The position numbers and the translations under genes are program-made. The notes below the pieces were generated by a model. The model was not told the origin of the DNA, made no database searches, and saw only the letters and a list, made by a program, of their open reading frames with translations. Below, one piece after another: positions 1-57,507 of a stretch of 57,507 nt of DNA (the stretch's first letter is position 1; each line of letters opens with the position of its first letter). The DNA is taken from NCBI GenBank assembly GCA_016873395.1, contig VGXG01000013.1, positions 1 to 57,507 on the forward strand, written 5' to 3'. This DNA comes from Nitrospira sp. (GTDB lineage: Bacteria > Nitrospirota > Nitrospiria > Nitrospirales > Nitrospiraceae).

Positions 1-14
1 CAAGCTTGCTAGAA

Positions 15-41
15 CCGCTCACTTCGATCAGATGTGAGCGG
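15..41. repeat. Perfect 8-bp inverted repeat downstream of trmD
   Basis: CCGCTCAC at 15-22 and GTGAGCGG at 34-41 can pair around an 11-nt loop. It lies just past the trmD stop on the minus strand, where rplS would be expected next in an rpsP-rimM-trmD-rplS operon. No T-run follows, so it is not a classical intrinsic terminator. It could be a leader structure for the next gene, which lies outside the window. Confidence 0.4.
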
Positions 42-96
42 ATAGGCACTTTGCCACCAGTAGGCTGAGATTCTTTGGTTGAATCTCCTCCCACAC

Positions 97-879
97 TCAA
101 CAGACATTCGTATGTTCGTTCAGAATCTCGTCCAGCAACCGCCGATCCTCCTCGCTCAGCAGCCGGTCCCGCAGCAGATCGGGCCGTTTCAGATAGGTAC
201 TGCGCAAGGCCTCTTTCCGGCGCCAGCGCCGGATCGCCTCATGGTTCCCCGACACCAGCACCTCCGGCACGGCCAGCCCCCGCACCTCCGGGGGACGCGT
301 ATACTGGGGAAAGTCCAGCAGCGAGTCCGCAAACGATTCGGCCAGGACCGACTCCGGGTCCCCGACCACGCCGGGGATCAGCCGCACCGCCGCATCGATC
401 ATGACCAGAGCCGGCAGCTCCCCCCCCGTGAGCACGTAGTCCCCGATTGAAACCTCTTCCGGGGCCAGACCGGTCCGAACCCGCTCGTCGATCCCTTCAT
501 AATGTCCGCACACAAACACCAGTCGGCGCCGCTCGTCCCGCAGCTCCTCCGCGACAGCCTGCGTAAAGGGCCGCCCCTGCGGGGAGGGCAGGAGCAGCCG
601 GAGGTCGTCTCCATGCTCCTGGCGCAGCGCGCCACCATATTCTTGACGCAGTGCGTCAATCGCCCGGAAGATCGGCTCCGCTTTCATCACCATGCCGGCC
701 CCGCCGCCGTAGGGTGCGTCATCCGCCACCTGGTGCCGATCCAGCGTATAGTCCCGCAAATTGCGGACACGGACCTCGAGCAAGCCCTTCTCCTGTGCCC
801 GCTTGAGCATGCTCTGGCCCAGCACCGGCAGGACCATGTCGGGAAACAGGGTGAGGACTTCACAGCGCATCGCGCTCAC
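97..879 (-). CDS. trmD: tRNA (guanine-N1)-methyltransferase TrmD
   Basis: Methylates G37 of tRNAs next to the anticodon, using S-adenosylmethionine and preventing +1 frameshifts. The 260-aa product begins its conserved part with RCEVLTLFPDMV and contains CGHYEGIDERV and the knot segment YVLTGGELPALVMIDA, the hallmarks of the SPOUT trefoil-knot family. Two starts are possible. The GTG at 879 overlaps the rimM stop (GTGA) and sits well after a GAGG box. The ATG at 870 matches the usual TrmD N-terminus (MRxxxLTLFP). It is the last gene of rpsP-rimM-trmD within the window. Confidence 0.96.
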   Translation of the reverse strand: MSAMRCEVLTLFPDMVLPVLGQSMLKRAQEKGLLEVRVRNLRDYTLDRHQVADDAPYGGGAGMVMKAEPIFRAIDALRQEYGGALRQEHGDDLRLLLPSPQGRPFTQAVAEELRDERRRLVFVCGHYEGIDERVRTGLAPEEVSIGDYVLTGGELPALVMIDAAVRLIPGVVGDPESVLAESFADSLLDFPQYTRPPEVRGLAVPEVLVSGNHEAIRRWRRKEALRSTYLKRPDLLRDRLLSEEDRRLLDEILNEHTNVC

Positions 880-1427
880 GCCTTTTCCTCGTCCAGCAGC
901 CCTTCAATCACCACCGTGCGCACCCTCAGGGTCTTGGCCGCTACGTCCACCGAAGCCACCGCGTCTTTGATCCCGGGAATCAGCAGCTCCCGGCCTGCTT
1001 GCTTCACCACAAACACCGGGTGGCCTTCGGTCTCCAAAACCTCTTCCAAGATTCCCAGCGTCCGACCGGCCTCATCCGACACGGTCATCCCGACCAGGTC
1101 GAACTCGTAATACTGCCCGTCGGGCAGGGGCGGGGCCTGGTCTCTCAGAATCTTGATGAAGCCTCCGCGAAACTGCGCCGCCTCTTCCGGCGTCGAGAGG
1201 GCCTCGAGGCCCAGCACATACCAGCCACGATCTTCCCGCACCCGATTGACGACCGTCACGATCGACCGCCCCGAGGGGGCCACGAGCGTCACCGGCTTGA
1301 GCATGAGCCCTTGGAACCGGCCCGGCACGTCGCTGAGCGAGCGGACCCGCACCTCCCCCTTGATGCCGAAGGATTTGACAATTTGCCCCACCGCAATCAG
1401 ATCAAGCTCGTCGCTCACCAGGACCAT
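876..1427 (-). CDS. rimM: 16S rRNA processing protein RimM
   Basis: RimM binds ribosomal protein S19 and helps 30S head maturation. The 183-aa product starts at the ATG at 1427 and reads LIAVGQIVKSFGIKGEVRV near its start, the classic RimM N-terminal beta-barrel motif. GQYYEFDLVGMTV and the C-terminal PRC-barrel segment (ELLIPGIKDAVASVDV) follow. The frame stays open upstream to 1814, but that stretch runs through rpsP in another frame and is not RimM-like, so the internal ATG is used. The stop overlaps the trmD start by 4 nt, suggesting translational coupling. Confidence 0.95.
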   Translation of the reverse strand: MVLVSDELDLIAVGQIVKSFGIKGEVRVRSLSDVPGRFQGLMLKPVTLVAPSGRSIVTVVNRVREDRGWYVLGLEALSTPEEAAQFRGGFIKILRDQAPPLPDGQYYEFDLVGMTVSDEAGRTLGILEEVLETEGHPVFVVKQAGRELLIPGIKDAVASVDVAAKTLRVRTVVIEGLLDEEKA

Positions 1428-1430
1428 ACA

Positions 1431-1511
1431 AGCTTTCAGCCAGCAGCTTTCAGCCTTCAGCTTATTCAAAGAGACTTCTGTGCAGGCTGATGGCTGACTG
1501 CTGAGAGCTTC
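1431..1511. repeat. Quasi-palindromic spacer (agctttcagc family)
   Basis: Between rpsP and rimM. The left part repeats caGCtTTCAGC words and the right part repeats GCTGAtGGCTGA and GCTGAGAGCT, so the two halves can fold on each other. No coding potential is seen. It belongs to a set of similar spacers described in the findings. Confidence 0.6.
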
Positions 1512-1513
1512 CC

Positions 1514-1795
1514 TTAAGAAGCCTTCGCCGCCTTCTTCCCTTCTTCGAACTGCTTCCACAGACCGGCCCGCCGGAGCACGGTCCTCACCGTCACTGAAGG
1601 CTGAGCCCCCTTCTTGAGCCAGTCCAGCACCCGCTCTTCCTTCAATTTTGCGACGGGCGGATTCTTCAGCGAATCGTAGGTGCCCAGCACCTCCAGGTAA
1701 CGTCCGTCCCGCGGCTTGCGGGAATCCGCCGCAACCACCCGGTAGAAGGGCAACTTGTGCCGGCCTGCTCTCGTCAATCTCAAATGAACCGCCAC
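1514..1795 (-). CDS. rpsP: 30S ribosomal protein S16
   Basis: Structural protein of the 30S subunit. The 93-aa product has the S16 signature AVHLRLTRAGRHKLPFYRVV followed by DSRKPRDGRYLEVLGTYD, and is close to the usual length of 80-95 residues. It starts at GTG 1795 behind a strong AAGGAGG box. It is the first gene of rpsP-rimM-trmD; the wide gap to rimM (86 bp) is filled by a repeat-built spacer. Confidence 0.97.
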   Translation of the reverse strand: MAVHLRLTRAGRHKLPFYRVVAADSRKPRDGRYLEVLGTYDSLKNPPVAKLKEERVLDWLKKGAQPSVTVRTVLRRAGLWKQFEEGKKAAKAS

Positions 1796-1827
1796 TTCTG
1801 TTCCTCCTTAACAAAAAGTTGTGAGTT

Positions 1828-1893
1828 ACCAGTCTTCAGTTATCCGTATCAAGAGATGGCTGACCACTGAGAACTGAATACTGAATACTGATC
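1828..1893. repeat. Quasi-palindromic spacer (cagttctcag family)
   Basis: Between ffh and rpsP. The words cagtcttcagt and actgaGAACTGAATACTGAATACTG form an imperfect dyad. No gene is visible. Confidence 0.55.
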
Positions 1894-1901
1894 ACTACTC
1901 T

Positions 1902-3266
1902 TCACATCGTCCGGAGTGCCTCGGCCAATTGTCGTCTGCCCCCACCGGCGGTCAGGGCCTTCATCATCTTGCGTGCAGTCAGGAACTGCTTGATCAGTCG
2001 ATTCACGTCTTGCACGCTCGTCCCGCTGCCGCGGGCGATGCGCTTTTTGCGGCTGCCGTTGATGACCGTGTGGTCGCGCCGCTCGCGGGGGGTCATGGAG
2101 TCGATCATAGCCACCACGCGCTTGATCTCCTTCTCGGGCACTCCCCCGCCGGCCAGCTCCTTCAACCGCTGCCCCCCCGGGAGCATGCCCATAAGCTCAC
2201 TCATCGACCCCATGCGATTCACCTGCCCGATCTGCTCGCGGAAGTCCTCAAACGTCAGGGTTTTGGCCGTGAGCGTCTTCTGGATCGTGTCAGCCTGCTC
2301 GCGTGAGTAGGCTTCCTGCGCCTTCTCGATCAGCGACAGGACATCCCCCATGCCGAGAATCCGGGAGGCCATGCGGTCCGGATGGAAGACCTCCAGCGCC
2401 TCCGGTTTTTCGCCGACCCCCAGGAACTTGACCGGCTTGCCGGTGGCCGCCCGGATCGAGAGCACGGCGCCGCCGCGCGCATCCCCCTCCACCTTTGTAA
2501 GAATCACGCCGGTCAAGCCCACGCGCTGGTCGAATCGTTCCGCCATGGTGACGGCATCCTGGCCGGTCATGGCGTCGGCGACCAGCAGCACTTCCTGCGG
2601 ACCGACGGCCCGCTTAGCTTCCGCCAGCTCATCCATCAAGAGATCGTCGATGTGGAGGCGTCCGCCCGTGTCCAGGATCACCACGTCAAAGCCTTGATCC
2701 CGGCCTCGCTCCGCGCCCTCCGTGCAGATCCGCACGACCTCCGTTGACGAGACATGGCCCTGCGAAGCCGGTGCGGCTGCCACAATCCGGTGAACCGGCA
2801 CGTCCAAACTGGCCCCCAGGCTGGCCAACTGGTCGCCGGCCGCGGGCCGCCGCGGGTCGGCCGCCACCAGGAGGACCCGGCGGCCCTGCTGCTTGAATAG
2901 CCTCGCGAGCTTCCCGCAGGTGGTCGTCTTCCCGGCCCCCTGAAGTCCCACCATCATAATGACCGTGGGCGGGATTGAGGAGAGGCTGAGCCCCGCCTGC
3001 TCCCGACCCATCAGGTCGCGGAGCTCCTCCCAGACCAGCTTCACGACCTGATGGCCCGGCGTCAGGCTCTGCAGCACCTCCCGCCCGACCGCCTTCTCGC
3101 GGACCCGGTCGATGAAACCCTTGACGATCTTGAAATTGACATCCGCTTCCAGCAGAGCCAGGCGGACCTCTTTCAGCGCCTCCGCGATGTTCTGCTCGGT
3201 CAGAACACCGTGCCCACGGAGGTTCTTGAGGATCTTCTCGAATTTTTGGCTGAGCGCCTGGAACAT
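1902..3266 (-). CDS. ffh: Signal recognition particle GTPase Ffh (SRP54)
   Basis: GTPase that binds SRP RNA and signal sequences of nascent membrane proteins and delivers them to FtsY. The 454-aa product shows the N domain, the P-loop GLQGAGKTTTCGKLA, DPRRPAAGDQL, DTGGRLHID (usually DTAGRLHID), the TKVEGDARGGA G4 region (usually TKxDGDARGGA), then the methionine-rich M domain with the RNA-binding GSRKKRIARGSGTSVQDVNRLIKQF segment. Length is typical. The G-motif variants are conservative. A TTGACT/GATAAA promoter precedes it. Confidence 0.97.
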   Translation of the reverse strand: MFQALSQKFEKILKNLRGHGVLTEQNIAEALKEVRLALLEADVNFKIVKGFIDRVREKAVGREVLQSLTPGHQVVKLVWEELRDLMGREQAGLSLSSIPPTVIMMVGLQGAGKTTTCGKLARLFKQQGRRVLLVAADPRRPAAGDQLASLGASLDVPVHRIVAAAPASQGHVSSTEVVRICTEGAERGRDQGFDVVILDTGGRLHIDDLLMDELAEAKRAVGPQEVLLVADAMTGQDAVTMAERFDQRVGLTGVILTKVEGDARGGAVLSIRAATGKPVKFLGVGEKPEALEVFHPDRMASRILGMGDVLSLIEKAQEAYSREQADTIQKTLTAKTLTFEDFREQIGQVNRMGSMSELMGMLPGGQRLKELAGGGVPEKEIKRVVAMIDSMTPRERRDHTVINGSRKKRIARGSGTSVQDVNRLIKQFLTARKMMKALTAGGGRRQLAEALRTM

Positions 3267-3317
3267 GGCGAAACGTTTCTACTCCCTGGAAAAATCTAAC
3301 AAAAGAGCATCGAGCAC

Positions 3318-3345
3318 TTTATCGAATCGGAGCGTGAAAAGTCAA
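3318..3345 (-). promoter_or_regulatory. Likely sigma70 promoter of ffh
   Basis: On the minus strand, TTGACT (3340-3345) and GATAAA (3318-3323) are separated by 16 bp, and the ffh ATG is about 50 nt downstream. Read by eye. Confidence 0.5.
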
Positions 3346-3357
3346 TGGCCGCTTAGG

Positions 3358-3450
3358 CGTGTGAGACGTGAATCGTGAGGCGTGAGTGACCGGAAAAAGT
3401 CGAAACAGTTAGGCTTTTCCGCCTTACTCCTTACACCTCACCCATCACGC
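3358..3450. repeat. Quasi-palindromic spacer (cgtgaggcgtgag family)
   Basis: Left arm has repeated gtGAGaCGTGA words; right arm has CCTTACtCCTTACACCTCAC. A central CGGAAAAAG pairs with CTTTTCCG. It lies between divergent ffh and the DUF4321 gene. Confidence 0.6.
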
Positions 3451-3461
3451 ACTTGTATTTC

Positions 3462-3490
3462 TTGACTTCCCTGAAACCTTTCTGTATGGT
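3462..3490 (+). promoter_or_regulatory. Sigma70-type promoter of DUF4321 gene
   Basis: TTGACT at 3462-3467 and TATGGT at 3485-3490 with an ideal 17-bp spacer. The ATG at 3534 is about 37 nt downstream of the predicted transcription start, behind a GGGAG box. Confidence 0.65.
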
Positions 3491-3533
3491 ACCTCGCAAT
3501 TTACCCTACGGTTTCACGCCGGGAGCCGATTGC

Positions 3534-3794
3534 ATGAAAAAATCGCCTTGGGTCCTGCTCCTGTTCATCCTGGTAGGAGGACTACTCGGCGGAATCCTGG
3601 GCGAGATCCTGCGGGTCATGGCCCCGGCCGGCATGATTCAAAGTTTCTTCTCGACGGCAATCACGCCGGGTATCACTCCCCCGCTGACCATCGACTTGAT
3701 CCTTGTGAAGTTCACCGTCGGGTTTATCCTCAAGATGAACCTGCTGACGTTTCTGGGCATCTTCCTCGGCATCTACCTCTACAAGCAAGCCTGA
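3534..3794 (+). CDS. DUF4321 small membrane protein
   Basis: 86-aa protein starting KKSPWVLLLFILVGGLLGG. It has a glycine-rich N-terminal membrane segment and a second hydrophobic segment near the C-terminus (FTVGFILKMNLLTFLGIFLG). This matches the DUF4321 family of small two-pass inner-membrane proteins found mainly in Firmicutes and Nitrospirota. Function is unknown. An upstream in-frame ATG at 3453 would add 27 residues, but it lies before the predicted promoter, so the ATG at 3534 with its own GGGAG site is chosen. Confidence 0.8.
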   Translation: MKKSPWVLLLFILVGGLLGGILGEILRVMAPAGMIQSFFSTAITPGITPPLTIDLILVKFTVGFILKMNLLTFLGIFLGIYLYKQA

Positions 3795-3797
3795 AGA

Positions 3798-3881
3798 CGT
3801 CAATGGTCATCGGTCATTGGTAAATGGCACAGGAGATGCCCCTTTCTGTCCGTTGACCAATGACCCTTGACCAATAACCGG
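3798..3881. repeat. Quasi-palindromic spacer (tcattggt/accaatga family)
   Basis: ATGGTCATCGGTCATTGGT on the left and TTGACCAATGACCCTTGACC on the right form a long imperfect hairpin between the convergent DUF4321 gene and uvrB. It may act as a bidirectional terminator. Confidence 0.6.
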
Positions 3882-5888
3882 CTACGTGGCTGCTTCCAGT
3901 TCTCTGAGGCGCAAGGCGCGAATCCGGTCCCGCAGCTCGGCCGCCCGCTCGAACGCCAATTCTTTGGCGGCCACTTTCATCTCCGCTTCCAGCTTTTGAA
4001 TCAGCTTTTCCGCCCCGTCGGCGCAGGAGTAGGCCGCCTCCGGCTCAGCCGCCAGATCCAACTGCACATAGTCCAACTCGGCCATCTTGTACTCCAGCTC
4101 CGGAATGCTCTTCTTCACGCTCTCCGGCGTGATCCCGTGGGCTCGGTTGTACTCGCCCTGCAGACCGCGCCGGCGCGCCGTCTCTTCCATCGCCAGCCTC
4201 ATGGACTCGGTCACTGTATCGGCATAAAGGATCACCCGGCCCTCGCTGTGTCGGGCTGCGCGGCCGGCGGTCTGGATCAGGGACCGGTGGGAACGCAGGT
4301 AGCCTTCCTTGTCCGCATCCAGGATCGCCACCAGGCTCACCTCCGGGATATCCAAGCCTTCCCGCAACAGATTGATCCCGACCAGCACGTCGAAGACGCC
4401 GCGTCTCAGGTCCCGCACGATCTCGGCCCGCTCCAGCGTCTTGATGTCCGAATGGAGGTACCGGACCTTCACGTCCAGGTCGTGATAGTACTCGGTCAGG
4501 TCCTCCGCCATCCGCTTGGTCAGGGTCGTTACCAGCACTCGGTTCCCTCGGGTCGCTTCGGTCCGCACCTGAACCAGCAGGTCATCCACCTGCCCGCGCG
4601 CCGGCCGGACTTCGACCTCCGGGTCCATCAGACCGGTGGGCCGGATGATTTGTTCCACCCGCGCCGAGCCGGCATGGTCCAACTCATAGGGGCCGGGCGT
4701 GGCCGAGACATAGACCACCTGGTTGATGACCCGCTCGAACTCCTTGAAGGTCAGCGGCCGGTTGTCGAAGGCCGAAGGCAGGCGGAAGCCGTACTCCACC
4801 AGGCTTTTCTTGCGCGACCGGTCCCCTTCGTGCATCCCCTGCACCTGCGGGATCGTCGCGTGGGACTCATCAATAATCATCAAAAAGTCTTTCGGGAAAT
4901 AATCCAGCAGCGTCGGCGGAGGCTCGCCCGGCGCCCGCCCGCTCAGGTGGCGGGAATAGTTCTCGATGCCGTGGCAGTAGCCCATGGCCCGGATCATCTC
5001 CAGGTCGAATTTCGTCCGCTGCTCGATACGCTGGGCCTCCAATAACTGATTGTTGGCCTTGAAAGAGGCGATGCGCTGGTCCAACTCCTCTTCGATTCCG
5101 TTCAGAGCCCGCTCGTACCGGTCCGGCGCGATCAGATAGTGGGTGCTCGGATAGATCGGCACCTTGGGCAGCCGGTGCAGCGACTTGCCCGTGAGCGGGT
5201 CAATCTCGTGGATCGCATCCACCTGGTCGCCGAACAGCTCGATCCGCACCGAGTTCGCATCGGAGGAAGCCGGGAAAATCTCGATCACATCCCCGCGCGC
5301 CCGGAACGTCCCCCGGTGAAAATCCGTGTCGTTGCGCGCATACTGAATCTCCACCAGCTTCGCCAGAATCTGCTCCCGCCGGATCTCCATCCCTTCTTCC
5401 AGATAGAGCAGCATGTTGTGGTAGACCTCCGGCGAGCCCAGGCCGTAGATACAGGAAACCGACGAGACGATCAGCACGTCGTTCCGCTCCAACAGCGACC
5501 TCGTGGCTGAGTGCCGCATCTGGTCAATGGCGTCGTTGATCGAAGCATCCTTGGCAATGTACGTGTCGGTCTGGGGAATGTAGGCTTCCGGCTGGTAGTA
5601 GTCGTAGTAGGAGACGAAGTACTCCACCGCGTTCTGCGGGAAGAAGGCCTTGAACTCCTGGTAGAGTTGCCCGGCCAGCGTTTTGTTGTGGACTAAAACA
5701 AGCGTGGGCTTCTGCACCTGCTCGATCAGATTGGCCATCGTAAAGGTCTTGCCGGAGCCGGTGACCCCCAGCAAGACCTGATGCTTTGTGCCGGCAAGGA
5801 CTCCGGCCGTCAGCTTCTCAATAGCCTGGCCCTGATCGCCGCAAGGCTTGAACGGAGCAACCAGCTTGAAGGGATTGACCGCGGGCAT
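3882..5888 (-). CDS. uvrB: UvrABC excinuclease subunit B
   Basis: Damage-verifying helicase-like subunit of nucleotide excision repair. The 668-aa product has Walker [15 protein letters not shown], the beta-hairpin region [18 protein letters not shown], the DEAD-like IDESHAT, helicase motifs [14 protein letters not shown] and [34 protein letters not shown], and a C-terminal UVR domain that binds UvrC. Length is typical. It is not adjacent to uvrA, which lies 13 kb away. An extended -10 promoter precedes it. Confidence 0.98.
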
Positions 5889-5905
5889 GTGAAATCTCCG
5901 CGGTC

Positions 5906-5934
5906 ATCTTACCACAGGGCGCTTTGCTTGACAG
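5906..5934 (-). promoter_or_regulatory. uvrB promoter, back to back with a plus-strand -35
   Basis: On the minus strand, CTGTCA (5929-5934) and the extended -10 TGGTAAGAT (hexamer 5906-5911) are 17 bp apart, with the uvrB ATG about 11 nt after the predicted start. The same bases contain TTGACA (5928-5933) on the plus strand, pointing at the DUF4258/DUF2283 pair; its -10 is weak. Confidence 0.5.
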
Positions 5935-6000
5935 TACGGAGGGTCGGGCAGGCTAAAACTCTTGACGCAAACAGACCGCAGTGACATGCTCGGTGGTGTG

Positions 6001-6249
6001 ATGGTCCGTTTCCATCCCCACGCACTTGAACGATTAGTCGAGAGAGGCACGACCGAGGAAGAAATCGTTGTCACAATCCAGAGCGGCGAGCAATTTTCAG
6101 CCAAGTTCGGACGGATAGGATTCCGAAAATCCTTCCCGTTCGGAGCAACCTGGCGCGGGCGTTCCTACAGTACAAAGGAAGTAGCGGCATTCGCTGTGCG
6201 GGAAAACGGAGACTGGCTTGTGATTACAGTCATGACGCGCTATTATTGA
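6001..6249 (+). CDS. DUF4258 domain protein (possible toxin partner)
   Basis: 82-aa protein reading VRFHPHALERLVERGTTEEE, then GEQFSAKFGRIGFRKSFPFG. This resembles the DUF4258 family of small proteins often paired with DUF2283 or other small antitoxin-like proteins. The ATG at 6001 is chosen because the conserved part begins there; an ATG at 5986 and a TTG at 5962 are alternatives. The stop at 6249 lies 29 nt before the DUF2283 start. A toxin role is inferred only from pairing. Confidence 0.7.
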   Translation: MVRFHPHALERLVERGTTEEEIVVTIQSGEQFSAKFGRIGFRKSFPFGATWRGRSYSTKEVAAFAVRENGDWLVITVMTRYY

Positions 6250-6278
6250 CTTCGATAGAGTTCGATCGGAGGCCTCTC

Positions 6279-6521
6279 ATGAAGCTCACATACGATCCCC
6301 GACACAATATCGCGTACCTCCGCCTCCATACTAAGTCGGCCGAGGTCGAAACTATCCGTGTAAGCGATGAAGTCAATATTGATTTGGCTCCCGATGGCAC
6401 GGTCTACGGCATCGAGCTGCTCAATGCGAATGCCCAACTTCGGCAGGAAGACGGTGACCGGCTCGTTATGCTGAATGAAGTCACCGGCGAGCGCGCTGAG
6501 GTCAAGCTCCCGCTTTCCTAA
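6279..6521 (+). CDS. DUF2283 domain protein (possible antitoxin partner)
   Basis: 80-aa protein, KLTYDPRHNIAYLRL with SDEVNIDLAPDGTVYGIELLNA, a clear match to DUF2283. The ATG at 6279 follows a CGGAGG box (6267-6272). It forms an apparent two-gene unit with the DUF4258 gene. No catalytic motif is visible. Confidence 0.8.
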   Translation: MKLTYDPRHNIAYLRLHTKSAEVETIRVSDEVNIDLAPDGTVYGIELLNANAQLRQEDGDRLVMLNEVTGERAEVKLPLS

Positions 6522-6627
6522 TCATCTTGCCCGATTTCCTGCCTTCTCCTGAGTCTTACAGACCGAGACCGCCGCGATCTCAACGTACTCCTCCCCTCCC
6601 CCTCGATAAAGCATTCAAGGGTGAACG

Positions 6628-7170
6628 CTAGCGCGATCGCAGCCTCTGGTACATCCTGGCCAGGCCGAAGAGCAAGCCGACCGGAAGCCAAATCCACTGG
6701 AACTCACTAACCAGGACTTCTACGCCGCTGGCCGTGAGGAACTCCGGCAGTCCGATCGGCGACACTTTGACGGGCCGCCAGGGGAGAAAGTAGCGGCTCT
6801 CGTCGAACGGGGCGAAGAAGGCCACGCCCAAGCCGCCGTCAGTCATGGCATCCAGAAAGCCATGCGACGCGGTCACCAGGAAAAAGTACGCGAGCAATCC
6901 CCACCACCCCCGCGAGGACTTCACAAATTCAGGGAACCCGCACCGCACAACGATCAAGCTCAGCAACAGGGCGAAGGAGAGGGAGTGGGTGAAGCCGCGA
7001 TGACCCCAGAAATGGCCATAATCAATGCCGAGCGCATAGCCGAAGACATCTACATCCGGGAAGATGGAACAGAAGATGGCAAGGCCCCAGAACCGCCGAG
7101 ACAGAGCTCCCTCGGCATAGGTGCGGCCTAAGGCAACGGCTACCAGGGCATGGGAAAATTCTGACGCCAT
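6628..7170 (-). CDS. YdjM-like membrane-bound metal-dependent hydrolase
   Basis: 180-aa polytopic protein with SEFSHALVAVALGRTY, FPDVDVFGYALGI, the HRGFTHS motif and SHGFLDAMTDGGLG. These are the conserved His/Asp blocks of the YdjM/DUF457 family of inner-membrane proteins annotated as metal-dependent hydrolases. There are about four hydrophobic segments. The substrate is unknown. It starts at the ATG at 7170 and is followed downstream by a 106-bp gap with no clear feature. Confidence 0.8.
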   Translation of the reverse strand: MASEFSHALVAVALGRTYAEGALSRRFWGLAIFCSIFPDVDVFGYALGIDYGHFWGHRGFTHSLSFALLLSLIVVRCGFPEFVKSSRGWWGLLAYFFLVTASHGFLDAMTDGGLGVAFFAPFDESRYFLPWRPVKVSPIGLPEFLTASGVEVLVSEFQWIWLPVGLLFGLARMYQRLRSR

Positions 7171-7212
7171 CAGACTTCAGGCAACAAAGCCGCGCGCAAA
7201 CTCTTGAGGCAA

Positions 7213-7977
7213 TCAGTAGGCGGCGGGGGGCGAGAGGGGCCGCTGGGAGAAGAGCTGCACCGCGTCGAAGTTGTCGAACCAGATCGTGGCATCACCACTG
7301 GTCACCAGCCCGATCTGTCCGGCCCCCAGCCTCTTGTCCCAATGGGTAAAGGCAATCTGCCCGTCAAAGGAGATTTCCAGGAAGTCCTTGCTGAGGATGG
7401 TGTTGTGCTGCACCCGCAGGAGATGCCACTCCGTCTTCCGGCGCTTCACCGGCTCACGGCCGATCACGGTGACCTGCCCCTCCACCACCTGGACCACTTC
7501 CAGACTATCGGCGGCCAGGTCCACGATGGCCGCATAGAAATTGCGCGCATCCTTGGCCCGAAAGACAAGCCCGGCTCCACCGCGAGGACCTTCAGAGGCC
7601 ATCTTCACGCGCACGGCCAGGTCGGGATACTCGTAGGTCAGCCCGTTGACCAGCAACATCTGCAGACAGCCCGGCTGCTCGGCACTCCCGGCGCCAGGGC
7701 AGGACGCATGCAACGTGAGCCGGTTCGGCACGGACGGCGCCTGAGGATCGGCCTCAACTTTCCACGTCCCCATCTGACCCTCTCCAAGCATGACGGCCGA
7801 GAACCCGGCCGGCGCGTCTCCCGACTTATCCTGGTCGAACCGCCAGAAGTGGCGGAGATCGGGGGAAGCCTGCTCGGCCAGGAGCGGCGCCTCAGTCACG
7901 ACGGCCCAGATCAGGATGAACGCCGCCAGCGATCCGGCCACATTTACCAGGCAATTAGATCTCAATAAATAATTCAT
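7213..7977 (-). CDS. Exported protein with LamG/concanavalin-like fold
   Basis: 254-aa protein with an N-terminal hydrophobic signal (VAGSLAAFILIWAVVTEAP) and alternating strands such as LRHFWRFDQDKSGDAPAGF, GAGLVFRAKDARNFYAAIVD and FLEISFDGQIAFTHWDKRLG, ending AGQIGLVTSGDATIWFDNFD. This pattern is typical of the beta-jelly-roll family related to glycoside hydrolase 16 and DUF1080. No catalytic residues can be assigned, so it may be a binding protein. It is probably periplasmic. Confidence 0.6.
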   Translation of the reverse strand: MNYLLRSNCLVNVAGSLAAFILIWAVVTEAPLLAEQASPDLRHFWRFDQDKSGDAPAGFSAVMLGEGQMGTWKVEADPQAPSVPNRLTLHASCPGAGSAEQPGCLQMLLVNGLTYEYPDLAVRVKMASEGPRGGAGLVFRAKDARNFYAAIVDLAADSLEVVQVVEGQVTVIGREPVKRRKTEWHLLRVQHNTILSKDFLEISFDGQIAFTHWDKRLGAGQIGLVTSGDATIWFDNFDAVQLFSQRPLSPPAAY

Positions 7978-8051
7978 TTTATCAATACCTTAAGATGTTA
8001 TGTGAAAGTTAAACATCGGCCATGATTTCCATTCGCAAGGCCTTGTTTTCC

Positions 8052-9095
8052 TCAGGCTCCCTTGGCCGGCGCGGCAAGGGCGCGCAGGCGCGCCACATGC
8101 TCCACGTCTCCCAGCACGACCATCGTATGCCCGCGCATCAGCCTGGTCCCCGCCGCCGGCACATACTGGAACCGGGAAGCGCCCGGCTCCTGAATGGCCA
8201 TCACCAACACCTCCGACCGAGCGATGCTTTCGTCCTGCAGGGTCTGGCCGACCAGCGGGCTTCCCGCCTCGACCCGGACGTCCTCGATCCGCATGTTCTT
8301 ATCCAGGTCGCGCAGCATCAGGTCCAGGAAGCTCACCACCGTCGGCCGCACCATCTCGCTCACCAACCGCATGCCGCCGATGAACTGCGGCGAGACCACC
8401 GCGTCCGCCCCCGCGCTTTTGATCCGCTGCGAAAACTTGACATCCTGCGCCTGCGCCACGATCCGGAGCTTGGGGTTGGCCAGCCGGCAGGTCATGGCCA
8501 CCACCAGGTTGTCCCGATCGTTGGCAAGCGCGCACATCACGCCGGCCGCCGCCTTGATCCCCGCCTTCTCCAGCACCGCCTCATCCGTGGGGTCGCCCGC
8601 GAGGTACAGCAGCGGTTTCGTCGCGGCCAGCTTCTTGAGCTGCTCCTCGTCCACGTCGATCGTCACGAAGGGGCGTTTCGTCGCGATCAACTCCTCGATC
8701 ACGTACAGTCCCACGTCGCCCATGCCGCACACGAGGAAGTGGTCCCGCAAGGCCGCGATGTTTTTCTCCATCTTACGCCTCCCGAAAATTTCCTGTAGCT
8801 CCCCTCCCACGATGAAGGCGGTCATTTCGCTCAGCCCGTAACCCATCGTGCCGAGGCCGAGCACGATCACCAGCATCGTGTAGACGCGGTCCGCCGGCGT
8901 CGTCACCGGCACGAACTCTCCGTAGCCTACCGTGAACGTGGAAATCACCGTCATGTACAGACACTGGAGGTACCCGATCTCGGACCCATCCGGATTCGTG
9001 CGGCCCTGATTGATGACCCAGTACCCGGTGGCGAGGGCGAAGTTCACGCCGACCAGGATAACGAAGGCAATGAGCAGGCGGCGGTAGCGCGTCAT
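8052..9095 (-). CDS. Two-TM potassium channel with RCK (TrkA-N/TrkA-C) domains
   Basis: 347-aa protein. It has a first TM segment (LLIAFVILVGVNFALATGYW), a pore helix and selectivity filter TVGYGE at residues 55-60, a second TM segment, then a Rossmann RCK-N domain (FLVCGMGDVGLYVIEEL) and an RCK-C domain. The layout is that of MthK-type ligand-gated K+ channels. The filter ends in Glu instead of the commoner Asp. The frame is open upstream, but those residues look non-native; the ATG at 9095 begins directly before TM1. Confidence 0.92.
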   Translation of the reverse strand: MTRYRRLLIAFVILVGVNFALATGYWVINQGRTNPDGSEIGYLQCLYMTVISTFTVGYGEFVPVTTPADRVYTMLVIVLGLGTMGYGLSEMTAFIVGGELQEIFGRRKMEKNIAALRDHFLVCGMGDVGLYVIEELIATKRPFVTIDVDEEQLKKLAATKPLLYLAGDPTDEAVLEKAGIKAAAGVMCALANDRDNLVVAMTCRLANPKLRIVAQAQDVKFSQRIKSAGADAVVSPQFIGGMRLVSEMVRPTVVSFLDLMLRDLDKNMRIEDVRVEAGSPLVGQTLQDESIARSEVLVMAIQEPGASRFQYVPAAGTRLMRGHTMVVLGDVEHVARLRALAAPAKGA

Positions 9096-9613
9096 AGGAC
9101 GCGGCGAGTGTAGCGCGGGATCAGCGGAAAATCCAGCGTGGCTATTTCTTCTCCCAGGCGGCGGCCAGAACGGGATCGAGCGCGGCGGGCATGGCGGGCG
9201 GCAGGTTGACCTGGCCGCTGGACGTCGGGGGCGCAAACGCCGCCATCGCCTGACAGCTCTTGCTTCTTCCCAGTCCTGCCACACGCCATAAGCCATATGC
9301 TCTTCTCTTCCCGCCATACGCTATACGCCATAAGCTCTTGGTTTTCCGCCATTCATCACCCAGCACTCCCCCCCCACTCATCACCCATCACCCATCACCC
9401 ATCACTCAGCACCAGCCAGACAGTGGCTTTGATTGGTGATTTCGGCTAGACTGCTTCTGCCCGACCACGCACGAGATTGGCATGCCTGAATATTCTAAGC
9501 CAAAGCGCGCCGCGAAGATCCTGCAAACTGCACCGTATAAGTACCCCGAAGCCAACCCCAACGCACACTTCTTAAGTGGGCCGGGCTTATTGAGAGCACA
9601 ACGAGGGATGCGC
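9096..9613. other. 518-bp gap built largely of short repeats
   Basis: 9279-9353 repeats gccataagccata and catacgctatacgcc words. 9354-9411 repeats catcaccc, giving a CATCACC tandem run at 9377-9407. 9096-9278 is GC-rich and open on the minus strand, with a tail reading PPAMPAALDPVLAAAWEKK, but I cannot assign a gene. No clear promoter is seen for the transglutaminase gene that follows. Confidence 0.5.
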
Positions 9614-11368
9614 ATGATTCGGATCGCGCTCGTGTTTGCTGTGCTGGGTACCCTCTGGTTTTCATCCGCCCCTGCCCGGACGTTGGTCCTGGATGGAGCC
9701 TTATCGTCGTCGTTTCACATCAAGGACCAGGCGGTGCTGGGGATGCCGGGCGGGCCGGGCGGGCAGGCGTTGATTAATCAGTTCAATTATCACCTGGTCC
9801 CGCCGCCGTCCGTCGCCACCAAGACGTCCAAGCAATCGGTCCTCAACTTTCGCTATACGGCCACGCCCCCTCCCAGCTCGGTGCAGGAGAAAACCGATCC
9901 CTACGGCAACCGGTTTCTGGCATTGACCTGGCAGAATCCCTCGGGCGAAGTGAAGATCGTGAGCGAGTACGACGTGAAGGCCTCCGTGGAGTTCGCGCCG
10001 GTCGCCAGCACCGCCCCCTATCCCCTGCCTCCTTCCGCCATTCCCGCCGACGCCGCACCCTACCTGAAGCCGTCGGAGCAGGCGCAATCGGATGACAAGG
10101 AGATCCAGGCCCTCGCTGCGCAATTGGTGAAGGGCGCCGAGACGGAGGGAGCGGCGGTCACGCAGATTCTCCACTGGGTGGTGGACCACCTCCACTATCA
10201 ACTGGACCCGGCCGGCTACGACGCCCTCACGACCAAGCGGGAAGGCAAGGGGAACTGTCAGAATTACTCGCACCTGGCCATCGCCCTGCTGCGCGCGGCG
10301 GGCATCCCGGCCCGAATGGTCCGGGGACGGACGTTGGAGAAGCCCTGGGAGGTGGATGAGGACAACGGCCGGCGGCGCTGGACCAGCCGCTGGGCGGCGG
10401 GGCGCCATGCCTGGCTGGAGATTTATTATCCCGACCTGGGCTGGCTCATGTATGACAGCCAGGCCTATCACCTCTTTGTCTCAACCCGGTTCATCCGGAT
10501 GGAGGTGGGCCCGGACAACAAAGCCGTCCATACCGATGGCCTGTTGACCTGGCGGAGCCGGAGCGGGGCCGAGCCGAAGATTCTGGACATGCGGCTGGAG
10601 GCCGAGTTCACGCAGGATCAGGATGTGGTCAAGGCGCAGAAGGTGGAGCAGGCCCCGCAGAAGCTGCTCTACGCAGCCGCCTTGGCTGCCCCTGTGTCAC
10701 GACCAGCGCCGCCTCCTCCGCCTGCTCCCAAGGTGACGCCGCCGGCCCCGCCGCCTGCGCCTGCCCGTCCTGTTTTACGCCTGGATCAACTCGACTTTCC
10801 GGTGGCGTTTGGGAATCTGGAGTTTCCGCATGAGATTCGCCTGTTCGAGCCGGTCAAGGCGGAAGGCGGTGACCGGTTCTCGCTGGAACAGAACTACATG
10901 GTGGAGACCGCCGAGTACGTCACCGGCGACATGCTCTATGCCCAGGCGCTGGAGCCGGAGCGGCCGGTGCTGGTCACCGATTTCTCGCTGGCCCTGCACC
11001 GGTTCGGCGGGGAGAGCGGCGCGCTGTGGGTGGAGCTCTACGAGGACGGCGGGGATGGACCGGGCAAGCTCGCGGCCAAGAGCCGGCCGGTGCCGGCCGC
11101 CGCGATCCGCACGCCCTCCAACCGCTATGACTGGGTGGTCTTCTCCTTCGAGGGGATGAAGACGGTCATGCAGGCCCAACGGTACTGGATCGTGCTCAAG
11201 CACCAGAGCGATGCGATCGTCAACTGGTTCTATCTGTACGGGAAGGTCGTCAGCCCGGAGGACGGCACGAGGGCGAGACCGCTGGCTGCATCAGGGCCGG
11301 TCTGGAATCAGATTCTGAACATCGAGTTCAACTTCCGGCTGCGGGGCCTGATCTCGCTGAAGAACTGA
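9614..11368 (+). CDS. Secreted transglutaminase-like domain protein
   Basis: 584-aa protein with a signal peptide (IRIALVFAVLGTLWFSSAPA). A beta-rich N-terminal half is followed by a papain-like transglutaminase core with Cys215 (GNCQNYSHLA), His265 (AGRHAWLEIYY) and Asp281 (LMYDSQAYH), the full catalytic triad. A proline-rich linker (PAPPPPPAPKVTPPAP) leads to a C-terminal jelly-roll-like domain (from about RLDQLDFPVAFG). Family members act as proteases or amidases on envelope substrates; the substrate here is unknown. ATG 9614 is preferred over ATG 9608 because of the GAGGG spacing. Confidence 0.85.
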   Translation: MIRIALVFAVLGTLWFSSAPARTLVLDGALSSSFHIKDQAVLGMPGGPGGQALINQFNYHLVPPPSVATKTSKQSVLNFRYTATPPPSSVQEKTDPYGNRFLALTWQNPSGEVKIVSEYDVKASVEFAPVASTAPYPLPPSAIPADAAPYLKPSEQAQSDDKEIQALAAQLVKGAETEGAAVTQILHWVVDHLHYQLDPAGYDALTTKREGKGNCQNYSHLAIALLRAAGIPARMVRGRTLEKPWEVDEDNGRRRWTSRWAAGRHAWLEIYYPDLGWLMYDSQAYHLFVSTRFIRMEVGPDNKAVHTDGLLTWRSRSGAEPKILDMRLEAEFTQDQDVVKAQKVEQAPQKLLYAAALAAPVSRPAPPPPPAPKVTPPAPPPAPARPVLRLDQLDFPVAFGNLEFPHEIRLFEPVKAEGGDRFSLEQNYMVETAEYVTGDMLYAQALEPERPVLVTDFSLALHRFGGESGALWVELYEDGGDGPGKLAAKSRPVPAAAIRTPSNRYDWVVFSFEGMKTVMQAQRYWIVLKHQSDAIVNWFYLYGKVVSPEDGTRARPLAASGPVWNQILNIEFNFRLRGLISLKN

Positions 11369-11391
11369 GTACAGCGGCTGGACGTGCGACC

Positions 11392-11643
11392 TTACTGTTG
11401 CGGCCATTCCCGGTTGGATTTCTTGAGTTGGATGATGTCCTGTTGTTGACGGTCCCGCTCCGCCCGGATTTTCTTCATCCGCTTCCAGCGGCCCCAGGTC
11501 CACCAACGCAGCTTCTCGGCGAAGGTCACGGTCGGCGTCGGAGCACTGCCGACGGGAGAATGCTGGAAGTCATAGCCTTTCCCTTTGTCTTTGCCCTCCA
11601 GATATTTGGTGTAGATATCGGGAAATTGTCCGTCGTCGCTCAT
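11392..11643 (-). CDS. Hypothetical basic coiled-coil protein
   Basis: 83-aa protein starting SDDGQFPDIYTKYLEGKDKG. The C-terminal half is strongly basic and helical (WGRWKRMKKIRAERDRQQQ). No signal peptide or known domain is recognised. It starts at the ATG at 11643 behind AAGGAAG. It is convergent with the transglutaminase gene. Confidence 0.6.
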   Translation of the reverse strand: MSDDGQFPDIYTKYLEGKDKGKGYDFQHSPVGSAPTPTVTFAEKLRWWTWGRWKRMKKIRAERDRQQQDIIQLKKSNREWPQQ

Positions 11644-11771
11644 CGTCTTCCTTACCTGTCTCTGTGATTCATTACCCCGGCAGACCAGTGTACTGCAAGT
11701 GCATCCCAATTGCTCCTGGGTAGCCCAGATGGTACTCTGCCATCCCAAACAATGCAACGAGCTTGGTCACG

Positions 11772-13280
11772 ATGTTCTTGAGACGCTCCCTCACCTGCTG
11801 GCTCATCCTAGCCCTTCTCTGCCTGCTCTTCCTTGCAAGCCCACTGTTCCTCCGCACCGCCGAGCCGGGCACTGACGAGCCCGGCCTGGCCAAGGCCCTG
11901 GCCCTCGTCTCCGGCGAGCGGATGCTGGCGGACGTGCGGCGGCTGAGCAGCGAGGAGTTTAACGGACGCCAGACCGGCACGGCGGATGACTTCCGATCCG
12001 GGCTGATGGTGGCCGAACGGTTTCAGTCCTTGGGCCTGCAACTCACGCAGTTTATGTCGGCCCGCCTGGGGGTCCAGGGCTGGGCCATGCCGGAGCCGGT
12101 CACGGTCACGCAGATCGCCGACCAGGCCCTGCTCCAGCTCTACGTCGGCCTGGACTCCCTTGTCGCCCAACTGGGAACGGATTATCTCCCCATCCTCGAC
12201 TCCCCGTCCGTCAATGTGATCGCGCCGGTCGTCTTCGTGGGCTACGGGATCTCCGACCCGGCCAGGGGATTCGACGAATATGAAGGCCTGGACGTGCGGA
12301 ACCGGATCGTTCTCTTCCTTCGGGGCAAGCCGGATTGGTACCCCGATCCGGTCGCCACGGCGGACAAAGAACGGACGGCCCGTGAGAAAGGCGCTGTCGC
12401 GTTCCTCCTGGTCACTGGCCCGATCGTCCCTGCCTACGAAGCCCGGCGCGGCTTCGGCACCGCGCCGATGGGCTCTTACAGCGGCGTGGGCGGTGAGCGG
12501 CCTCTGCCCGGCGCGTGGATCACGCCGGCCCTGGCCGAACGGCTGTTCGCTCAGCCGCCACGGTCTCTCCGCGAGGCGCAAGAGCACTTGAACCGAACCA
12601 GAACGCCGCGATCCGGCTCCACCGGGGTCCATGCCCGTCTCTTATGGGAGAGCCGGCAGGCTCCCGGCACTCTCTACAATTTCCTGGCCGTGAAGCCCGG
12701 TGCCGATCCCCGGCTGGCGCCGGAGACGATCGTGATCGGCGCCCATCGAGACCACTTCGGCCGGCAAGGCGGAGTGTTGTTTCCCGGCGCGGACGACAAT
12801 GCCTCCGGCACCGCCGTGTTGCTGGAGGTCGCGCGGGTGCTGGCGGGGGTCCCGCTGAAGCGGTCGGTCCTGTTCATCTCGTTCAGCGGCGAGGAGCAGG
12901 GGCTGCTGGGGTCCCGGTTTTATATCAATCGTCCGGCCCGGTCGCTGAGCCAGACCCTTGCCATGATCAACGTGGACCACGCGGGCGTCGGCAACGGGAA
13001 GCTGACGGTGGGCGTGACCGGGTTGCACAAAGAAGCGGCCATGGAAGCAGGCCGCCGGGCGGATTTAGCGGACCGGATCGAGGTCTTCGGGTTTTTCCCC
13101 GGCGGCGATCACGTCCCCTTCAAGGAGGCTGGCATTCCGACCGTGACCGTCGTCAGCGGCGGGGCTCACCCACATTTTCACCAACCGACCGACACGGCTG
13201 AGACGGTCAAGCCCGATATTCTGGAGGCCGCGGCCCGCTATGTGCTGGCCCTGAGCTGGCAATTAGCAAACGCTCCATAA
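11772..13280 (+). CDS. M28-family aminopeptidase with PA-type insert
   Basis: 502-aa exported or membrane-anchored zinc peptidase. The N-terminal TM/signal segment (SLTCWLILALLCLLFLASPL) is followed by a protease-associated-like region (VNVIAPVVFVGYGISDP) and the M28 core. Metal-site motifs are GAHRDH, GADDNASG, SFSGEEQGLLGS, INVDH and HPHFHQPTDT, so all expected Zn ligands are present. Family members are di-zinc aminopeptidases. ATG 11772 is used; a TTG at 11763 is an alternative. It lies between a small minus-strand gene and a repeat spacer. Confidence 0.93.
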   Translation: MFLRRSLTCWLILALLCLLFLASPLFLRTAEPGTDEPGLAKALALVSGERMLADVRRLSSEEFNGRQTGTADDFRSGLMVAERFQSLGLQLTQFMSARLGVQGWAMPEPVTVTQIADQALLQLYVGLDSLVAQLGTDYLPILDSPSVNVIAPVVFVGYGISDPARGFDEYEGLDVRNRIVLFLRGKPDWYPDPVATADKERTAREKGAVAFLLVTGPIVPAYEARRGFGTAPMGSYSGVGGERPLPGAWITPALAERLFAQPPRSLREAQEHLNRTRTPRSGSTGVHARLLWESRQAPGTLYNFLAVKPGADPRLAPETIVIGAHRDHFGRQGGVLFPGADDNASGTAVLLEVARVLAGVPLKRSVLFISFSGEEQGLLGSRFYINRPARSLSQTLAMINVDHAGVGNGKLTVGVTGLHKEAAMEAGRRADLADRIEVFGFFPGGDHVPFKEAGIPTVTVVSGGAHPHFHQPTDTAETVKPDILEAAARYVLALSWQLANAP

Positions 13281-13295
13281 TGGAAGCTGAAGAAC

Positions 13296-13372
13296 CGTGA
13301 GGGGTGAGGCGTTAGGCGCAATAAGGAGCGAGAAGTTCCACCTCACGCCTAACGTTTCACGCCTTACGTCTG
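13296..13372. repeat. Quasi-palindromic spacer (gtgaggcgttaggcg family)
   Basis: GTGAGGCGTTAGGCG on the left faces CGCCTAACGTTTCACGCC on the right, between convergent genes. It is hairpin-forming and has no gene. Confidence 0.6.
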
Positions 13373-13373
13373 T

Positions 13374-13799
13374 TTATGGGATGTCTTCAGGGTCGAAGAT
13401 GCCGGACTGGATGCGCGGCAAGGGGGGAAGCATTTTGGGGGCAGGAGGAAAGACCGTTGCCGACGAGGACTGGACAACGGTTCCTGATGAAGATGAAAAA
13501 CCCGATTGGTTGCCTCCGGAAACCAAGCCGATGCTCAACTGAGGCCCCAGGGTCATGATCGCCCCGCTCCAAGCCTGCCCGCCCGGCACCCGGAAGTTGT
13601 AGGATTCGAAATTGGGGGCAGGGTTGTACATATAGCCCTGCGTGCCCTGGTTGTCCACGTAGAGGTTGCCGGGCCCGGTGAGGTTGAACAGGGGCGCCAC
13701 GCCGCCGTTAAGGCCTCGAATACCGGAAACAGTCTGGCCCCAAGCCGGAGCATGGAGGGCCAGGATGACCGCTGAGAGGAGCAACGCTCGCTTGACCAT
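13374..13799 (-). CDS. Hypothetical secreted protein
   Basis: 141-aa protein with a signal peptide (VKRALLLSAVILALHAPAWG), then a Gly/Asn/Ser-rich mature part with GPGNLYVDNQGTQGYMYNP and a serine-rich stretch (GFSSSSGTVVQSSS). No family is recognised. ATG 13799 is used because the signal peptide begins there; ATG 13811 would add four residues. It is divergent from the TolC-like gene. Confidence 0.65.
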   Translation of the reverse strand: MVKRALLLSAVILALHAPAWGQTVSGIRGLNGGVAPLFNLTGPGNLYVDNQGTQGYMYNPAPNFESYNFRVPGGQAWSGAIMTLGPQLSIGLVSGGNQSGFSSSSGTVVQSSSATVFPPAPKMLPPLPRIQSGIFDPEDIP

Positions 13800-13889
13800 G
13801 TACGGCGCCATTTTAGATAATCGGTGACAGTCCAGGGCAACTACAGTATAGTATGGCCCCATCAAGGCGATTTAGCAAGGGGGATCGTC

Positions 13890-15449
13890 ATGTTGATACC
13901 AGGTCGGTCTCATCGGCCGTTCCCATGGATGGGCGCAGTCTTCGCGGTTGCCCTCCTGCTCCCGCTGGCCTACGTCGCAGGTGCTGATCTGCCGGAAGGG
14001 GCGCAGGCGGCTCGAAAGGAAGCCGTCGCCTTGGCGGACATCGTCTTGCGCGCACTTCAGAACAACCTGGATATTTCCGTCAGCCGCCAGACCAGAGACA
14101 GCCGGCTGACTGACATCGTCTTCGAGCAGGCCAAGTTCGATCCGACCTTGAGCCTCAACGGCCAATATAACCGTTCTATCACGCCGTTGAACCGGCCCCT
14201 CTTCGGCTTGACGGGATCAGATCTCACCAAGATCCAGAAATTCGATCAGAACTCGGGCTCGGTGACAGCCGACCTCACGCAAAACCTGCTCACCGGCGCC
14301 AACTACGACTTGAACTACAGCCCCTCGCGGACCTTCGTGGCTGGGCCGCAGACCTTCCTGTTCAACCCGGGGTGGCAATCCGGCCTGGCCCTCACCCTCA
14401 CCCAGCCGTTGCTGCGCAATTTCGGCACGGACATCAATCGGACTTTCATCAAGGTCGCCCAGAACAACGCCAAGGTCGAGGAGCATGTGTTTTTCGACCG
14501 GGTGCTGACGGTGATCGCGACGGTTGAGCAGACCTTCTGGGAATTGGTCTTCGTCAATGAAAACCTGAAAGTCGCCCAGGCGGCGCTGAAGGCCGCGGAA
14601 GAGCTCCTGGCCGCCAACAAAGCCAAGGCCAAAGCCGGCGTCATGGCGATCGTGGACGTCCTCCAGGCCGAGGCTGCCGTGGCGTCCCGCGTGGAGCAGG
14701 TCTTGATTGCGGAGAAGGCGATCCGCGACCAGGAAGACCAACTGCGCCGCCTCTTGAACCCGTCCGAAGAGGAGCTTCGCCAGGACGTGCGGCTCGTTCC
14801 GGTCGACCAGCCGGTCAAGACTCTCGAGCCGATCAGCCTCCAAGAGGCCATCGATGTGGCGATGGAGCGGCGCCCGGAGATCCTCCAGGCCAACAGGAAC
14901 ATCGAAACCAGCGATCTCAACGTCAAGTTCGCCAAGAACCAGCTCCTGCCCAACCTTTCCTTCCAGGGCACCTCCGGTCTGTCCGGCCTGGGCCGAGACG
15001 CGAGCGACATGTTCACCAAAGGCGCATCGGGAGACTTCTACAATTACGGCGCGGGGCTGGTCCTGAGCATTCCGTTGGGAAACCGCTCGGCCATCAGCCA
15101 GTATAACAAGCGGCAGATCGAGGTCAGGAATGCCCAGGCTTCGTTGCAGAGCGTCCGGCAGCAAGTGATCGTCGCGGTCCGGGAGGCGGTGCGGCGCGTC
15201 CAGACCGATTTCAAGCGGATCGAGACGACGAGGTCCGCCCGCATCATGGCTGAAAAGCAGCTCCAGGCCGAGCGGGAACGGTTGAACGTGGGACTGAGCA
15301 CCACCCGCTTCGTGCTGGACTTCCAGCGCGACCTGGCCACCGCCCAGGGGAACGAGTTGCGGTCGGTCGTGGACTACAACAAGTCCCTGTCCAACCTGGC
15401 CAGGAATAAAGGCACGACGCTCGAACGCTACCACATCGAGCTCCAGTGA
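13890..15449 (+). CDS. TolC-family outer membrane efflux protein
   Basis: 519-aa protein with a signal peptide (WMGAVFAVALLLPLAYVAGA) and the two OEP repeats typical of TolC. They include ALADIVLRALQNNLDISVSR, long coiled coils (AQAALKAAEELLAANKAKAK), DVLQAEAAVASRVEQVL, and in the second half QEAIDVAMERRPEILQANRN and VNVGLSTTRFVLDFQRDLA-like periodicity. It would form a trimeric outer-membrane channel with an inner-membrane pump, but no pump or adaptor gene lies next to it. Start chosen at ATG 13890 behind AAGGGGG. Confidence 0.92.
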   Translation: MLIPGRSHRPFPWMGAVFAVALLLPLAYVAGADLPEGAQAARKEAVALADIVLRALQNNLDISVSRQTRDSRLTDIVFEQAKFDPTLSLNGQYNRSITPLNRPLFGLTGSDLTKIQKFDQNSGSVTADLTQNLLTGANYDLNYSPSRTFVAGPQTFLFNPGWQSGLALTLTQPLLRNFGTDINRTFIKVAQNNAKVEEHVFFDRVLTVIATVEQTFWELVFVNENLKVAQAALKAAEELLAANKAKAKAGVMAIVDVLQAEAAVASRVEQVLIAEKAIRDQEDQLRRLLNPSEEELRQDVRLVPVDQPVKTLEPISLQEAIDVAMERRPEILQANRNIETSDLNVKFAKNQLLPNLSFQGTSGLSGLGRDASDMFTKGASGDFYNYGAGLVLSIPLGNRSAISQYNKRQIEVRNAQASLQSVRQQVIVAVREAVRRVQTDFKRIETTRSARIMAEKQLQAERERLNVGLSTTRFVLDFQRDLATAQGNELRSVVDYNKSLSNLARNKGTTLERYHIELQ

Positions 15450-15513
15450 AGCTCCCCGCGCTTCCGCGCAGGGCATTCTGGCGAAGGAGAGTAACCTCCG
15501 GGTCCCGACTCGG

Positions 15514-16206
15514 ATGACCGAGCGAGCGGAGGACCAGGACGCAGAGCGGCTTGCCTGGCTTGCCTTCCTCCCGGTTGCGGCAACTCTCCTCTACTACGTC
15601 CTCCCCACCGGCCTTCAACACCGGGTCATGCTTCAGTTCCTCCCCCAAGCCCTGGCTTACCTGGGTCTGGCCATCTGGGCCAAGCACAACCACGGCATCG
15701 TCACCCGCCTTGGGCTCGACCCACCACGATTCCGGCAGGGACTGGGCTGGGGCTTGACGACCGGCCTGACGCTGGGCTCGCTCAATGCGTCGGTCATTCT
15801 CTGGATCGTGCCCTGGCTGGGCGGCGATATCACCTTCCTACGCGAGACCCCCCATGCCCGCATGCCGACGTTCCTCATGCTGCCGTGGGCGATCGTCTTC
15901 ATCGCCGTCTTCGTGGAAGTGAACTTCCGGGGGTTCCTCCTCGGGCGGCTCACGGCCCTCTTCCGGTCTTCGCCCGGCCTCTCCTTCGGAGCCGGCTCCG
16001 CCATGGCTGTAGCCGGCTCCTCCCTCGCCTTCTCCTTCGACCCCTTCATGGTGGCCACCTTCAAGCACCTGCACTGGATCGCCGTCTGGGATGGTATGGT
16101 ATGGGGGATTCTGTGGCTGCGTCTCAGGAACCTTTATGCCACGATCGTGGCCCATACGGTGGAAGTCGTCATCATGTATTCGGTTCTGAAGGCGACCTTG
16201 GAATAG
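15514..16206 (+). CDS. CPBP-like intramembrane protein with altered motif
   Basis: 230-aa polytopic protein with about six TM segments. It resembles the CPBP/CAAX-type intramembrane protease family. The motif 1 position reads VEVNFRG where active members have EExxxR, so the first glutamate appears replaced by Val. The later FKHLHWIAVWDG and YATIVAHTVEVV segments fit motifs 3 and 4. It may be inactive or a divergent relative. It follows the TolC-like gene by 64 bp on the same strand. Confidence 0.6.
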   Translation: MTERAEDQDAERLAWLAFLPVAATLLYYVLPTGLQHRVMLQFLPQALAYLGLAIWAKHNHGIVTRLGLDPPRFRQGLGWGLTTGLTLGSLNASVILWIVPWLGGDITFLRETPHARMPTFLMLPWAIVFIAVFVEVNFRGFLLGRLTALFRSSPGLSFGAGSAMAVAGSSLAFSFDPFMVATFKHLHWIAVWDGMVWGILWLRLRNLYATIVAHTVEVVIMYSVLKATLE

Positions 16207-16207
16207 A

Positions 16208-16336
16208 GTCCATCAAGTCTAAAAGTTCGAAGGTCATAAAGTCACCGGGCTTGACGACTCTCGGACTTTCGGGCTTGATAAACTTGAGATGCCGTCTTGG
16301 ACTTTCGAACTTTATAGACTTTCTGACTTGTAGACT
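16208..16336. repeat. Quasi-palindromic spacer (aagttcgaaagtcc family)
   Basis: Repeated words such as TAAAAGTTCGAAGGTCATAA and GACTTTCGAACTTTATAGAC on opposite sides pair imperfectly, with CGGACTTTCGGGCTTGATAA in the middle. AT-richer than its neighbours. No gene. Confidence 0.6.
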
Positions 16337-16342
16337 GCTTCC

Positions 16343-17362
16343 ATGAACCCCTCCTTTTCCAGCTATCTGGTCAACGAGCCTTTCGGCGATCCCGGTCTGT
16401 ACGTGGAGATCCGATGGGCCAGACGAGCGCTGCTCTTCGATCTGGGCGACAACACGCCTTTGAGCCCAACTCGGCTCCTGAGAGCCGGCGATCTGTTCAT
16501 CTCCCACCAGCACATGGATCACTTCATCGGCTTCGACCGGGTCCTCCGGATCGCGCTCGGTCGCGGCAAGACCCTGAGATTGTTCGGTCCGCCCGGCCTG
16601 ATCGCCAATGTCACCGGGAAATTGCGCGGTTATACCTGGAACCTGGTGGATGGCTACCCACTGACGATGGAAGTCCGCGAGTTCCACCCTCAGGAAACCA
16701 GGTTTGCCCTCTTTCGCGCCAGCGAGGGGTTCCAGCCTGAGGAGTCGCCTCCTCAGGCCTGTTCTCACCAGCCGCCGACAGTCCCCTTTCCGGTGCTGAA
16801 GGACCCCATGTTTACAGTCCAGGCGGTCTCGCTCAACCACCGCATCCCCTGCTTCGGCTATGCGCTCCAGGAGCAGTTTCATGTCAACGTGAACAAGGAG
16901 CGGTTGCATGCGGCAGGCCTGCCGGTCGGCTCCTGGCTGAAAGAAGTCAAACAACACCTCTGGGAAGAACGGCCGGATGGCTTCCGGTTTACGGCGACGC
17001 TCTACTTTGAGCATCGCCGGGAGGAGCGCGAGTTCATGCTCGGCGAGATCCGCGACCGGTTCGTCACGATCACCCGCGGGCAGAAACTCGCCTACGTCGT
17101 GGACGTGCGCTACGACGAAGAGAACGAAGCCAAGATCGTCGAGCTGGCCAGGGGCGCGGACGTTTTCTATTGCGAGTCGCCGTATCTGGAACGAGATTCA
17201 GAGAAGGCGCGCGAGCGGTACCATCTGACCGCGCGGCAGGCCGGAATTCTGGCAAGAAAAGCCGATGTGCGCCAGTTGGTGGTGTTCCACTTTTCGCCTC
17301 GCTACACTGGACTGGGAAACGAAATTGTGCGGGAGGCCATGGAAGCTTTCGCCGGGAGCTGA
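16343..17362 (+). CDS. RNase Z-like metallo-beta-lactamase-fold protein
   Basis: 339-aa protein with FDLGDNTPLSPTRLLRAGDL, the metal motif SHQHMDHFIGFDRVL (HxHxDH), LNHRIPCFGYALQE, and a late FHFSPRYTG. These are the motifs of tRNase Z-type hydrolases (ELAC family), although the length and low conservation elsewhere suggest a distant member. It would bind two zinc ions. No repeated neighbour gives a substrate clue. Confidence 0.78.
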   Translation: MNPSFSSYLVNEPFGDPGLYVEIRWARRALLFDLGDNTPLSPTRLLRAGDLFISHQHMDHFIGFDRVLRIALGRGKTLRLFGPPGLIANVTGKLRGYTWNLVDGYPLTMEVREFHPQETRFALFRASEGFQPEESPPQACSHQPPTVPFPVLKDPMFTVQAVSLNHRIPCFGYALQEQFHVNVNKERLHAAGLPVGSWLKEVKQHLWEERPDGFRFTATLYFEHRREEREFMLGEIRDRFVTITRGQKLAYVVDVRYDEENEAKIVELARGADVFYCESPYLERDSEKARERYHLTARQAGILARKADVRQLVVFHFSPRYTGLGNEIVREAMEAFAGS

Positions 17363-17386
17363 CGGCTGATGGCTGATAGCTGATGG
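17360..17386. repeat. Short gctgatggctgatag spacer
   Basis: Tandem GCTGATGG/GCTGATAG words directly after the RNase Z-like stop. It uses the same word set as the 1431-1511 spacer. Confidence 0.5.
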
Positions 17387-17408
17387 CAATCTTTGAAACG
17401 GAGACCGC

Positions 17409-17747
17409 ATGAGCGAATTAATGAAGTCTGCGCTCTATTTTGTGTTGGGAGGACTGATGGTGAGCTTGTCCACCTATGTGGGAGCACAGGGCCGGGGATT
17501 TCTCGCCGCATTTATCAGCACGTTTCCCGCGATCACCGGAGTCACGATCGTGCTGATCTATCTCAACGGCGGCAGCCAACCGGCTCACACCTATGCCACG
17601 CACCTGCTCTGGCTGGCCCCCGCCTGGATCGTCTATGTCGGCTTCATTATTCTCACGCTGAACCGCCTGGGCTTCTGGCTGACGATGGCCAGCGCGCTGA
17701 CCCTCTACATGGCCGCCGTCGCGCTGATCCGGCTGGCGATCCGCTGA
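17409..17747 (+). CDS. DUF3147-like small membrane protein (intact copy)
   Basis: 112-aa protein with four predicted TM segments (ALYFVLGGLMVSLSTYVGA, FISTFPAITGVTIVLIYL, HLLWLAPAWIVYVGFIILTL and ASALTLYMAAVALIRLAI). It resembles DUF3147/GlpM-type proteins. Function unknown. Its 3' part is duplicated almost exactly at 18550-18903, on the other side of the HEPN-MNT genes. It starts behind CGGAG. Confidence 0.7.
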   Translation: MSELMKSALYFVLGGLMVSLSTYVGAQGRGFLAAFISTFPAITGVTIVLIYLNGGSQPAHTYATHLLWLAPAWIVYVGFIILTLNRLGFWLTMASALTLYMAAVALIRLAIR

Positions 17748-17802
17748 GCCTCGAACGCGGCCATCCGCGTCGCATCCTCGGGACCTGTTGGCCGGTGTTT
17801 CG

Positions 17803-17831
17803 TTGATTTGCCTTCACAGGGCGCCTATACT
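17803..17831 (+). promoter_or_regulatory. Sigma70-type promoter, probably leaderless for HEPN gene
   Basis: TTGATT (17803-17808) and TATACT (17826-17831) with a 17-bp spacer. The predicted transcription start falls at about 17838, at the ATG at 17839, so the mRNA would have essentially no leader. Confidence 0.65.
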
Positions 17832-17838
17832 GCAATGC

Positions 17839-18222
17839 ATGGGTCCTGACGCTCAACGATGGGTCGAGTTGGCTGCCTACAATCTTGCAACGGCGGAGGC
17901 GATGCTCGCCTCCGGGCGCTATCTGTACGTGCTGTTTTGCTGTCAACAGGCAATCGAAAAGCGCCTCAAGGCCCTGCTCACCGATCGCACAGGGGAGTTC
18001 CCTCCGCGCACGCACGATCTCGTCAAGTTGGCTCAGGCGGCAAAGATTTCCCTGCCGGAAGACCAAGACCTTTTTCTCCGCGAGTTGACCAAATACTATG
18101 TTGGGACTCGCTACCCGGAGGAGGTCAGCCTGCTGGCGACGGAGGCCACGAGAGAGATCGCCTCTCGCTACCTTTCGCAGACCAAGGAGTTCCTGGAATG
18201 GCTCGCGACCTTGCAGAAGTAG
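17839..18222 (+). CDS. HEPN-domain protein (toxin-type) of HEPN-MNT pair
   Basis: 127-aa helical protein starting GPDAQRWVELAAYNLATAEA. CCQQAIEKRLKALL and PPRTHDLVKLA are typical of the HEPN domain (PF05168 type). In HEPN-MNT systems the HEPN protein is an RNase-like toxin neutralised by AMPylation by the MNT partner. The RxxxxxH motif of classical HepT is not cleanly seen; an R-T-H is present. It overlaps the MNT gene by 25 nt, which indicates coupled expression. Confidence 0.85.
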   Translation: MGPDAQRWVELAAYNLATAEAMLASGRYLYVLFCCQQAIEKRLKALLTDRTGEFPPRTHDLVKLAQAAKISLPEDQDLFLRELTKYYVGTRYPEEVSLLATEATREIASRYLSQTKEFLEWLATLQK

Positions 18223-18521
18223 AAGCCATCGCGAAGCAGGCCGTGTCGCTGCTGCAGTCACGGATTCCCGTGACCCAGGCCTACCTGTTCGGCTCCTATG
18301 TGGAAGGCACGGCGCGCGATGACAGCGACATTGACATTGCCGCGTTCAGTCCCGCCGCCGACACAATGAGATTCGAGGAAAAGGTCGCGCTGACCGTCCA
18401 GCTCGAACAGCAGATAGACGCCGGGGTGGAGTTCCATCTGTTCGGCGCCGCCAGCCTGGCCGAGGCCCGCCCGACCAACTTCTTCGGGTACCTCCGCACC
18501 CACGGGAAGCCGATTGGCTGA
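18198..18521 (+). CDS. MNT-type nucleotidyltransferase (antitoxin) of HEPN-MNT pair
   Basis: 107-aa protein with the minimal nucleotidyltransferase signature FGSYVEGTARDDSDIDIAAF (GSx10DxD), so the metal-binding aspartates are intact. In characterised pairs this protein AMPylates the HEPN toxin. It starts at ATG 18198 inside the HEPN gene. It is followed by a duplicated gene fragment rather than a terminator. Confidence 0.88.
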   Translation: MARDLAEVEAIAKQAVSLLQSRIPVTQAYLFGSYVEGTARDDSDIDIAAFSPAADTMRFEEKVALTVQLEQQIDAGVEFHLFGAASLAEARPTNFFGYLRTHGKPIG

Positions 18522-18549
18522 CGGTCAGCCGAGCAACATCTCCGTACAT

Positions 18550-18914
18550 CACGCACCTGCTCTGGCTGGCCCCCGCCTGGGTCGTCTATGTGGGCTTCAT
18601 TATTCTCACGCTGAACCGCTTAGCCCGCATTATTCATGACGGTTCGTGGCGAAATCGCGGAGCCGCGTAGCGAGGCGGGCGCGCGGAGCCGCGAAGGACC
18701 AAGGCATACTTGAACAGTACGTCGAGGGACTGAGCGGCGAGCCCGTCCGCCTGGCCGCCACCAACCTTGCGGCCAGGCTTGTCGCAGCAGCGGATCGGCG
18801 ATTGCAGCAGAAGCGCTCATGAATAATGTGGGTGAGGCTTCTGGCTGACGATGGCCAGCGCGCTGACCCTCTACATGGCCGTCGTCGCGCTGATCCGGCT
18901 GGCAACCAGATAGC
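18550..18914 (+). pseudogene. Partial duplicate of the 17409 membrane gene, split by a MITE
   Basis: 18550-18619 matches 17597-17666 at 68 of 70 positions, and 18837-18903 matches 17671-17737 at 66 of 67, counted by eye. The first half of the gene is missing and a 209-bp element interrupts the copy. Its 3' end diverges (LATR then stop instead of LAIR). The intact gene and this fragment therefore flank the HEPN-MNT pair as direct repeats. Confidence 0.88.
18624..18832. mobile_element. 209-bp MITE with 16-bp terminal inverted repeats (IS1380-like)
   Basis: Left end CCCGCATTATTCATGA and right end (reverse complement) CCCACATTATTCATGA match at 15 of 16 positions. Flanking TTAG (18620-18623) and TGAG (18833-18836) fit a slightly decayed 4-bp target duplication at the site where the intact gene has CTGG. 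Inside, an open stretch ending at the stop at 18820 reads ILEQYVEGLSGEPVRLAATN, which looks like the C-terminus of a transposase. The 4-bp duplication and the terminal sequence suggest IS1380, but the family is inferred. Confidence 0.82.
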
Positions 18915-18932
18915 CGGACTTCTTGTAGGAAC

Positions 18933-21821
18933 ATGATTGGAACCGAGAACAGGCAGGCCGGTGATCTCCTCATCGAAGGCGCGCGGCAGAACAACCTCAA
19001 GAACATCTCCCTGCGGATTCCCCACCAGGCAGTCACCGCGATTACCGGCGTGTCCGGCTCCGGCAAGTCCTCGCTGGCCTTCGATACCCTCTATGCGGAA
19101 GGCCAGTGGCGGTACGTGGAATCGCTCTCGACCTACGCCCGCATGTTTCTGGAACGGCTGGACCGTCCCGACGTGGATCGGCTGGTCAACATCCGTCCGG
19201 CCATCGCAATCGAGCAGAAGAACCCGGTCCGCACCGCCCGTTCCACCGTGGCCACAGCCACCGAGATCGCCGATCTCTTCCGGCTGCTCTTCGCCAAGGT
19301 AGGCCGGCCTGCCTGTCCTGACTGTAAGGAAGAAGCGCGGAGCTACCACCCGGACCAGGTTGCGGACGACCTGCTCGCCCGGTTCGCCGGAGGTCGCGCC
19401 CTGGTCCTGTTCCCGATCAAGGACCAGGGACCCGGCCATGACCGAGCCCTCGTTGCATCCCTTCTCACACGGGGGTTCGTGCGGGTCCGAAGCGGAGACG
19501 AGATCGTGGACCTCCAGCCCGGCATGGTCATTCCGAGACCCCCCTCACCTACGCCTCTCCCATGGCCCGTTGCAACGAGGAGAGCAACGGCCCCCCCTGG
19601 AGAGGGCTGGGGTGATGGGAAGTCTGATCTCCATGTGGTCCTGGATCGGTTGAGCCTCAGCCCGGACAACCGGCCGCGTCTGATCGAGGCGGTGGAATCC
19701 GCCTTCCAGGAAGGAGCAGGGGTTTGTCGCGTAGACGTGATCGGACAGCCCCCGCGGACCTACAGCACGAACTTTCAGTGCCAGCGCTGCAGACGGACTT
19801 TCGAGCCGATCAGGCCGGTGCTCTTTTCCTTCAACCATCCCCTGGGCGCCTGTCCTGCCTGTAAGGGATTCGGAAACATCCTTCGCTACGACGAAGACCT
19901 GGTCGTGCCGGATCGGACCCGTTCCCTCCTGGAAGGGGCAATCGAGCCCTGGACCAAGCCAGGCACGGATTGGTGGCAGAAGCAGATGCTCCTGGCCATG
20001 AAGCGACGGGGGATCAGCCTCACCACCCCCTATGCCGAATTGTCTGACCGGGAGCGGGCCCTGCTCTGGCGGGGCGATAAAAAGCTGGAAGGGATCCAAC
20101 AATTTTTCGAGCACCTGGAGGGGAAACGCTACAAACTCCATGTCCGGGTTTTCCTAAGCCGCTACCGCAGCCCCGTTCCCTGCGAGACCTGCGGCGGGAC
20201 GAGACTCAAACCCCAGGCGCTTCACGTAAAGGTCGCCGGGCGGGACATCCATCAGGTGTCCGAGCAGACGATTCAGGAGGCGACGGCCTGGATCGAGGGC
20301 CTGTCGCTCTCGGACTTTGAAGCCCGCGTGGCCCAGGACATTCTGCGCCACCTGCGGCTGAAGCTGGGCTTTCTCCTGCGGGTCGGCCTCGGCTATCTGA
20401 CGCTCTCCCGACAGACGAGAACTCTCTCGGGCGGGGAAGCGCAGCGGATCGCCTTAGCCAACCAGCTCGGCGCCAGCCTAGTCGGTACCCTCTACGTGCT
20501 GGACGAGCCGACCATCGGCCTCCATGCCCGTGACACGGCGACTCTGGCTACGATTCTCCGCGACCTCGCTGACGCCGGCAACACCGTCGTGGTCGTGGAG
20601 CATGACCGGCAGATGATTCAGGCGGCCGACTATGTGGTCGAGTTGGGCCCCTGGTCCGGCGAGAAGGGCGGCGAGGTCGTCTGCGCCGCGCCGCGCCGGG
20701 AGTTTCTGGCCGATCGTCGCCCGCTCACGGCCCGCTACCTGCGTGGGGAGGAAACGGTCCCCCTGCCGCGCGCGCGCCGCCATGGTAACGGCAAGGCCCT
20801 GATACTGGCCGGCGCCAGGGAGAACAATTTGCAAAACCTCACCGTCCGGATTCCCCTCCACATGCTGGTCTGCGTGACCGGGGTCTCCGGCTCAGGCAAA
20901 AGCACGCTGGTGGAGGACACCCTTTACCGCGCCGTCGCCCGTGCGTTTCGGGTTGAATCGCTGCCGATGGGCCGGTTCCGCGCGATCAAAGGGCTGGAGC
21001 ACCTGCGCGGGGTGCGGCTGATCGACCAGCAGCCGATCGGTCGGACCCCGCGCTCCAATCCGGTTACGTACCTGAAGGCCTTCGACGACATCCGCAAGTT
21101 GTTCGCTTGCCAGCCGGAATCCAGAACGAGAGGGTTGACCGCCGCTCATTTCTCCTTCAATCAGGCGGGAGGCCGCTGCGAGCGGTGCCAGGGGAACGGG
21201 TTTGAAAAGCTGGAGATGTACTTCTTCGAGGACATCTATGCCACTTGCGAAGCCTGCCGCGGCCGCCGCTTCGGACCGGAGGTGCTGGCGGTCCGGTATA
21301 AGAACCGGACGATCCACGACGTGCTCGGCTTGACGGTCAGCGAGGCACAGTCCCTCTTCTCCGATGCCTTCTCCGGCTCAAGCCGGCTACGCGAGAAGCT
21401 GCGCCTCTTATCCTCCATCGGCCTCGGCTACCTCCGGCTCGGCCAGCCGGCCACAACTCTCTCCGGTGGAGAGGCCCAGCGTTTGAAGATCGCGGGAGAG
21501 CTGATGCGCCAGCGAGGACCGTCGCAGGGCGCTGGTGACATACTCTACATCATGGACGAGCCCACGACAGGGCTCCACCTGGAGGACATCAAAAAACTGC
21601 TGGCGGTGATCGGCAAGCTGGTCGATGCGGGAAACAGCGTCGTGGTCGTCGAGCACAACCTCGACGTCATCAAATCCGCCGACTGGATCATCGACTTGGG
21701 ACCGGAAGGGGGAGCGGAGGGTGGACGGATCGTCGCAGAGGGCCGGCCGGAACAGATCGCGTTGGCGGCCGACTCGCACACGGGCCGTTTTTTAAAAGCA
21801 GCGCTGGCAGGAGGGAGCTAA
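18933..21821 (+). CDS. uvrA: UvrA excinuclease ATPase with in-frame palindromic insertion
   Basis: 962-aa DNA-damage recognition ATPase. It has two ABC modules: GVSGSGKSSLAFDTLYAEG and GVSGSGKSTLVEDTLYRAV as Walker A motifs, LSGGEAQRIALANQLG and LSGGEAQRLKIAGELM as signatures, and VLDEPTIGLHARD and IMDEPTTGLH as Walker B regions. Zinc modules CQRCRR...CPACKG and CERCQG...CEACRG are intact. The N-terminal QKNPVRTARSTVATATE differs from the usual NPRSTVGT, hinting at a variant UvrA clade. About residues 203-229 (PPSPTPLPWPVATRRATAPP) are encoded by a palindromic repeat. ATG 18933 follows an AGGA. Confidence 0.93.
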   Translation: MIGTENRQAGDLLIEGARQNNLKNISLRIPHQAVTAITGVSGSGKSSLAFDTLYAEGQWRYVESLSTYARMFLERLDRPDVDRLVNIRPAIAIEQKNPVRTARSTVATATEIADLFRLLFAKVGRPACPDCKEEARSYHPDQVADDLLARFAGGRALVLFPIKDQGPGHDRALVASLLTRGFVRVRSGDEIVDLQPGMVIPRPPSPTPLPWPVATRRATAPPGEGWGDGKSDLHVVLDRLSLSPDNRPRLIEAVESAFQEGAGVCRVDVIGQPPRTYSTNFQCQRCRRTFEPIRPVLFSFNHPLGACPACKGFGNILRYDEDLVVPDRTRSLLEGAIEPWTKPGTDWWQKQMLLAMKRRGISLTTPYAELSDRERALLWRGDKKLEGIQQFFEHLEGKRYKLHVRVFLSRYRSPVPCETCGGTRLKPQALHVKVAGRDIHQVSEQTIQEATAWIEGLSLSDFEARVAQDILRHLRLKLGFLLRVGLGYLTLSRQTRTLSGGEAQRIALANQLGASLVGTLYVLDEPTIGLHARDTATLATILRDLADAGNTVVVVEHDRQMIQAADYVVELGPWSGEKGGEVVCAAPRREFLADRRPLTARYLRGEETVPLPRARRHGNGKALILAGARENNLQNLTVRIPLHMLVCVTGVSGSGKSTLVEDTLYRAVARAFRVESLPMGRFRAIKGLEHLRGVRLIDQQPIGRTPRSNPVTYLKAFDDIRKLFACQPESRTRGLTAAHFSFNQAGGRCERCQGNGFEKLEMYFFEDIYATCEACRGRRFGPEVLAVRYKNRTIHDVLGLTVSEAQSLFSDAFSGSSRLREKLRLLSSIGLGYLRLGQPATTLSGGEAQRLKIAGELMRQRGPSQGAGDILYIMDEPTTGLHLEDIKKLLAVIGKLVDAGNSVVVVEHNLDVIKSADWIIDLGPEGGAEGGRIVAEGRPEQIALAADSHTGRFLKAALAGGS
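19541..19619. repeat. Palindromic element inside uvrA
   Basis: CCCCTCACCTACGCCTCTCC (from 19541) is the imperfect inverse of GGAGAGGGCTGGGGTGATGG (from 19599). An inner perfect pair, GGCCCGTTGC (19564-19573) and GCAACGGCCC (19584-19593), sits between them. The reading frame stays open through it. It resembles the palindromic repeats known to be translated in some bacteria. Confidence 0.75.
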
Positions 21822-21956
21822 TGGCGTATGGTTGCTGGCTAATGGCCCCGAAGTCGGAGCCTATGGCCTATAGCAGATGATGGTTTCTAGGTCTGGCCAT
21901 ACGCTATAAGCTATTGGCTCTTCTCTCTCGGCTATACGCTATAAGCCATAGGCTCT
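21822..21956. repeat. Quasi-palindromic spacer (gctataagccata family)
   Basis: Left side has ATGGCGTATGGTTGCTGGCT and CCTATGGCCTATAGC; right side has CATACGCTATAAGCTATTGG and GCTATACGCTATAAGCCATA. It lies between the convergent uvrA and yqgE genes. Confidence 0.6.
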
Positions 21957-21957
21957 T

Positions 21958-22518
21958 TCAATTCTGGGTCGGGTCGATCGGCATGTCGGCATAGAGCCGA
22001 TAGGGTCCGCCCAGGGACCGGAGGATGTCGGGCCAGATGCTGGCCGGGTCCTTCTCGAACACCACAGCGGGATCGGCCGGCAAGGTGATCCAGGAGCCGG
22101 TCTTCATTTCATTCTCAAGCTGGCCAGGCCCCCAGCCTGAGTAGCCTACGTAGGCGCGGAACAACTCTCCTTGGCTAGGGCCGGCAAAGATCCGCTCCAG
22201 CGCGCCTATGTCGCCGCCCAGGTAGACTCCGTCGAAGACATGGTGTTGGCCGGCTGCCTCCTGACTCAGCCGATAGAGGATCAGCACATGGTTCGGCTGC
22301 ACGGGCCCGCCCGAGAACAACACGTGTCGTTGGCCCTCCAGCACCGGCACTTGCGGCAAAGCTTCGGATGCCAGCATGGCGGTCGGACGGTTGACGACCA
22401 CGCCGAGGGCTCCCTCCGGCCCATGTTCGCAGAGCAGCACGACGGTCTGACGGAAGTTCGGGTCCCGCAGGGATGGGGCGGCGATCAGAAAGATGCCTTT
22501 GCCGAGTGCCTGGGCCAT
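21958..22518 (-). CDS. YqgE/AlgH family protein (DUF179)
   Basis: 186-aa protein with GKGIFLIAAPSLRDPNFRQT, VVLLCEHGPEGALGVVVNRP and FSGGPVQPNHVLILYR, the conserved blocks of the UPF0301/AlgH family. Members are widespread and of uncertain function, sometimes linked to transcription regulation. Length fits the family. It is on the minus strand downstream of the nitrilase gene with a 61-bp gap. Confidence 0.92.
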   Translation of the reverse strand: MAQALGKGIFLIAAPSLRDPNFRQTVVLLCEHGPEGALGVVVNRPTAMLASEALPQVPVLEGQRHVLFSGGPVQPNHVLILYRLSQEAAGQHHVFDGVYLGGDIGALERIFAGPSQGELFRAYVGYSGWGPGQLENEMKTGSWITLPADPAVVFEKDPASIWPDILRSLGGPYRLYADMPIDPTQN

Positions 22519-22579
22519 GGTCCTATCCTACCTTCTGCGCAGGGCCGGATCAAGATGGGTGGAGCAGCATGGCTGGAGC

Positions 22580-23371
22580 CTACAATTCGTACAGGTCCTT
22601 CCGCCGATCACGGAAGAGGTCATTGTAGGGATTGAGGGACTTGGCGCGGGCTTCGGTTGGATCGATGTCCAGAATGGTCAAATCTTCCCGATCGGGAAGC
22701 GCGCGGTAGAGGATGCGGCCGTGCGGCGTCACGATCTCGCTGTTTCCGATATAGGTGAGCCGAGGTTTTCCTCCCCGCTCTTCCGACCCGATCCGGTTGG
22801 CGGTGATCCCGAACACCCGATTCTCCAAACAGCGCGTGACCATCGCATCGGGACAGTGAGGGAGCACCAAATTGGAGGGGTGGCAGAGGATATCGGCGCC
22901 CTTTAAAGCCAGGGTCCTGGCCGCCTCCGGGTAATACCAGTCGAAGCACACCAACAGCCCCACTGTCGCCGGCCCGAGGTTCCAGACCTGGAACCCCCTG
23001 TCGCCGGGAGTGAAGTAGAGGGTCTCTTCGAGAAAGAGGTGCGCCTTCCGATAGACCCCGATGAACCCGTCCGGGCCGACCAGCACAGCCGAATTGTAAC
23101 AGTGCCGGCCGTCGCGCTCCGGTAAGCCTGCCGCGATAGACATGTTTCGGTCTCGCGCCAGTTCGATCAGCCGTTTGGTGGTCGCCCCATCGGGCACCGG
23201 CTCGGCCAAGGACTCGACTTCCTCCTTGGAGACAAACTGGTAGCCGGAGGCGAACAGCTCCGGCAGCACCATCAGGTCGCACCGAACCTTGGCCAGCCTG
23301 GATGTGACAAGGTCCAGGTTGCGCTTGACCTCGCCGAAGGCGGGATCGAACTGAAAAAATCCGACGAGCAT
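22580..23371 (-). CDS. Carbon-nitrogen hydrolase (nitrilase superfamily)
   Basis: 263-aa protein with the full catalytic triad Glu38 (VLPELFASGY), Lys109 (YRKAHLFLEE) and Cys142 (LLVCFDWYYPEAAR). Length and motifs fit the amidase branch rather than true nitrilases. The substrate is unknown. It starts at the ATG at 23371. Confidence 0.9.
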   Translation of the reverse strand: MLVGFFQFDPAFGEVKRNLDLVTSRLAKVRCDLMVLPELFASGYQFVSKEEVESLAEPVPDGATTKRLIELARDRNMSIAAGLPERDGRHCYNSAVLVGPDGFIGVYRKAHLFLEETLYFTPGDRGFQVWNLGPATVGLLVCFDWYYPEAARTLALKGADILCHPSNLVLPHCPDAMVTRCLENRVFGITANRIGSEERGGKPRLTYIGNSEIVTPHGRILYRALPDREDLTILDIDPTEARAKSLNPYNDLFRDRRKDLYEL

Positions 23372-23387
23372 AGAAAAACCTGGCGAG

Positions 23388-23475
23388 GGGCTAGAGGCCA
23401 GGGGCTATGGGGAATCGGCAGGGGCACGAGACAAAGAGCGAGAGAGCCTCTCGCCCCTTGCCTCTCGCCTCATGC
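23388..23475. repeat. Quasi-palindromic spacer (gaggggctagaggc family)
   Basis: GAGGGGCTAGAGGCCAGGGG on the left faces CTCTCGCCCCTTGCCTCTCG on the right. It lies between smbP and the nitrilase gene, both on the minus strand. Confidence 0.55.
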
Positions 23476-23484
23476 CAGAGAGAA

Positions 23485-23838
23485 TTACTTGACTTCGGAC
23501 AAGTGCATCACGGCGTTCTCAGCCGCCTTCGTCGCCACGTCCGCATGGCCGGCCTTGCCGTGCTCCACCGCGTCCTTGAGCGCCTTGATGCCCTCAGCCA
23601 GATGCGGGTTGGCCTTCTCCTTCTGGGCCGCTTCCGCATGCTTCAGCGCCCCTTCCGCATGCTTGACCACGGCATCGGCATGGCCCTGCTTGCCGTGACT
23701 CACAGCCTCTTTGGCATGCTCCACCGCTTCGGCCGCATGGCTCTTGTCAGCCAGCGCCACGGAGGAAAGGAACGGAACGCTCACGAGCGCCGTCATAAGA
23801 CCGAGGACCAATGCTCCTAGGAAGATTGTTCTACCCAT
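23485..23838 (-). CDS. Small periplasmic metal-binding protein, SmbP-like
   Basis: 117-aa protein with a signal peptide (RTIFLGALVLGLMTALVSVP, cleavage after VALA) and His-rich helical repeats such as AVEHAKEAVSHGKQGHADAV and GALKHAEAAQ, then AVEHGKAGHADVATK. It resembles SmbP of Nitrosomonas, a periplasmic protein that binds Cu and other divalent metals. It may buffer copper or iron. ATG 23838 follows AAGGAGGGGG. A TTGACA (23947-23952) and TATCGT (23923-23928) promoter with an 18-bp spacer lies upstream. Confidence 0.85.
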   Translation of the reverse strand: MGRTIFLGALVLGLMTALVSVPFLSSVALADKSHAAEAVEHAKEAVSHGKQGHADAVVKHAEGALKHAEAAQKEKANPHLAEGIKALKDAVEHGKAGHADVATKAAENAVMHLSEVK

Positions 23839-23922
23839 TCTCCCCCTCCTTTTCATCCCAATGAGTTCGCTCACGCTCCGATGCCCCTGTGCCGGGAACA
23901 TCGACTCTTGACCATTGCGGTG

Positions 23923-23952
23923 ACGATAGCACGTGAATTTTTATACTGTCAA
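23923..23952 (-). promoter_or_regulatory. Likely promoter of the SmbP-like gene
   Basis: Minus-strand TTGACA (23947-23952) and TATCGT (23923-23928) separated by 18 bp. The leader is about 78 nt. The -35 overlaps the rhodanese stop codon. Confidence 0.5.
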
Positions 23953-24824
23953 GACGGCTTCGCCTCCTCCTGCCCGATGATCTTGTGCAGCAACTTCACG
24001 TCCGTCTCGACCGGCGCGGCAAAATCGCGGCTCCATTCCCACCAGGACCCGGGGTAGTTTCTGACCTTCGGATAGCCGGCGACTTTGAGGACGACATACA
24101 GCCAGGCGGACCGGACCCCGCCGGTACAGTAACAGATCACCTCGTGGCTTTCGTGCAGGCCGGTTTCCTCCAAATTCGCCTTGATCCTGTCGAGATCCTT
24201 GACCGTCGCGTCCTGGTTTAGAAACCCGTTCCACGGCACCGAGATCGCCGATGGGATGTGCCCGGCCCGGGGAATCCCTTGGATCTCCTTGCCGGCATAT
24301 TCCTCCAGGCTGCGCGCGTCGACAAGGACGGTTTCGGGATGGGGGCGCTTGACCAGCTTCTTGAGCTCGTCCTTCATGACAATGAGGTCAGCGTTCGGTG
24401 AGGTCTTGAACCGGCCGGGCTTGGGACTGACCGTCCCATGCTCGAACCGCCTCTTCTCCGCTACCCACTTGACCCAGCCCCCGTCCAGAATCTTGAGTTT
24501 CTCATGCCCCAGATATTGGAGCATCCAGAACATCCGCCCCTCGTCCCCCCAGTTATCAAAAGGGTTGGAGTAAATGACGACATCGCTCTTGTTGCTGACC
24601 CCCAGAGTCTGGATTTTCTGCTCCATACGTCCGAGGTCCGGGTCCAGGAGCCCCTTGGCGGTGGCAGAGGGGTCGCTGAACTCATGCCACGTGGCATGGA
24701 CAGCTCCGGGAATGTGGCCGCCGAACGCATAGGCCGCCTTGCCTCGGACGTCGATCACCACCAGATCGGGGCGACCGAGGTTCTGCTCCAGCGTCTCGGT
24801 ATCAATCAAAAAAGGATGGATCAT
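23949..24824 (-). CDS. Tandem-domain rhodanese sulfurtransferase
   Basis: 291-aa protein of two rhodanese domains. The C-terminal domain carries the active loop CTGGVRS with Cys233. The N-terminal domain has YSNPFDNW at the same place and no Cys, the usual inactive partner. The family moves sulfane sulfur from thiosulfate or 3-mercaptopyruvate to cyanide or thiols. It has no signal peptide, so it is cytoplasmic. The ATG at 24824 follows AGGGAGGG. It is downstream of a pentahaem cytochrome on the same strand. Confidence 0.9.
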   Translation of the reverse strand: MIHPFLIDTETLEQNLGRPDLVVIDVRGKAAYAFGGHIPGAVHATWHEFSDPSATAKGLLDPDLGRMEQKIQTLGVSNKSDVVIYSNPFDNWGDEGRMFWMLQYLGHEKLKILDGGWVKWVAEKRRFEHGTVSPKPGRFKTSPNADLIVMKDELKKLVKRPHPETVLVDARSLEEYAGKEIQGIPRAGHIPSAISVPWNGFLNQDATVKDLDRIKANLEETGLHESHEVICYCTGGVRSAWLYVVLKVAGYPKVRNYPGSWWEWSRDFAAPVETDVKLLHKIIGQEEAKPS

Positions 24825-24864
24825 GACCCTCCCTTCTACGCTAACGTAGATCTCACTTGGTGAC

Positions 24865-26142
24865 TCATCCAGCCCTGATCGCTTCCCCCTCTGCCGGACA
24901 TGCGGCCTGCTGGTCCACCTTCTGTTGGCCCAGCGCGGTGGCCAGCTCGCCGGAGAGGGGAAACTCCCGCTCATACACGGTGAAGGCATAGGGGTCCTTG
25001 GCTGTCAGCCCGTGCTTTTCCTGCAACATCGCATGCTGGCCGTCGGTGAGGATATGATACCGCACGATCGTTTTCATTGTCAGCCCGGCAGACTGGGCCG
25101 GCAGGCGGTAGACGAACCGGTATTCCCGGCTGGCCAACGGCAGCAGGCGATTGTCATAGACCTCCAGGACGACCGGTTGCCACAGGATCCAACGGCCCAT
25201 GGTTTCGGTCTGTCGATCCAACACCGTCCCATCACGGTCCTGGACCAGAAATTCCACGGTCACGTGGCGGTCCGGGTCGCCGGTGGGAATCTTATGCCCG
25301 GCCCCGGCGTTGATCAAGGTCATCGTGAACCGGACCCGCTCTCCCGGCTTGGGAACCATCGGGTCTGCCTGAACCAGGATCGCCACCGCCCGCTTGATCA
25401 TGTCCGGGTCGTGGCCTCCCCGCCAGAGGTGCCGCCGCCCCTGCCGGATCGGCCCCCCCACTGCCACCGGCCGCTCGACCTCGGGCATGTGACAACTCTG
25501 GCAGATCAACCCCTTTTCCTTCATGAAGTACCGGCCTTCATATTCCGCATAAGTCCCGCAGGGCCCGACGTTGTAGAACTGGGCTGGCCCCGACACGACA
25601 TTATGGCACCGGTAGCAGACCTGAGCCGTGCGAAAATTCGGGTCGAACTTGGTGGGGTGCGGTGCCACGGAATCGTCGAACGGTCCGAAAATCACGCCGT
25701 CCCGTACATGGCAGGCGGCGCAGGTGATCGCTTCCTTCTGGTAGGCGGGATCGTAGTGGGGGTTGGGCTCCTGTGCGGCCTTCTCCACGCGCCCACGGGG
25801 AATATCCTTGATCAGCGTAGGCTGCTGGTTTTCGAGCGGCGTGTGGCAGTTCAGACAGACCCAGATGTTGTGGTCTTTTTTCCAGTAGGCTTGGAAGAAC
25901 GGGTCCTCATACGCCTGCGCATGGATGCTCGTCTTCCATTCCTCATAAATTTCCTTGTGGCAGGCCCCGCAGGACTCGGCCTTCAGACTGTCAATTCCTT
26001 CCGGGATCTTCTGGTAGGGAATGGCTCTGGCATAGTCGGATCGGAGACCGAAAATCACCACGGGCTTGACCTCGGTGTAATAGAAATACACAAGGCCGGC
26101 GGTGACAGCCACGCCGAGAAGTATCTTCACAGTGCGCTTCAC
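24865..26142 (-). CDS. Pentahaem cytochrome c, membrane-anchored
   Basis: 425-aa protein with an N-terminal signal/anchor (ILLGVAVTAGLVYFYYTEV) and five CxxCH motifs at residues 58, 96, 141, 176 and 214 (CGACH, CLNCH, CAACH, CYRCH, CQSCH). It ends with a beta-rich domain containing AGAGHKIPTGDPDRHVTVEF. This resembles cytochrome c-554/c' type multihaem proteins. It would act outside the cytoplasmic membrane. Two further pentahaem cytochromes lie at 42286 and 43559 but are not adjacent. Confidence 0.93.
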   Translation of the reverse strand: MKRTVKILLGVAVTAGLVYFYYTEVKPVVIFGLRSDYARAIPYQKIPEGIDSLKAESCGACHKEIYEEWKTSIHAQAYEDPFFQAYWKKDHNIWVCLNCHTPLENQQPTLIKDIPRGRVEKAAQEPNPHYDPAYQKEAITCAACHVRDGVIFGPFDDSVAPHPTKFDPNFRTAQVCYRCHNVVSGPAQFYNVGPCGTYAEYEGRYFMKEKGLICQSCHMPEVERPVAVGGPIRQGRRHLWRGGHDPDMIKRAVAILVQADPMVPKPGERVRFTMTLINAGAGHKIPTGDPDRHVTVEFLVQDRDGTVLDRQTETMGRWILWQPVVLEVYDNRLLPLASREYRFVYRLPAQSAGLTMKTIVRYHILTDGQHAMLQEKHGLTAKDPYAFTVYEREFPLSGELATALGQQKVDQQAACPAEGEAIRAG

Positions 26143-26185
26143 GCTTCACGCCCGCCCTGAGCCATGTCGAAGGGCTTCACGCGTC

Positions 26186-27130
26186 TTACGCCTCCAACAT
26201 CGCCCGCAGATGACGCTCCACGGAGGCCGAGAGGGCCTGCAGGTTATAGCCTCCTTCGAGGCAAGACAGGACCCGGCCCCGACAGTGGCGACCGGCCAGT
26301 TCGAGCACGATCCGGCTCAAGGCTCCGTAGCCTTCCTCGGTCAAGGCCATCCCGGCCAAGGGGTCGTCGCGATGGGCATCGAACCCGGCCGAGATCAGCA
26401 CGAAATCCGGTTTGAATCGATCGGCCGCAGGGATCAGAATCCGCTCGAAGACTTCCCGATAGGCCTCGTCTCCCTGTCCCGACGACATGGGCACATTGAT
26501 GGTCAATCCCGCTCCCTCCCCTTCTCCACACTCGGTCGCCCGCCCTGTGCCTGGATAATAGGGGTACTGATGGGTGCTGAAAAAGAGCACGGAGGGGTCC
26601 TGGTAGAACGTATGTTGAGTCCCATTCCCATGGTGCACATCCCAATCGACAATCAGCACGCGGGGAAGCCCATGACGACGCTGCACATACCGCGCGGCGA
26701 TCGCCACGTTGTTGAAGAGACAGAACCCCATCGCCCGGTCCCGCTCCGCGTGATGGCCCGGCGGGCGCACAGCGCAGAAGGCATTCTGGACTTGGCCGGC
26801 CATGATCGCATCGACCGCCGCCAGCACCCCTCCGGCAGCCAGGTAGGCGGCGGGGAGAGAGCCGGGTGAGAGGGACGTATCCGGGTCCAGCGACACATGG
26901 CCGCTGACCGGCGCCTTGGCTTTCAGGCGCGCCACATACGTCGGCTCATGCACAAGGGTAATCCAGTCGTCGGAGGCTGCGACGGGATCGAGCTTCGTCA
27001 GACGGTCGAGAAGACCCTGTGCCTCCAGACGGGACACAATGGCCCGAAGGCGGTCGGGCGACTCGGGGTGCCCATTGCCCATGTCATGTTTCAGGTAGTC
27101 CGGGTGATACAAGAAACCAGTGCGCGCCAT
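26186..27130 (-). CDS. Histone-deacetylase superfamily (acetylpolyamine amidohydrolase-like)
   Basis: 314-aa zinc hydrolase with HPESPDRLRAI, RPPGHHAERDRAMGFCLFNN, DWDVHHGNGTQ (Zn ligands) and SAGFDAHRDDPLAGM. Metal site and catalytic His residues are complete. Bacterial members deacetylate polyamines, acetoin-related compounds or proteins; the substrate here is unknown. Start chosen at ATG 27130. Confidence 0.93.
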   Translation of the reverse strand: MARTGFLYHPDYLKHDMGNGHPESPDRLRAIVSRLEAQGLLDRLTKLDPVAASDDWITLVHEPTYVARLKAKAPVSGHVSLDPDTSLSPGSLPAAYLAAGGVLAAVDAIMAGQVQNAFCAVRPPGHHAERDRAMGFCLFNNVAIAARYVQRRHGLPRVLIVDWDVHHGNGTQHTFYQDPSVLFFSTHQYPYYPGTGRATECGEGEGAGLTINVPMSSGQGDEAYREVFERILIPAADRFKPDFVLISAGFDAHRDDPLAGMALTEEGYGALSRIVLELAGRHCRGRVLSCLEGGYNLQALSASVERHLRAMLEA

Positions 27131-27131
27131 G

Positions 27132-27233
27132 GATGAGTTCTCAGTTTTCAGTGATCAGCCGTCAGCTTTAGAAGAAAGAGGGCCCGCTATTTCAACGAGC
27201 TCTCTGTCAACTGAATACTGAGAACTGATCACC
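27132..27233. repeat. Quasi-palindromic spacer (gttctcagttttcag family)
   Basis: GTTCTCAGTTTTCAGTGATC on the left and ACTGAATACTGAGAACTGAT on the right, with GAGCTC-type words near the middle. It lies between the divergent deacetylase and TPR genes and shares words with the spacer at 1828-1893. Confidence 0.6.
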
Positions 27234-27304
27234 GCTGGATCGCATCGTAACATGCCGAATCTCCGTAGACAATGAATCGATGAGCATAGTAGAGTGGTCT
27301 CCTG

Positions 27305-27331
27305 GTTCGGATAGTTCGGATAGTTCGGATA
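27305..27331. repeat. Three tandem 9-bp repeats TTCGGATAG
   Basis: Three perfect copies of TTCGGATAG end 44 bp before the TPR gene. Such short runs can vary in copy number. Confidence 0.75.
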
Positions 27332-27375
27332 GCGCAGAACGTCCGACCGGAACCTCTTGATGCAATGGAGCGCCC

Positions 27376-27690
27376 ATGGCAAATCCCAGGATCGAACCGT
27401 TGAAGAAGGTGTTGGCAATCGACCCGAATGATGACGTGGCCTGGTTCGGACTGGGGAAAGCCTACATGGAGGACGCTACTTTCGAGGAAGCGATCGAGGC
27501 GCTCGAACGTTGCATCACAGTCAAGCCGACTTACTCAGCGGCCTACTATGCCCTCGCGCAATCGCTCCACAAGCTGGGACGGATCGACCAGTGCCGGCAG
27601 GTCTGTGTCCGAGGTATCGACGTGTCCACCAAGAACGGCGATGCGATGGTCACCAAGAACCTGGAGCTGCTCAAGCAAAGCCTTGGATAG
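27376..27690 (+). CDS. TPR-repeat protein
   Basis: 104-aa protein with about two tetratricopeptide repeats, including DPNDDVAWFGLGKAYMEDAT and KPTYSAAYYALAQSLHKLGR. It has no signal peptide. Such small TPR proteins usually mediate protein contacts. The ATG at 27376 is used. Nothing nearby suggests a partner. Confidence 0.85.
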   Translation: MANPRIEPLKKVLAIDPNDDVAWFGLGKAYMEDATFEEAIEALERCITVKPTYSAAYYALAQSLHKLGRIDQCRQVCVRGIDVSTKNGDAMVTKNLELLKQSLG

Positions 27691-27727
27691 GAACGGGCTT
27701 GGAGAAAACAGGGCCGGTCAGAGGATC

Positions 27728-28597
27728 TTACAACAGCCCCGTCAAAGCTTCAGCGTGACGATGGCTCAAAGGAGACGAGGCCGCGGGGTTGGCGATCAAC
27801 ATCCGGACCCGTGGATAGGCGGACTGTCGCGCGGACCGCTCCGCCACCTGCACGTTGGCCAACCTCACTCCGGACTTCGCCGGAGTAGGGTCAATCTCCC
27901 AGAAGGAGAGCAAGACCGCGCTGACCTGGGGCAGCAGCGGCAGCAGCACGGTTACGGCGCCGGCCAAACGCTTGAGGTCCAGGACCTCCCTCGGGTTCTT
28001 GCGGAGTTTCTCAGCCCGGGGATCGCTCCGGGGCACGGTGATAGCCAGGAGAACCGGCGAGCAGTAGTCAGCCAGTTGTCGCGCCTTCTGTGCAATCCTG
28101 GCCATGAGCCGGTTCATCAGCTCGACGCCCACTGGTTCCTCTTCTTCATCCTCCAGGCAAAGTCGTCGCGGCGAACCTGATCCCGCGGATCGGCGTTTTC
28201 GCGATCCAATCAGCGCCGTGACTTCCACGTTGAGCCGATCCGAGCCGAGGAAACATTCCAGGTCCGCTGTTCTCGACTGGGACTCAGGAAGGAATCGGAC
28301 CGCAAAGCCGGCTCGCATCAAAAGGGTCGCCAGCTCCAACTCGGCGAGTGCCGACTCGTAGGTTCCCCGGTCGGTGCTGCCAAGCCGATCAATCAACCGA
28401 GCCAGGCGAGTCTGGCTTGCCCGGTCCTGGCAGGATCGATTGAGCGCTGCCCACCTGATTTCAATTTCACTCGAGCAGGCTTCCAGTCGGCCAGCCGTTC
28501 CTACCCACTGACCCCAACCAGGTCGCCGGATCTGGCGAGCCCCAGCCCTGTGGGCCAAGTCATAACGGGACAGTCGCTTGCGACGGAAGTGCCCCAC
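27728..28597 (-). CDS. Hypothetical protein, possible PD-(D/E)xK nuclease fold
   Basis: 289-aa protein with ESALAELELATLLMRAGFAV (Glu81), then SRTADLECFLGSDRLNVEV with Asp112 and Glu125. That spacing of E, D and ExT (the last usually ExK) resembles restriction-endonuclease-like folds, but the basic position is replaced by Thr. The first 80 residues are basic. No known family is recognised. It follows the gene at 28631 by 33 bp, on the same strand, so the two probably form an operon. Confidence 0.5.
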   Translation of the reverse strand: MGHFRRKRLSRYDLAHRAGARQIRRPGWGQWVGTAGRLEACSSEIEIRWAALNRSCQDRASQTRLARLIDRLGSTDRGTYESALAELELATLLMRAGFAVRFLPESQSRTADLECFLGSDRLNVEVTALIGSRKRRSAGSGSPRRLCLEDEEEEPVGVELMNRLMARIAQKARQLADYCSPVLLAITVPRSDPRAEKLRKNPREVLDLKRLAGAVTVLLPLLPQVSAVLLSFWEIDPTPAKSGVRLANVQVAERSARQSAYPRVRMLIANPAASSPLSHRHAEALTGLL

Positions 28598-28630
28598 GGC
28601 TCAGCGCCCTCCCTGCTGAGAGCTGGGCGT

Positions 28631-28936
28631 CTAACTCTCAGGTTCCTTCAGTAAGGCCGGATTGTCACGGAGGACAGTTTTGCACAGTTGCTCCAGCCAC
28701 CGACCGGCACAATCGAGCACCTCACGGACCAACGGCTCCGGCTGGCCGGTCCGTTGGATGGTCCAGCGGCAAACATACTCAAGCAGCACGGGTCGCTCGA
28801 AATGAGCGGAGGATGTCGTTGCCAGGTGTTCTAATTCAGCCAGACCGGTCCTGATGATCTGCGCCACCGTCTCCCGGTCGTAGGAAGTGGAGGCGGTCAC
28901 GTACTGAACCGCTCGATTGATCTCCTGCTCCGTCAC
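28631..28936 (-). CDS. Hypothetical helical protein
   Basis: 101-aa protein starting TEQEINRAVQYVTASTSYDR. It is predicted to be mostly helical, with no recognised motif. The GTG at 28936 follows a GAGAGGG box. It is the first gene of a two-gene unit with the nuclease-like gene at 27728 and has a near-consensus promoter. Confidence 0.6.
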   Translation of the reverse strand: MTEQEINRAVQYVTASTSYDRETVAQIIRTGLAELEHLATTSSAHFERPVLLEYVCRWTIQRTGQPEPLVREVLDCAGRWLEQLCKTVLRDNPALLKEPES

Positions 28937-28971
28937 GGTCGAGCCCTCTCAGGGAGTGAAACGGACGAGGA

Positions 28972-28999
28972 ATTTTAACATCCGCGCCGGTCCTGTCAA
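28972..28999 (-). promoter_or_regulatory. Near-consensus promoter of the 28936 gene
   Basis: Minus-strand TTGACA (28994-28999), a 16-bp spacer and TGTTAAAAT, which is an extended -10 with hexamer TAAAAT (28972-28977). One of the best promoter matches in the window. Confidence 0.7.
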
Positions 29000-29121
29000 C
29001 CAATCCCTATTCTCTGTCGGGCCGGTCAGAACCAACAATTTGGGCGAAAATTTCATCAAAAAATATGTGTAAATAATTGATAATAATAAAGAAATAAATC
29101 TTTATGGCTCAGGGCTACGGA

Positions 29122-29130
29122 TGTTATGAT
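29122..29130 (+). promoter_or_regulatory. Extended -10 promoter of oligoendopeptidase gene
   Basis: TGTTATGAT (extended -10) lies downstream of an AT-rich tract at 29040-29104, which could be an UP-like element. This places transcription start near 29137, so ATG 29104 cannot be used and the start is at 29170 or 29236. Confidence 0.45.
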
Positions 29131-29169
29131 TACACGGTGCCCGACCCAGCGTTCCGGAGGCTTTCCCCC

Positions 29170-30990
29170 ATGAAACGGACCTTGATGAAATATCGAAGCG
29201 TGAAGCCATCAGCCGGCAGTTCTCGGAAAGGAACGATGCTGGAGCGCTGGGACCTCAGCCATTTGCTCAAGAATCCGACCGATGACTTTGACGTCATGAT
29301 GAAGGAACTGGACGGTCTGGTTTCCCAGTTCGAGGCTTGGCGCCAACGGCTGAGCCATGAGATGCCGAGCCAGGCCTTCCCCGAGAGCCTGCGTCTGGCG
29401 GAACGAATCGCCGCTGCCTCAACCAAGTTAGGCGCTTACGCCTATCTCTGGTTCTCGGAAGACACCAAGGATCCGCAGGCTCGGTCCTTCAAAGCCAAGG
29501 TTGAAGAGCGGTTGACCGGCCTGCAGAACCGCATGCTGTTTTTCGACCTCTGGTGGCAATCGGTGGACGAAGTCAACGCGGCTCGCCTACTCGACGCCTC
29601 GGGAGGGTTCCGGTATCACCTGGAAACGATCCGCCGCTTCAAGAACTACACCCTGTCGGAGCCGGAGGAAAAGATCATCAATCTGAAGACTGTCACCGGT
29701 CGCAGCGCCATCAACACCCTCTACGACGTGCTCACCAACGGCTTTGCCTTCACGCTGACGGTGAGCGGCAAGAAGAGAACCTTCACGCGTGAAGCGCTTT
29801 CGACCTATGCCCGAAGTAAAACGCCGCGTCTGCGGGAAGCTTCCTACAAAGAGTTGTACCGGGTCTTCGCCGCCAATCATGATCTGCTCGGGGAGATCTA
29901 CCAAGCGCTGGTCAAAGACTGGAAAGGCGAGAACATGGACCTGCGGAAGTTCCCCACCCCCGTTGCTGCAAGAAATCTGGGCAACGACGTGCCGGACCAG
30001 GCGGTGGAGGCCCTTCTCTCTGTGTGCCAGCAGAACAGCGCCGTTTTTCAGGAATACTTCCGCCTCAAAGCCCGCATCTGCAAGATCAAGCCGATGAACC
30101 GCTATCACCTCTATGCCCCGCACCCCGCCGAGCGGAAACGGTACCGCTACCCCGACGCAGTCCGGATGGTGCTGGAGGCGTACCGGGCCTTTTCACCAAG
30201 GCTGGCCGAGCTGGCCGCCCGCGTCTTCGACGAGCACCACATCGATGCGCGAACCGTGCCGGGGAAACTGAGCGGAGCCTACTGCTACAGCGTGGTGCCC
30301 GGCTTTACCCCCTACGTGCTGCTGAACTACACCGGCGAAGCTCGAGACGTAGCCACCCTGGCTCACGAGTTGGGTCACGCGGTCCACGGGATGATGGCCG
30401 CCGATCACACCGTGTTCACTTTTTATGCCACGCTGCCCTTGGCCGAAACCGCCTCGGTGTTCGGCGAGCGCATCCTGTCCGACGCGCTGATGGAGCAGGA
30501 GACCGACAAGGGCGTGAAGCAGGGCTTGCTGCTCGCCCAACTCGACGATCTCTACGCCACCGTGCTGCGACAGACCTACTTCACCCTGTTTGAGAAACAA
30601 GCCCACGAGATGATCGCGAACGGAGCCACGGTCAAGGATTTGGCCGCCACGTACCTGGCCAACTTGCGCGTGCAGTTCGGGAAGGCGGTCAGAGTGCCGG
30701 ATGAGTTCCGGTGGGAATGGCTCACGATTCCACACATCTTCGGGAGCCCCTTCTATTGTTACTCCTACAGCTTCGGCAATCTGTTAGTGTTGGCCCTCTA
30801 CCATATGTACAAACAGCAGGGCCCCGCCTTCGTCCCGAAATACCTGGACCTGCTGGCCGCCGGCGGCTCCAAAAGCCCCCAGACCATCCTGACCGAGGTG
30901 GGCGTCGACATGCGCTCCGAGGCTTTCTGGCAATCGGGCTTTGATACGATCAAGGGTATGGTGCAGGAGTTGGAACGGACCGCCGTATAA
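29170..30990 (+). CDS. Oligoendopeptidase F (M3 family)
   Basis: 606-aa cytoplasmic zinc peptidase that cleaves short peptides. It shows LERWDLSHLLKNPTDDF near the N-terminus, typical of PepF, and the HELGHAVHGMM metal motif in the C-terminal half, followed by FETASVFGER-like LAETASVFGERIL with the third Zn-ligand Glu. ATG 29170 follows GGAGG. ATG 29236, behind AAAGGA, would give a 584-aa protein that starts right at the conserved part and is also plausible. Confidence 0.93.
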   Translation: MKRTLMKYRSVKPSAGSSRKGTMLERWDLSHLLKNPTDDFDVMMKELDGLVSQFEAWRQRLSHEMPSQAFPESLRLAERIAAASTKLGAYAYLWFSEDTKDPQARSFKAKVEERLTGLQNRMLFFDLWWQSVDEVNAARLLDASGGFRYHLETIRRFKNYTLSEPEEKIINLKTVTGRSAINTLYDVLTNGFAFTLTVSGKKRTFTREALSTYARSKTPRLREASYKELYRVFAANHDLLGEIYQALVKDWKGENMDLRKFPTPVAARNLGNDVPDQAVEALLSVCQQNSAVFQEYFRLKARICKIKPMNRYHLYAPHPAERKRYRYPDAVRMVLEAYRAFSPRLAELAARVFDEHHIDARTVPGKLSGAYCYSVVPGFTPYVLLNYTGEARDVATLAHELGHAVHGMMAADHTVFTFYATLPLAETASVFGERILSDALMEQETDKGVKQGLLLAQLDDLYATVLRQTYFTLFEKQAHEMIANGATVKDLAATYLANLRVQFGKAVRVPDEFRWEWLTIPHIFGSPFYCYSYSFGNLLVLALYHMYKQQGPAFVPKYLDLLAAGGSKSPQTILTEVGVDMRSEAFWQSGFDTIKGMVQELERTAV

Positions 30991-31064
30991 CCTGAAGTTC
31001 GCAAAGCGACCGAAGCCATTGACTCTGCGAAGAACCGCCTCACCGAGCAGGTCAAGAAGGACAG

Positions 31065-31667
31065 CTAGCGCCTCATCCCGAGCTTGACCATCCGCGTCAC
31101 TTCGGCCACCCTCAGGCCCAGCTCCTTGGCGTCGGCCAGCTCCTGGCCATCAATACCGGGACTGTTTCCCTCGGTGGTGGCCGAAGCCCCGAACGCCCCT
31201 CCCCCGCTGACCACAATCATCTGGTTTCCCAGCATGGCAGCCAAAATCGTCAGCATCGTCACTTCCTTTCCGCTGGAGACCTGCCCGCCGGTGGCGAAGG
31301 CCGCCCCGACCTTGTTCTTCATCTTGAACTCGGGAAAGACGCCGAACTTGAGCTGCCAGTTGTCGAAGAAGGTTTTGACCTCGCCGGCCATGTTGGACCA
31401 GTAGACCGGCGACCCGACGATCACGGCGTCGGCGGCAAAAAGGTCCTCCGCTGTCACCTGGGAGACCGGCTTGAGCGTCACCACCGTCCCGGGCACGCTC
31501 TTTGCTCCGTCCGTCACCCCCTGGGCCAGTTTTTCTGTATTCCCCGTCGCGGAATAGTAGGTCACCAGAACCTTAACCTCCGATGAGAGATCAAGAGGCG
31601 AGGCATGGGCGAGCGAGATCAGCAGAATCGAGACAAGCGCGATCAGCACAGCGACGGTTGTCCTCAT
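31065..31667 (-). CDS. Exported flavodoxin-fold (WrbA-like) protein
   Basis: 200-aa protein with a signal peptide (RTTVAVLIALVSILLISLA, cleavage near AHA). The flavodoxin domain has YYSATGNTEKLAQGV (phosphate loop), GSPVYWSNMAGEVKTFFDNW and the ATGGQVSSGKE loop, as in WrbA/NAD(P)H:quinone oxidoreductases. WrbA proteins are normally cytoplasmic, so an exported one is unusual. ATG 31667 follows GAGGAG. Confidence 0.88.
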   Translation of the reverse strand: MRTTVAVLIALVSILLISLAHASPLDLSSEVKVLVTYYSATGNTEKLAQGVTDGAKSVPGTVVTLKPVSQVTAEDLFAADAVIVGSPVYWSNMAGEVKTFFDNWQLKFGVFPEFKMKNKVGAAFATGGQVSSGKEVTMLTILAAMLGNQMIVVSGGGAFGASATTEGNSPGIDGQELADAKELGLRVAEVTRMVKLGMRR

Positions 31668-31825
31668 ACGCTCCTCTGACGTTAGAAGGGTTGGGATCAC
31701 GCAGGGACTGGTGTTCGCGACGAACTTGCGTGGGAACAAATCGCGGGGGACAGGCGCACGGGGAGCGACGAATCTGTGAGGGGGCTTTTCAGGTCTCGGA
31801 CAGGGCAATGCACACAAGGACTTCC

Positions 31826-32011
31826 TCAGTGTTTGAAGGTCTCCTCCTCCATACGCTCATCCACAGACACATCGGTCAGCGTGCCCCGATAGTCACACCT
31901 ATGACAGCGGATCCGCCACTCCTCGATCCATTTTTCCTGAACATAGGACTGGCGGCATTGGGGGCAGATAAACACGCCTTTCTTGTAATGAACCATGCGT
32001 TTTTCTTTCAC
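31826..32011 (-). CDS. Small two-CxxC zinc-ribbon-like protein
   Basis: 61-aa protein with CPQC at residues 16-19 and CHRC at 36-39, typical of a zinc ribbon or rubredoxin-like knuckle. The C-terminus is acidic (DERMEEETFKH). It has no other recognised feature. It lies between the flavodoxin and acyl-CoA ligase genes, all on the minus strand. Confidence 0.65.
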   Translation of the reverse strand: MKEKRMVHYKKGVFICPQCRQSYVQEKWIEEWRIRCHRCDYRGTLTDVSVDERMEEETFKH

Positions 32012-32113
32012 GCGTCCCTCACTCCTTACTACACATCGATGTCGCCGGGCTCAGCATGTCACAGGACACCGCCGGTTTGCAAGCAGCCGGATCTCTTCTC
32101 CACTTCATCCTTT

Positions 32114-33823
32114 CTATTCCTCATCGTCACCCTGGCACTCCCTCTCTTCTTGACGCGCTCTGAGTTCCTCCTCAAGCAAGACCCGTCGGAGCACCTTGCC
32201 CACCAGCGTTTTGGGCAATTCCTTCCTAAACTCCACCCGCTTGGGAACCTTGAACTTGGCCAGGTCCTTACGGCAATGTTCGAGGACCTCCGCCGCCGTA
32301 GCCTCTTCCCCGTCCTTCAAGACGACGTAGGCCTTGATGAGCTCGCCGCGGAGCCCCTGAGGGATCCCCACCACCACCGCATCCCTGACCTTGGGATGCC
32401 GGAGCAGCACCTCGTCCACTTCACGCGGGTAGACATTCTCACCGCCCGACTTGATCATGTCCTTCTTGCGATCCGCGATATAAAAAAACCCGTCGGCATC
32501 CATTCGGGCCAGATCGCCCGTGAAGAGCCAGCCATTTCGCAGGACTTTTTTGGTCTCATCCTCCTGCTTCCAATAGCCACGCATCACCTGGGGGCCACGG
32601 ACCGCCAGTTCCCCTACTTCGCCGATCGGAAGCTCACGCTCGCCGGTTTCCATGTCCATGATCCTGGCTTCGGTGTCCGGTAAGGGTAGGCCGATGCTCC
32701 GTTGGCGCCGAGAACCAGCCCCTCCATCGATGGGGTTGGCATGGGTGACGGGAGCGGCTTCTGTCAATCCATACCCCTCCACCAACCGCGCCCCCGTGAG
32801 AGACTCAAACTGCTCCTGGACGGAAGAAGGCAGCGGTCCAGCTCCGCTGATGCACAGCCTGATGGATCGGAGGTCGTGACGCTCCAGGTGCTGATGGTTG
32901 TTGATGGCCTGATACATGGCCGGAATTCCGGGAAAGACCGTCACCCGTTCCCGCGTGATCGTTTCCAGCACTTCCGTCACCTGAAAGCGAGGCAACAAGA
33001 CCTGCGAACCACCCACGGCGATGGCCAGGTTCTGGCATGCGCTCATCCCGTAGACGTGGAAAAACGGGAGCACGCCGAGAAACACCTCCTCTCCCTCGTG
33101 CAGGGACGGCATCCAATGGCGGCATTGCCAGGCGTTGCCGACCATATTGCGGTGGCTGAGGACCACCCCCTTGGGAACGCCTGTCGTGCCTCCCGTGTAC
33201 TGCAGCAACGCAATGTCGTCTTGACCGACGTGGACTGCCGGAGGATCATCGGACGTTTTCATCACCCCCCCCATCCGATGCACCGTGGGACCGAACGGGA
33301 TAGCCTCCCTCTTTCCCTCCCGCATGGCTTTGAGCGGGTACAGCCGGCGTTTGAGCCAGGGCAGGAAGTCTTCCACGCCCGTCAGGATCACGTGCTTCAG
33401 GCAGGTCCGTACAAGGAGCGGTTGGATGCGGGGGAAAAACTGCGGCAGCGCGAGGATCACTTCACAACCGGAGTCCGTGACCTGATGCTCGATTTCATTT
33501 TCTACGTAGAGTGGGTTGATCGGCGTAACCAACGCCCCGGCTCTGAGACTCCCGAAGTAGCCGATGATGGTCTGCGGCAGGTTGGGCAGCATGAGACCGA
33601 CGACCGACCCATTTCTGACCTGCAACCCGACCAGCCCCTGGGCGAACCGGTTTGCGAGGAGATCCAGCTCGCGATAGCGGATGATACGACCATAGAATCG
33701 GATTGCGGGACGGTCTGGAAATTTGACGGCGGTTCGGCTCAGCAGATCCGACAGGGTGAAGTCTGGATACGACAGCCGGTGCGGCACTCCGGGGGCATAC
33801 TGCTTGGTCCAGATCGCGTCCAT
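32114..33823 (-). CDS. Long-chain acyl-CoA ligase (AMP-forming)
   Basis: 569-aa adenylate-forming enzyme of the FadD group, activating fatty acids with ATP and CoA. The AMP-binding motif is YTGGTTGVPKGVVLSHRN; later motifs are VEGYGLTEAAPVT, WLFTGDLARMDADGFFYIAD and the C-terminal KTLVGKVLRR lysine region. Length is typical. ATG 33823 follows GAGGG; GTG 33844 is a less likely alternative. It is divergent from DUF192. Confidence 0.93.
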   Translation of the reverse strand: MDAIWTKQYAPGVPHRLSYPDFTLSDLLSRTAVKFPDRPAIRFYGRIIRYRELDLLANRFAQGLVGLQVRNGSVVGLMLPNLPQTIIGYFGSLRAGALVTPINPLYVENEIEHQVTDSGCEVILALPQFFPRIQPLLVRTCLKHVILTGVEDFLPWLKRRLYPLKAMREGKREAIPFGPTVHRMGGVMKTSDDPPAVHVGQDDIALLQYTGGTTGVPKGVVLSHRNMVGNAWQCRHWMPSLHEGEEVFLGVLPFFHVYGMSACQNLAIAVGGSQVLLPRFQVTEVLETITRERVTVFPGIPAMYQAINNHQHLERHDLRSIRLCISGAGPLPSSVQEQFESLTGARLVEGYGLTEAAPVTHANPIDGGAGSRRQRSIGLPLPDTEARIMDMETGERELPIGEVGELAVRGPQVMRGYWKQEDETKKVLRNGWLFTGDLARMDADGFFYIADRKKDMIKSGGENVYPREVDEVLLRHPKVRDAVVVGIPQGLRGELIKAYVVLKDGEEATAAEVLEHCRKDLAKFKVPKRVEFRKELPKTLVGKVLRRVLLEEELRARQEERECQGDDEE

Positions 33824-33879
33824 CTTCGCCCTCACGAGGTTCACGGTACCCTAACGTGACCGTTCGAGCTTGTCAAACG

Positions 33880-33931
33880 AAAGCAAGCCGCCTTACCCCT
33901 TACGCCTCACTCCTCACGCGCCTTACTAGCC
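33880..33931. repeat. Quasi-palindromic spacer (cgccttaccccttacgcctc family)
   Basis: CCTTACcCCTTACGCCTCACT-type words repeat just upstream of the DUF192 promoter. Same word set as 3358-3450 and 13296-13372, but only one arm is present here. Confidence 0.45.
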
Positions 33932-33960
33932 TTGACAGGCGAAGGGGGGCTCGTTAGGAT
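33932..33960 (+). promoter_or_regulatory. Consensus promoter, probably leaderless for DUF192 gene
   Basis: TTGACA (33932-33937), 17-bp spacer, TAGGAT (33955-33960). Predicted transcription start at about 33967 coincides with the ATG at 33967. Confidence 0.7.
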
Positions 33961-33966
33961 CGGCCC

Positions 33967-34485
33967 ATGCCATTAGACACTCCGCGAACGAGTCGGAAAC
34001 CGCCCCGGATGGTGCTTGCGTGGACCAGCCTCATTGCCGCCGGAGCCTTGTCGGCAAGCGTGCTCGTGGAGCCCGGAGTGCCAGCCAGCCAACCGCCGGA
34101 GGAAGGGCTGGTGACCGTGACGACTCCGCAGGGAGGCAAAATCCTGGCTGAGGTGGCCGATACGACGGAGAAACGGGCCAGAGGACTGATGTTTCGCGAG
34201 TCACTGGCCAGGGACCGCGGCATGCTGTTCACGTTCCCGGAGCCGCAACAGTGGACGTTCTGGATGAAAAACACCAGGATCGCGCTGGACATCATCTGGA
34301 TGGACGGAAACAAGAAAATCGTGCACGTGGAGCGCAACGTGCCGGCTTGCAGCAGGACCGATGACGGTTGCACGCAATATCAGCCTAACAATGACGCGCT
34401 CTATGTTTTGGAAGTCGCGGCCGGCGTGGCCGACGCCTTGAAGTTGCAGCGGGGGGCCAAGCTCCAGTTCCGAATTCCGCCGTGA
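33967..34485 (+). CDS. DUF192 protein, exported
   Basis: 172-aa protein. An N-terminal hydrophobic stretch (MVLAWTSLIAAGALSASVLV) is likely a signal or anchor. The DUF192 domain shows LAEVADTTEKRARGLMFRES, MLFTFPEPQQWTFWMKNT and IDIIWMDGNKKIVHVERNVP-like conserved strands. Function is unknown. The ATG at 33967 coincides with the predicted transcription start, so the mRNA would be leaderless; ATG 34009 is an alternative without a good ribosome-binding site. Confidence 0.88.
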   Translation: MPLDTPRTSRKPPRMVLAWTSLIAAGALSASVLVEPGVPASQPPEEGLVTVTTPQGGKILAEVADTTEKRARGLMFRESLARDRGMLFTFPEPQQWTFWMKNTRIALDIIWMDGNKKIVHVERNVPACSRTDDGCTQYQPNNDALYVLEVAAGVADALKLQRGAKLQFRIPP

Positions 34486-34552
34486 AGCATCAACGGCTTC
34501 GCTGCGTGAAGTGCATCTCGTCTCTCGTGAAGCGTCGTTCGCATCCCGTTGT

Positions 34553-34673
34553 CAGTAGCAAGTGGCAAGTCTCAAGTAGCACAGCGCAAGTAGCAAGCAT
34601 ACAAGTGACCAAGTAGCAAGGGTTCGAAACTTGTTACTTGGCTACTTGCAACTTGTCAGCTTGCTCTATTTGT
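34553..34673. repeat. Quasi-palindromic spacer (caagtagcaagt family)
   Basis: Tandem GTAGCAAG and CAAGTAGC words (34553-34620) face their complements (CTTGTTACTTGGCTACTTGC) at 34630-34665. It lies between convergent DUF192 and rel and could act as a bidirectional terminator. Confidence 0.65.
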
Positions 34674-34685
34674 CATCGACACGTT

Positions 34686-36869
34686 TCACGCCCGCTCTTG
34701 CCATGCGCGAATGCGACGGGCGGTGATGACCCCCTCCACACCCTCGATAGCCGTGAGCACCCGGCTCAGGTGCTGGGTATCGGCGATCTCGACCACGAAA
34801 TCCAGCACGGCCTTCCGGTCTTCCCTGGTCGTGATCTCGGCTCGGCTGATGTTGGCCTCGCATTCCGAAATGGCGGACGAAACATTCGCCAGCATGCCGG
34901 TTTTGTCGACAGCCAGCACCGATACTTTCACAGGATGCGTCCCGGCGTCCGTCTGGTCCCATTCCACCTCCACAAGCCGTTCCTTGTCGTAATCGAGGGC
35001 GTCCAGATTCGGACAGCCTACCGAATGGATCGTGAGACCGCGCCCCCTGGTGATATAGCCCATGATCCGATCGCCCGGCACCGGGTTGCAGCAACGTGAG
35101 AGCTGCATGAGCAGGTCCCGGCCGCCCTTGACCTTGACCCCCTTCTCCTCCGGTTTCCCGACGGGGGGCCGCGGGGACTTCGGCTCCGCCGAGACAGGCG
35201 CCTGCCCCCCTTCGGAGCGGGCAGGCAGCAGCCGGCTGATGACTTGCGCGGTCGACAGGCGGCCGTATCCCACCGCCGCCGCCATCTCATCGGTCGTCTC
35301 AAACCCGGATTCGCGGGCAACCTCCAGCAGCCGCCCGGATTTGAACAGTTGCGCTGGGGGCAGCTCGTGCCGCCGGAATTCCCGCTCCAGCAGACGGCGG
35401 CCTATTTCCACGCTGCGCTTCTGCTCCTCAACCTTCAGCCAGTGTTTGATCTTGGTCTTGGCCCGAGGAGTCCGGACGAACTTGAGCCAATCCTTATGCG
35501 GTACCTGGGCGGGCGACGTGAGGATCTCCACCATGTCGCCGCTCGCGAGCTGGTGCTTCAAGGGCACGATCTTGCCGTTGACCTTTGCCCCGACACAGTG
35601 GTCCCCGATCTCGGTGTGAATGGCATAGGCAAAATCGACGGGCGTCGCGCCGAGCGGCATTTCTTTCACCATGCCCTTGGGCGTGAAGACATAGACCACG
35701 TCATGGAACAGATCCAGCTTGACCGAGTCCATGAATTGCCGGTTGTCGGTCAGGTCCTGGTGCCACTCGACGAACTGCCGGAGCCAACTGAAGGTCTTGC
35801 CGTCCTTGTCCGCGACCTGTCCCTGCTCCTTGTATTTCCAATGGGCGGCGATCCCGTACTCGGCGATCCGGTGCATCTCTTCGGTGCGGATCTGAAACTC
35901 CACGTGTTCGCCCTTGGGCCCCACCACCGTGGTGTGAAGGGACTGGTACAGGTTGGACTTGGGGATCGCGATGTAGTCCTTGAATCGACCCGGCACCGGC
36001 CGCCACAGTGAATGGATCAGTCCCAGCAGCGCATAGCAATTCATCTTAGTATCGGTGATGATCCGGATCGCCGTCAGGTCATAGACTTCCTCGAACGAGA
36101 TCGCCTGCCGCTCCATCTTCTGGTAGATGCCGTACAGGTGCTTGGGCCGCCCCTGCACCTCGCCCTTGAGCCCCGACTCGGTCAGGGCCTGCCTGACCAG
36201 CTTGATCACTTCGTTGATGTAGAGCTGACGCTCCTCGTCCCTCTTGGTGACCCGCAACTTCAACGCGGCATAGACGTCCGGCTTCAGATACTTGAGGCAC
36301 AGGTCTTCCAGTTCGTTTTTCAGCCAGCCGATGCCGAGACGATTCGCCAGCGGGGCGTAGATTTCCAGAGTCTCCTGAGCGATCTGCTGCCGCTTGACTC
36401 CATGGAGGTGGTCCAACGTCCGCATGTTGTGGAGCCGGTCGGCCAGCTTGATGAGGATGACTCGGATGTCATCCGCCATCGACAGGACCATCTTGCGGAA
36501 ATTCTCGGCCTGTTTTTCTTCATAGCTTCGGAACTGGATCTTTCCGATCTTGGTCACCCCGTCCACCAAGCGGGCGATGTCCTGCCCGAACTCCCGTTCC
36601 AGGACATCCGGCGTCGCCAGCGTGTCTTCCAGCGTATCGTGCAGCAAGCCCGCCACGATGGCCGGCACGTCGGACCGGAGCGATGTCAGAACGCCCGCCA
36701 CCGCCAGCGGGTGCTGGAGGTAGGGTTCGCCGGACCGCCGGATCTGACCTTCATGCGCCTTGGCGGAAAATTCATAGGCCCGGCAGACCAAGCCCACGTC
36801 CGCGTCCGGGTTGTAGCTCCGGACCCGCTTGATCAACTGATCGAGGTCTGTGATCGTTTCGTTGGGCAT
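34686..36869 (-). CDS. Bifunctional (p)ppGpp synthetase/hydrolase (Rel/SpoT)
   Basis: 727-aa stringent-response enzyme. The HD hydrolase domain (LLHDTLEDTLATPD), the synthetase domain (KFKDYIAIPKSNLYQSLHTT-like RFKDYIAIPKSNLYQSLHTT), a TGS domain (GMVKEMPLGATPVDFAYAIH), and a C-terminal ACT domain (VLAVDKTGMLANVSSAISEC) are all present. Length is typical. The GTP/ppGpp ends of both domains look intact, so both activities are expected. It is followed downstream by recJ beyond a repeat element. Confidence 0.96.
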   Translation of the reverse strand: MPNETITDLDQLIKRVRSYNPDADVGLVCRAYEFSAKAHEGQIRRSGEPYLQHPLAVAGVLTSLRSDVPAIVAGLLHDTLEDTLATPDVLEREFGQDIARLVDGVTKIGKIQFRSYEEKQAENFRKMVLSMADDIRVILIKLADRLHNMRTLDHLHGVKRQQIAQETLEIYAPLANRLGIGWLKNELEDLCLKYLKPDVYAALKLRVTKRDEERQLYINEVIKLVRQALTESGLKGEVQGRPKHLYGIYQKMERQAISFEEVYDLTAIRIITDTKMNCYALLGLIHSLWRPVPGRFKDYIAIPKSNLYQSLHTTVVGPKGEHVEFQIRTEEMHRIAEYGIAAHWKYKEQGQVADKDGKTFSWLRQFVEWHQDLTDNRQFMDSVKLDLFHDVVYVFTPKGMVKEMPLGATPVDFAYAIHTEIGDHCVGAKVNGKIVPLKHQLASGDMVEILTSPAQVPHKDWLKFVRTPRAKTKIKHWLKVEEQKRSVEIGRRLLEREFRRHELPPAQLFKSGRLLEVARESGFETTDEMAAAVGYGRLSTAQVISRLLPARSEGGQAPVSAEPKSPRPPVGKPEEKGVKVKGGRDLLMQLSRCCNPVPGDRIMGYITRGRGLTIHSVGCPNLDALDYDKERLVEVEWDQTDAGTHPVKVSVLAVDKTGMLANVSSAISECEANISRAEITTREDRKAVLDFVVEIADTQHLSRVLTAIEGVEGVITARRIRAWQERA

Positions 36870-36871
36870 AG

Positions 36872-37052
36872 CAGGATGTTGAAAAAGGCCTCCCGCTTTG
36901 TTCTCTCTTCGCTCAAAGGCTCAGCGTACGGCAAAGAGTACGCCTCGCCTTCTCACTCGTTGCGGCCTCGCTGGACGGCCTTTTTGACCATCCTGCGGGC
37001 TCCTGGCTTGTTTTCTCTAACCGCCTTTCTGGCACCAGCACGTTTTTCAACA
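36872..37052. repeat. MITE/REP-like element with 19-bp inverted ends
   Basis: CAGGATGTTGAAAAAGGCC (36872-36890) pairs with GGCCTTTTTGACCATCCTG (36977-36995) at 17 of 19 positions, framing a 124-bp element with an inner GCGTAC/GTACGC hairpin. A further copy of the TTTTTCAACA end is at 37043-37052, pairing with TGTTGAAAAA at 36878-36887. It lies between rel and recJ. Confidence 0.72.
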
Positions 37053-37068
37053 GCCTAACAGGTCCGGT

Positions 37069-38772
37069 CTAGAGGCTCTGGCTCGCCTTGAGATCCCTGA
37101 TTCTCAACTGGATCCGGTCCAGGCCGTTCCAGCGGTTCAACTCCGGGACGAAGGCCAGATCCACCGAGCGCTCAACGGAGAGCCCCAGATCCGCCAAAGG
37201 CCCCATGCGAAACCCGATGCTGTCGAACGGCCCGGAATTGCCGTGCCGAACCGTCAACTTGAGATGCCTATTACCGACCACCCGCTGGTTGAGGATGGAC
37301 AAGTTTTTAACCGCCAGCGTCGGCTCCGGGTTGCCCGCCCCGAAGGGATGGAGGAGACTTAGCTCCAGGACCAATTGTTGATCGATCTCTCGCAAATCGA
37401 CTTCCGCATCCACATGCAACTGCGGCAGCGGCGATCGGTCGCCGGTCCAGCCCGCCGCAATCTCCGCAAACCGATCCTGAAACTCCGGCAGCCGCGCTTC
37501 TTGGATCGTCAGACCGGCCGCGCAGGGGTGCCCGCCGAACCCTTCCAGCAGGTCACGGCAACGGGAAAGAGCCTGGTAGAGGTCAAAGCCGGGCACACTT
37601 CGGGCCGACCCCTTGCCGACCCCCTGCTCGTTCACCGCCACCACGACGGCTGGCCGGTGATACCGTTCCACCAACCTGGCGGCGACGATCCCGATCACTC
37701 CCACATGCCAATGACGCGCCGCCACCACCAGCGCGGCCGGCATGTCCAAGTCCTCGACCATCGCCAGCGCGTCTGCAGTCGTCTCTTCCTCGATCTTCTG
37801 CCGCTCCCGGTTCAAGCGCTCCAGTTGATCGGCCAGTTCCCCGGCCTCCGCATCGGACTCCGTCGTCAACAGCCGCACCCCGACATCAGCATGCGCCAAC
37901 CGCCCGGCCGCATTGATCCGAGGAGCCAGCCGAAACGCCACCGTCCCTGTGTGGCAGTCCCGTTCGATTCCTGCGACCCGTTTGAGCGCTCTGAGGCCGC
38001 ATCGGGATCCCCTGGTGATCTGGGCCAATCCCTCCCGCACGAAGAACCGGTTCTCATCCTGCAACGGCACGACATCGGCAACCGTCGACAGAGCAACCAG
38101 GTCCAGCATCGTCTCCACAGCCAACTCGCCCATTCCATATTTCGCCTGGTAGGCAGCCGCCACCTTGTAGGCCAGCCCGCCGGAACAAAGCCCTCGAAAC
38201 GGATAGGCAGAATCAGACCGGCATGGGTTCAGCACCGCCAGGGCCGGCGGCAGGCGGTCATCCACCTGGTGGTGATCCGTGATGATCACGTCCAGACCCA
38301 GCCGGTTCGCCGTCGCAACTTCGCGGTGAGCGGTGGTTCCGCAGTCCGAGGTCACCAGCAACCTGACACCATCACGAACAAGCCGCCGGATCGCCGGCTC
38401 GTTCAGCCCGTACCCTTCTTTGAGACGGTGGGGAATGTAGTGTCCCACCTTTCCCCCGAGGCTGTTGAAGAACGTGAGGTACAGGCTGGTGGCAGACATG
38501 CCGTCGACGTCATAATCCCCGTAAAAGCACACACTCTCCCCCGTGGCCACCGCGCGATGGAGCCGATCAACGGCCCGTTCCATATCGGGCAGCAGGAACG
38601 GGTCATGGAGGGACGCCTGGTGCGGCGAGAGCCAATGGCGGGCCTGCGCCTCAGTCGCAACGCCGCGGGCCAGCAGAATCGAGGCCGTAATCGGCGAGAT
38701 AGAAAGCGCCTGTGCCAGGGCCAGCCGCTGTTCCTGGTTCACGTCGCGGAAGACCCATTGCTTCACAGCCAT
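37069..38772 (-). CDS. recJ: Single-stranded-DNA exonuclease RecJ
   Basis: 567-aa 5'-3' ssDNA exonuclease of the DHH family used in recombination and repair. Motifs include YGDYDVDGMSATSLYLTF, SDCGTTAHREV, ITDHHQVDDRLPPALAVLNP (DHH) and GGHPCAAGLTI of the DHHA1 domain. Length is typical. The ATG at 38772 behind AGGGGGAA is chosen over an in-frame ATG 39 nt upstream. Confidence 0.95.
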   Translation of the reverse strand: MAVKQWVFRDVNQEQRLALAQALSISPITASILLARGVATEAQARHWLSPHQASLHDPFLLPDMERAVDRLHRAVATGESVCFYGDYDVDGMSATSLYLTFFNSLGGKVGHYIPHRLKEGYGLNEPAIRRLVRDGVRLLVTSDCGTTAHREVATANRLGLDVIITDHHQVDDRLPPALAVLNPCRSDSAYPFRGLCSGGLAYKVAAAYQAKYGMGELAVETMLDLVALSTVADVVPLQDENRFFVREGLAQITRGSRCGLRALKRVAGIERDCHTGTVAFRLAPRINAAGRLAHADVGVRLLTTESDAEAGELADQLERLNRERQKIEEETTADALAMVEDLDMPAALVVAARHWHVGVIGIVAARLVERYHRPAVVVAVNEQGVGKGSARSVPGFDLYQALSRCRDLLEGFGGHPCAAGLTIQEARLPEFQDRFAEIAAGWTGDRSPLPQLHVDAEVDLREIDQQLVLELSLLHPFGAGNPEPTLAVKNLSILNQRVVGNRHLKLTVRHGNSGPFDSIGFRMGPLADLGLSVERSVDLAFVPELNRWNGLDRIQLRIRDLKASQSL

Positions 38773-39135
38773 CGGATTCCCCCTGTCGGCCCTCCCTGTG
38801 GATATGCACAACCGCCTGAGAATTAAGAAGAAATCTTATCCGTTCGAGTAGGCTTTGTCAAACCGAGGGCCGATCGCTATCTGGAAAGGCTGCTCAGGAA
38901 AAGCTTCGAGAGGCGCGACTGCTGTCAATAGGAAATTTTTAAAAGACGAGATCTGAAAAGACTGTACCCGTCAGTCATGCTGAAACAACAGCCTGCTGTA
39001 GCGGGTGAAGGAGGGATTAGATGCGGGTAAGACCACGAGATAACAGGGAAACTCGCACTGGCAAGGCCGGGCCTCCGCTGAAGCCCGAAGGATTTCGCTC
39101 TGGAAGCTCGCTGGCCGGAGAAGCATTGAGGGCGC
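38773..39135. other. 363-bp gap, RNA-like stems and one possible small ORF
   Basis: Upstream of recJ on the minus strand. It holds a CAGCCTGCTG element at 38990-38999. At 39063-39084 lies a G+C stem (GGCCGGGCCTCCGCTGAAGC) of mixed pairing. 39021-39131 reads, in plus frame, RVRPRDNRETRTGKAGPPLK behind AAGGAGGG (39008-39015). No known RNA family was recognised. Confidence 0.4.
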
Positions 39136-39236
39136 TCACTCGCCCCCCTTCTGCACGTAATTTTTTACGAACTCTTCCGCATTCTTCTCAAGCACATCTT
39201 CGATCTCGTCCACCAGCTTATCGATGTCCTCCTTGA
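39021..39236 (+). CDS. Possible small ORF with strong Shine-Dalgarno
   Basis: 71-aa ORF, ATG 39021, preceded by AAGGAGGG at a 5-nt gap (GAAGGAGGGATTAG). The first 40 residues (RTGKAGPPLKPEGFRSGSSL) read like real protein or like a low-complexity transcript; the last 35 overlap the pup gene on the other strand. I do not recognise it and am not sure it is translated. Confidence 0.3.
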   Translation: MRVRPRDNRETRTGKAGPPLKPEGFRSGSSLAGEALRALTRPPSARNFLRTLPHSSQAHLRSRPPAYRCPP

Positions 39237-39333
39237 GCTTCTTCCCGGTCTCGACCACCTTGGGATTGGGTTTCGCTTCGTCCTTCGCCTGCTGGTCCTT
39301 TTTGGACTCCGGTCTCCTCTCTTGTCGTTCCAT
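39136..39333 (-). CDS. pup: Prokaryotic ubiquitin-like protein Pup
   Basis: 65-aa, lysine- and glutamate-rich, disordered N-terminus, then the conserved helix EIEDVLEKNAEEFVKNYVQ and C-terminal KGGE. This matches Pup of actinobacteria (KGGQ ending), except that the terminus is Glu, so it would need no Dop deamidation. Pup is ligated by PafA to target lysines and delivers them to the proteasome. PafA, Dop, Mpa and PrcBA are not in this window. The ATG at 39333 follows GGAGG at 7 nt. Confidence 0.92.
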   Translation of the reverse strand: MERQERRPESKKDQQAKDEAKPNPKVVETGKKLKEDIDKLVDEIEDVLEKNAEEFVKNYVQKGGE

Positions 39334-39343
39334 AGGAGCACCT

Positions 39344-39519
39344 CCATACCAAGCTTCGGTTGAGAGTAGTCAGTTTTCAGTCATCAGTCTTCAGTCATAA
39401 AACTGAGAACTGAACACTGAGGACTGACAACTTCTCCTTGACTGTGAGTGGATAGTTCTTTTGCCTCCAGTGAAATATCAATCAGGCTTACGAGAACCGC
39501 CATACCAAGCTTCGCTTGA
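39344..39519. repeat. Pair of 20-bp direct repeats
   Basis: CCATACCAAGCTTCGGTTGA (39344-39363) and CCATACCAAGCTTCGCTTGA (39500-39519) differ at one base. The second sits inside a CCGCC...GGCGG hairpin (39498-39527). The two flank the region upstream of pup. Confidence 0.65.
39366..39431. repeat. Quasi-palindromic spacer (agtcagttttcagtc family)
   Basis: AGTCAGTTTTCAGTCATCAG and TCTTCAGTCAT face AAAACTGAGAACTGAACACT and GAGGACTGAC, forming a long imperfect hairpin between pup and hppA (both on the minus strand). Confidence 0.6.
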
Positions 39520-39667
39520 ACGGCGGGCTCCTTATCGCTTTATCGAACCTGCGCCCGCCGAGAAATGCCTTAATTTGACCGCGCTTGATCGAGCCCGCCT
39601 TTCGCAACCAGGATACTCGACGTTCTCCGGCCCGTCAAGCAGCCTCATGTTTCAGGCACATCGGCAT

Positions 39668-41716
39668 TCACACGATGAGAGACACGATGAGGAGCGCGAC
39701 GATATTGATCACCTTGATCATCGGGTTGATTGCGGGACCGGCGGTATCCTTGTAGGGATCGCCGACCGTATCCCCTGTCACCGCCGCCTTGTGGGTCTCA
39801 CTACCCTTCTTGCCCTGCTCTTCGATGAACTTCTTGGCGTTATCCCAGGCCCCGCCGCCGCTCGTCATCGAAATGGCCACAAAGAGCCCCGTGACAATGC
39901 TGCCTACGAGGACGCCGCCCAAAGCTTGTGGCCCCAGGATCACACCGACCAGGATGGGGGAAACAACCGGAATGGCGCCGGGGATCATCATCTTTTTGAT
40001 CGCGGCCTGGGTCACGATGTCCACGCAGGTGCCGTACTCCGGCTTTCCTGTCCCCTCCATGATCCCCTTGATCGTGCGGAACTGACGTCGGACTTCCTCG
40101 ACGATCAGCCCGCCGGCCTCCCCGACCGCTTTCATACACATCGACCCAAAGAGAAAGGGCAGCATGCCTCCCAGAAAGAGCCCGACCAGCACGGAGGGGT
40201 TCGACAGATCAAACCCGGTCTGGTTCTTTTCTCCCACCGCCCGGGCGTATTCGGCGAACAAGACGATTGCCGCAAGACCGGCCGATCCAATGGCATAGCC
40301 TTTGGTCACCGCTTTCGTGGTGTTGCCCACGGCATCCAGCGGATCGGTGATGTCGCGGACCTCTTTCCCCAGGTGGGACATCTCCGCAATGCCGCCCGCA
40401 TTATCGGTGATCGGCCCGAAGGCATCGATCGCCACCACGATGCCCGCCATCGACAACATGGAGACCGCAGCGACAGCCACCCCGTAGAGGCCACCCTTGT
40501 CCGGCCCCCCGGTGATCCAGTAGCTCCCGAGAATGGCCGCTGCGATCACCACCACCGGCCAAGCGGTCGCCTGCATGCCCACGGCCAGGCCCGCAATGAT
40601 GTTGGTGGCATGGCCGGTCTCGCTGGCTTTGGCGATGGCTTTCACCGGCACGTAACTCTTGGAGGTGTAATAGTCGGTAATAAAGACCAGCGCCAACGTG
40701 ACGGCCAACCCCACCAAGGCGGCAACGTAATAGTTGATCCCGCTGACCCCGCCGACCCCCTCCATCATCTTGACGGTGACCGGGTAGAAGGCCACCGCGG
40801 ATGTACCGCCGGCCACAAAAAGCCCCTTGTAGAGAGCGGTCATGATCCCACCGCCTGGCCCGACCTTGACGAACATGATCCCGACAATGGTCGCCAGGAT
40901 CGTGATCCCTCCCAGAACCAGCGGATAGAGAATCGGCGCTTCCTGCCCCTTGAACAGGGTGAACGCCAGCACCATCGCCGCCACCGTCGTCACGGCATAG
41001 GTCTCAAACAGGTCCGCCGCCATACCGGCACAGTCCCCGACGTTGTCACCGACATTGTCGGCGATCACCGCCGGATTGCGGGGATCGTCTTCCGGAATCC
41101 CCGCCTCCACCTTGCCGACCAGATCAGCCCCGACGTCCGCTGCCTTCGTGTAGATGCCGCCCCCCACACGGGCAAAGACCGAGATCAGGCTGCCTCCGAA
41201 GCCCAGGCTGAGCAGCGCATGAATGGCCTTCTCCTGCCCCGCGATCGCCGAACCGATGGCGTAGAAGCCGGCGAGCGCTAATAGTCCCAGGCCGATGAGC
41301 AGGAGCCCGGTCACGGCTCCGCCGCGGAACGCCACGGTCAAGGCCGCATTGAGCCCCTGATGAGCCGCCTGTGCCGTGCGGACATTGGCCCGCACGGCAA
41401 TGTACATGCCGACATACCCGGCCGTAGCCGACGCTCCAGCCCCGACCAAGAACCCCACTGCCGTGAGCAGCCCGAACTGGTCCGACCACAGGCCCGCCAG
41501 CCACAGGACTACGAACAGGCCTGCCGCCACCAATCCGACGGTCCGATACTGCCGGTTCAGATAGGCAGCGGCCCCCTCCTGGATGGCCTGGGCAATGCGC
41601 TGCATGTCCTGGTTCCCCACATCGAGCCTGAAAACCCACAAGGCCAGGTAGAGGCCATAGCCGATACCGGCGGCCGCCGTGGCAATCGAAAAGGCAATGA
41701 CTGCTGTAGCATCCAC
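39668..41716 (-). CDS. hppA: Membrane-bound proton-translocating pyrophosphatase, K+-independent type
   Basis: 682-aa, about 15-16 TM segments. Couples PPi hydrolysis to H+ pumping. Active-site segment [20 protein letters not shown] and [20 protein letters not shown] are intact. In the [18 protein letters not shown] segment, residue 468 is Lys, as in K+-independent H+-PPases, and not Ala as in K+-dependent ones. Length is typical. It is followed downstream by a repeat-rich spacer and preceded by a 275-bp gap. Confidence 0.96.
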
Positions 41717-41991
41717 AGAAGACTCCTCCCGTTAGCGATCTTTACTCACATTCACCCATATCCTTCTCGTTCCAAACTCGGCGATCGGCAGAAAAGTCTG
41801 GCCATTGTATACAGACAGTCGGCAATGATCAAGGTGAAACGAAGCTACGGGAGGGGCGACGGGACATGCGTCAGGGCTGCGGGGAGTTCACCTTACACCT
41901 TACGTTTCAGGCCTTATGTCTTACCGCCTCCTCAGCGGTTTGCTGGTTCAAGAATGAATCTGCTATAGTGGCTTGCAGGAGGGGAAAATCC
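41717..41991. promoter_or_regulatory. 275-bp spacer with extended -10 for the 41992 gene
   Basis: TGCTATAGT at 41961-41969 is an extended -10. A TTGCTG at 41940-41945 is a weak -35 18 bp upstream. 41889-41930 carries TTACACCTTACGTTTCAGGC-type repeat words of the Nitrospira-style spacer set. No other feature is seen. Confidence 0.45.
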
Positions 41992-42246
41992 GTGGGCGTA
42001 GGACCTGAGTACATTCTTGTCGAGGGCAAGACTTTCAAGGAAGAACAACTGGCCCTGGACAACCACGTCTTCAAGAACTGCACGATGGATCAGTGCCGGT
42101 TTTATTACAGCGGCGGCCCCTTCGAACTGATCGACACGCACATCACTAACTCGCAATTGATCCTCAACCAGCCGGCGAAGAACATTTATTCCGCGATCCA
42201 GATTTTCAAGATGAAATCCCCCGGCTCGACGATCGCCTTGGATTAG
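41992..42246 (+). CDS. Hypothetical protein, pentapeptide-like beta repeats
   Basis: 84-aa protein from GTG 41992 (GVGPEYILVEGKTFKEEQLA). LDNHVFKNCTMDQCRFYY and FELIDTHITNSQLILNQP have a C-x-N-[QS]-type periodicity reminiscent of pentapeptide-repeat beta-helix proteins. The RBS is CAGGAGGGG and the promoter is an extended -10 at 41961. Function unknown. Confidence 0.6.
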   Translation: MGVGPEYILVEGKTFKEEQLALDNHVFKNCTMDQCRFYYSGGPFELIDTHITNSQLILNQPAKNIYSAIQIFKMKSPGSTIALD

Positions 42247-42285
42247 CCTGTTTCTCCGTCGGGCTCCGCGTCGCCTCTCTCCTGA

Positions 42286-43521
42286 TTATTGCAGCGGGAC
42301 GTTCACCGCCTGTTTCACGATAGGAATCGGCTGAAAGACGGGATCTTGCGCCCCCTTCGAGGATTCGGCCTCGATACGTTGCAGGAACGCCGCCGGCCCG
42401 GTCACCGGCGCATAGCTGAGCAGGGCCTCCACGTCAAACGATCTGGTGTCTTTGGGCGTGGGGAACGTGAACGTCTCGACGCGGGTCTCCTCCGGCTTGA
42501 GAACCGTATCCTCCAACACCTTGACGGCCATGAAATCGAAGGAAGTCTTTTGCCCCTTCGCATCGGCAAAGACCCGCCCGTAGACCCGTTGTTCGGCAAA
42601 GACGGTTTTCAGATTCTTGCCCTTGATGGCCAGGTCCAGCACCACCTTGGCCCAGGCCGGATGGGTCGTGGGAAGATTGTGCGGGACCAGACTCTGGACT
42701 TTCACCGTCACCTTCGTCTGATCCCCCTTCACCGAGGTCTCAATCTCCAGCTTCGCCGCCTCCTGCCGGAGCTTGCCGATCCGCCCGGGGAACGTATGGT
42801 TGGCGACTTTCCGCTTGTTCTCGCCGTTGGCCGATTCCCCGACCTGCTCCGGCATGTGGCAGGTCTGACATTCTTTCCCGGCCTTGATCGCTTTGCTGCT
42901 TTCCCACCCTCCCAGCAAATCGTTGGCCTTCCCCAAATTGGCCGCAGCCGGAACAGACAGGTGGCAGTTCAAACAGAGGTCTGATTTTCTGAACAGATCC
43001 AGCTCCAGAGACTGGTGGGCCAAGTTCTGGACGAAATCTTTATAGGGACCGAACAGCGTTTTCCCCGGCTCATATTTGGGAACCGGCGGATGACGAGCCC
43101 GGTCCACCTGTTTGATCAAATGACACTGGGTACAGCCCACTCCGTCGATCGCCGGGTCACCCGATTGAACCTGGGCGACAAAGACCTGGACTTGATCGAC
43201 AAATTCGTTGACGTGGGGCGCGTGGCACCGCAAACAGAGGGCCTTGTCTTTGCTGCCGGCAAAGGCCAGGTACTCATCAAGCGAAGCCCTGAAGGCGGGA
43301 GAGTGAATGGACCGTGAGAGAGGGGAGGCTTCCCATTCCTCAAACACCCGCTCGTGACACCGCTTGCATTTGTTGGAACTCGGAAAGACCTTGTCCAGGG
43401 ACCCCTTGGCCTTCGACGAATCCTGTGCCAAACTGAGACCGCCGGTGCTCCAGGCAATCGCGAGCCCGACGAAGACGGCGAGCGCGGCAGCAACGCTGAT
43501 CGGTCGGCTCTTCTTGGTCAC
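42286..43521 (-). CDS. Pentahaem cytochrome c (tandem copy 1)
   Basis: 411-aa protein with a signal peptide (AAALAVFVGLAIAWSTGGLS) and CxxCH motifs at residues 52, 96, 130, 183 and 218. A beta-sandwich domain follows. It shares the motif spacing and fold with the 43559 gene, the upstream neighbour 37 bp away. Probably periplasmic and an electron carrier of the respiratory chain. It is the last gene of the minus-strand cluster. Confidence 0.92.
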   Translation of the reverse strand: MTKKSRPISVAAALAVFVGLAIAWSTGGLSLAQDSSKAKGSLDKVFPSSNKCKRCHERVFEEWEASPLSRSIHSPAFRASLDEYLAFAGSKDKALCLRCHAPHVNEFVDQVQVFVAQVQSGDPAIDGVGCTQCHLIKQVDRARHPPVPKYEPGKTLFGPYKDFVQNLAHQSLELDLFRKSDLCLNCHLSVPAAANLGKANDLLGGWESSKAIKAGKECQTCHMPEQVGESANGENKRKVANHTFPGRIGKLRQEAAKLEIETSVKGDQTKVTVKVQSLVPHNLPTTHPAWAKVVLDLAIKGKNLKTVFAEQRVYGRVFADAKGQKTSFDFMAVKVLEDTVLKPEETRVETFTFPTPKDTRSFDVEALLSYAPVTGPAAFLQRIEAESSKGAQDPVFQPIPIVKQAVNVPLQ

Positions 43522-43558
43522 GACGGAGTCATCCCTTCCCCATCTTCAGATCCCATCC

Positions 43559-44851
43559 TTACAGCGACTTGGTACGGAACGTCAACACACGCGCCTGCGT
43601 ATATTCCTGAATCAACTTCGCGGCCTTGGCACGATCCTGCTCGCTCGCGAGCGTCGCCAGGTATCGTTCCTTGAGTCCTGGCTCCGGCTCCGGGATCAGC
43701 GCGTAGGTCAGAAGCGCTTCCACGCTGGCCGGGACTGCTCCAGTCGGGATCGCGGCAGTGAAGGGGATGTGCTTGGTGGTCCCGCCTCGCACCAGGGGCT
43801 CAGGGATCGGCCCTCGAAGAAGCTGGTCGAATGGCAGGCCGAAGCGTTTCTGCTCTGTGGACAAAACTTCTCCCTTGGCATCCTTCACTGTGATCGTCAT
43901 GAAGTATTGCTTCAGCACCGGGTCTCCGTCGGGAAAGCTATGGGGGAGGCTGCCGGTTCGCACGAGTACCCTGCCTTCCACTGACGTTGCAGATTTCTTC
44001 GCCTCGATGTCGACGCGGGGCATCCATTCCGCCTGCAGGTTGCGATTTTTCAGCATGACGCCCGGAATGACCACGCCTCGAAACCAGTGCCGTCCGATCG
44101 AGCGGGTCATGGACCCGCGTTTAGAGGTGGAACTGCCGGTCGAAGGCTCCATGTGACAGTCCTGGCAGATGGTCCCTTGCAGGATTTCGCCGGGCAGGTC
44201 TCGGCGGGTAACATCCTTGACCTTGTCAAAATGGCAGGAGGCGCAGTAGTTGGCGCCTCGGAACAGATCGGATTGGCTGGAAGGATGGACCAAGTTCTCC
44301 TCCGGGTCGGTATAGGGGCCGTAGAGGACCTTGCCGGCTTGGACTTTGAATGAAGGTGGAGGAGTCGGCGTGGCCGCAACGCTGTTGATCAGGTGGCAGG
44401 ACGCGCAGCCGATGCCTTCCACTTGCACCTTCCCGGAGAGGACCTGTCCCACAATCTTGTCCGTATGTTGGGGAAAGACCGTCACAGACGGCGCGTGGCA
44501 GGACAAGCAGCGGGTTTTCTGCTCAGCCGTCGGATTGGTCTGAAGCCAGAGCCCCAGGACCGTCCGGAAGACGGAGGACTCTAACGCGGTGCCGTGCAGG
44601 AGGGCCGCATCCACCCGGCCGAAGGTCTTGAGGTCGGGGGTCTGCTCCCGCATCCCCTTCCATTCCTCGTAGTGCCGGTCGTGGCACTGTTTGCAATCCT
44701 CCGAGCGGATGAAGACCCGTTCAATCTCTTCGACCCACGAAGCCGTCCGGCCGTCCGCCCTTTGGGCACGCGCAGGCCCCTGGTCCAGCGCGGTTCCGCC
44801 GACGAGCAACGCAAGCAGGATTCCGCCGACCAGCAGTATGACTCTCCCCAT
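43559..44851 (-). CDS. Pentahaem cytochrome c (tandem copy 2)
   Basis: 430-aa protein with signal peptide (GRVILLVGGILLALLVGGTA) and CxxCH motifs at residues 53, 115, 149, 203 and 229 (CKQCH, CLSCH, CASCH, CASCH, CQDCH). The C-terminal half is a beta domain as in the 42286 gene. The two are paralogues placed head to tail. The sequence spacing between haems 2 and 3 (34 residues) is the same in both. Confidence 0.92.
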   Translation of the reverse strand: MGRVILLVGGILLALLVGGTALDQGPARAQRADGRTASWVEEIERVFIRSEDCKQCHDRHYEEWKGMREQTPDLKTFGRVDAALLHGTALESSVFRTVLGLWLQTNPTAEQKTRCLSCHAPSVTVFPQHTDKIVGQVLSGKVQVEGIGCASCHLINSVAATPTPPPSFKVQAGKVLYGPYTDPEENLVHPSSQSDLFRGANYCASCHFDKVKDVTRRDLPGEILQGTICQDCHMEPSTGSSTSKRGSMTRSIGRHWFRGVVIPGVMLKNRNLQAEWMPRVDIEAKKSATSVEGRVLVRTGSLPHSFPDGDPVLKQYFMTITVKDAKGEVLSTEQKRFGLPFDQLLRGPIPEPLVRGGTTKHIPFTAAIPTGAVPASVEALLTYALIPEPEPGLKERYLATLASEQDRAKAAKLIQEYTQARVLTFRTKSL

Positions 44852-44883
44852 GCCTGCTTCCCCGCAAACTGGTGCCGCGTTGC

Positions 44884-45294
44884 TTAGTCCTTCACGATGC
44901 GGACAAAATGGAAATTAATCAGCCCGCCCACACCCTGGACCTCCGGATCAGCCGGTTCATAGGTGCCGACCGTGAAATTCTCCGTCGCCATGGCGCGCTT
45001 CAAGGCCCGGCCAAAATCCAGCATGGTGCGAACCTCGACCTTATCAATTTCCTTGATGACCGCCCTTACCTTGATGCCAGCCAAATCAGCCGGGGTTCCC
45101 CCAATCACCTCGAACACCACAACACCTTCCGGTTTCTGCATCTTGAGTTCTTTCTGGATCTCTTCATCTACCGGACCGATCACGACCCCAAACTGTTCTC
45201 CGAGACGCACCGCTTCCGCCTCCGTCATCTCGATGGCCGCGGCAGCCATGAGCCAACCCGGCAGCATGATCATGCCCAGCACCAGGAGGTACAT
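44884..45294 (-). CDS. PDZ-domain protein with signal peptide
   Basis: 136-aa protein. Signal/anchor YLLVLGMIMLPGWLMAAAA, then a PDZ-like fold (VVVFEVIGGTPADLAGIKVR, KEIDKVEVRTMLDFGRALKR). PDZ domains bind C-terminal tails of partner proteins. ATG 45294 lies just after a terminator hairpin whose 3' arm and T-run provide its leader; ATG 45312 and 45339 are alternatives. It is cotranscribed with or coupled to the cytochrome pair downstream. Confidence 0.75.
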   Translation of the reverse strand: MYLLVLGMIMLPGWLMAAAAIEMTEAEAVRLGEQFGVVIGPVDEEIQKELKMQKPEGVVVFEVIGGTPADLAGIKVRAVIKEIDKVEVRTMLDFGRALKRAMATENFTVGTYEPADPEVQGVGGLINFHFVRIVKD

Positions 45295-45295
45295 G

Positions 45296-45323
45296 AAAAA
45301 AGCCCTACCCATTGGGAGGGCTT
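45296..45323 (-). terminator. Rho-independent terminator overlapping PDZ gene start
   Basis: Minus strand: AGCCCTCCC, AAT loop, GGGTAGGGCT, then five T residues (stem 45301-45322). It ends the NxrC-like gene transcript and stands right before the PDZ ATG, so it may act as an attenuator for the genes below. Confidence 0.8.
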
Positions 45324-45429
45324 TCCATTCTCCGCCCATGCGGGAACACCGCCTAGCGCCCATGCGCATCCAGCAGACGCCAGGGCGCGTGCGTCCCGGC
45401 AGCAGCGACGTCCATCGACCGTGGCCACC

Positions 45430-46269
45430 TCACAGTCCCACCACAGGATCGATCGAGAGCTGGAACCAGGGAGCCACGGCCTTCTGTCCGTTCCGCTCCT
45501 TGTTTTCCCCGTTCCAGACAGCGAAGGCAATGGTCTGGATGCGGCCAGGCTCCAGGCGGGCCTCGTTTTCCTGATCCGTGCTGGCCAGCGGTCGCCTGAT
45601 GACCACGCGCCAGAGCCCGTCCTTCCAGGTCGCCTTTCCCTGGACCCTTCCCTGCGATTGCTTGCTGGTCAAGGTGCTGAACCCTCCGCCGACGAGGTCC
45701 TCAACGGAAGAAGCCCGCCGGGGAATCACTTCGAACCGGCGAACTTCTCCGCTTTCTCCCTTGCGTTCCGCGGCCCTGGCAGCCCGGCGATCGATATCGC
45801 TCTGCCAGTCGGCCTTCCAATGCCAGATATTGATGTAGTGATCCAGTTGCCCCATGCAGAAAAAGGCGGGGGCATCGCCGAGGGGAAGCCCGATGGCCAC
45901 TCCATCACGAAAGGTGCCCGGCGTCAGCCGATCGTTTTTGGTGTTGTCCTGCCACTCAAGGAGGAACGCGATGTCGGTCCCGTTGTGGACCGACCGGACC
46001 CCCAGCGCCCGCGCGCTCGGCTCGGGCCAGACGGGCCTCGTAATAACCTGGCCGCTGAGCGGCAGCATCAACGGCGGGATCTTGTCCCAGGCTGGGTCCT
46101 CCGGCACGGCTGGGATGTCGCCGGAAACAAGGTGGGACCGGATGAACATCCCTTCAGAGCTGACGATGGGAATGCCCAACCACCCAAGGACCAACGCGCT
46201 GAGCAAGAATCCGGATAACAGAGAGATAATGGAATGAGACCGGACCATCCATCGCTTCAATCGCGCCAT
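45430..46269 (-). CDS. NxrC-like haem-b gamma subunit (ethylbenzene dehydrogenase family)
   Basis: 279-aa protein. N-terminal anchor (IISLLSGFLLSALVLGWLG), then LPLSGQVITRPVWPEPSARA, FLLEWQDNTKND, and FFCMGQLDHYINIWHWKADW with Met139, the probable haem ligand as in EbdC-type subunits. This is the family of the gamma subunits of periplasmic molybdenum enzymes, including nitrite oxidoreductase. The catalytic alpha and beta subunits are not in the window. A related gene is at 52123. Confidence 0.85.
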   Translation of the reverse strand: MARLKRWMVRSHSIISLLSGFLLSALVLGWLGIPIVSSEGMFIRSHLVSGDIPAVPEDPAWDKIPPLMLPLSGQVITRPVWPEPSARALGVRSVHNGTDIAFLLEWQDNTKNDRLTPGTFRDGVAIGLPLGDAPAFFCMGQLDHYINIWHWKADWQSDIDRRAARAAERKGESGEVRRFEVIPRRASSVEDLVGGGFSTLTSKQSQGRVQGKATWKDGLWRVVIRRPLASTDQENEARLEPGRIQTIAFAVWNGENKERNGQKAVAPWFQLSIDPVVGL

Positions 46270-46355
46270 TCCGAAGCCTCATCACCACGTGTGCACCGCT
46301 CACCAGACGTGGGCACCCTCTGCTGGCCGTGGGCTGGCCCCGCTTTCCAAGAGGA

Positions 46356-47609
46356 TCACCACAGTTTTGCGCGTCTGATCTTGTTTTCCCCCCGCTCGCA
46401 GATGTAGAGAAACCCTTGGGAGTCCAGGGCGAGCCCGACCGGCGCGTTCACCACCGCTTCTACCGCCAGGTGGCCGTCGCCGTGCTTGATCAGGCCGGCG
46501 TCTTCTTTCGCCACAAAGCGGGCCATGCCGCATCCGCCCATGTTCTTATCCTCGTAGCCGCTATCCCCGTTCCCGGCCACTGTGGTCATCATCCCGGTCG
46601 TGGCGTCCACTTTCCGGACCCGGTGGTTCATCGTATCCGAGACATACAGGTTGTCCCAGGGATCAAAGACCACCCCTTCAGGCGCATGCAGCATCGCCTT
46701 CACGGCCGGCTTGTCGTCTCCGTCGTAGCCGTACCGGCAGACCCCTGCCACGGTGGAAATGACGCCCGTCCGCTGATCGATCTTCCGGACGCGGTTGCTG
46801 CCCTTATCCACAACGTACACGTGGCCGTGGCTGTCCAGAGCCAGCCCGACCAGATCGTAGAGTCTGGCTTCCATCGCGGGCCGGCCATCATCGAGATAGA
46901 GGGACAGATCCAGGCCGTCTGAGCACTCTGGCCGCAACCAGCCGTGATCGTCGCTGAAATCAATGCCGATGGAATCCCCGGACAGGACCACCAGGTTCCT
47001 GGCAACCAACGGCTGTTCGCGCACATCATCGTCGGCCGTCCACATCCCGGCGATCGTGGTCACCAGGTCCGTCCTCGGATCATAGCGTCGGACGCGGTGG
47101 GCCTGAGTATCCGCGATGTACAAGACATCATCCCGATCAAACGCGATGGCGGCCGGGTAGGTCAGGTTTACCTCCAGCGCCGGCCCGTCCCCGTTGAACC
47201 CGAACTGTCCCGTTCCAACAACCGTCGTGATGATGCCGGTTTCATGGTCGACCTTCCGGATCCGGTTACTGCCTGAATCGCAGATATAGAGGTGGTTTTG
47301 GGAATCGAACGCCACACCGAGAGGGAGATAGAGTCCTGCCTCGCCGCAGGGCCCTGCATCGCCGCTGTAACAGGTTTCGCCGATTCCGGCGAAATTGTGC
47401 AGCGTGCCTTCCTTCAAATCGATGCGCCTCACGCGATCAGACCCGGATTCGGCGAAATAGAGGTACCGCTCTTCCTTGTCCAGGGCCAGGTGGTGAGGGA
47501 GCGGAATACCGGCCTTGGCCGCCCGCTTGCCATCGCCGGTGCTCCTGGCCTTTCCGTTCCCGGCAAAGGTTTCAATGTATCCGACGCTCAGCGCGACATC
47601 CGTGCTCAT
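46356..47609 (-). CDS. NHL-repeat beta-propeller protein
   Basis: 417-aa protein with several NHL repeats, e.g. YLYFAESGSDRVRRIDLKEG, HLYICDSGSNRIRKVDHETG, VLYIADTQAHRVRRYDPRTD, NLYVSDTMNHRVRKVDATTG, giving a six- or seven-bladed propeller. No signal peptide is seen, so it may be cytoplasmic or use another route. Propeller proteins often act in assembly. It lies between the NxrC-like gene and tatA. Confidence 0.88.
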   Translation of the reverse strand: MSTDVALSVGYIETFAGNGKARSTGDGKRAAKAGIPLPHHLALDKEERYLYFAESGSDRVRRIDLKEGTLHNFAGIGETCYSGDAGPCGEAGLYLPLGVAFDSQNHLYICDSGSNRIRKVDHETGIITTVVGTGQFGFNGDGPALEVNLTYPAAIAFDRDDVLYIADTQAHRVRRYDPRTDLVTTIAGMWTADDDVREQPLVARNLVVLSGDSIGIDFSDDHGWLRPECSDGLDLSLYLDDGRPAMEARLYDLVGLALDSHGHVYVVDKGSNRVRKIDQRTGVISTVAGVCRYGYDGDDKPAVKAMLHAPEGVVFDPWDNLYVSDTMNHRVRKVDATTGMMTTVAGNGDSGYEDKNMGGCGMARFVAKEDAGLIKHGDGHLAVEAVVNAPVGLALDSQGFLYICERGENKIRRAKLW

Positions 47610-47658
47610 GGTGTCTACCCTTGTCCTCTCTCAGCACACGACTCCGTTTCCCATGCCC

Positions 47659-47961
47659 CTAGGCTTTGGGCGGCGCGGTTGTGGCTGGTTCCTGCTGCGC
47701 CACCGGCTCCGGCGGAGGCGGTGGAACAGCGCCCTGCGCGAGGATTTGCGCCGGCTGCTCCGGCGGAGGAGCCGACATCTGGGCTTGGGCCTGCGCCTGA
47801 GCCTCCGCCTCGATCGCATCCGCTTCATGCACGGACTTTTTGAATCCCTTGATGGCCTTGCCGAGCCCCTCGCCCAACTGGGGCAGCTTCCCCGCGCCGA
47901 AGATGATCAGCACGATCACCAGGATCAGAATCAGCTCGGTAAATCCGATACTCCCAAACAT
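47659..47961 (-). CDS. tatA: Twin-arginine translocase subunit TatA
   Basis: 100-aa protein. [20 protein letters not shown] is the single TM segment, then [20 protein letters not shown], the Tat amphipathic helix. The C-terminal tail is Ala/Gln/Pro-rich. TatA forms the pore for folded proteins such as molybdoenzymes, which fits this neighbourhood. ATG 47961 follows AAGGAG. Confidence 0.93.
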
Positions 47962-47983
47962 GGTGCTCCTTACTAGGGAAGCC

Positions 47984-48796
47984 CTACGCCTTGCCGGCTT
48001 CCCTGGCTCGCTTCGCAAAACGGTCCTTTAACTTCTGCCTTGCCTGCTCCGCCTGCTCGAACAGCTTGCACTTTTCGTAGGTGCTGATCAGGTTGTAATA
48101 GATCAGCGGCTCATCGGGATTCTGCTCGACGGCGTCCTCCATCACCTTGATGGCTAAATCCGTCTTCTTGTGGTTGAGTGCGAGATCCGTCAGCTTGAAG
48201 CTGGCTTCCAGATGCTGCGGATTCAGTTCGAGGGTGCGGAGATAGCACTGCATCGCCATGTCGATGGTGTTGTAGTCGGACACGGATGGGTTATCCAGTT
48301 CGACATAGACCCCCGCCAGGTTATACCAGGCGATGGCGTCTTCTGGCGTCACCTCCACAAGCCGCTCGTAATAGGTCTTGGCGTCCATGAACTGCCGCTT
48401 TTCGGCATAGACTCGACCCAGGTTGAAGAGGGCGAGGACGTCGTCCTTATGCACCTCGATCGCCTTTTTGAACTGCGCCTCCGCCTCCTCGACCATGTTT
48501 TTGTGGGCGTAGATGGTCCCCAGGTTGGAATAGTACATCGCAAGCGAGCGATTCATCTCGGCCCGGATCGCCTCCGCCATCTCGATCGATTTGTTCACCT
48601 CGGCCAGCGCGTCGTCCAGTCGCCCCTTGCTGAAGTAGAGCTCTCCCAGCCGGCAACGAGCCTGGAAGTCGTCCGGCTCGGCTCCCAGAAGCTTTTCCAG
48701 TTCCGCAATTTCCTCGTCCGGCGTCAACAGCCGCTCAGGCTGCTCGATGGCAGCCCCGCCCGGTTCAGCTACATTGGAAAGATCTTGCTCGCTCAT
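47984..48796 (-). CDS. TPR-repeat protein
   Basis: 270-aa protein with at least five TPRs (e.g. [60 protein letters not shown]). It has no signal peptide and probably is a scaffold in the cytoplasm. It is 22 bp upstream of tatA and 19 bp from the membrane-protein gene, so the three are likely cotranscribed. Confidence 0.88.
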
Positions 48797-48815
48797 AAAC
48801 CCCCTGCCGTTCCGT

Positions 48816-49925
48816 TCACGTCTGCTCGCCCGCCAACGTCCCCGCCGGACCGGCCAGCAGGCTTTCTTCCGCCGGCGCACCGGCCGGAGCCAGGAGCCGT
48901 CGGCGGTCCAAATTGAGTAGCAGCACACCGAGCACCACCATCAAGCTCAGGTGAGAGAGCTGGAGAGCGTAGCCGGCGATAAACATCAACCCCAGACCCA
49001 AACCAGCCATGCGCCCGATCGTGATCAACTTCACGACCGTGTAGGCCCAACAGAGTAAGCCGGCCACATAAAAGGCAAACGGGAGATAAAAGGTGTAGCC
49101 CATCCCCATCTGGAAAATCCAACCGATTCCTTCGCCGGCCTTGCGAACGGATTCCGCCACGGCCTGATCGTAGAGGGCGAGGAAATAGTCCAAAAAGAGC
49201 AGCCCGACAAAGGCTCCGCCTCCAACAAGCGCAAAGGTGGCCGCCCGCCGACGCTGCCGCTTATTCTTGGTCCACAGCGGGGTGGCACCATAGGCCCAGA
49301 ACACCAGGATGCTGGCCAGTACCATCAAGGCTTCTCCGGCCCGGTTCACTTCGTGCGCGAGCGGGGGAACCGCCGCAAGCTTCAACAGACCATAGACGGT
49401 GGATATCGTCTGATAGTAGAGCCAGCCGGCGACGCCGAGCAGATAACAGACGATCAGGCCCCGCTGGGCCCAGGGCTGGTGCGTCATGACATACTCGGCG
49501 ACCAAGGTGCCCAGGACCACAAGGAAAATGAGGTTGTACACAACCGATCCGAGCATCGTGGGAGGAAAGAGCAGGTAGGCGATGGTTACGAGCACGAGCA
49601 GGGACGTCGAAGGAACCAAGAGCGCGTCATAGCGCCCCTTGCCCACTCCTCGGACTTTATTGAACAGCACGAGAAAGAGCGCGAGGAATACCAGCAGCGA
49701 CACGAAGTTCAGGAGCGCGAACCCGATCGACGACAGGGCTTTTAGGGTGATCCGGACGGACTCATACTTCTGGGCCACCTTGCTCAGGTGCATGCCCAGC
49801 CTCGAGACGAGTCGATAGAGAATCAGCTCGAGGAACCCCGCCACCAACAGCAGCCTCGCCGTATAGTCAAAGAGCAGCCCCTGCTCTTCGCCCCTTCCGC
49901 CCCGCTCCACCGCTTCGCCTGCCAT
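48816..49925 (-). CDS. Polytopic inner-membrane protein of unknown function
   Basis: 369-aa protein with about eight or nine hydrophobic segments (e.g. LNFVSLLVFLALFLVLF, LVLVTIAYLLFPPTMLGSVV, LLFLDYFLALYDQAV). No known family recognised. The ATG at 49925 is chosen; a TTG at 49958 is possible. It is clustered with the TPR and TatA genes. Confidence 0.65.
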   Translation of the reverse strand: MAGEAVERGGRGEEQGLLFDYTARLLLVAGFLELILYRLVSRLGMHLSKVAQKYESVRITLKALSSIGFALLNFVSLLVFLALFLVLFNKVRGVGKGRYDALLVPSTSLLVLVTIAYLLFPPTMLGSVVYNLIFLVVLGTLVAEYVMTHQPWAQRGLIVCYLLGVAGWLYYQTISTVYGLLKLAAVPPLAHEVNRAGEALMVLASILVFWAYGATPLWTKNKRQRRRAATFALVGGGAFVGLLFLDYFLALYDQAVAESVRKAGEGIGWIFQMGMGYTFYLPFAFYVAGLLCWAYTVVKLITIGRMAGLGLGLMFIAGYALQLSHLSLMVVLGVLLLNLDRRRLLAPAGAPAEESLLAGPAGTLAGEQT

Positions 49926-50053
49926 GGTGCTGTCCGGTCCCTCTCTCCATAAACCCAAACCCTTGTTGGATTATAGCCAGAAGCCTCCGACAGCGTCAAC
50001 CCAACGCCCAGGCCAGAATCGAGCGCGACAGCGGACCATTACCTGGAGGGGAA

Positions 50054-51835
50054 CTAGGAGCCAGCCGGCTGTGGGATCTGCTGGGCCTGAGCCCTGGCCC
50101 GGGCAATGTAGAGGAGCCCGTCCGCCATCGAATAGTTGAAAGGCAGCTCGCAGACCACTTCGCTGATCTTTTCGTAAATATGCTGATAGACCCGCTCCGC
50201 CTGCTCGGGAGTCATCCCTTCCTTGACCTCGTAGAAGAAGCCCAGACTCAGGTCCTCCGAGGCGGGCCGCATGATGCGCCGGATCCCATAGCCGCCGGGA
50301 TCGCTCATGATCGGCGCCTCCTTTTCCAGATCAAACAGGCAAGGCTGGCATGAGAAGCCATAGGACGAATGCAGGCGTCGATTGTCCACGATGAACCGCA
50401 TCGTCTCGAGCGCCTCTTCCTCCGTCTCGGTCGGGAACCCGGCGATGATATAGCAGTGAACGGCGATGCCCAGGTCAAGGCAATCCTCCGTCACGCGACG
50501 TACGCTGGCCTGGGTGATGCCCTTCTTCATAAAATCCATGACCCGCTGGTTGAAGGATTCCAGGCCGAACACGATTTTGAGACACCCGGCGTCCCGCATC
50601 AGCGTCAGGAGATCCCGCGACAGATTCTTCTCAAACCGCATCTCGCAGGTCCATTGCAGATTCAGGTTCCGGTCGAGAACCTGCTGACACATCCGCTTGG
50701 TCGGAGACAAAGCGAAACATTCGTCCGTGAAGAAGAAAAACGGGGTCTGATACTTTTCCGACAACATCTGCAGATCATCGACCGTCTTGGCCGGGTCTTT
50801 CTGCCGGAAGTTCTGATGGTCGAGCGTCAAGGCACAAAACGCGCAGTCCTTGTAGTAGCAGCCTCGGGAAAACTGCACGGGGAGGACGGTGCGGGGCGCT
50901 AGGTACTGTCCGAGCGGAAACCCGTCATAGCTCGGCGCCGGCAGCGCGTTGATGTTTTCCGAGTAAAACGGCTGGTTGACCGTGATTTTGCCGTTCTGGC
51001 GATAGATCAGGTTGGGCACCTTGGCAAAGTCTCGCTTGCCTTCCAGTTGGTTGACCAGCTCTAACAGCGCCGTCTCCCCTTCAAAGACGATAAAATCATC
51101 GGTTAAGTCGAACAAGGACGGACACCGGCGCAGGTTATCCACCAGCCGGGTGAAAATGCTCCCGCCGATCGTCAGGTGCAGATCTGGGTTCGCCTCCTTG
51201 ATCAGCCGGCACAGGGTGAGCCCTGGGACGATCTGGGAGGTAGCCGTGATGGAGACCCCGACCATATCCGGCTGGTCGGCCAAGATCGAAGGGAGGAACC
51301 GTTCCCGAAACAAGGCGATGTAGGGATTCTGCTCCTCGTCCCTGATGGCCGCCATCAGGTCCCTGGAGGAATAGATGGAATAGGTGCTGAACTGATTGTC
51401 CACCACGGTCAAGCGCGTCGGGAAATAGAGGGTCGAGAGCAACTCCAGCCACTTGTCGACCAGAAAGAGACTCTCGCGGTACCGCTCGATCTCGTAGAAC
51501 TCCTGGCCTCGCAGGGCTTCCTTGGCCGGTTCGATGCGGTCAATGAGGTAGGGGAATCGGTCCAGCGATTCCACCACCCGGCTGTAATGCTCGGCGCTGT
51601 TCGGTCCTGTTTCCCCCGTCCGCTCCCGCTCCAGCCTCTTCACTTTTTCAAGGAGCTGCGGGTAGAGCCGCTCCCCGTACTGTTGCGTCAGGATACCGTC
51701 GAGGAGCTCGATGCCCAGATCGCGCTGGGTGACGTTCGTGACGCCGGCCTGATTCAGAAACCCGGTCAGCGAAGGCAGGCTCAGGTAGGGCTGAGAGGGA
51801 TGCCAGGTCGGAGGAAACAGCAGGGATATCTTCAC
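50054..51835 (-). CDS. B12-binding-type radical SAM protein
   Basis: 593-aa protein. N-terminal cobalamin-binding-like region (KISLLFPPTWHPSQPYLSLP), then a radical SAM core whose cluster motif is RGCYYKDCAFCALTL, with spacing CX4CX2C instead of CX3CX2C. C-terminal DUF4080-like region (LESFNQRVMDFMKKGITQAS). Functions in such families include methylation and maturation. The substrate is unknown. It is in the middle of the respiratory cluster. Confidence 0.85.
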   Translation of the reverse strand: MKISLLFPPTWHPSQPYLSLPSLTGFLNQAGVTNVTQRDLGIELLDGILTQQYGERLYPQLLEKVKRLERERTGETGPNSAEHYSRVVESLDRFPYLIDRIEPAKEALRGQEFYEIERYRESLFLVDKWLELLSTLYFPTRLTVVDNQFSTYSIYSSRDLMAAIRDEEQNPYIALFRERFLPSILADQPDMVGVSITATSQIVPGLTLCRLIKEANPDLHLTIGGSIFTRLVDNLRRCPSLFDLTDDFIVFEGETALLELVNQLEGKRDFAKVPNLIYRQNGKITVNQPFYSENINALPAPSYDGFPLGQYLAPRTVLPVQFSRGCYYKDCAFCALTLDHQNFRQKDPAKTVDDLQMLSEKYQTPFFFFTDECFALSPTKRMCQQVLDRNLNLQWTCEMRFEKNLSRDLLTLMRDAGCLKIVFGLESFNQRVMDFMKKGITQASVRRVTEDCLDLGIAVHCYIIAGFPTETEEEALETMRFIVDNRRLHSSYGFSCQPCLFDLEKEAPIMSDPGGYGIRRIMRPASEDLSLGFFYEVKEGMTPEQAERVYQHIYEKISEVVCELPFNYSMADGLLYIARARAQAQQIPQPAGS

Positions 51836-52012
51836 GAGAACCTTATGCTACACGATGTGAGAAACAGGCCGCCATGGAACACGTCTTCGTTTCTTATACA
51901 CCCCACACCCTTACAAATGCAACTCTCTGGTAGCTGGCTTTCCCCTTGTCTCCCAATGGGTTCTGTCGTTTGACGATCGACGGACATGGTGGTTCGGCGG
52001 TGAAGACGCAAA

Positions 52013-52054
52013 GAAAAAGCCCCAGGCCATCATTTCTGACAGCCCGGGGCTTTT
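52013..52054 (-). terminator. Terminator downstream of second NxrC-like gene
   Basis: Minus strand: AAAAGCCCCGGG, a 16-nt loop, CCTGGGGCTTTTTC, a G+C stem followed by a T-rich tail. Confidence 0.8.
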
Positions 52055-52122
52055 CGGCTGATCACCCGAGACAACCCGTCTCGAGCTGAATCCCTATCTC
52101 CCCTCAGGCGAGGGAGCGATTC

Positions 52123-53076
52123 TTAGGGCAGCTTCAGCGTAAACCACGTGGAAATGCCTTTCATGCCGTTCCGCTCGACGTTGGTCCCATCCCACACGGC
52201 AAAAGCCACCGGAACCGACGTGCCTGCCTTGAACTGCACGTCGTTGGAGTCGCTGGTGGTCAGCGCACGCTTGACGACAATGCGCCAGGTCGGACCGCTG
52301 CAGCAGCCGCCCTTGACCGAGCCGGCCGGCTCCCACACGCCGTTGCCGATCACATCCTGATGCGCCTGCGTGGTCAGCGTGCTGAACCCGTTGGCGTTGA
52401 GGTCCTCCACCGAACTCACACGCAGGGTCGGATCCGACAGGATGTTCCCTGACCAGATGCCCGGATTGAAGGGCCCGAGGCTCCGGCCGATCCGGTCCGG
52501 ATAGGTCACGCCGCCAGCCGGCTCTTCAAAGTAGTAGTCCCAGAAGATGCCGGGATACTGGTCGTCCACGTCCCACATGCCCGCGCTATCCTTGCCAAGG
52601 TCCTTCTGCCATTCCGCATTCCAGCGCCAGATGTTGACCGTGCCGCCGGACTGCCCCATGCACTGGAACGGGGGCGCTCCCGACGTATTCACCGGGAACT
52701 GGATCGCGGCCTGATCGCGGAAGTCCTGCGGCCCGATCGTGGTATTGTTCATCGTCTGGTCAGCCCAGTCCAGCCGGAAGCCGAGTTCCTTTCCGTTCGA
52801 GACCGCCTTCACAAAGACGGACTTCACGGAAATGTTCGGATGCATCGGGGTGGTGATCGTCTGCCCGCTCAGCGGCACGACCAGGCCCGGCACCCCTTCC
52901 CAGACGGGGTTGGCCCCATCCATCGGGATCGGCCCCTTGATCGCCTTGACCGGAATGGTGACCGGTTGGCTGACCGCAAGCGGAACCTGCCCGACCGTCA
53001 GCATCACACCCACGACGAGTGCAGAGAGAAGAATGCCAAACACCAGCTTTTTGTTGCGTGTCTGCACCACTCTCAT
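52123..53076 (-). CDS. NxrC-like haem-b gamma subunit, second copy
   Basis: 317-aa protein with signal peptide (LVFGILLSALVVGVMLTVGQ). Domain motifs match the 45430 gene: VPLSGQTITTPMHPNISVKS, FRLDWADQTMNNTT, FQCMGQSGGTVNIWRWNAEW with Met140 as the probable haem ligand, AFAVWDGTNVERNGMKGIST. Expected role: transfers electrons from the molybdenum enzyme to cytochrome c. The RBS is GAGGAGGG. Confidence 0.88.
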   Translation of the reverse strand: MRVVQTRNKKLVFGILLSALVVGVMLTVGQVPLAVSQPVTIPVKAIKGPIPMDGANPVWEGVPGLVVPLSGQTITTPMHPNISVKSVFVKAVSNGKELGFRLDWADQTMNNTTIGPQDFRDQAAIQFPVNTSGAPPFQCMGQSGGTVNIWRWNAEWQKDLGKDSAGMWDVDDQYPGIFWDYYFEEPAGGVTYPDRIGRSLGPFNPGIWSGNILSDPTLRVSSVEDLNANGFSTLTTQAHQDVIGNGVWEPAGSVKGGCCSGPTWRIVVKRALTTSDSNDVQFKAGTSVPVAFAVWDGTNVERNGMKGISTWFTLKLP

Positions 53077-53169
53077 ATGAATATACCCTCCTCTCGATTG
53101 ATTAATGATTGAATTACTGCTGCATTACTCCCGACGAAACCTTGTGCAACCGACCAACAATGAGGCTAC

Positions 53170-54135
53170 TCAGGCCGTTCCCACCGGCCCGCTCTCCTCT
53201 TTATCCTTGTCCTTCTCTTTATCGAGGAAATTCTGAGCCCCCACCTCGTTGAGCAGCATGGTCAGCTCATTGCCTTGATCCTGCGCGCCACACTCGTAGG
53301 TCTGACCCTCCGGCGCATTGAACGTCGCGGGCCGGTAATCAGCCTCCGAGTAAGGTTGCGGGGTGACCCCCAGGTAAGAAGCGTCGAAATCCATCCAGTC
53401 TGAAGAAAATTCCGCGATGTGGCGGAAGAAGCCGGAATCCGCCTTCTTGACCAGCATCCGAGCGAAGAGCGGCACCCATCGCCCGATATGATCCTTCACG
53501 AACTTCTTCTGGGCGTCAACGACGATCTGAATCTTTTCGGCCCCGTCGTGGCAGCGGGCGTAAGACTCCTTATAGGCAAGAAAATGCATGAACTCAAGTT
53601 CAACGCTCAAGTGGTCCATGCGCTCATGAATATCCTTCGAAAGCTCCACGCCGAAGGCACGATAGAACCCGGCGATGTCTCCCATGGTATGGGCCTGGCC
53701 GAAGACGTGGTCGTTACCGAAAAGGGTTTCGTAGGGGGGGCACTCCAGGGTGATGACGTTGCTGAACACACGCCGATGCTCAGCTTGCAGGTCGGACAAC
53801 TGCCAGTTCGCGCATTCGGACGCGATCCATCGTTCAATTTGATCCAAAGATTTCGACAGCGCGGTCAGCTTGCTCTTGGCTCGTTCTCCGCCGATGCCGT
53901 CCAACGCACGCCCGAGGCTGTCGATCGCGGAACGCCCGTCCTCCACAAATTCGCCGCTCTGCAGGTAGTCCAGAAATTCATCATCTTCGGGGTACAGCAT
54001 GCTCCACGAGACAAGGAGGTAGAGCTTACTGCGGCCCAAGGCCCGTTCAACCGCCGGTGAATCTTTGAGGGTGCCGGCTCCGGGAGCCATCGTGATCGGA
54101 TTCATCACGCTCCGCTGGCTCTCTTTTGTGGTCAT
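53170..54135 (-). CDS. TorD/NarJ-type molybdoenzyme chaperone
   Basis: 321-aa protein, all-helical, with SKLYLLVSWSMLYPEDDEFL, AEHRRVFSNVITLECPPYET and DIAGFYRAFGVELSKDIHER, the TorD pattern including the ECPPYET-like motif. It holds the molybdoenzyme alpha subunit for cofactor insertion and Tat export. The C-terminus is Lys/Glu-rich (DKEKDKDKEESG). It is 93 bp upstream of an NxrC-like gene. ATG 54135 behind GAGGGGAG. Confidence 0.9.
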   Translation of the reverse strand: MTTKESQRSVMNPITMAPGAGTLKDSPAVERALGRSKLYLLVSWSMLYPEDDEFLDYLQSGEFVEDGRSAIDSLGRALDGIGGERAKSKLTALSKSLDQIERWIASECANWQLSDLQAEHRRVFSNVITLECPPYETLFGNDHVFGQAHTMGDIAGFYRAFGVELSKDIHERMDHLSVELEFMHFLAYKESYARCHDGAEKIQIVVDAQKKFVKDHIGRWVPLFARMLVKKADSGFFRHIAEFSSDWMDFDASYLGVTPQPYSEADYRPATFNAPEGQTYECGAQDQGNELTMLLNEVGAQNFLDKEKDKDKEESGPVGTA

Positions 54136-54161
54136 TGCTCCCCTCTTTCAGTATGAAACTT

Positions 54162-54198
54162 GAAGCGGATTAGGACGTGGCCTCGGCCGGTCCGCTTC
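54162..54198. repeat. 8-bp hairpin in torD leader
   Basis: GAAGCGGA (54162-54169) and TCCGCTTC (54191-54198), with GGCCTCGGCC in the loop. It lies in the 230-bp gap between the ferredoxin and torD, so it may act on torD expression. The rest of the gap shows no clear gene. Confidence 0.55.
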
Positions 54199-54365
54199 CT
54201 TCAAGATTCCACACTTTCGGCGCAAGCGTGCGTATCATAGGCAAGGCCCTGATGGAAGTCAAGCCTGAACTGGCCCCCACGGTAAGTGCCTGATTTTACA
54301 ACTTAACCGGCCTCAAACACTGCGCTTGCGTTCTTTGTCGAGTCTTTCCCATATCAAGACGCGGC

Positions 54366-54986
54366 TCATACTCCAGCGGATGGCCCTCCCGAAGCCAAGA
54401 CTCGAGTCGGGACGACTCGGATGGCGATCTTGTCGTTGACGGTCTTGCAGACCTGCTCACAGATCCCGCAGCCGACGCAGCGACTCGGCTCGACCAGGAG
54501 GCGGAAGTAATCAAAATCCATTGCCAGAGCCTCGGTCGGGCAGCGGGAGACGCAGGCATGACAACCTTGCCCCGCTGTACAGTCTCGATGGGATACGCGG
54601 GCCTGGCCCATTCTGACTTCTTCTTTGCCGGAGACTTCGAGCAAGGCGTCGGTTTCGCAGGCCGCGATGCAGGGAAAATCATCGCAAAGGTGGCAGGGGA
54701 CCTCGTCGGGAAAGATCACCGGGAACCCGACTGTCCGATCGGGCTTGATGCTCTCGTAGGGACAGGCTTTGATGCAATCGCCGCACTTGGTGCAGCGCTC
54801 CAGAAAGAGCGCCTCCGCAACCGCGCCGGGCGGCCGCAACCAATCGGCCCGCGGGGGCGGTTCGGTTTTTCTCGCCTGTTCCGACGGCGTGTCCCGGTGT
54901 TTGACGAATTCCTGCGCCGTCTTGGCCAGCGAAAGGACCGAATCCTTCAGAAAGTGCCGTCGCCCGTATTGCGGATCAGCCGCCAT
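54366..54986 (-). CDS. Ferredoxin with four [4Fe-4S] clusters (NapG/NapF-like)
   Basis: 206-aa protein. Cys groups at 65/68/71/75, 98/101/106/110, 136/142/145/149 and 170/173/176/180 would bind four 4Fe-4S clusters. Near the start is GRRHFLK, a twin-arginine motif, but the hydrophobic region after it is weak. The family passes electrons to molybdenum enzymes or quinols. It is 25 bp downstream of the HELMH gene and upstream of torD. Confidence 0.88.
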   Translation of the reverse strand: MAADPQYGRRHFLKDSVLSLAKTAQEFVKHRDTPSEQARKTEPPPRADWLRPPGAVAEALFLERCTKCGDCIKACPYESIKPDRTVGFPVIFPDEVPCHLCDDFPCIAACETDALLEVSGKEEVRMGQARVSHRDCTAGQGCHACVSRCPTEALAMDFDYFRLLVEPSRCVGCGICEQVCKTVNDKIAIRVVPTRVLASGGPSAGV

Positions 54987-55011
54987 GGGTCAACCTCGCC
55001 CGCTTGCCGGC

Positions 55012-56010
55012 CTACATGACGCCGTCGGCCCGAAGCTTGTAGACTTCGACGCAGCGGTCACAGGCGCCGAACTCCGTATCCCAGCCGGGATGGTTCTCGC
55101 GGATAAAGTCGAGCACGTGCTTTTCGACCTTGTGCTCAAGATCCTCCACCCAGGAATAGGTGGGGAAGCGGCAGAGCGGACAGGGAAATCCCGGCATCAG
55201 CATGACCCGGTTCTGGACATCCGGGAGCTCTCCGCCTTCCACGTCCAACGCCCGCTCCATGATCCGCAGGGTGTCCGTGGCCATCTCCACCAGTTCGGAG
55301 TGGGTGAGCATGTCCGCTTGCCACAACCCCTCGAACACTGATTTCAACTGGGCCGGAGGAATCTTGCGGTACCAGGAACGGAACTCCTTGAACCGGTCTT
55401 CCCGGCTCAACATCGGTTCCTTCCCGGCCCGGATCAGGCGGCTATCGATGTTCAGGCACCACAGAACTCGATATCGGTGCAGAATCAGCGTCTCTTCCCC
55501 GGGGTTCTGTCCCACCTTGGTGTCCGGATCATAGTTGAAGGCCGGGTCCAGCATGTCGGAGATGTGCATCAGTTCGTGGCGACAGTAGCGCGTCAAGGCC
55601 GGATCGTAGAATCGCCGCGGAATCAGCTTGATCCCGACTCCCTTGAGCCCTTTCTCTTCAAACTGCTGGGCCAGGTCCTGCTCCACCGATCCCCATTTCC
55701 TTAAAATGTCGACGCCTTCTTGGTCTTCTTTGAGGACGCCCTTGATCAAGACGATCCCGATCCGCTCTTTGAGCGCCGGAAACTCGCCGAACGCATCCCG
55801 GATGATGTCCGAAAAGCCCCAGGTCCCGAAGAAATACTGGTAGAGCTTCTTGAACTCGGCCTCGCGATCATCCAGCGTGAACCGCTCATAGATCGGGTCG
55901 GCCAGCTCATGAAACTCCTTGTAGTAGGTCGGGTCGCCTTCCCGTTCCGTTTTTTCGACAAAGGAGTCGATCACTTCTTGAAGGAGGGCCGGCTGAAATC
56001 TGATATCCAT
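55012..56010 (-). CDS. HELMH (HExxH) and CxxC protein of unknown function
   Basis: 332-aa protein, no signal peptide, not recognised. It has RHELMHISDMLDPAF (His145, Glu146, His149, the HExxH pattern of zincin peptidases), then PCPLC (C277, C280) and CDRC (C317, C320), which could form a zinc ribbon. It is first in the run of minus-strand genes that includes ferredoxin and TorD. RBS is AGGAGAG. Confidence 0.6.
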   Translation of the reverse strand: MDIRFQPALLQEVIDSFVEKTEREGDPTYYKEFHELADPIYERFTLDDREAEFKKLYQYFFGTWGFSDIIRDAFGEFPALKERIGIVLIKGVLKEDQEGVDILRKWGSVEQDLAQQFEEKGLKGVGIKLIPRRFYDPALTRYCRHELMHISDMLDPAFNYDPDTKVGQNPGEETLILHRYRVLWCLNIDSRLIRAGKEPMLSREDRFKEFRSWYRKIPPAQLKSVFEGLWQADMLTHSELVEMATDTLRIMERALDVEGGELPDVQNRVMLMPGFPCPLCRFPTYSWVEDLEHKVEKHVLDFIRENHPGWDTEFGACDRCVEVYKLRADGVM

Positions 56011-56258
56011 TGATGCGTCTCTCCTGCTGCCTCCCTCTTCCGATCAGGCTGTCTCGTGGTTGCCGGTCATCGAGGGCATTCGCGAGGACGGGAGTTCGGC
56101 GGCTGCTTGACTTGGTTTCAGAGCCTCTTTTATGATCTGAGTCAGATCAATCCGCTCGTGTCGTGATTATAGTCACGAGGAGCGGCATTTGCAAATACCG
56201 CGAACCACGTGCGCGAGGCTGTCCGGCTTCGCCGAGAACCGTCAGGAGGCATTCGTTA
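56011..56258. promoter_or_regulatory. Divergent control region with three palindromes
   Basis: Plus-strand promoter TTGACT (56107-56112) and TATGAT (56131-56136), 18-bp spacer. Palindrome A: TGATCTGAGTCAGATCA (56133-56149), perfect, over the -10. Palindrome B: TCGTGATTATAGTCACGA (56161-56178), perfect 6+6 with a 6-bp spacer, CRP/FNR-like layout. Palindrome C: ATTTGCAAAT (56187-56196), perfect. They could bind a regulator for the WD40 gene, the HELMH operon, or both. Confidence 0.65.
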
Positions 56259-57359
56259 ATGGCTGATTCTTTTGTCGCTCCAACCGGCGGCGGCCAGGCT
56301 GGCTTGGCTCCGGCGAACCCCGCAACCTCTCCGACCGTGGACTTGCTCGCGTACTGGAAGGCCGGGGCGCATGAGATCAAAACGTTCCGGGGCCATTCGC
56401 AGGGCATCTGGACCGTCGCCTATGCGCCGGACGGGCTCACGCTGATCAGCGGCGGCGCCGATCGGCTCGTCCGCATCTGGGACGTCGAAACGGGACGCTT
56501 GCTGCGGTCGCTGCGCGGCCATACCCACGACATTCGCGCGGCGGTCTTCACGCCCGACGGGCAGACGCTTGCCACCGGCAGCGAAGACCGCACGATCCGG
56601 CTCTGGAACCCGAAGACCGGGGAACCGACCAAGCTGCTCTTTACCCGCTACGATCACAATGTCTGCAGCCTTTCGCTCTCTCCCGACGGCCTCATGCTGG
56701 CGCGCGGAAGCCACAACAAAGACATCAAGATCTGGGAGATCACCACGGGGACCGAGCTCATGACTCTGCTCGGAAAAGATCAGTACGACCATCACTGGAC
56801 TCCGGTCGTCGCCTTCTCCCCGGACGGCATCCATCTGGCCAGCGGCTCCGACATCGGAAAGATCAAGATCTGGGAGGTCCTCCCCAGCGGCGAGGAGAAA
56901 GTGCTGCACAACGGACACTGGCTGGATATTGAAGACGACGACTCCACGGAGTACCGAGGGTATTTCGTCGAGGACGAGGGCGGGTTCCAGAAGCCGATGA
57001 ATTACTGGATCGGCGCCATCACCTTCACGCCGGACGGACGCACCCTCATCACGGGCAGCCGGGACTGTACGATCAAATTTTTCGAGATGCCCCAGGTCGC
57101 CGAAATCCGGACGCTCAAGGGACACGGGGGCTGGGTCCGCTCGCTGGTGGTTTCCCCGGACGGCAAGGTGCTGGCAAGCGCCAGCGACGATCAGACGATC
57201 AAGCTCTGGGAGATAGCGACGGGCCGCACCTTCCGGACCTTGAAGGCCCATGCGGGCGCGGTGCGCGGCCTGGCCTTTTCACCGGACGGGCTTCGCCTCG
57301 CCAGCGCGTCCTGGGACAAGACCGTCAAGCTGTGGGAAGGCGGAACGGAGCCGGCCTGA
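56259..57359 (+). CDS. WD40-repeat beta-propeller protein
   Basis: 366-aa protein with seven WD40 repeats, for example TFRGHSQGIWTVAYAPDGLT, SLRGHTHDIRAAVFTPDGQT, TLKGHGGWVRSLVVSPDGKV, TLKAHAGAVRGLAFSPDGLR, each ending with IKLWE/VRIWD. This would form one complete seven-bladed propeller, a scaffold for protein binding. ATG 56259 follows AGGAGG. It is divergent from the respiratory cluster and may be regulated with it through the palindromes. Confidence 0.92.
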   Translation: MADSFVAPTGGGQAGLAPANPATSPTVDLLAYWKAGAHEIKTFRGHSQGIWTVAYAPDGLTLISGGADRLVRIWDVETGRLLRSLRGHTHDIRAAVFTPDGQTLATGSEDRTIRLWNPKTGEPTKLLFTRYDHNVCSLSLSPDGLMLARGSHNKDIKIWEITTGTELMTLLGKDQYDHHWTPVVAFSPDGIHLASGSDIGKIKIWEVLPSGEEKVLHNGHWLDIEDDDSTEYRGYFVEDEGGFQKPMNYWIGAITFTPDGRTLITGSRDCTIKFFEMPQVAEIRTLKGHGGWVRSLVVSPDGKVLASASDDQTIKLWEIATGRTFRTLKAHAGAVRGLAFSPDGLRLASASWDKTVKLWEGGTEPA

Positions 57360-57365
57360 CCGGCT

Positions 57366-57400
57366 CATGCTAAACCCTCCCCCCTCGGCGGGGTAGCATG
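57366..57400 (+). terminator. Hairpin downstream of WD40 gene
   Basis: CATGCTA (57366-57372) pairs with TAGCATG (57394-57400), with CCC/GGG pairs inside. No T-run follows, so it is a terminator-like hairpin at best. The remaining 107 bp to the window end show nothing I can name. Confidence 0.5.
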
Positions 57401-57507
57401 GCCCTTCTGCTCCAGCGCCTCTTGGACGGCGGCTGACGAAGGGGATAACGGGCGGCCTGGTTGAGGTGGAGAACATCCCCTATTGGTCCTTGCTCCCGGA
57501 GCGCGCG

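Follow-up and report, generated by a model that had tools for sequence, protein, structure and literature searches.

The window, by which we mean the whole stretch of 57,507 nucleotides analysed here (contig VGXG01000013.1 of the Nitrospira sp. assembly GCA_016873395.1), carries a minus-strand run of genes headed by one that encodes a 332-residue protein with an HExxH motif and two C-terminal CxxC pairs, hereafter the HExxH protein. A gap of about 25 bp separates this gene from that of a NapG-like ferredoxin, which is followed by genes for a TorD-type chaperone, an EB_dh subunit, a radical SAM protein, a membrane protein, a TPR protein, a protein that reads as TatA from its sequence, an NHL protein and a second EB_dh subunit; beyond the latter come a 161-residue protein and then two multihaem cytochromes. 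The features used below are the following.

55012..56010, minus strand: HExxH protein with C-terminal CxxC-CxxC, 332 residues; open reading frame with ATG start
55564..55578, minus strand: HELMH motif, residues 145-149; H145, E146, H149 and the downstream D152 invariant
55492..55503, minus strand: PGEE, residues 170-173; P170, E172 and E173 invariant
55015..55200, minus strand: C-terminal zinc-ribbon-like stretch, residues 271-332, with C277xxC280 and C317xxC320; all four cysteines invariant
54366..54986, minus strand: ferredoxin related to NapG/MauM; Pfam Fer4, NapG model 110.7 bits (under cut-off)
53170..54135, minus strand: TorD/NarJ-type chaperone; PF02613 81.6 bits, TIGR03482 (type II DMSO-reductase chaperone) 82.4 bits (under cut-off)
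52123..53076, minus strand: haem-b gamma subunit (EB_dh) of type II DMSO-reductase kind, NxrC-like; PF09459, TIGR03477 144 bits (under cut-off)
50054..51835, minus strand: radical SAM protein with B12-binding domain; PF04055, PF02310 and synteny
48816..49958, minus strand: multi-helix membrane protein; no Pfam family
45430..46269, minus strand: second EB_dh gamma-type subunit; PF09459, TIGR03477 153.8 bits (under cut-off)
42286-43521 and 43559-44851, minus strand: two multihaem proteins with five CxxCH each
56163..57359, plus strand: WD40 beta-propeller gene, the divergent upstream neighbour; PF00400 229 bits
56166..56195, minus strand: promoter-like site TTGCAA-17-TATAAT upstream of the HExxH gene; consensus match only
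56107-56136, plus strand: promoter-like site for the divergent WD40 gene; consensus match only

Three such promoter-like sites were found versus 0.1 expected in shuffles. The relatives are Nitrospira and other Nitrospirales, and a counterpart of the locus has been published: the NITMOv2_3614-3631 cluster of N. moscoviensis, which is expressed, includes proteins of unknown function and was proposed to be diagnostic for nitrite-oxidising Nitrospirales (PMC12342949). There, nxrC_1 is NITMOv2_3617 and the ferredoxin is NITMOv2_3626 (PMC6606698, PMC6131200), and nxrC_2 is NITMOv2_3624, which adjoins the TorD gene NITMOv2_3625 (PMC6606698). The window shows the same gene order (NxrC_1 ... NxrC_2, TorD, NapG-like ferredoxin), with its EB_dh genes at 45430..46269 and 52123..53076 matching nxrC_1 and nxrC_2, respectively, by size and order; judged by gene position, the HExxH protein would be NITMOv2_3627, which is among the cluster's proteins of unknown function. 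The two five-CxxCH proteins match the pair of pentahaem cytochromes described from that cluster (PMC12342949). The accessory cluster is already in print; the motifs of the HExxH protein, their invariance and its distribution go undescribed in the main texts searched (PMC12342949, PMC6606698), no HExxH site is mentioned in the literature surveyed, and a literature search by locus tag returned no description of the protein. A putative zinc-finger protein appears among the nitrite oxidoreductase (NXR) genes common to Nitrospina, Nitrospira and Kuenenia (PMC3578206, Fig. 6), where HExxH is unmentioned; it may be the same protein, since the HExxH protein is the obvious CxxC/CxxC candidate in the window's cluster.

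The genes for NxrA and NxrB of the window's genome lie on another contig. When linkage to the HExxH gene was scored among 93 loci, wherever the contig allows, the divergent WD40 gene was found in 84 of 84 cases, the ferredoxin within 200 bp in 87 of 91, TorD in 76 of 76 and NxrC in 69 of 69. The earlier note had described the HExxH gene as the first of a run before ferredoxin and TorD, and this order is indeed what the window holds and what is kept in the scorable loci. The radical SAM protein, whose best NCBIfam hit is a RiPP C-methyltransferase model (under cut-off), is kept in loci with enough flank, and the membrane protein at 48816-49958, at a median identity of 53%, is less conserved than any other member of the run. 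In one genome (contig G133:C29, loci L160 and L161) the HExxH gene is split into pieces about 133 kb apart and in opposite orientation, one of which abuts the radical SAM gene; this looks like an inversion or a misassembly. One contig (locus L066) looks misbinned, since it is filed under a Bacteroidetes bin yet carries the Nitrospira gene at 85% identity.

Conserved residues of the HExxH protein

The HExxH protein (39 kDa, pI 5.1) has neither a signal peptide nor a membrane helix by hydropathy, which suggests a cytoplasmic location. The ferredoxin next to it begins with RRHFLK, a twin-arginine-like N-terminus, so that the ferredoxin may be exported, with the HExxH protein staying inside.

Since the window's reading frames of 100 codons or more hold five HExxH motifs in 49,732 residues, a lone HExxH says little by itself; the chance expectation for the HExxH protein, from composition alone, is about 0.02. 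The earlier note had assigned H145, E146, H149 and the pairs C277/C280 and C317/C320 to a 332-residue frame at 55012-56010, as we confirmed, and had named conservation of H145, E146 and H149 in orthologues as a check to be made. All three proved invariant in 121 distinct sequences, along with D152, P170, E172 and E173 and also R179, R181, W184, D189, R191, C277, C280, C317 and C320. The note's idea thus withstood its own refuting condition of HELMH residues that vary among orthologues. The x positions of the motif are free: around the local sequence R144-H145-E146-L147-M148-H149-I-S-D152, six or more different residues occur at position 148 (M, L, T, I, V and S among them), and position 147 is slightly variable. 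These sequences include the most divergent member, from a genome that we refer to as G233, which we pieced together from two overlapping contig ends, the joining of the two pieces being suggested by the overlap and by gene order. Its motif reads HELVH, and its two pieces show 32% and 43% identity to the window protein, with H/E/H kept in the half that is about 32% identical. For the HExxH protein, the median identity to the window protein is 84%, about that of NxrC (85%) and higher than those of TorD (74%) and of the ferredoxin (64%).

Because an invariant H/E/H is combined with an invariant downstream Glu pair, these data suggest a gluzincin-like zinc site, in which E172 or E173, lying 23-24 residues past H149, is a candidate third metal ligand. 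As judged from the sequences, the HExxH motif probably does form a functional metal site, and the metal bound would be zinc. As for the two CxxC pairs, which the earlier note read as a possible zinc ribbon, all four cysteines are kept without exception, and their binding of zinc is what we infer from this. Stand-alone CxxC/CxxC proteins of 60-69 residues found elsewhere in Nitrospirota (L134:7753-7932, minus strand; L136:8144-8350, minus strand; L138:7574-7777, plus strand; G233:C149:362-523) resemble the C-terminal ribbon of the HExxH protein, and no fitting Pfam family was found for them.

Family and fold searches

Searches with the window protein found nothing in Pfam at E<=1, nothing meaningful in NCBIfam and no matching sequence in PDB. 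The best Pfam scores of the G233 homologue, both to families of HExxH peptidases, fell over the motif and were sub-threshold: 14.8 bits versus a cut-off of 25.6 for SprT-like (PF10263), and 12.3 bits versus a cut-off of 25.2 for Peptidase M76 / Atp23 (PF09768). Membership of these two families was rejected, as was that of Peptidase M78 / ImmA-IrrE (PF06114), for which there was no Pfam match and an hhalign probability of 5.4% on 8 columns. By hhalign, the probability was 0.4% against SprT-like and 5% against M78, with both alignments on the motif. What the SprT-like and Atp23/M76 families do share with the HExxH protein is an HExxH placed on a helix after a strand; Atp23 is both a maturation protease and a chaperone.

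AlphaFold models, for which the input alignments were shallow (window and related-locus sequences only), reached a pLDDT of 58 and a pTM of 0.45 for the full protein, and a pLDDT of 66 and a pTM of 0.62 for core residues 60-258. The order predicted by these low-confidence models is strand, helix, strand, HExxH helix and a next helix starting at PGEE; both put HExxH in a helix preceded by a strand and have the following helix begin at PGEE, where pLDDT is below 50. The helix-like context that the earlier note had ascribed to the motif is thus also what the models predict, and the predicted order of secondary structure would be compatible with that of a zincin. Neither the full-length model nor that of residues 60-258 had a significant fold match (no PDB match with E<=0.001), and no zincin-named entry (peptidase, Spartan-like or IrrE-like) among the top viral fold matches was significant. 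No plasmid or viral relatives of the HExxH protein were found.

Distribution alongside nitrite oxidoreductase

A profile search over 396 genomes of the phylum found the HExxH protein in 138 of 141 genomes from the Nitrospirales families that carry NXR (three families, f1 to f3) and in G233, the sole other carrier among the genomes sampled. The three genomes without it (G147, G023 and G120) all belong to f1. Two of these, G147 and G023, bear NXR, and their contigs stop inside the ferredoxin gene, exactly where the HExxH gene should follow; its apparent loss in G036, G147 and G023 is explained by a stretch of N or by contigs that end within the ferredoxin gene and is not a real loss. In the third, G120, neither TorD nor nxrB was found. 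NxrB, TorD and the HExxH protein are all absent from a fourth family, f4, which probably corresponds to UBA2166, the only Nitrospirales clade without NXR (PMC12342949).

Beyond the Nitrospirales, there are NxrB-type matches at about 50% identity in genomes that lack the HExxH protein, and these are most likely nitrate-reductase-like subunits; only G233 has an NxrB of the NXR type (71% identity, the other full-length matches listed being at about 50%). The gene order in G233 is NxrB-TorD-NxrC-HExxH on one contig end and HExxH-ferredoxin on the other; judged by eye, an open reading frame resembling the membrane protein at 48816-49958 follows the ferredoxin there. Altogether, the HExxH protein is restricted to NXR-bearing genomes in the phylum searched, with f4 lacking both. 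The matching is not one-to-one, as in many draft genomes with the HExxH protein nxrB is missing from the assembly, probably because nxr copies are nearly identical and so assemble poorly.

Possible roles of the HExxH protein

Considering that, in the phylum searched, it is found only with NXR and beside the accessory genes of NXR, the HExxH protein probably helps to build this enzyme; that it is a factor dedicated to NXR in one way or another is very probable. Linkage alone fits biogenesis, electron transfer or regulation alike and does not separate them. The best explanation, to which we incline tentatively, is a cytoplasmic factor dedicated to NXR biogenesis that combines a gluzincin-like zinc site with a zinc ribbon at the C-terminus and that might be a maturation peptidase. 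A cytoplasmic biogenesis factor is suggested by the tight co-occurrence with NXR, by the linkage to TorD and NxrC that is kept in a remote lineage and by the lack of export signals.

According to this explanation, the client would be the periplasmic, type II DMSO-reductase-like NXR, on whose subunits the HExxH protein and the TorD chaperone would act before or during export. The first predicted site, in a mainly helical core, would have H145, H149 and E172 or E173 as ligands and E146 as general base, and its catalytic zinc could be used to trim a precursor or to clear wrongly assembled subunits; the second, a structural zinc ribbon formed by C277, C280, C317 and C320, may dock the protein on its client. 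The TorD/NarJ chaperones, encoded in the same operon and probably serving the same client, are unrelated in sequence, and the TorD gene is a distinct one, two places along from that of the HExxH protein.

The Glu of HExxH is the general base in zinc peptidases, and we lean towards catalysis because E146, which holds this position, is invariant. That the HExxH protein is an active peptidase is a possibility to be taken seriously, its activity and substrate being conjectural; counting against it, no peptidase matches the protein significantly in sequence or in fold, and no proteolytic step in NXR maturation is known in the literature surveyed. The earlier suggestion of a maturation protease or chaperone is supported in part, by the fixed linkage to TorD, ferredoxin and NxrC, which extends to the remote lineage, and by the co-occurrence with NXR; peptidase activity remains a conjecture. 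It is rather unlikely that the HExxH protein founds a new family of zinc peptidases dedicated to NXR; if it did, there would be an unrecognised step of proteolytic maturation or proofreading in the assembly or export of NXR, carried out by a protease as conserved as an NXR subunit.

Nearly all biological nitrate is made by NXR (PMC8387239), and assembly factors of this enzyme beyond the TorD-like chaperone are undefined in the literature surveyed. As a strictly co-occurring and highly conserved protein with a probable catalytic metal site, the HExxH protein is a concrete candidate for the missing maturation machinery, and it could also serve as a draft-genome marker that separates NXR-type from nitrate-reductase-type enzymes.

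The main rival, less probable than our tentative explanation and still a serious one, is an FdhE-like assembly factor of NXR without proteolytic activity, in which the zinc at HExxH would be structural or client-binding and the ribbon would contact NxrA or NxrB. FdhE works in the cytoplasm as a factor dedicated to formate dehydrogenase, a molybdenum enzyme exported by the Tat route; it has CxxC metal sites and, to our knowledge, no HExxH site. The genomic and co-occurrence evidence fits such a factor just as well, no peptidase family scores above cut-off, and a protein that is helical for the most part and carries a CxxC/CxxC ribbon at its C-terminus recalls FdhE. However, this possible likeness in working comes with no sequence match: none of 22 members matched FdhE (PF04216) at E<=10, and membership was rejected. 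Moreover, E146, dispensable in a site that is structural only, is strictly invariant together with D152, E172 and E173.

It is improbable that the HExxH protein is instead a regulatory or accessory part of the nitrite-oxidation electron chain, such as a soluble partner of NxrC or of the ferredoxin, or a cytoplasmic sensor. This role would suit an operon that also carries haem-b subunits, a ferredoxin and multihaem cytochromes and has a WD40 gene as neighbour, and a protein as conserved as NxrC, but there is no export signal, the two CxxC pairs are the only motif of a redox-cofactor type, and in G233 the HExxH gene stays with TorD. Finally, a fortuitous HExxH, in a helical protein whose conserved histidines bind no metal and whose ribbon is the sole metal site, could draw on the low-confidence models, on the absent fold match and on the five HExxH motifs of the window's reading frames, but it is very unlikely, and chance was rejected as the main reading, because exactly H, E and H are invariant with x variable down to a homologue of about 32% identity, accompanied by invariant acidic residues at gluzincin-like spacing.
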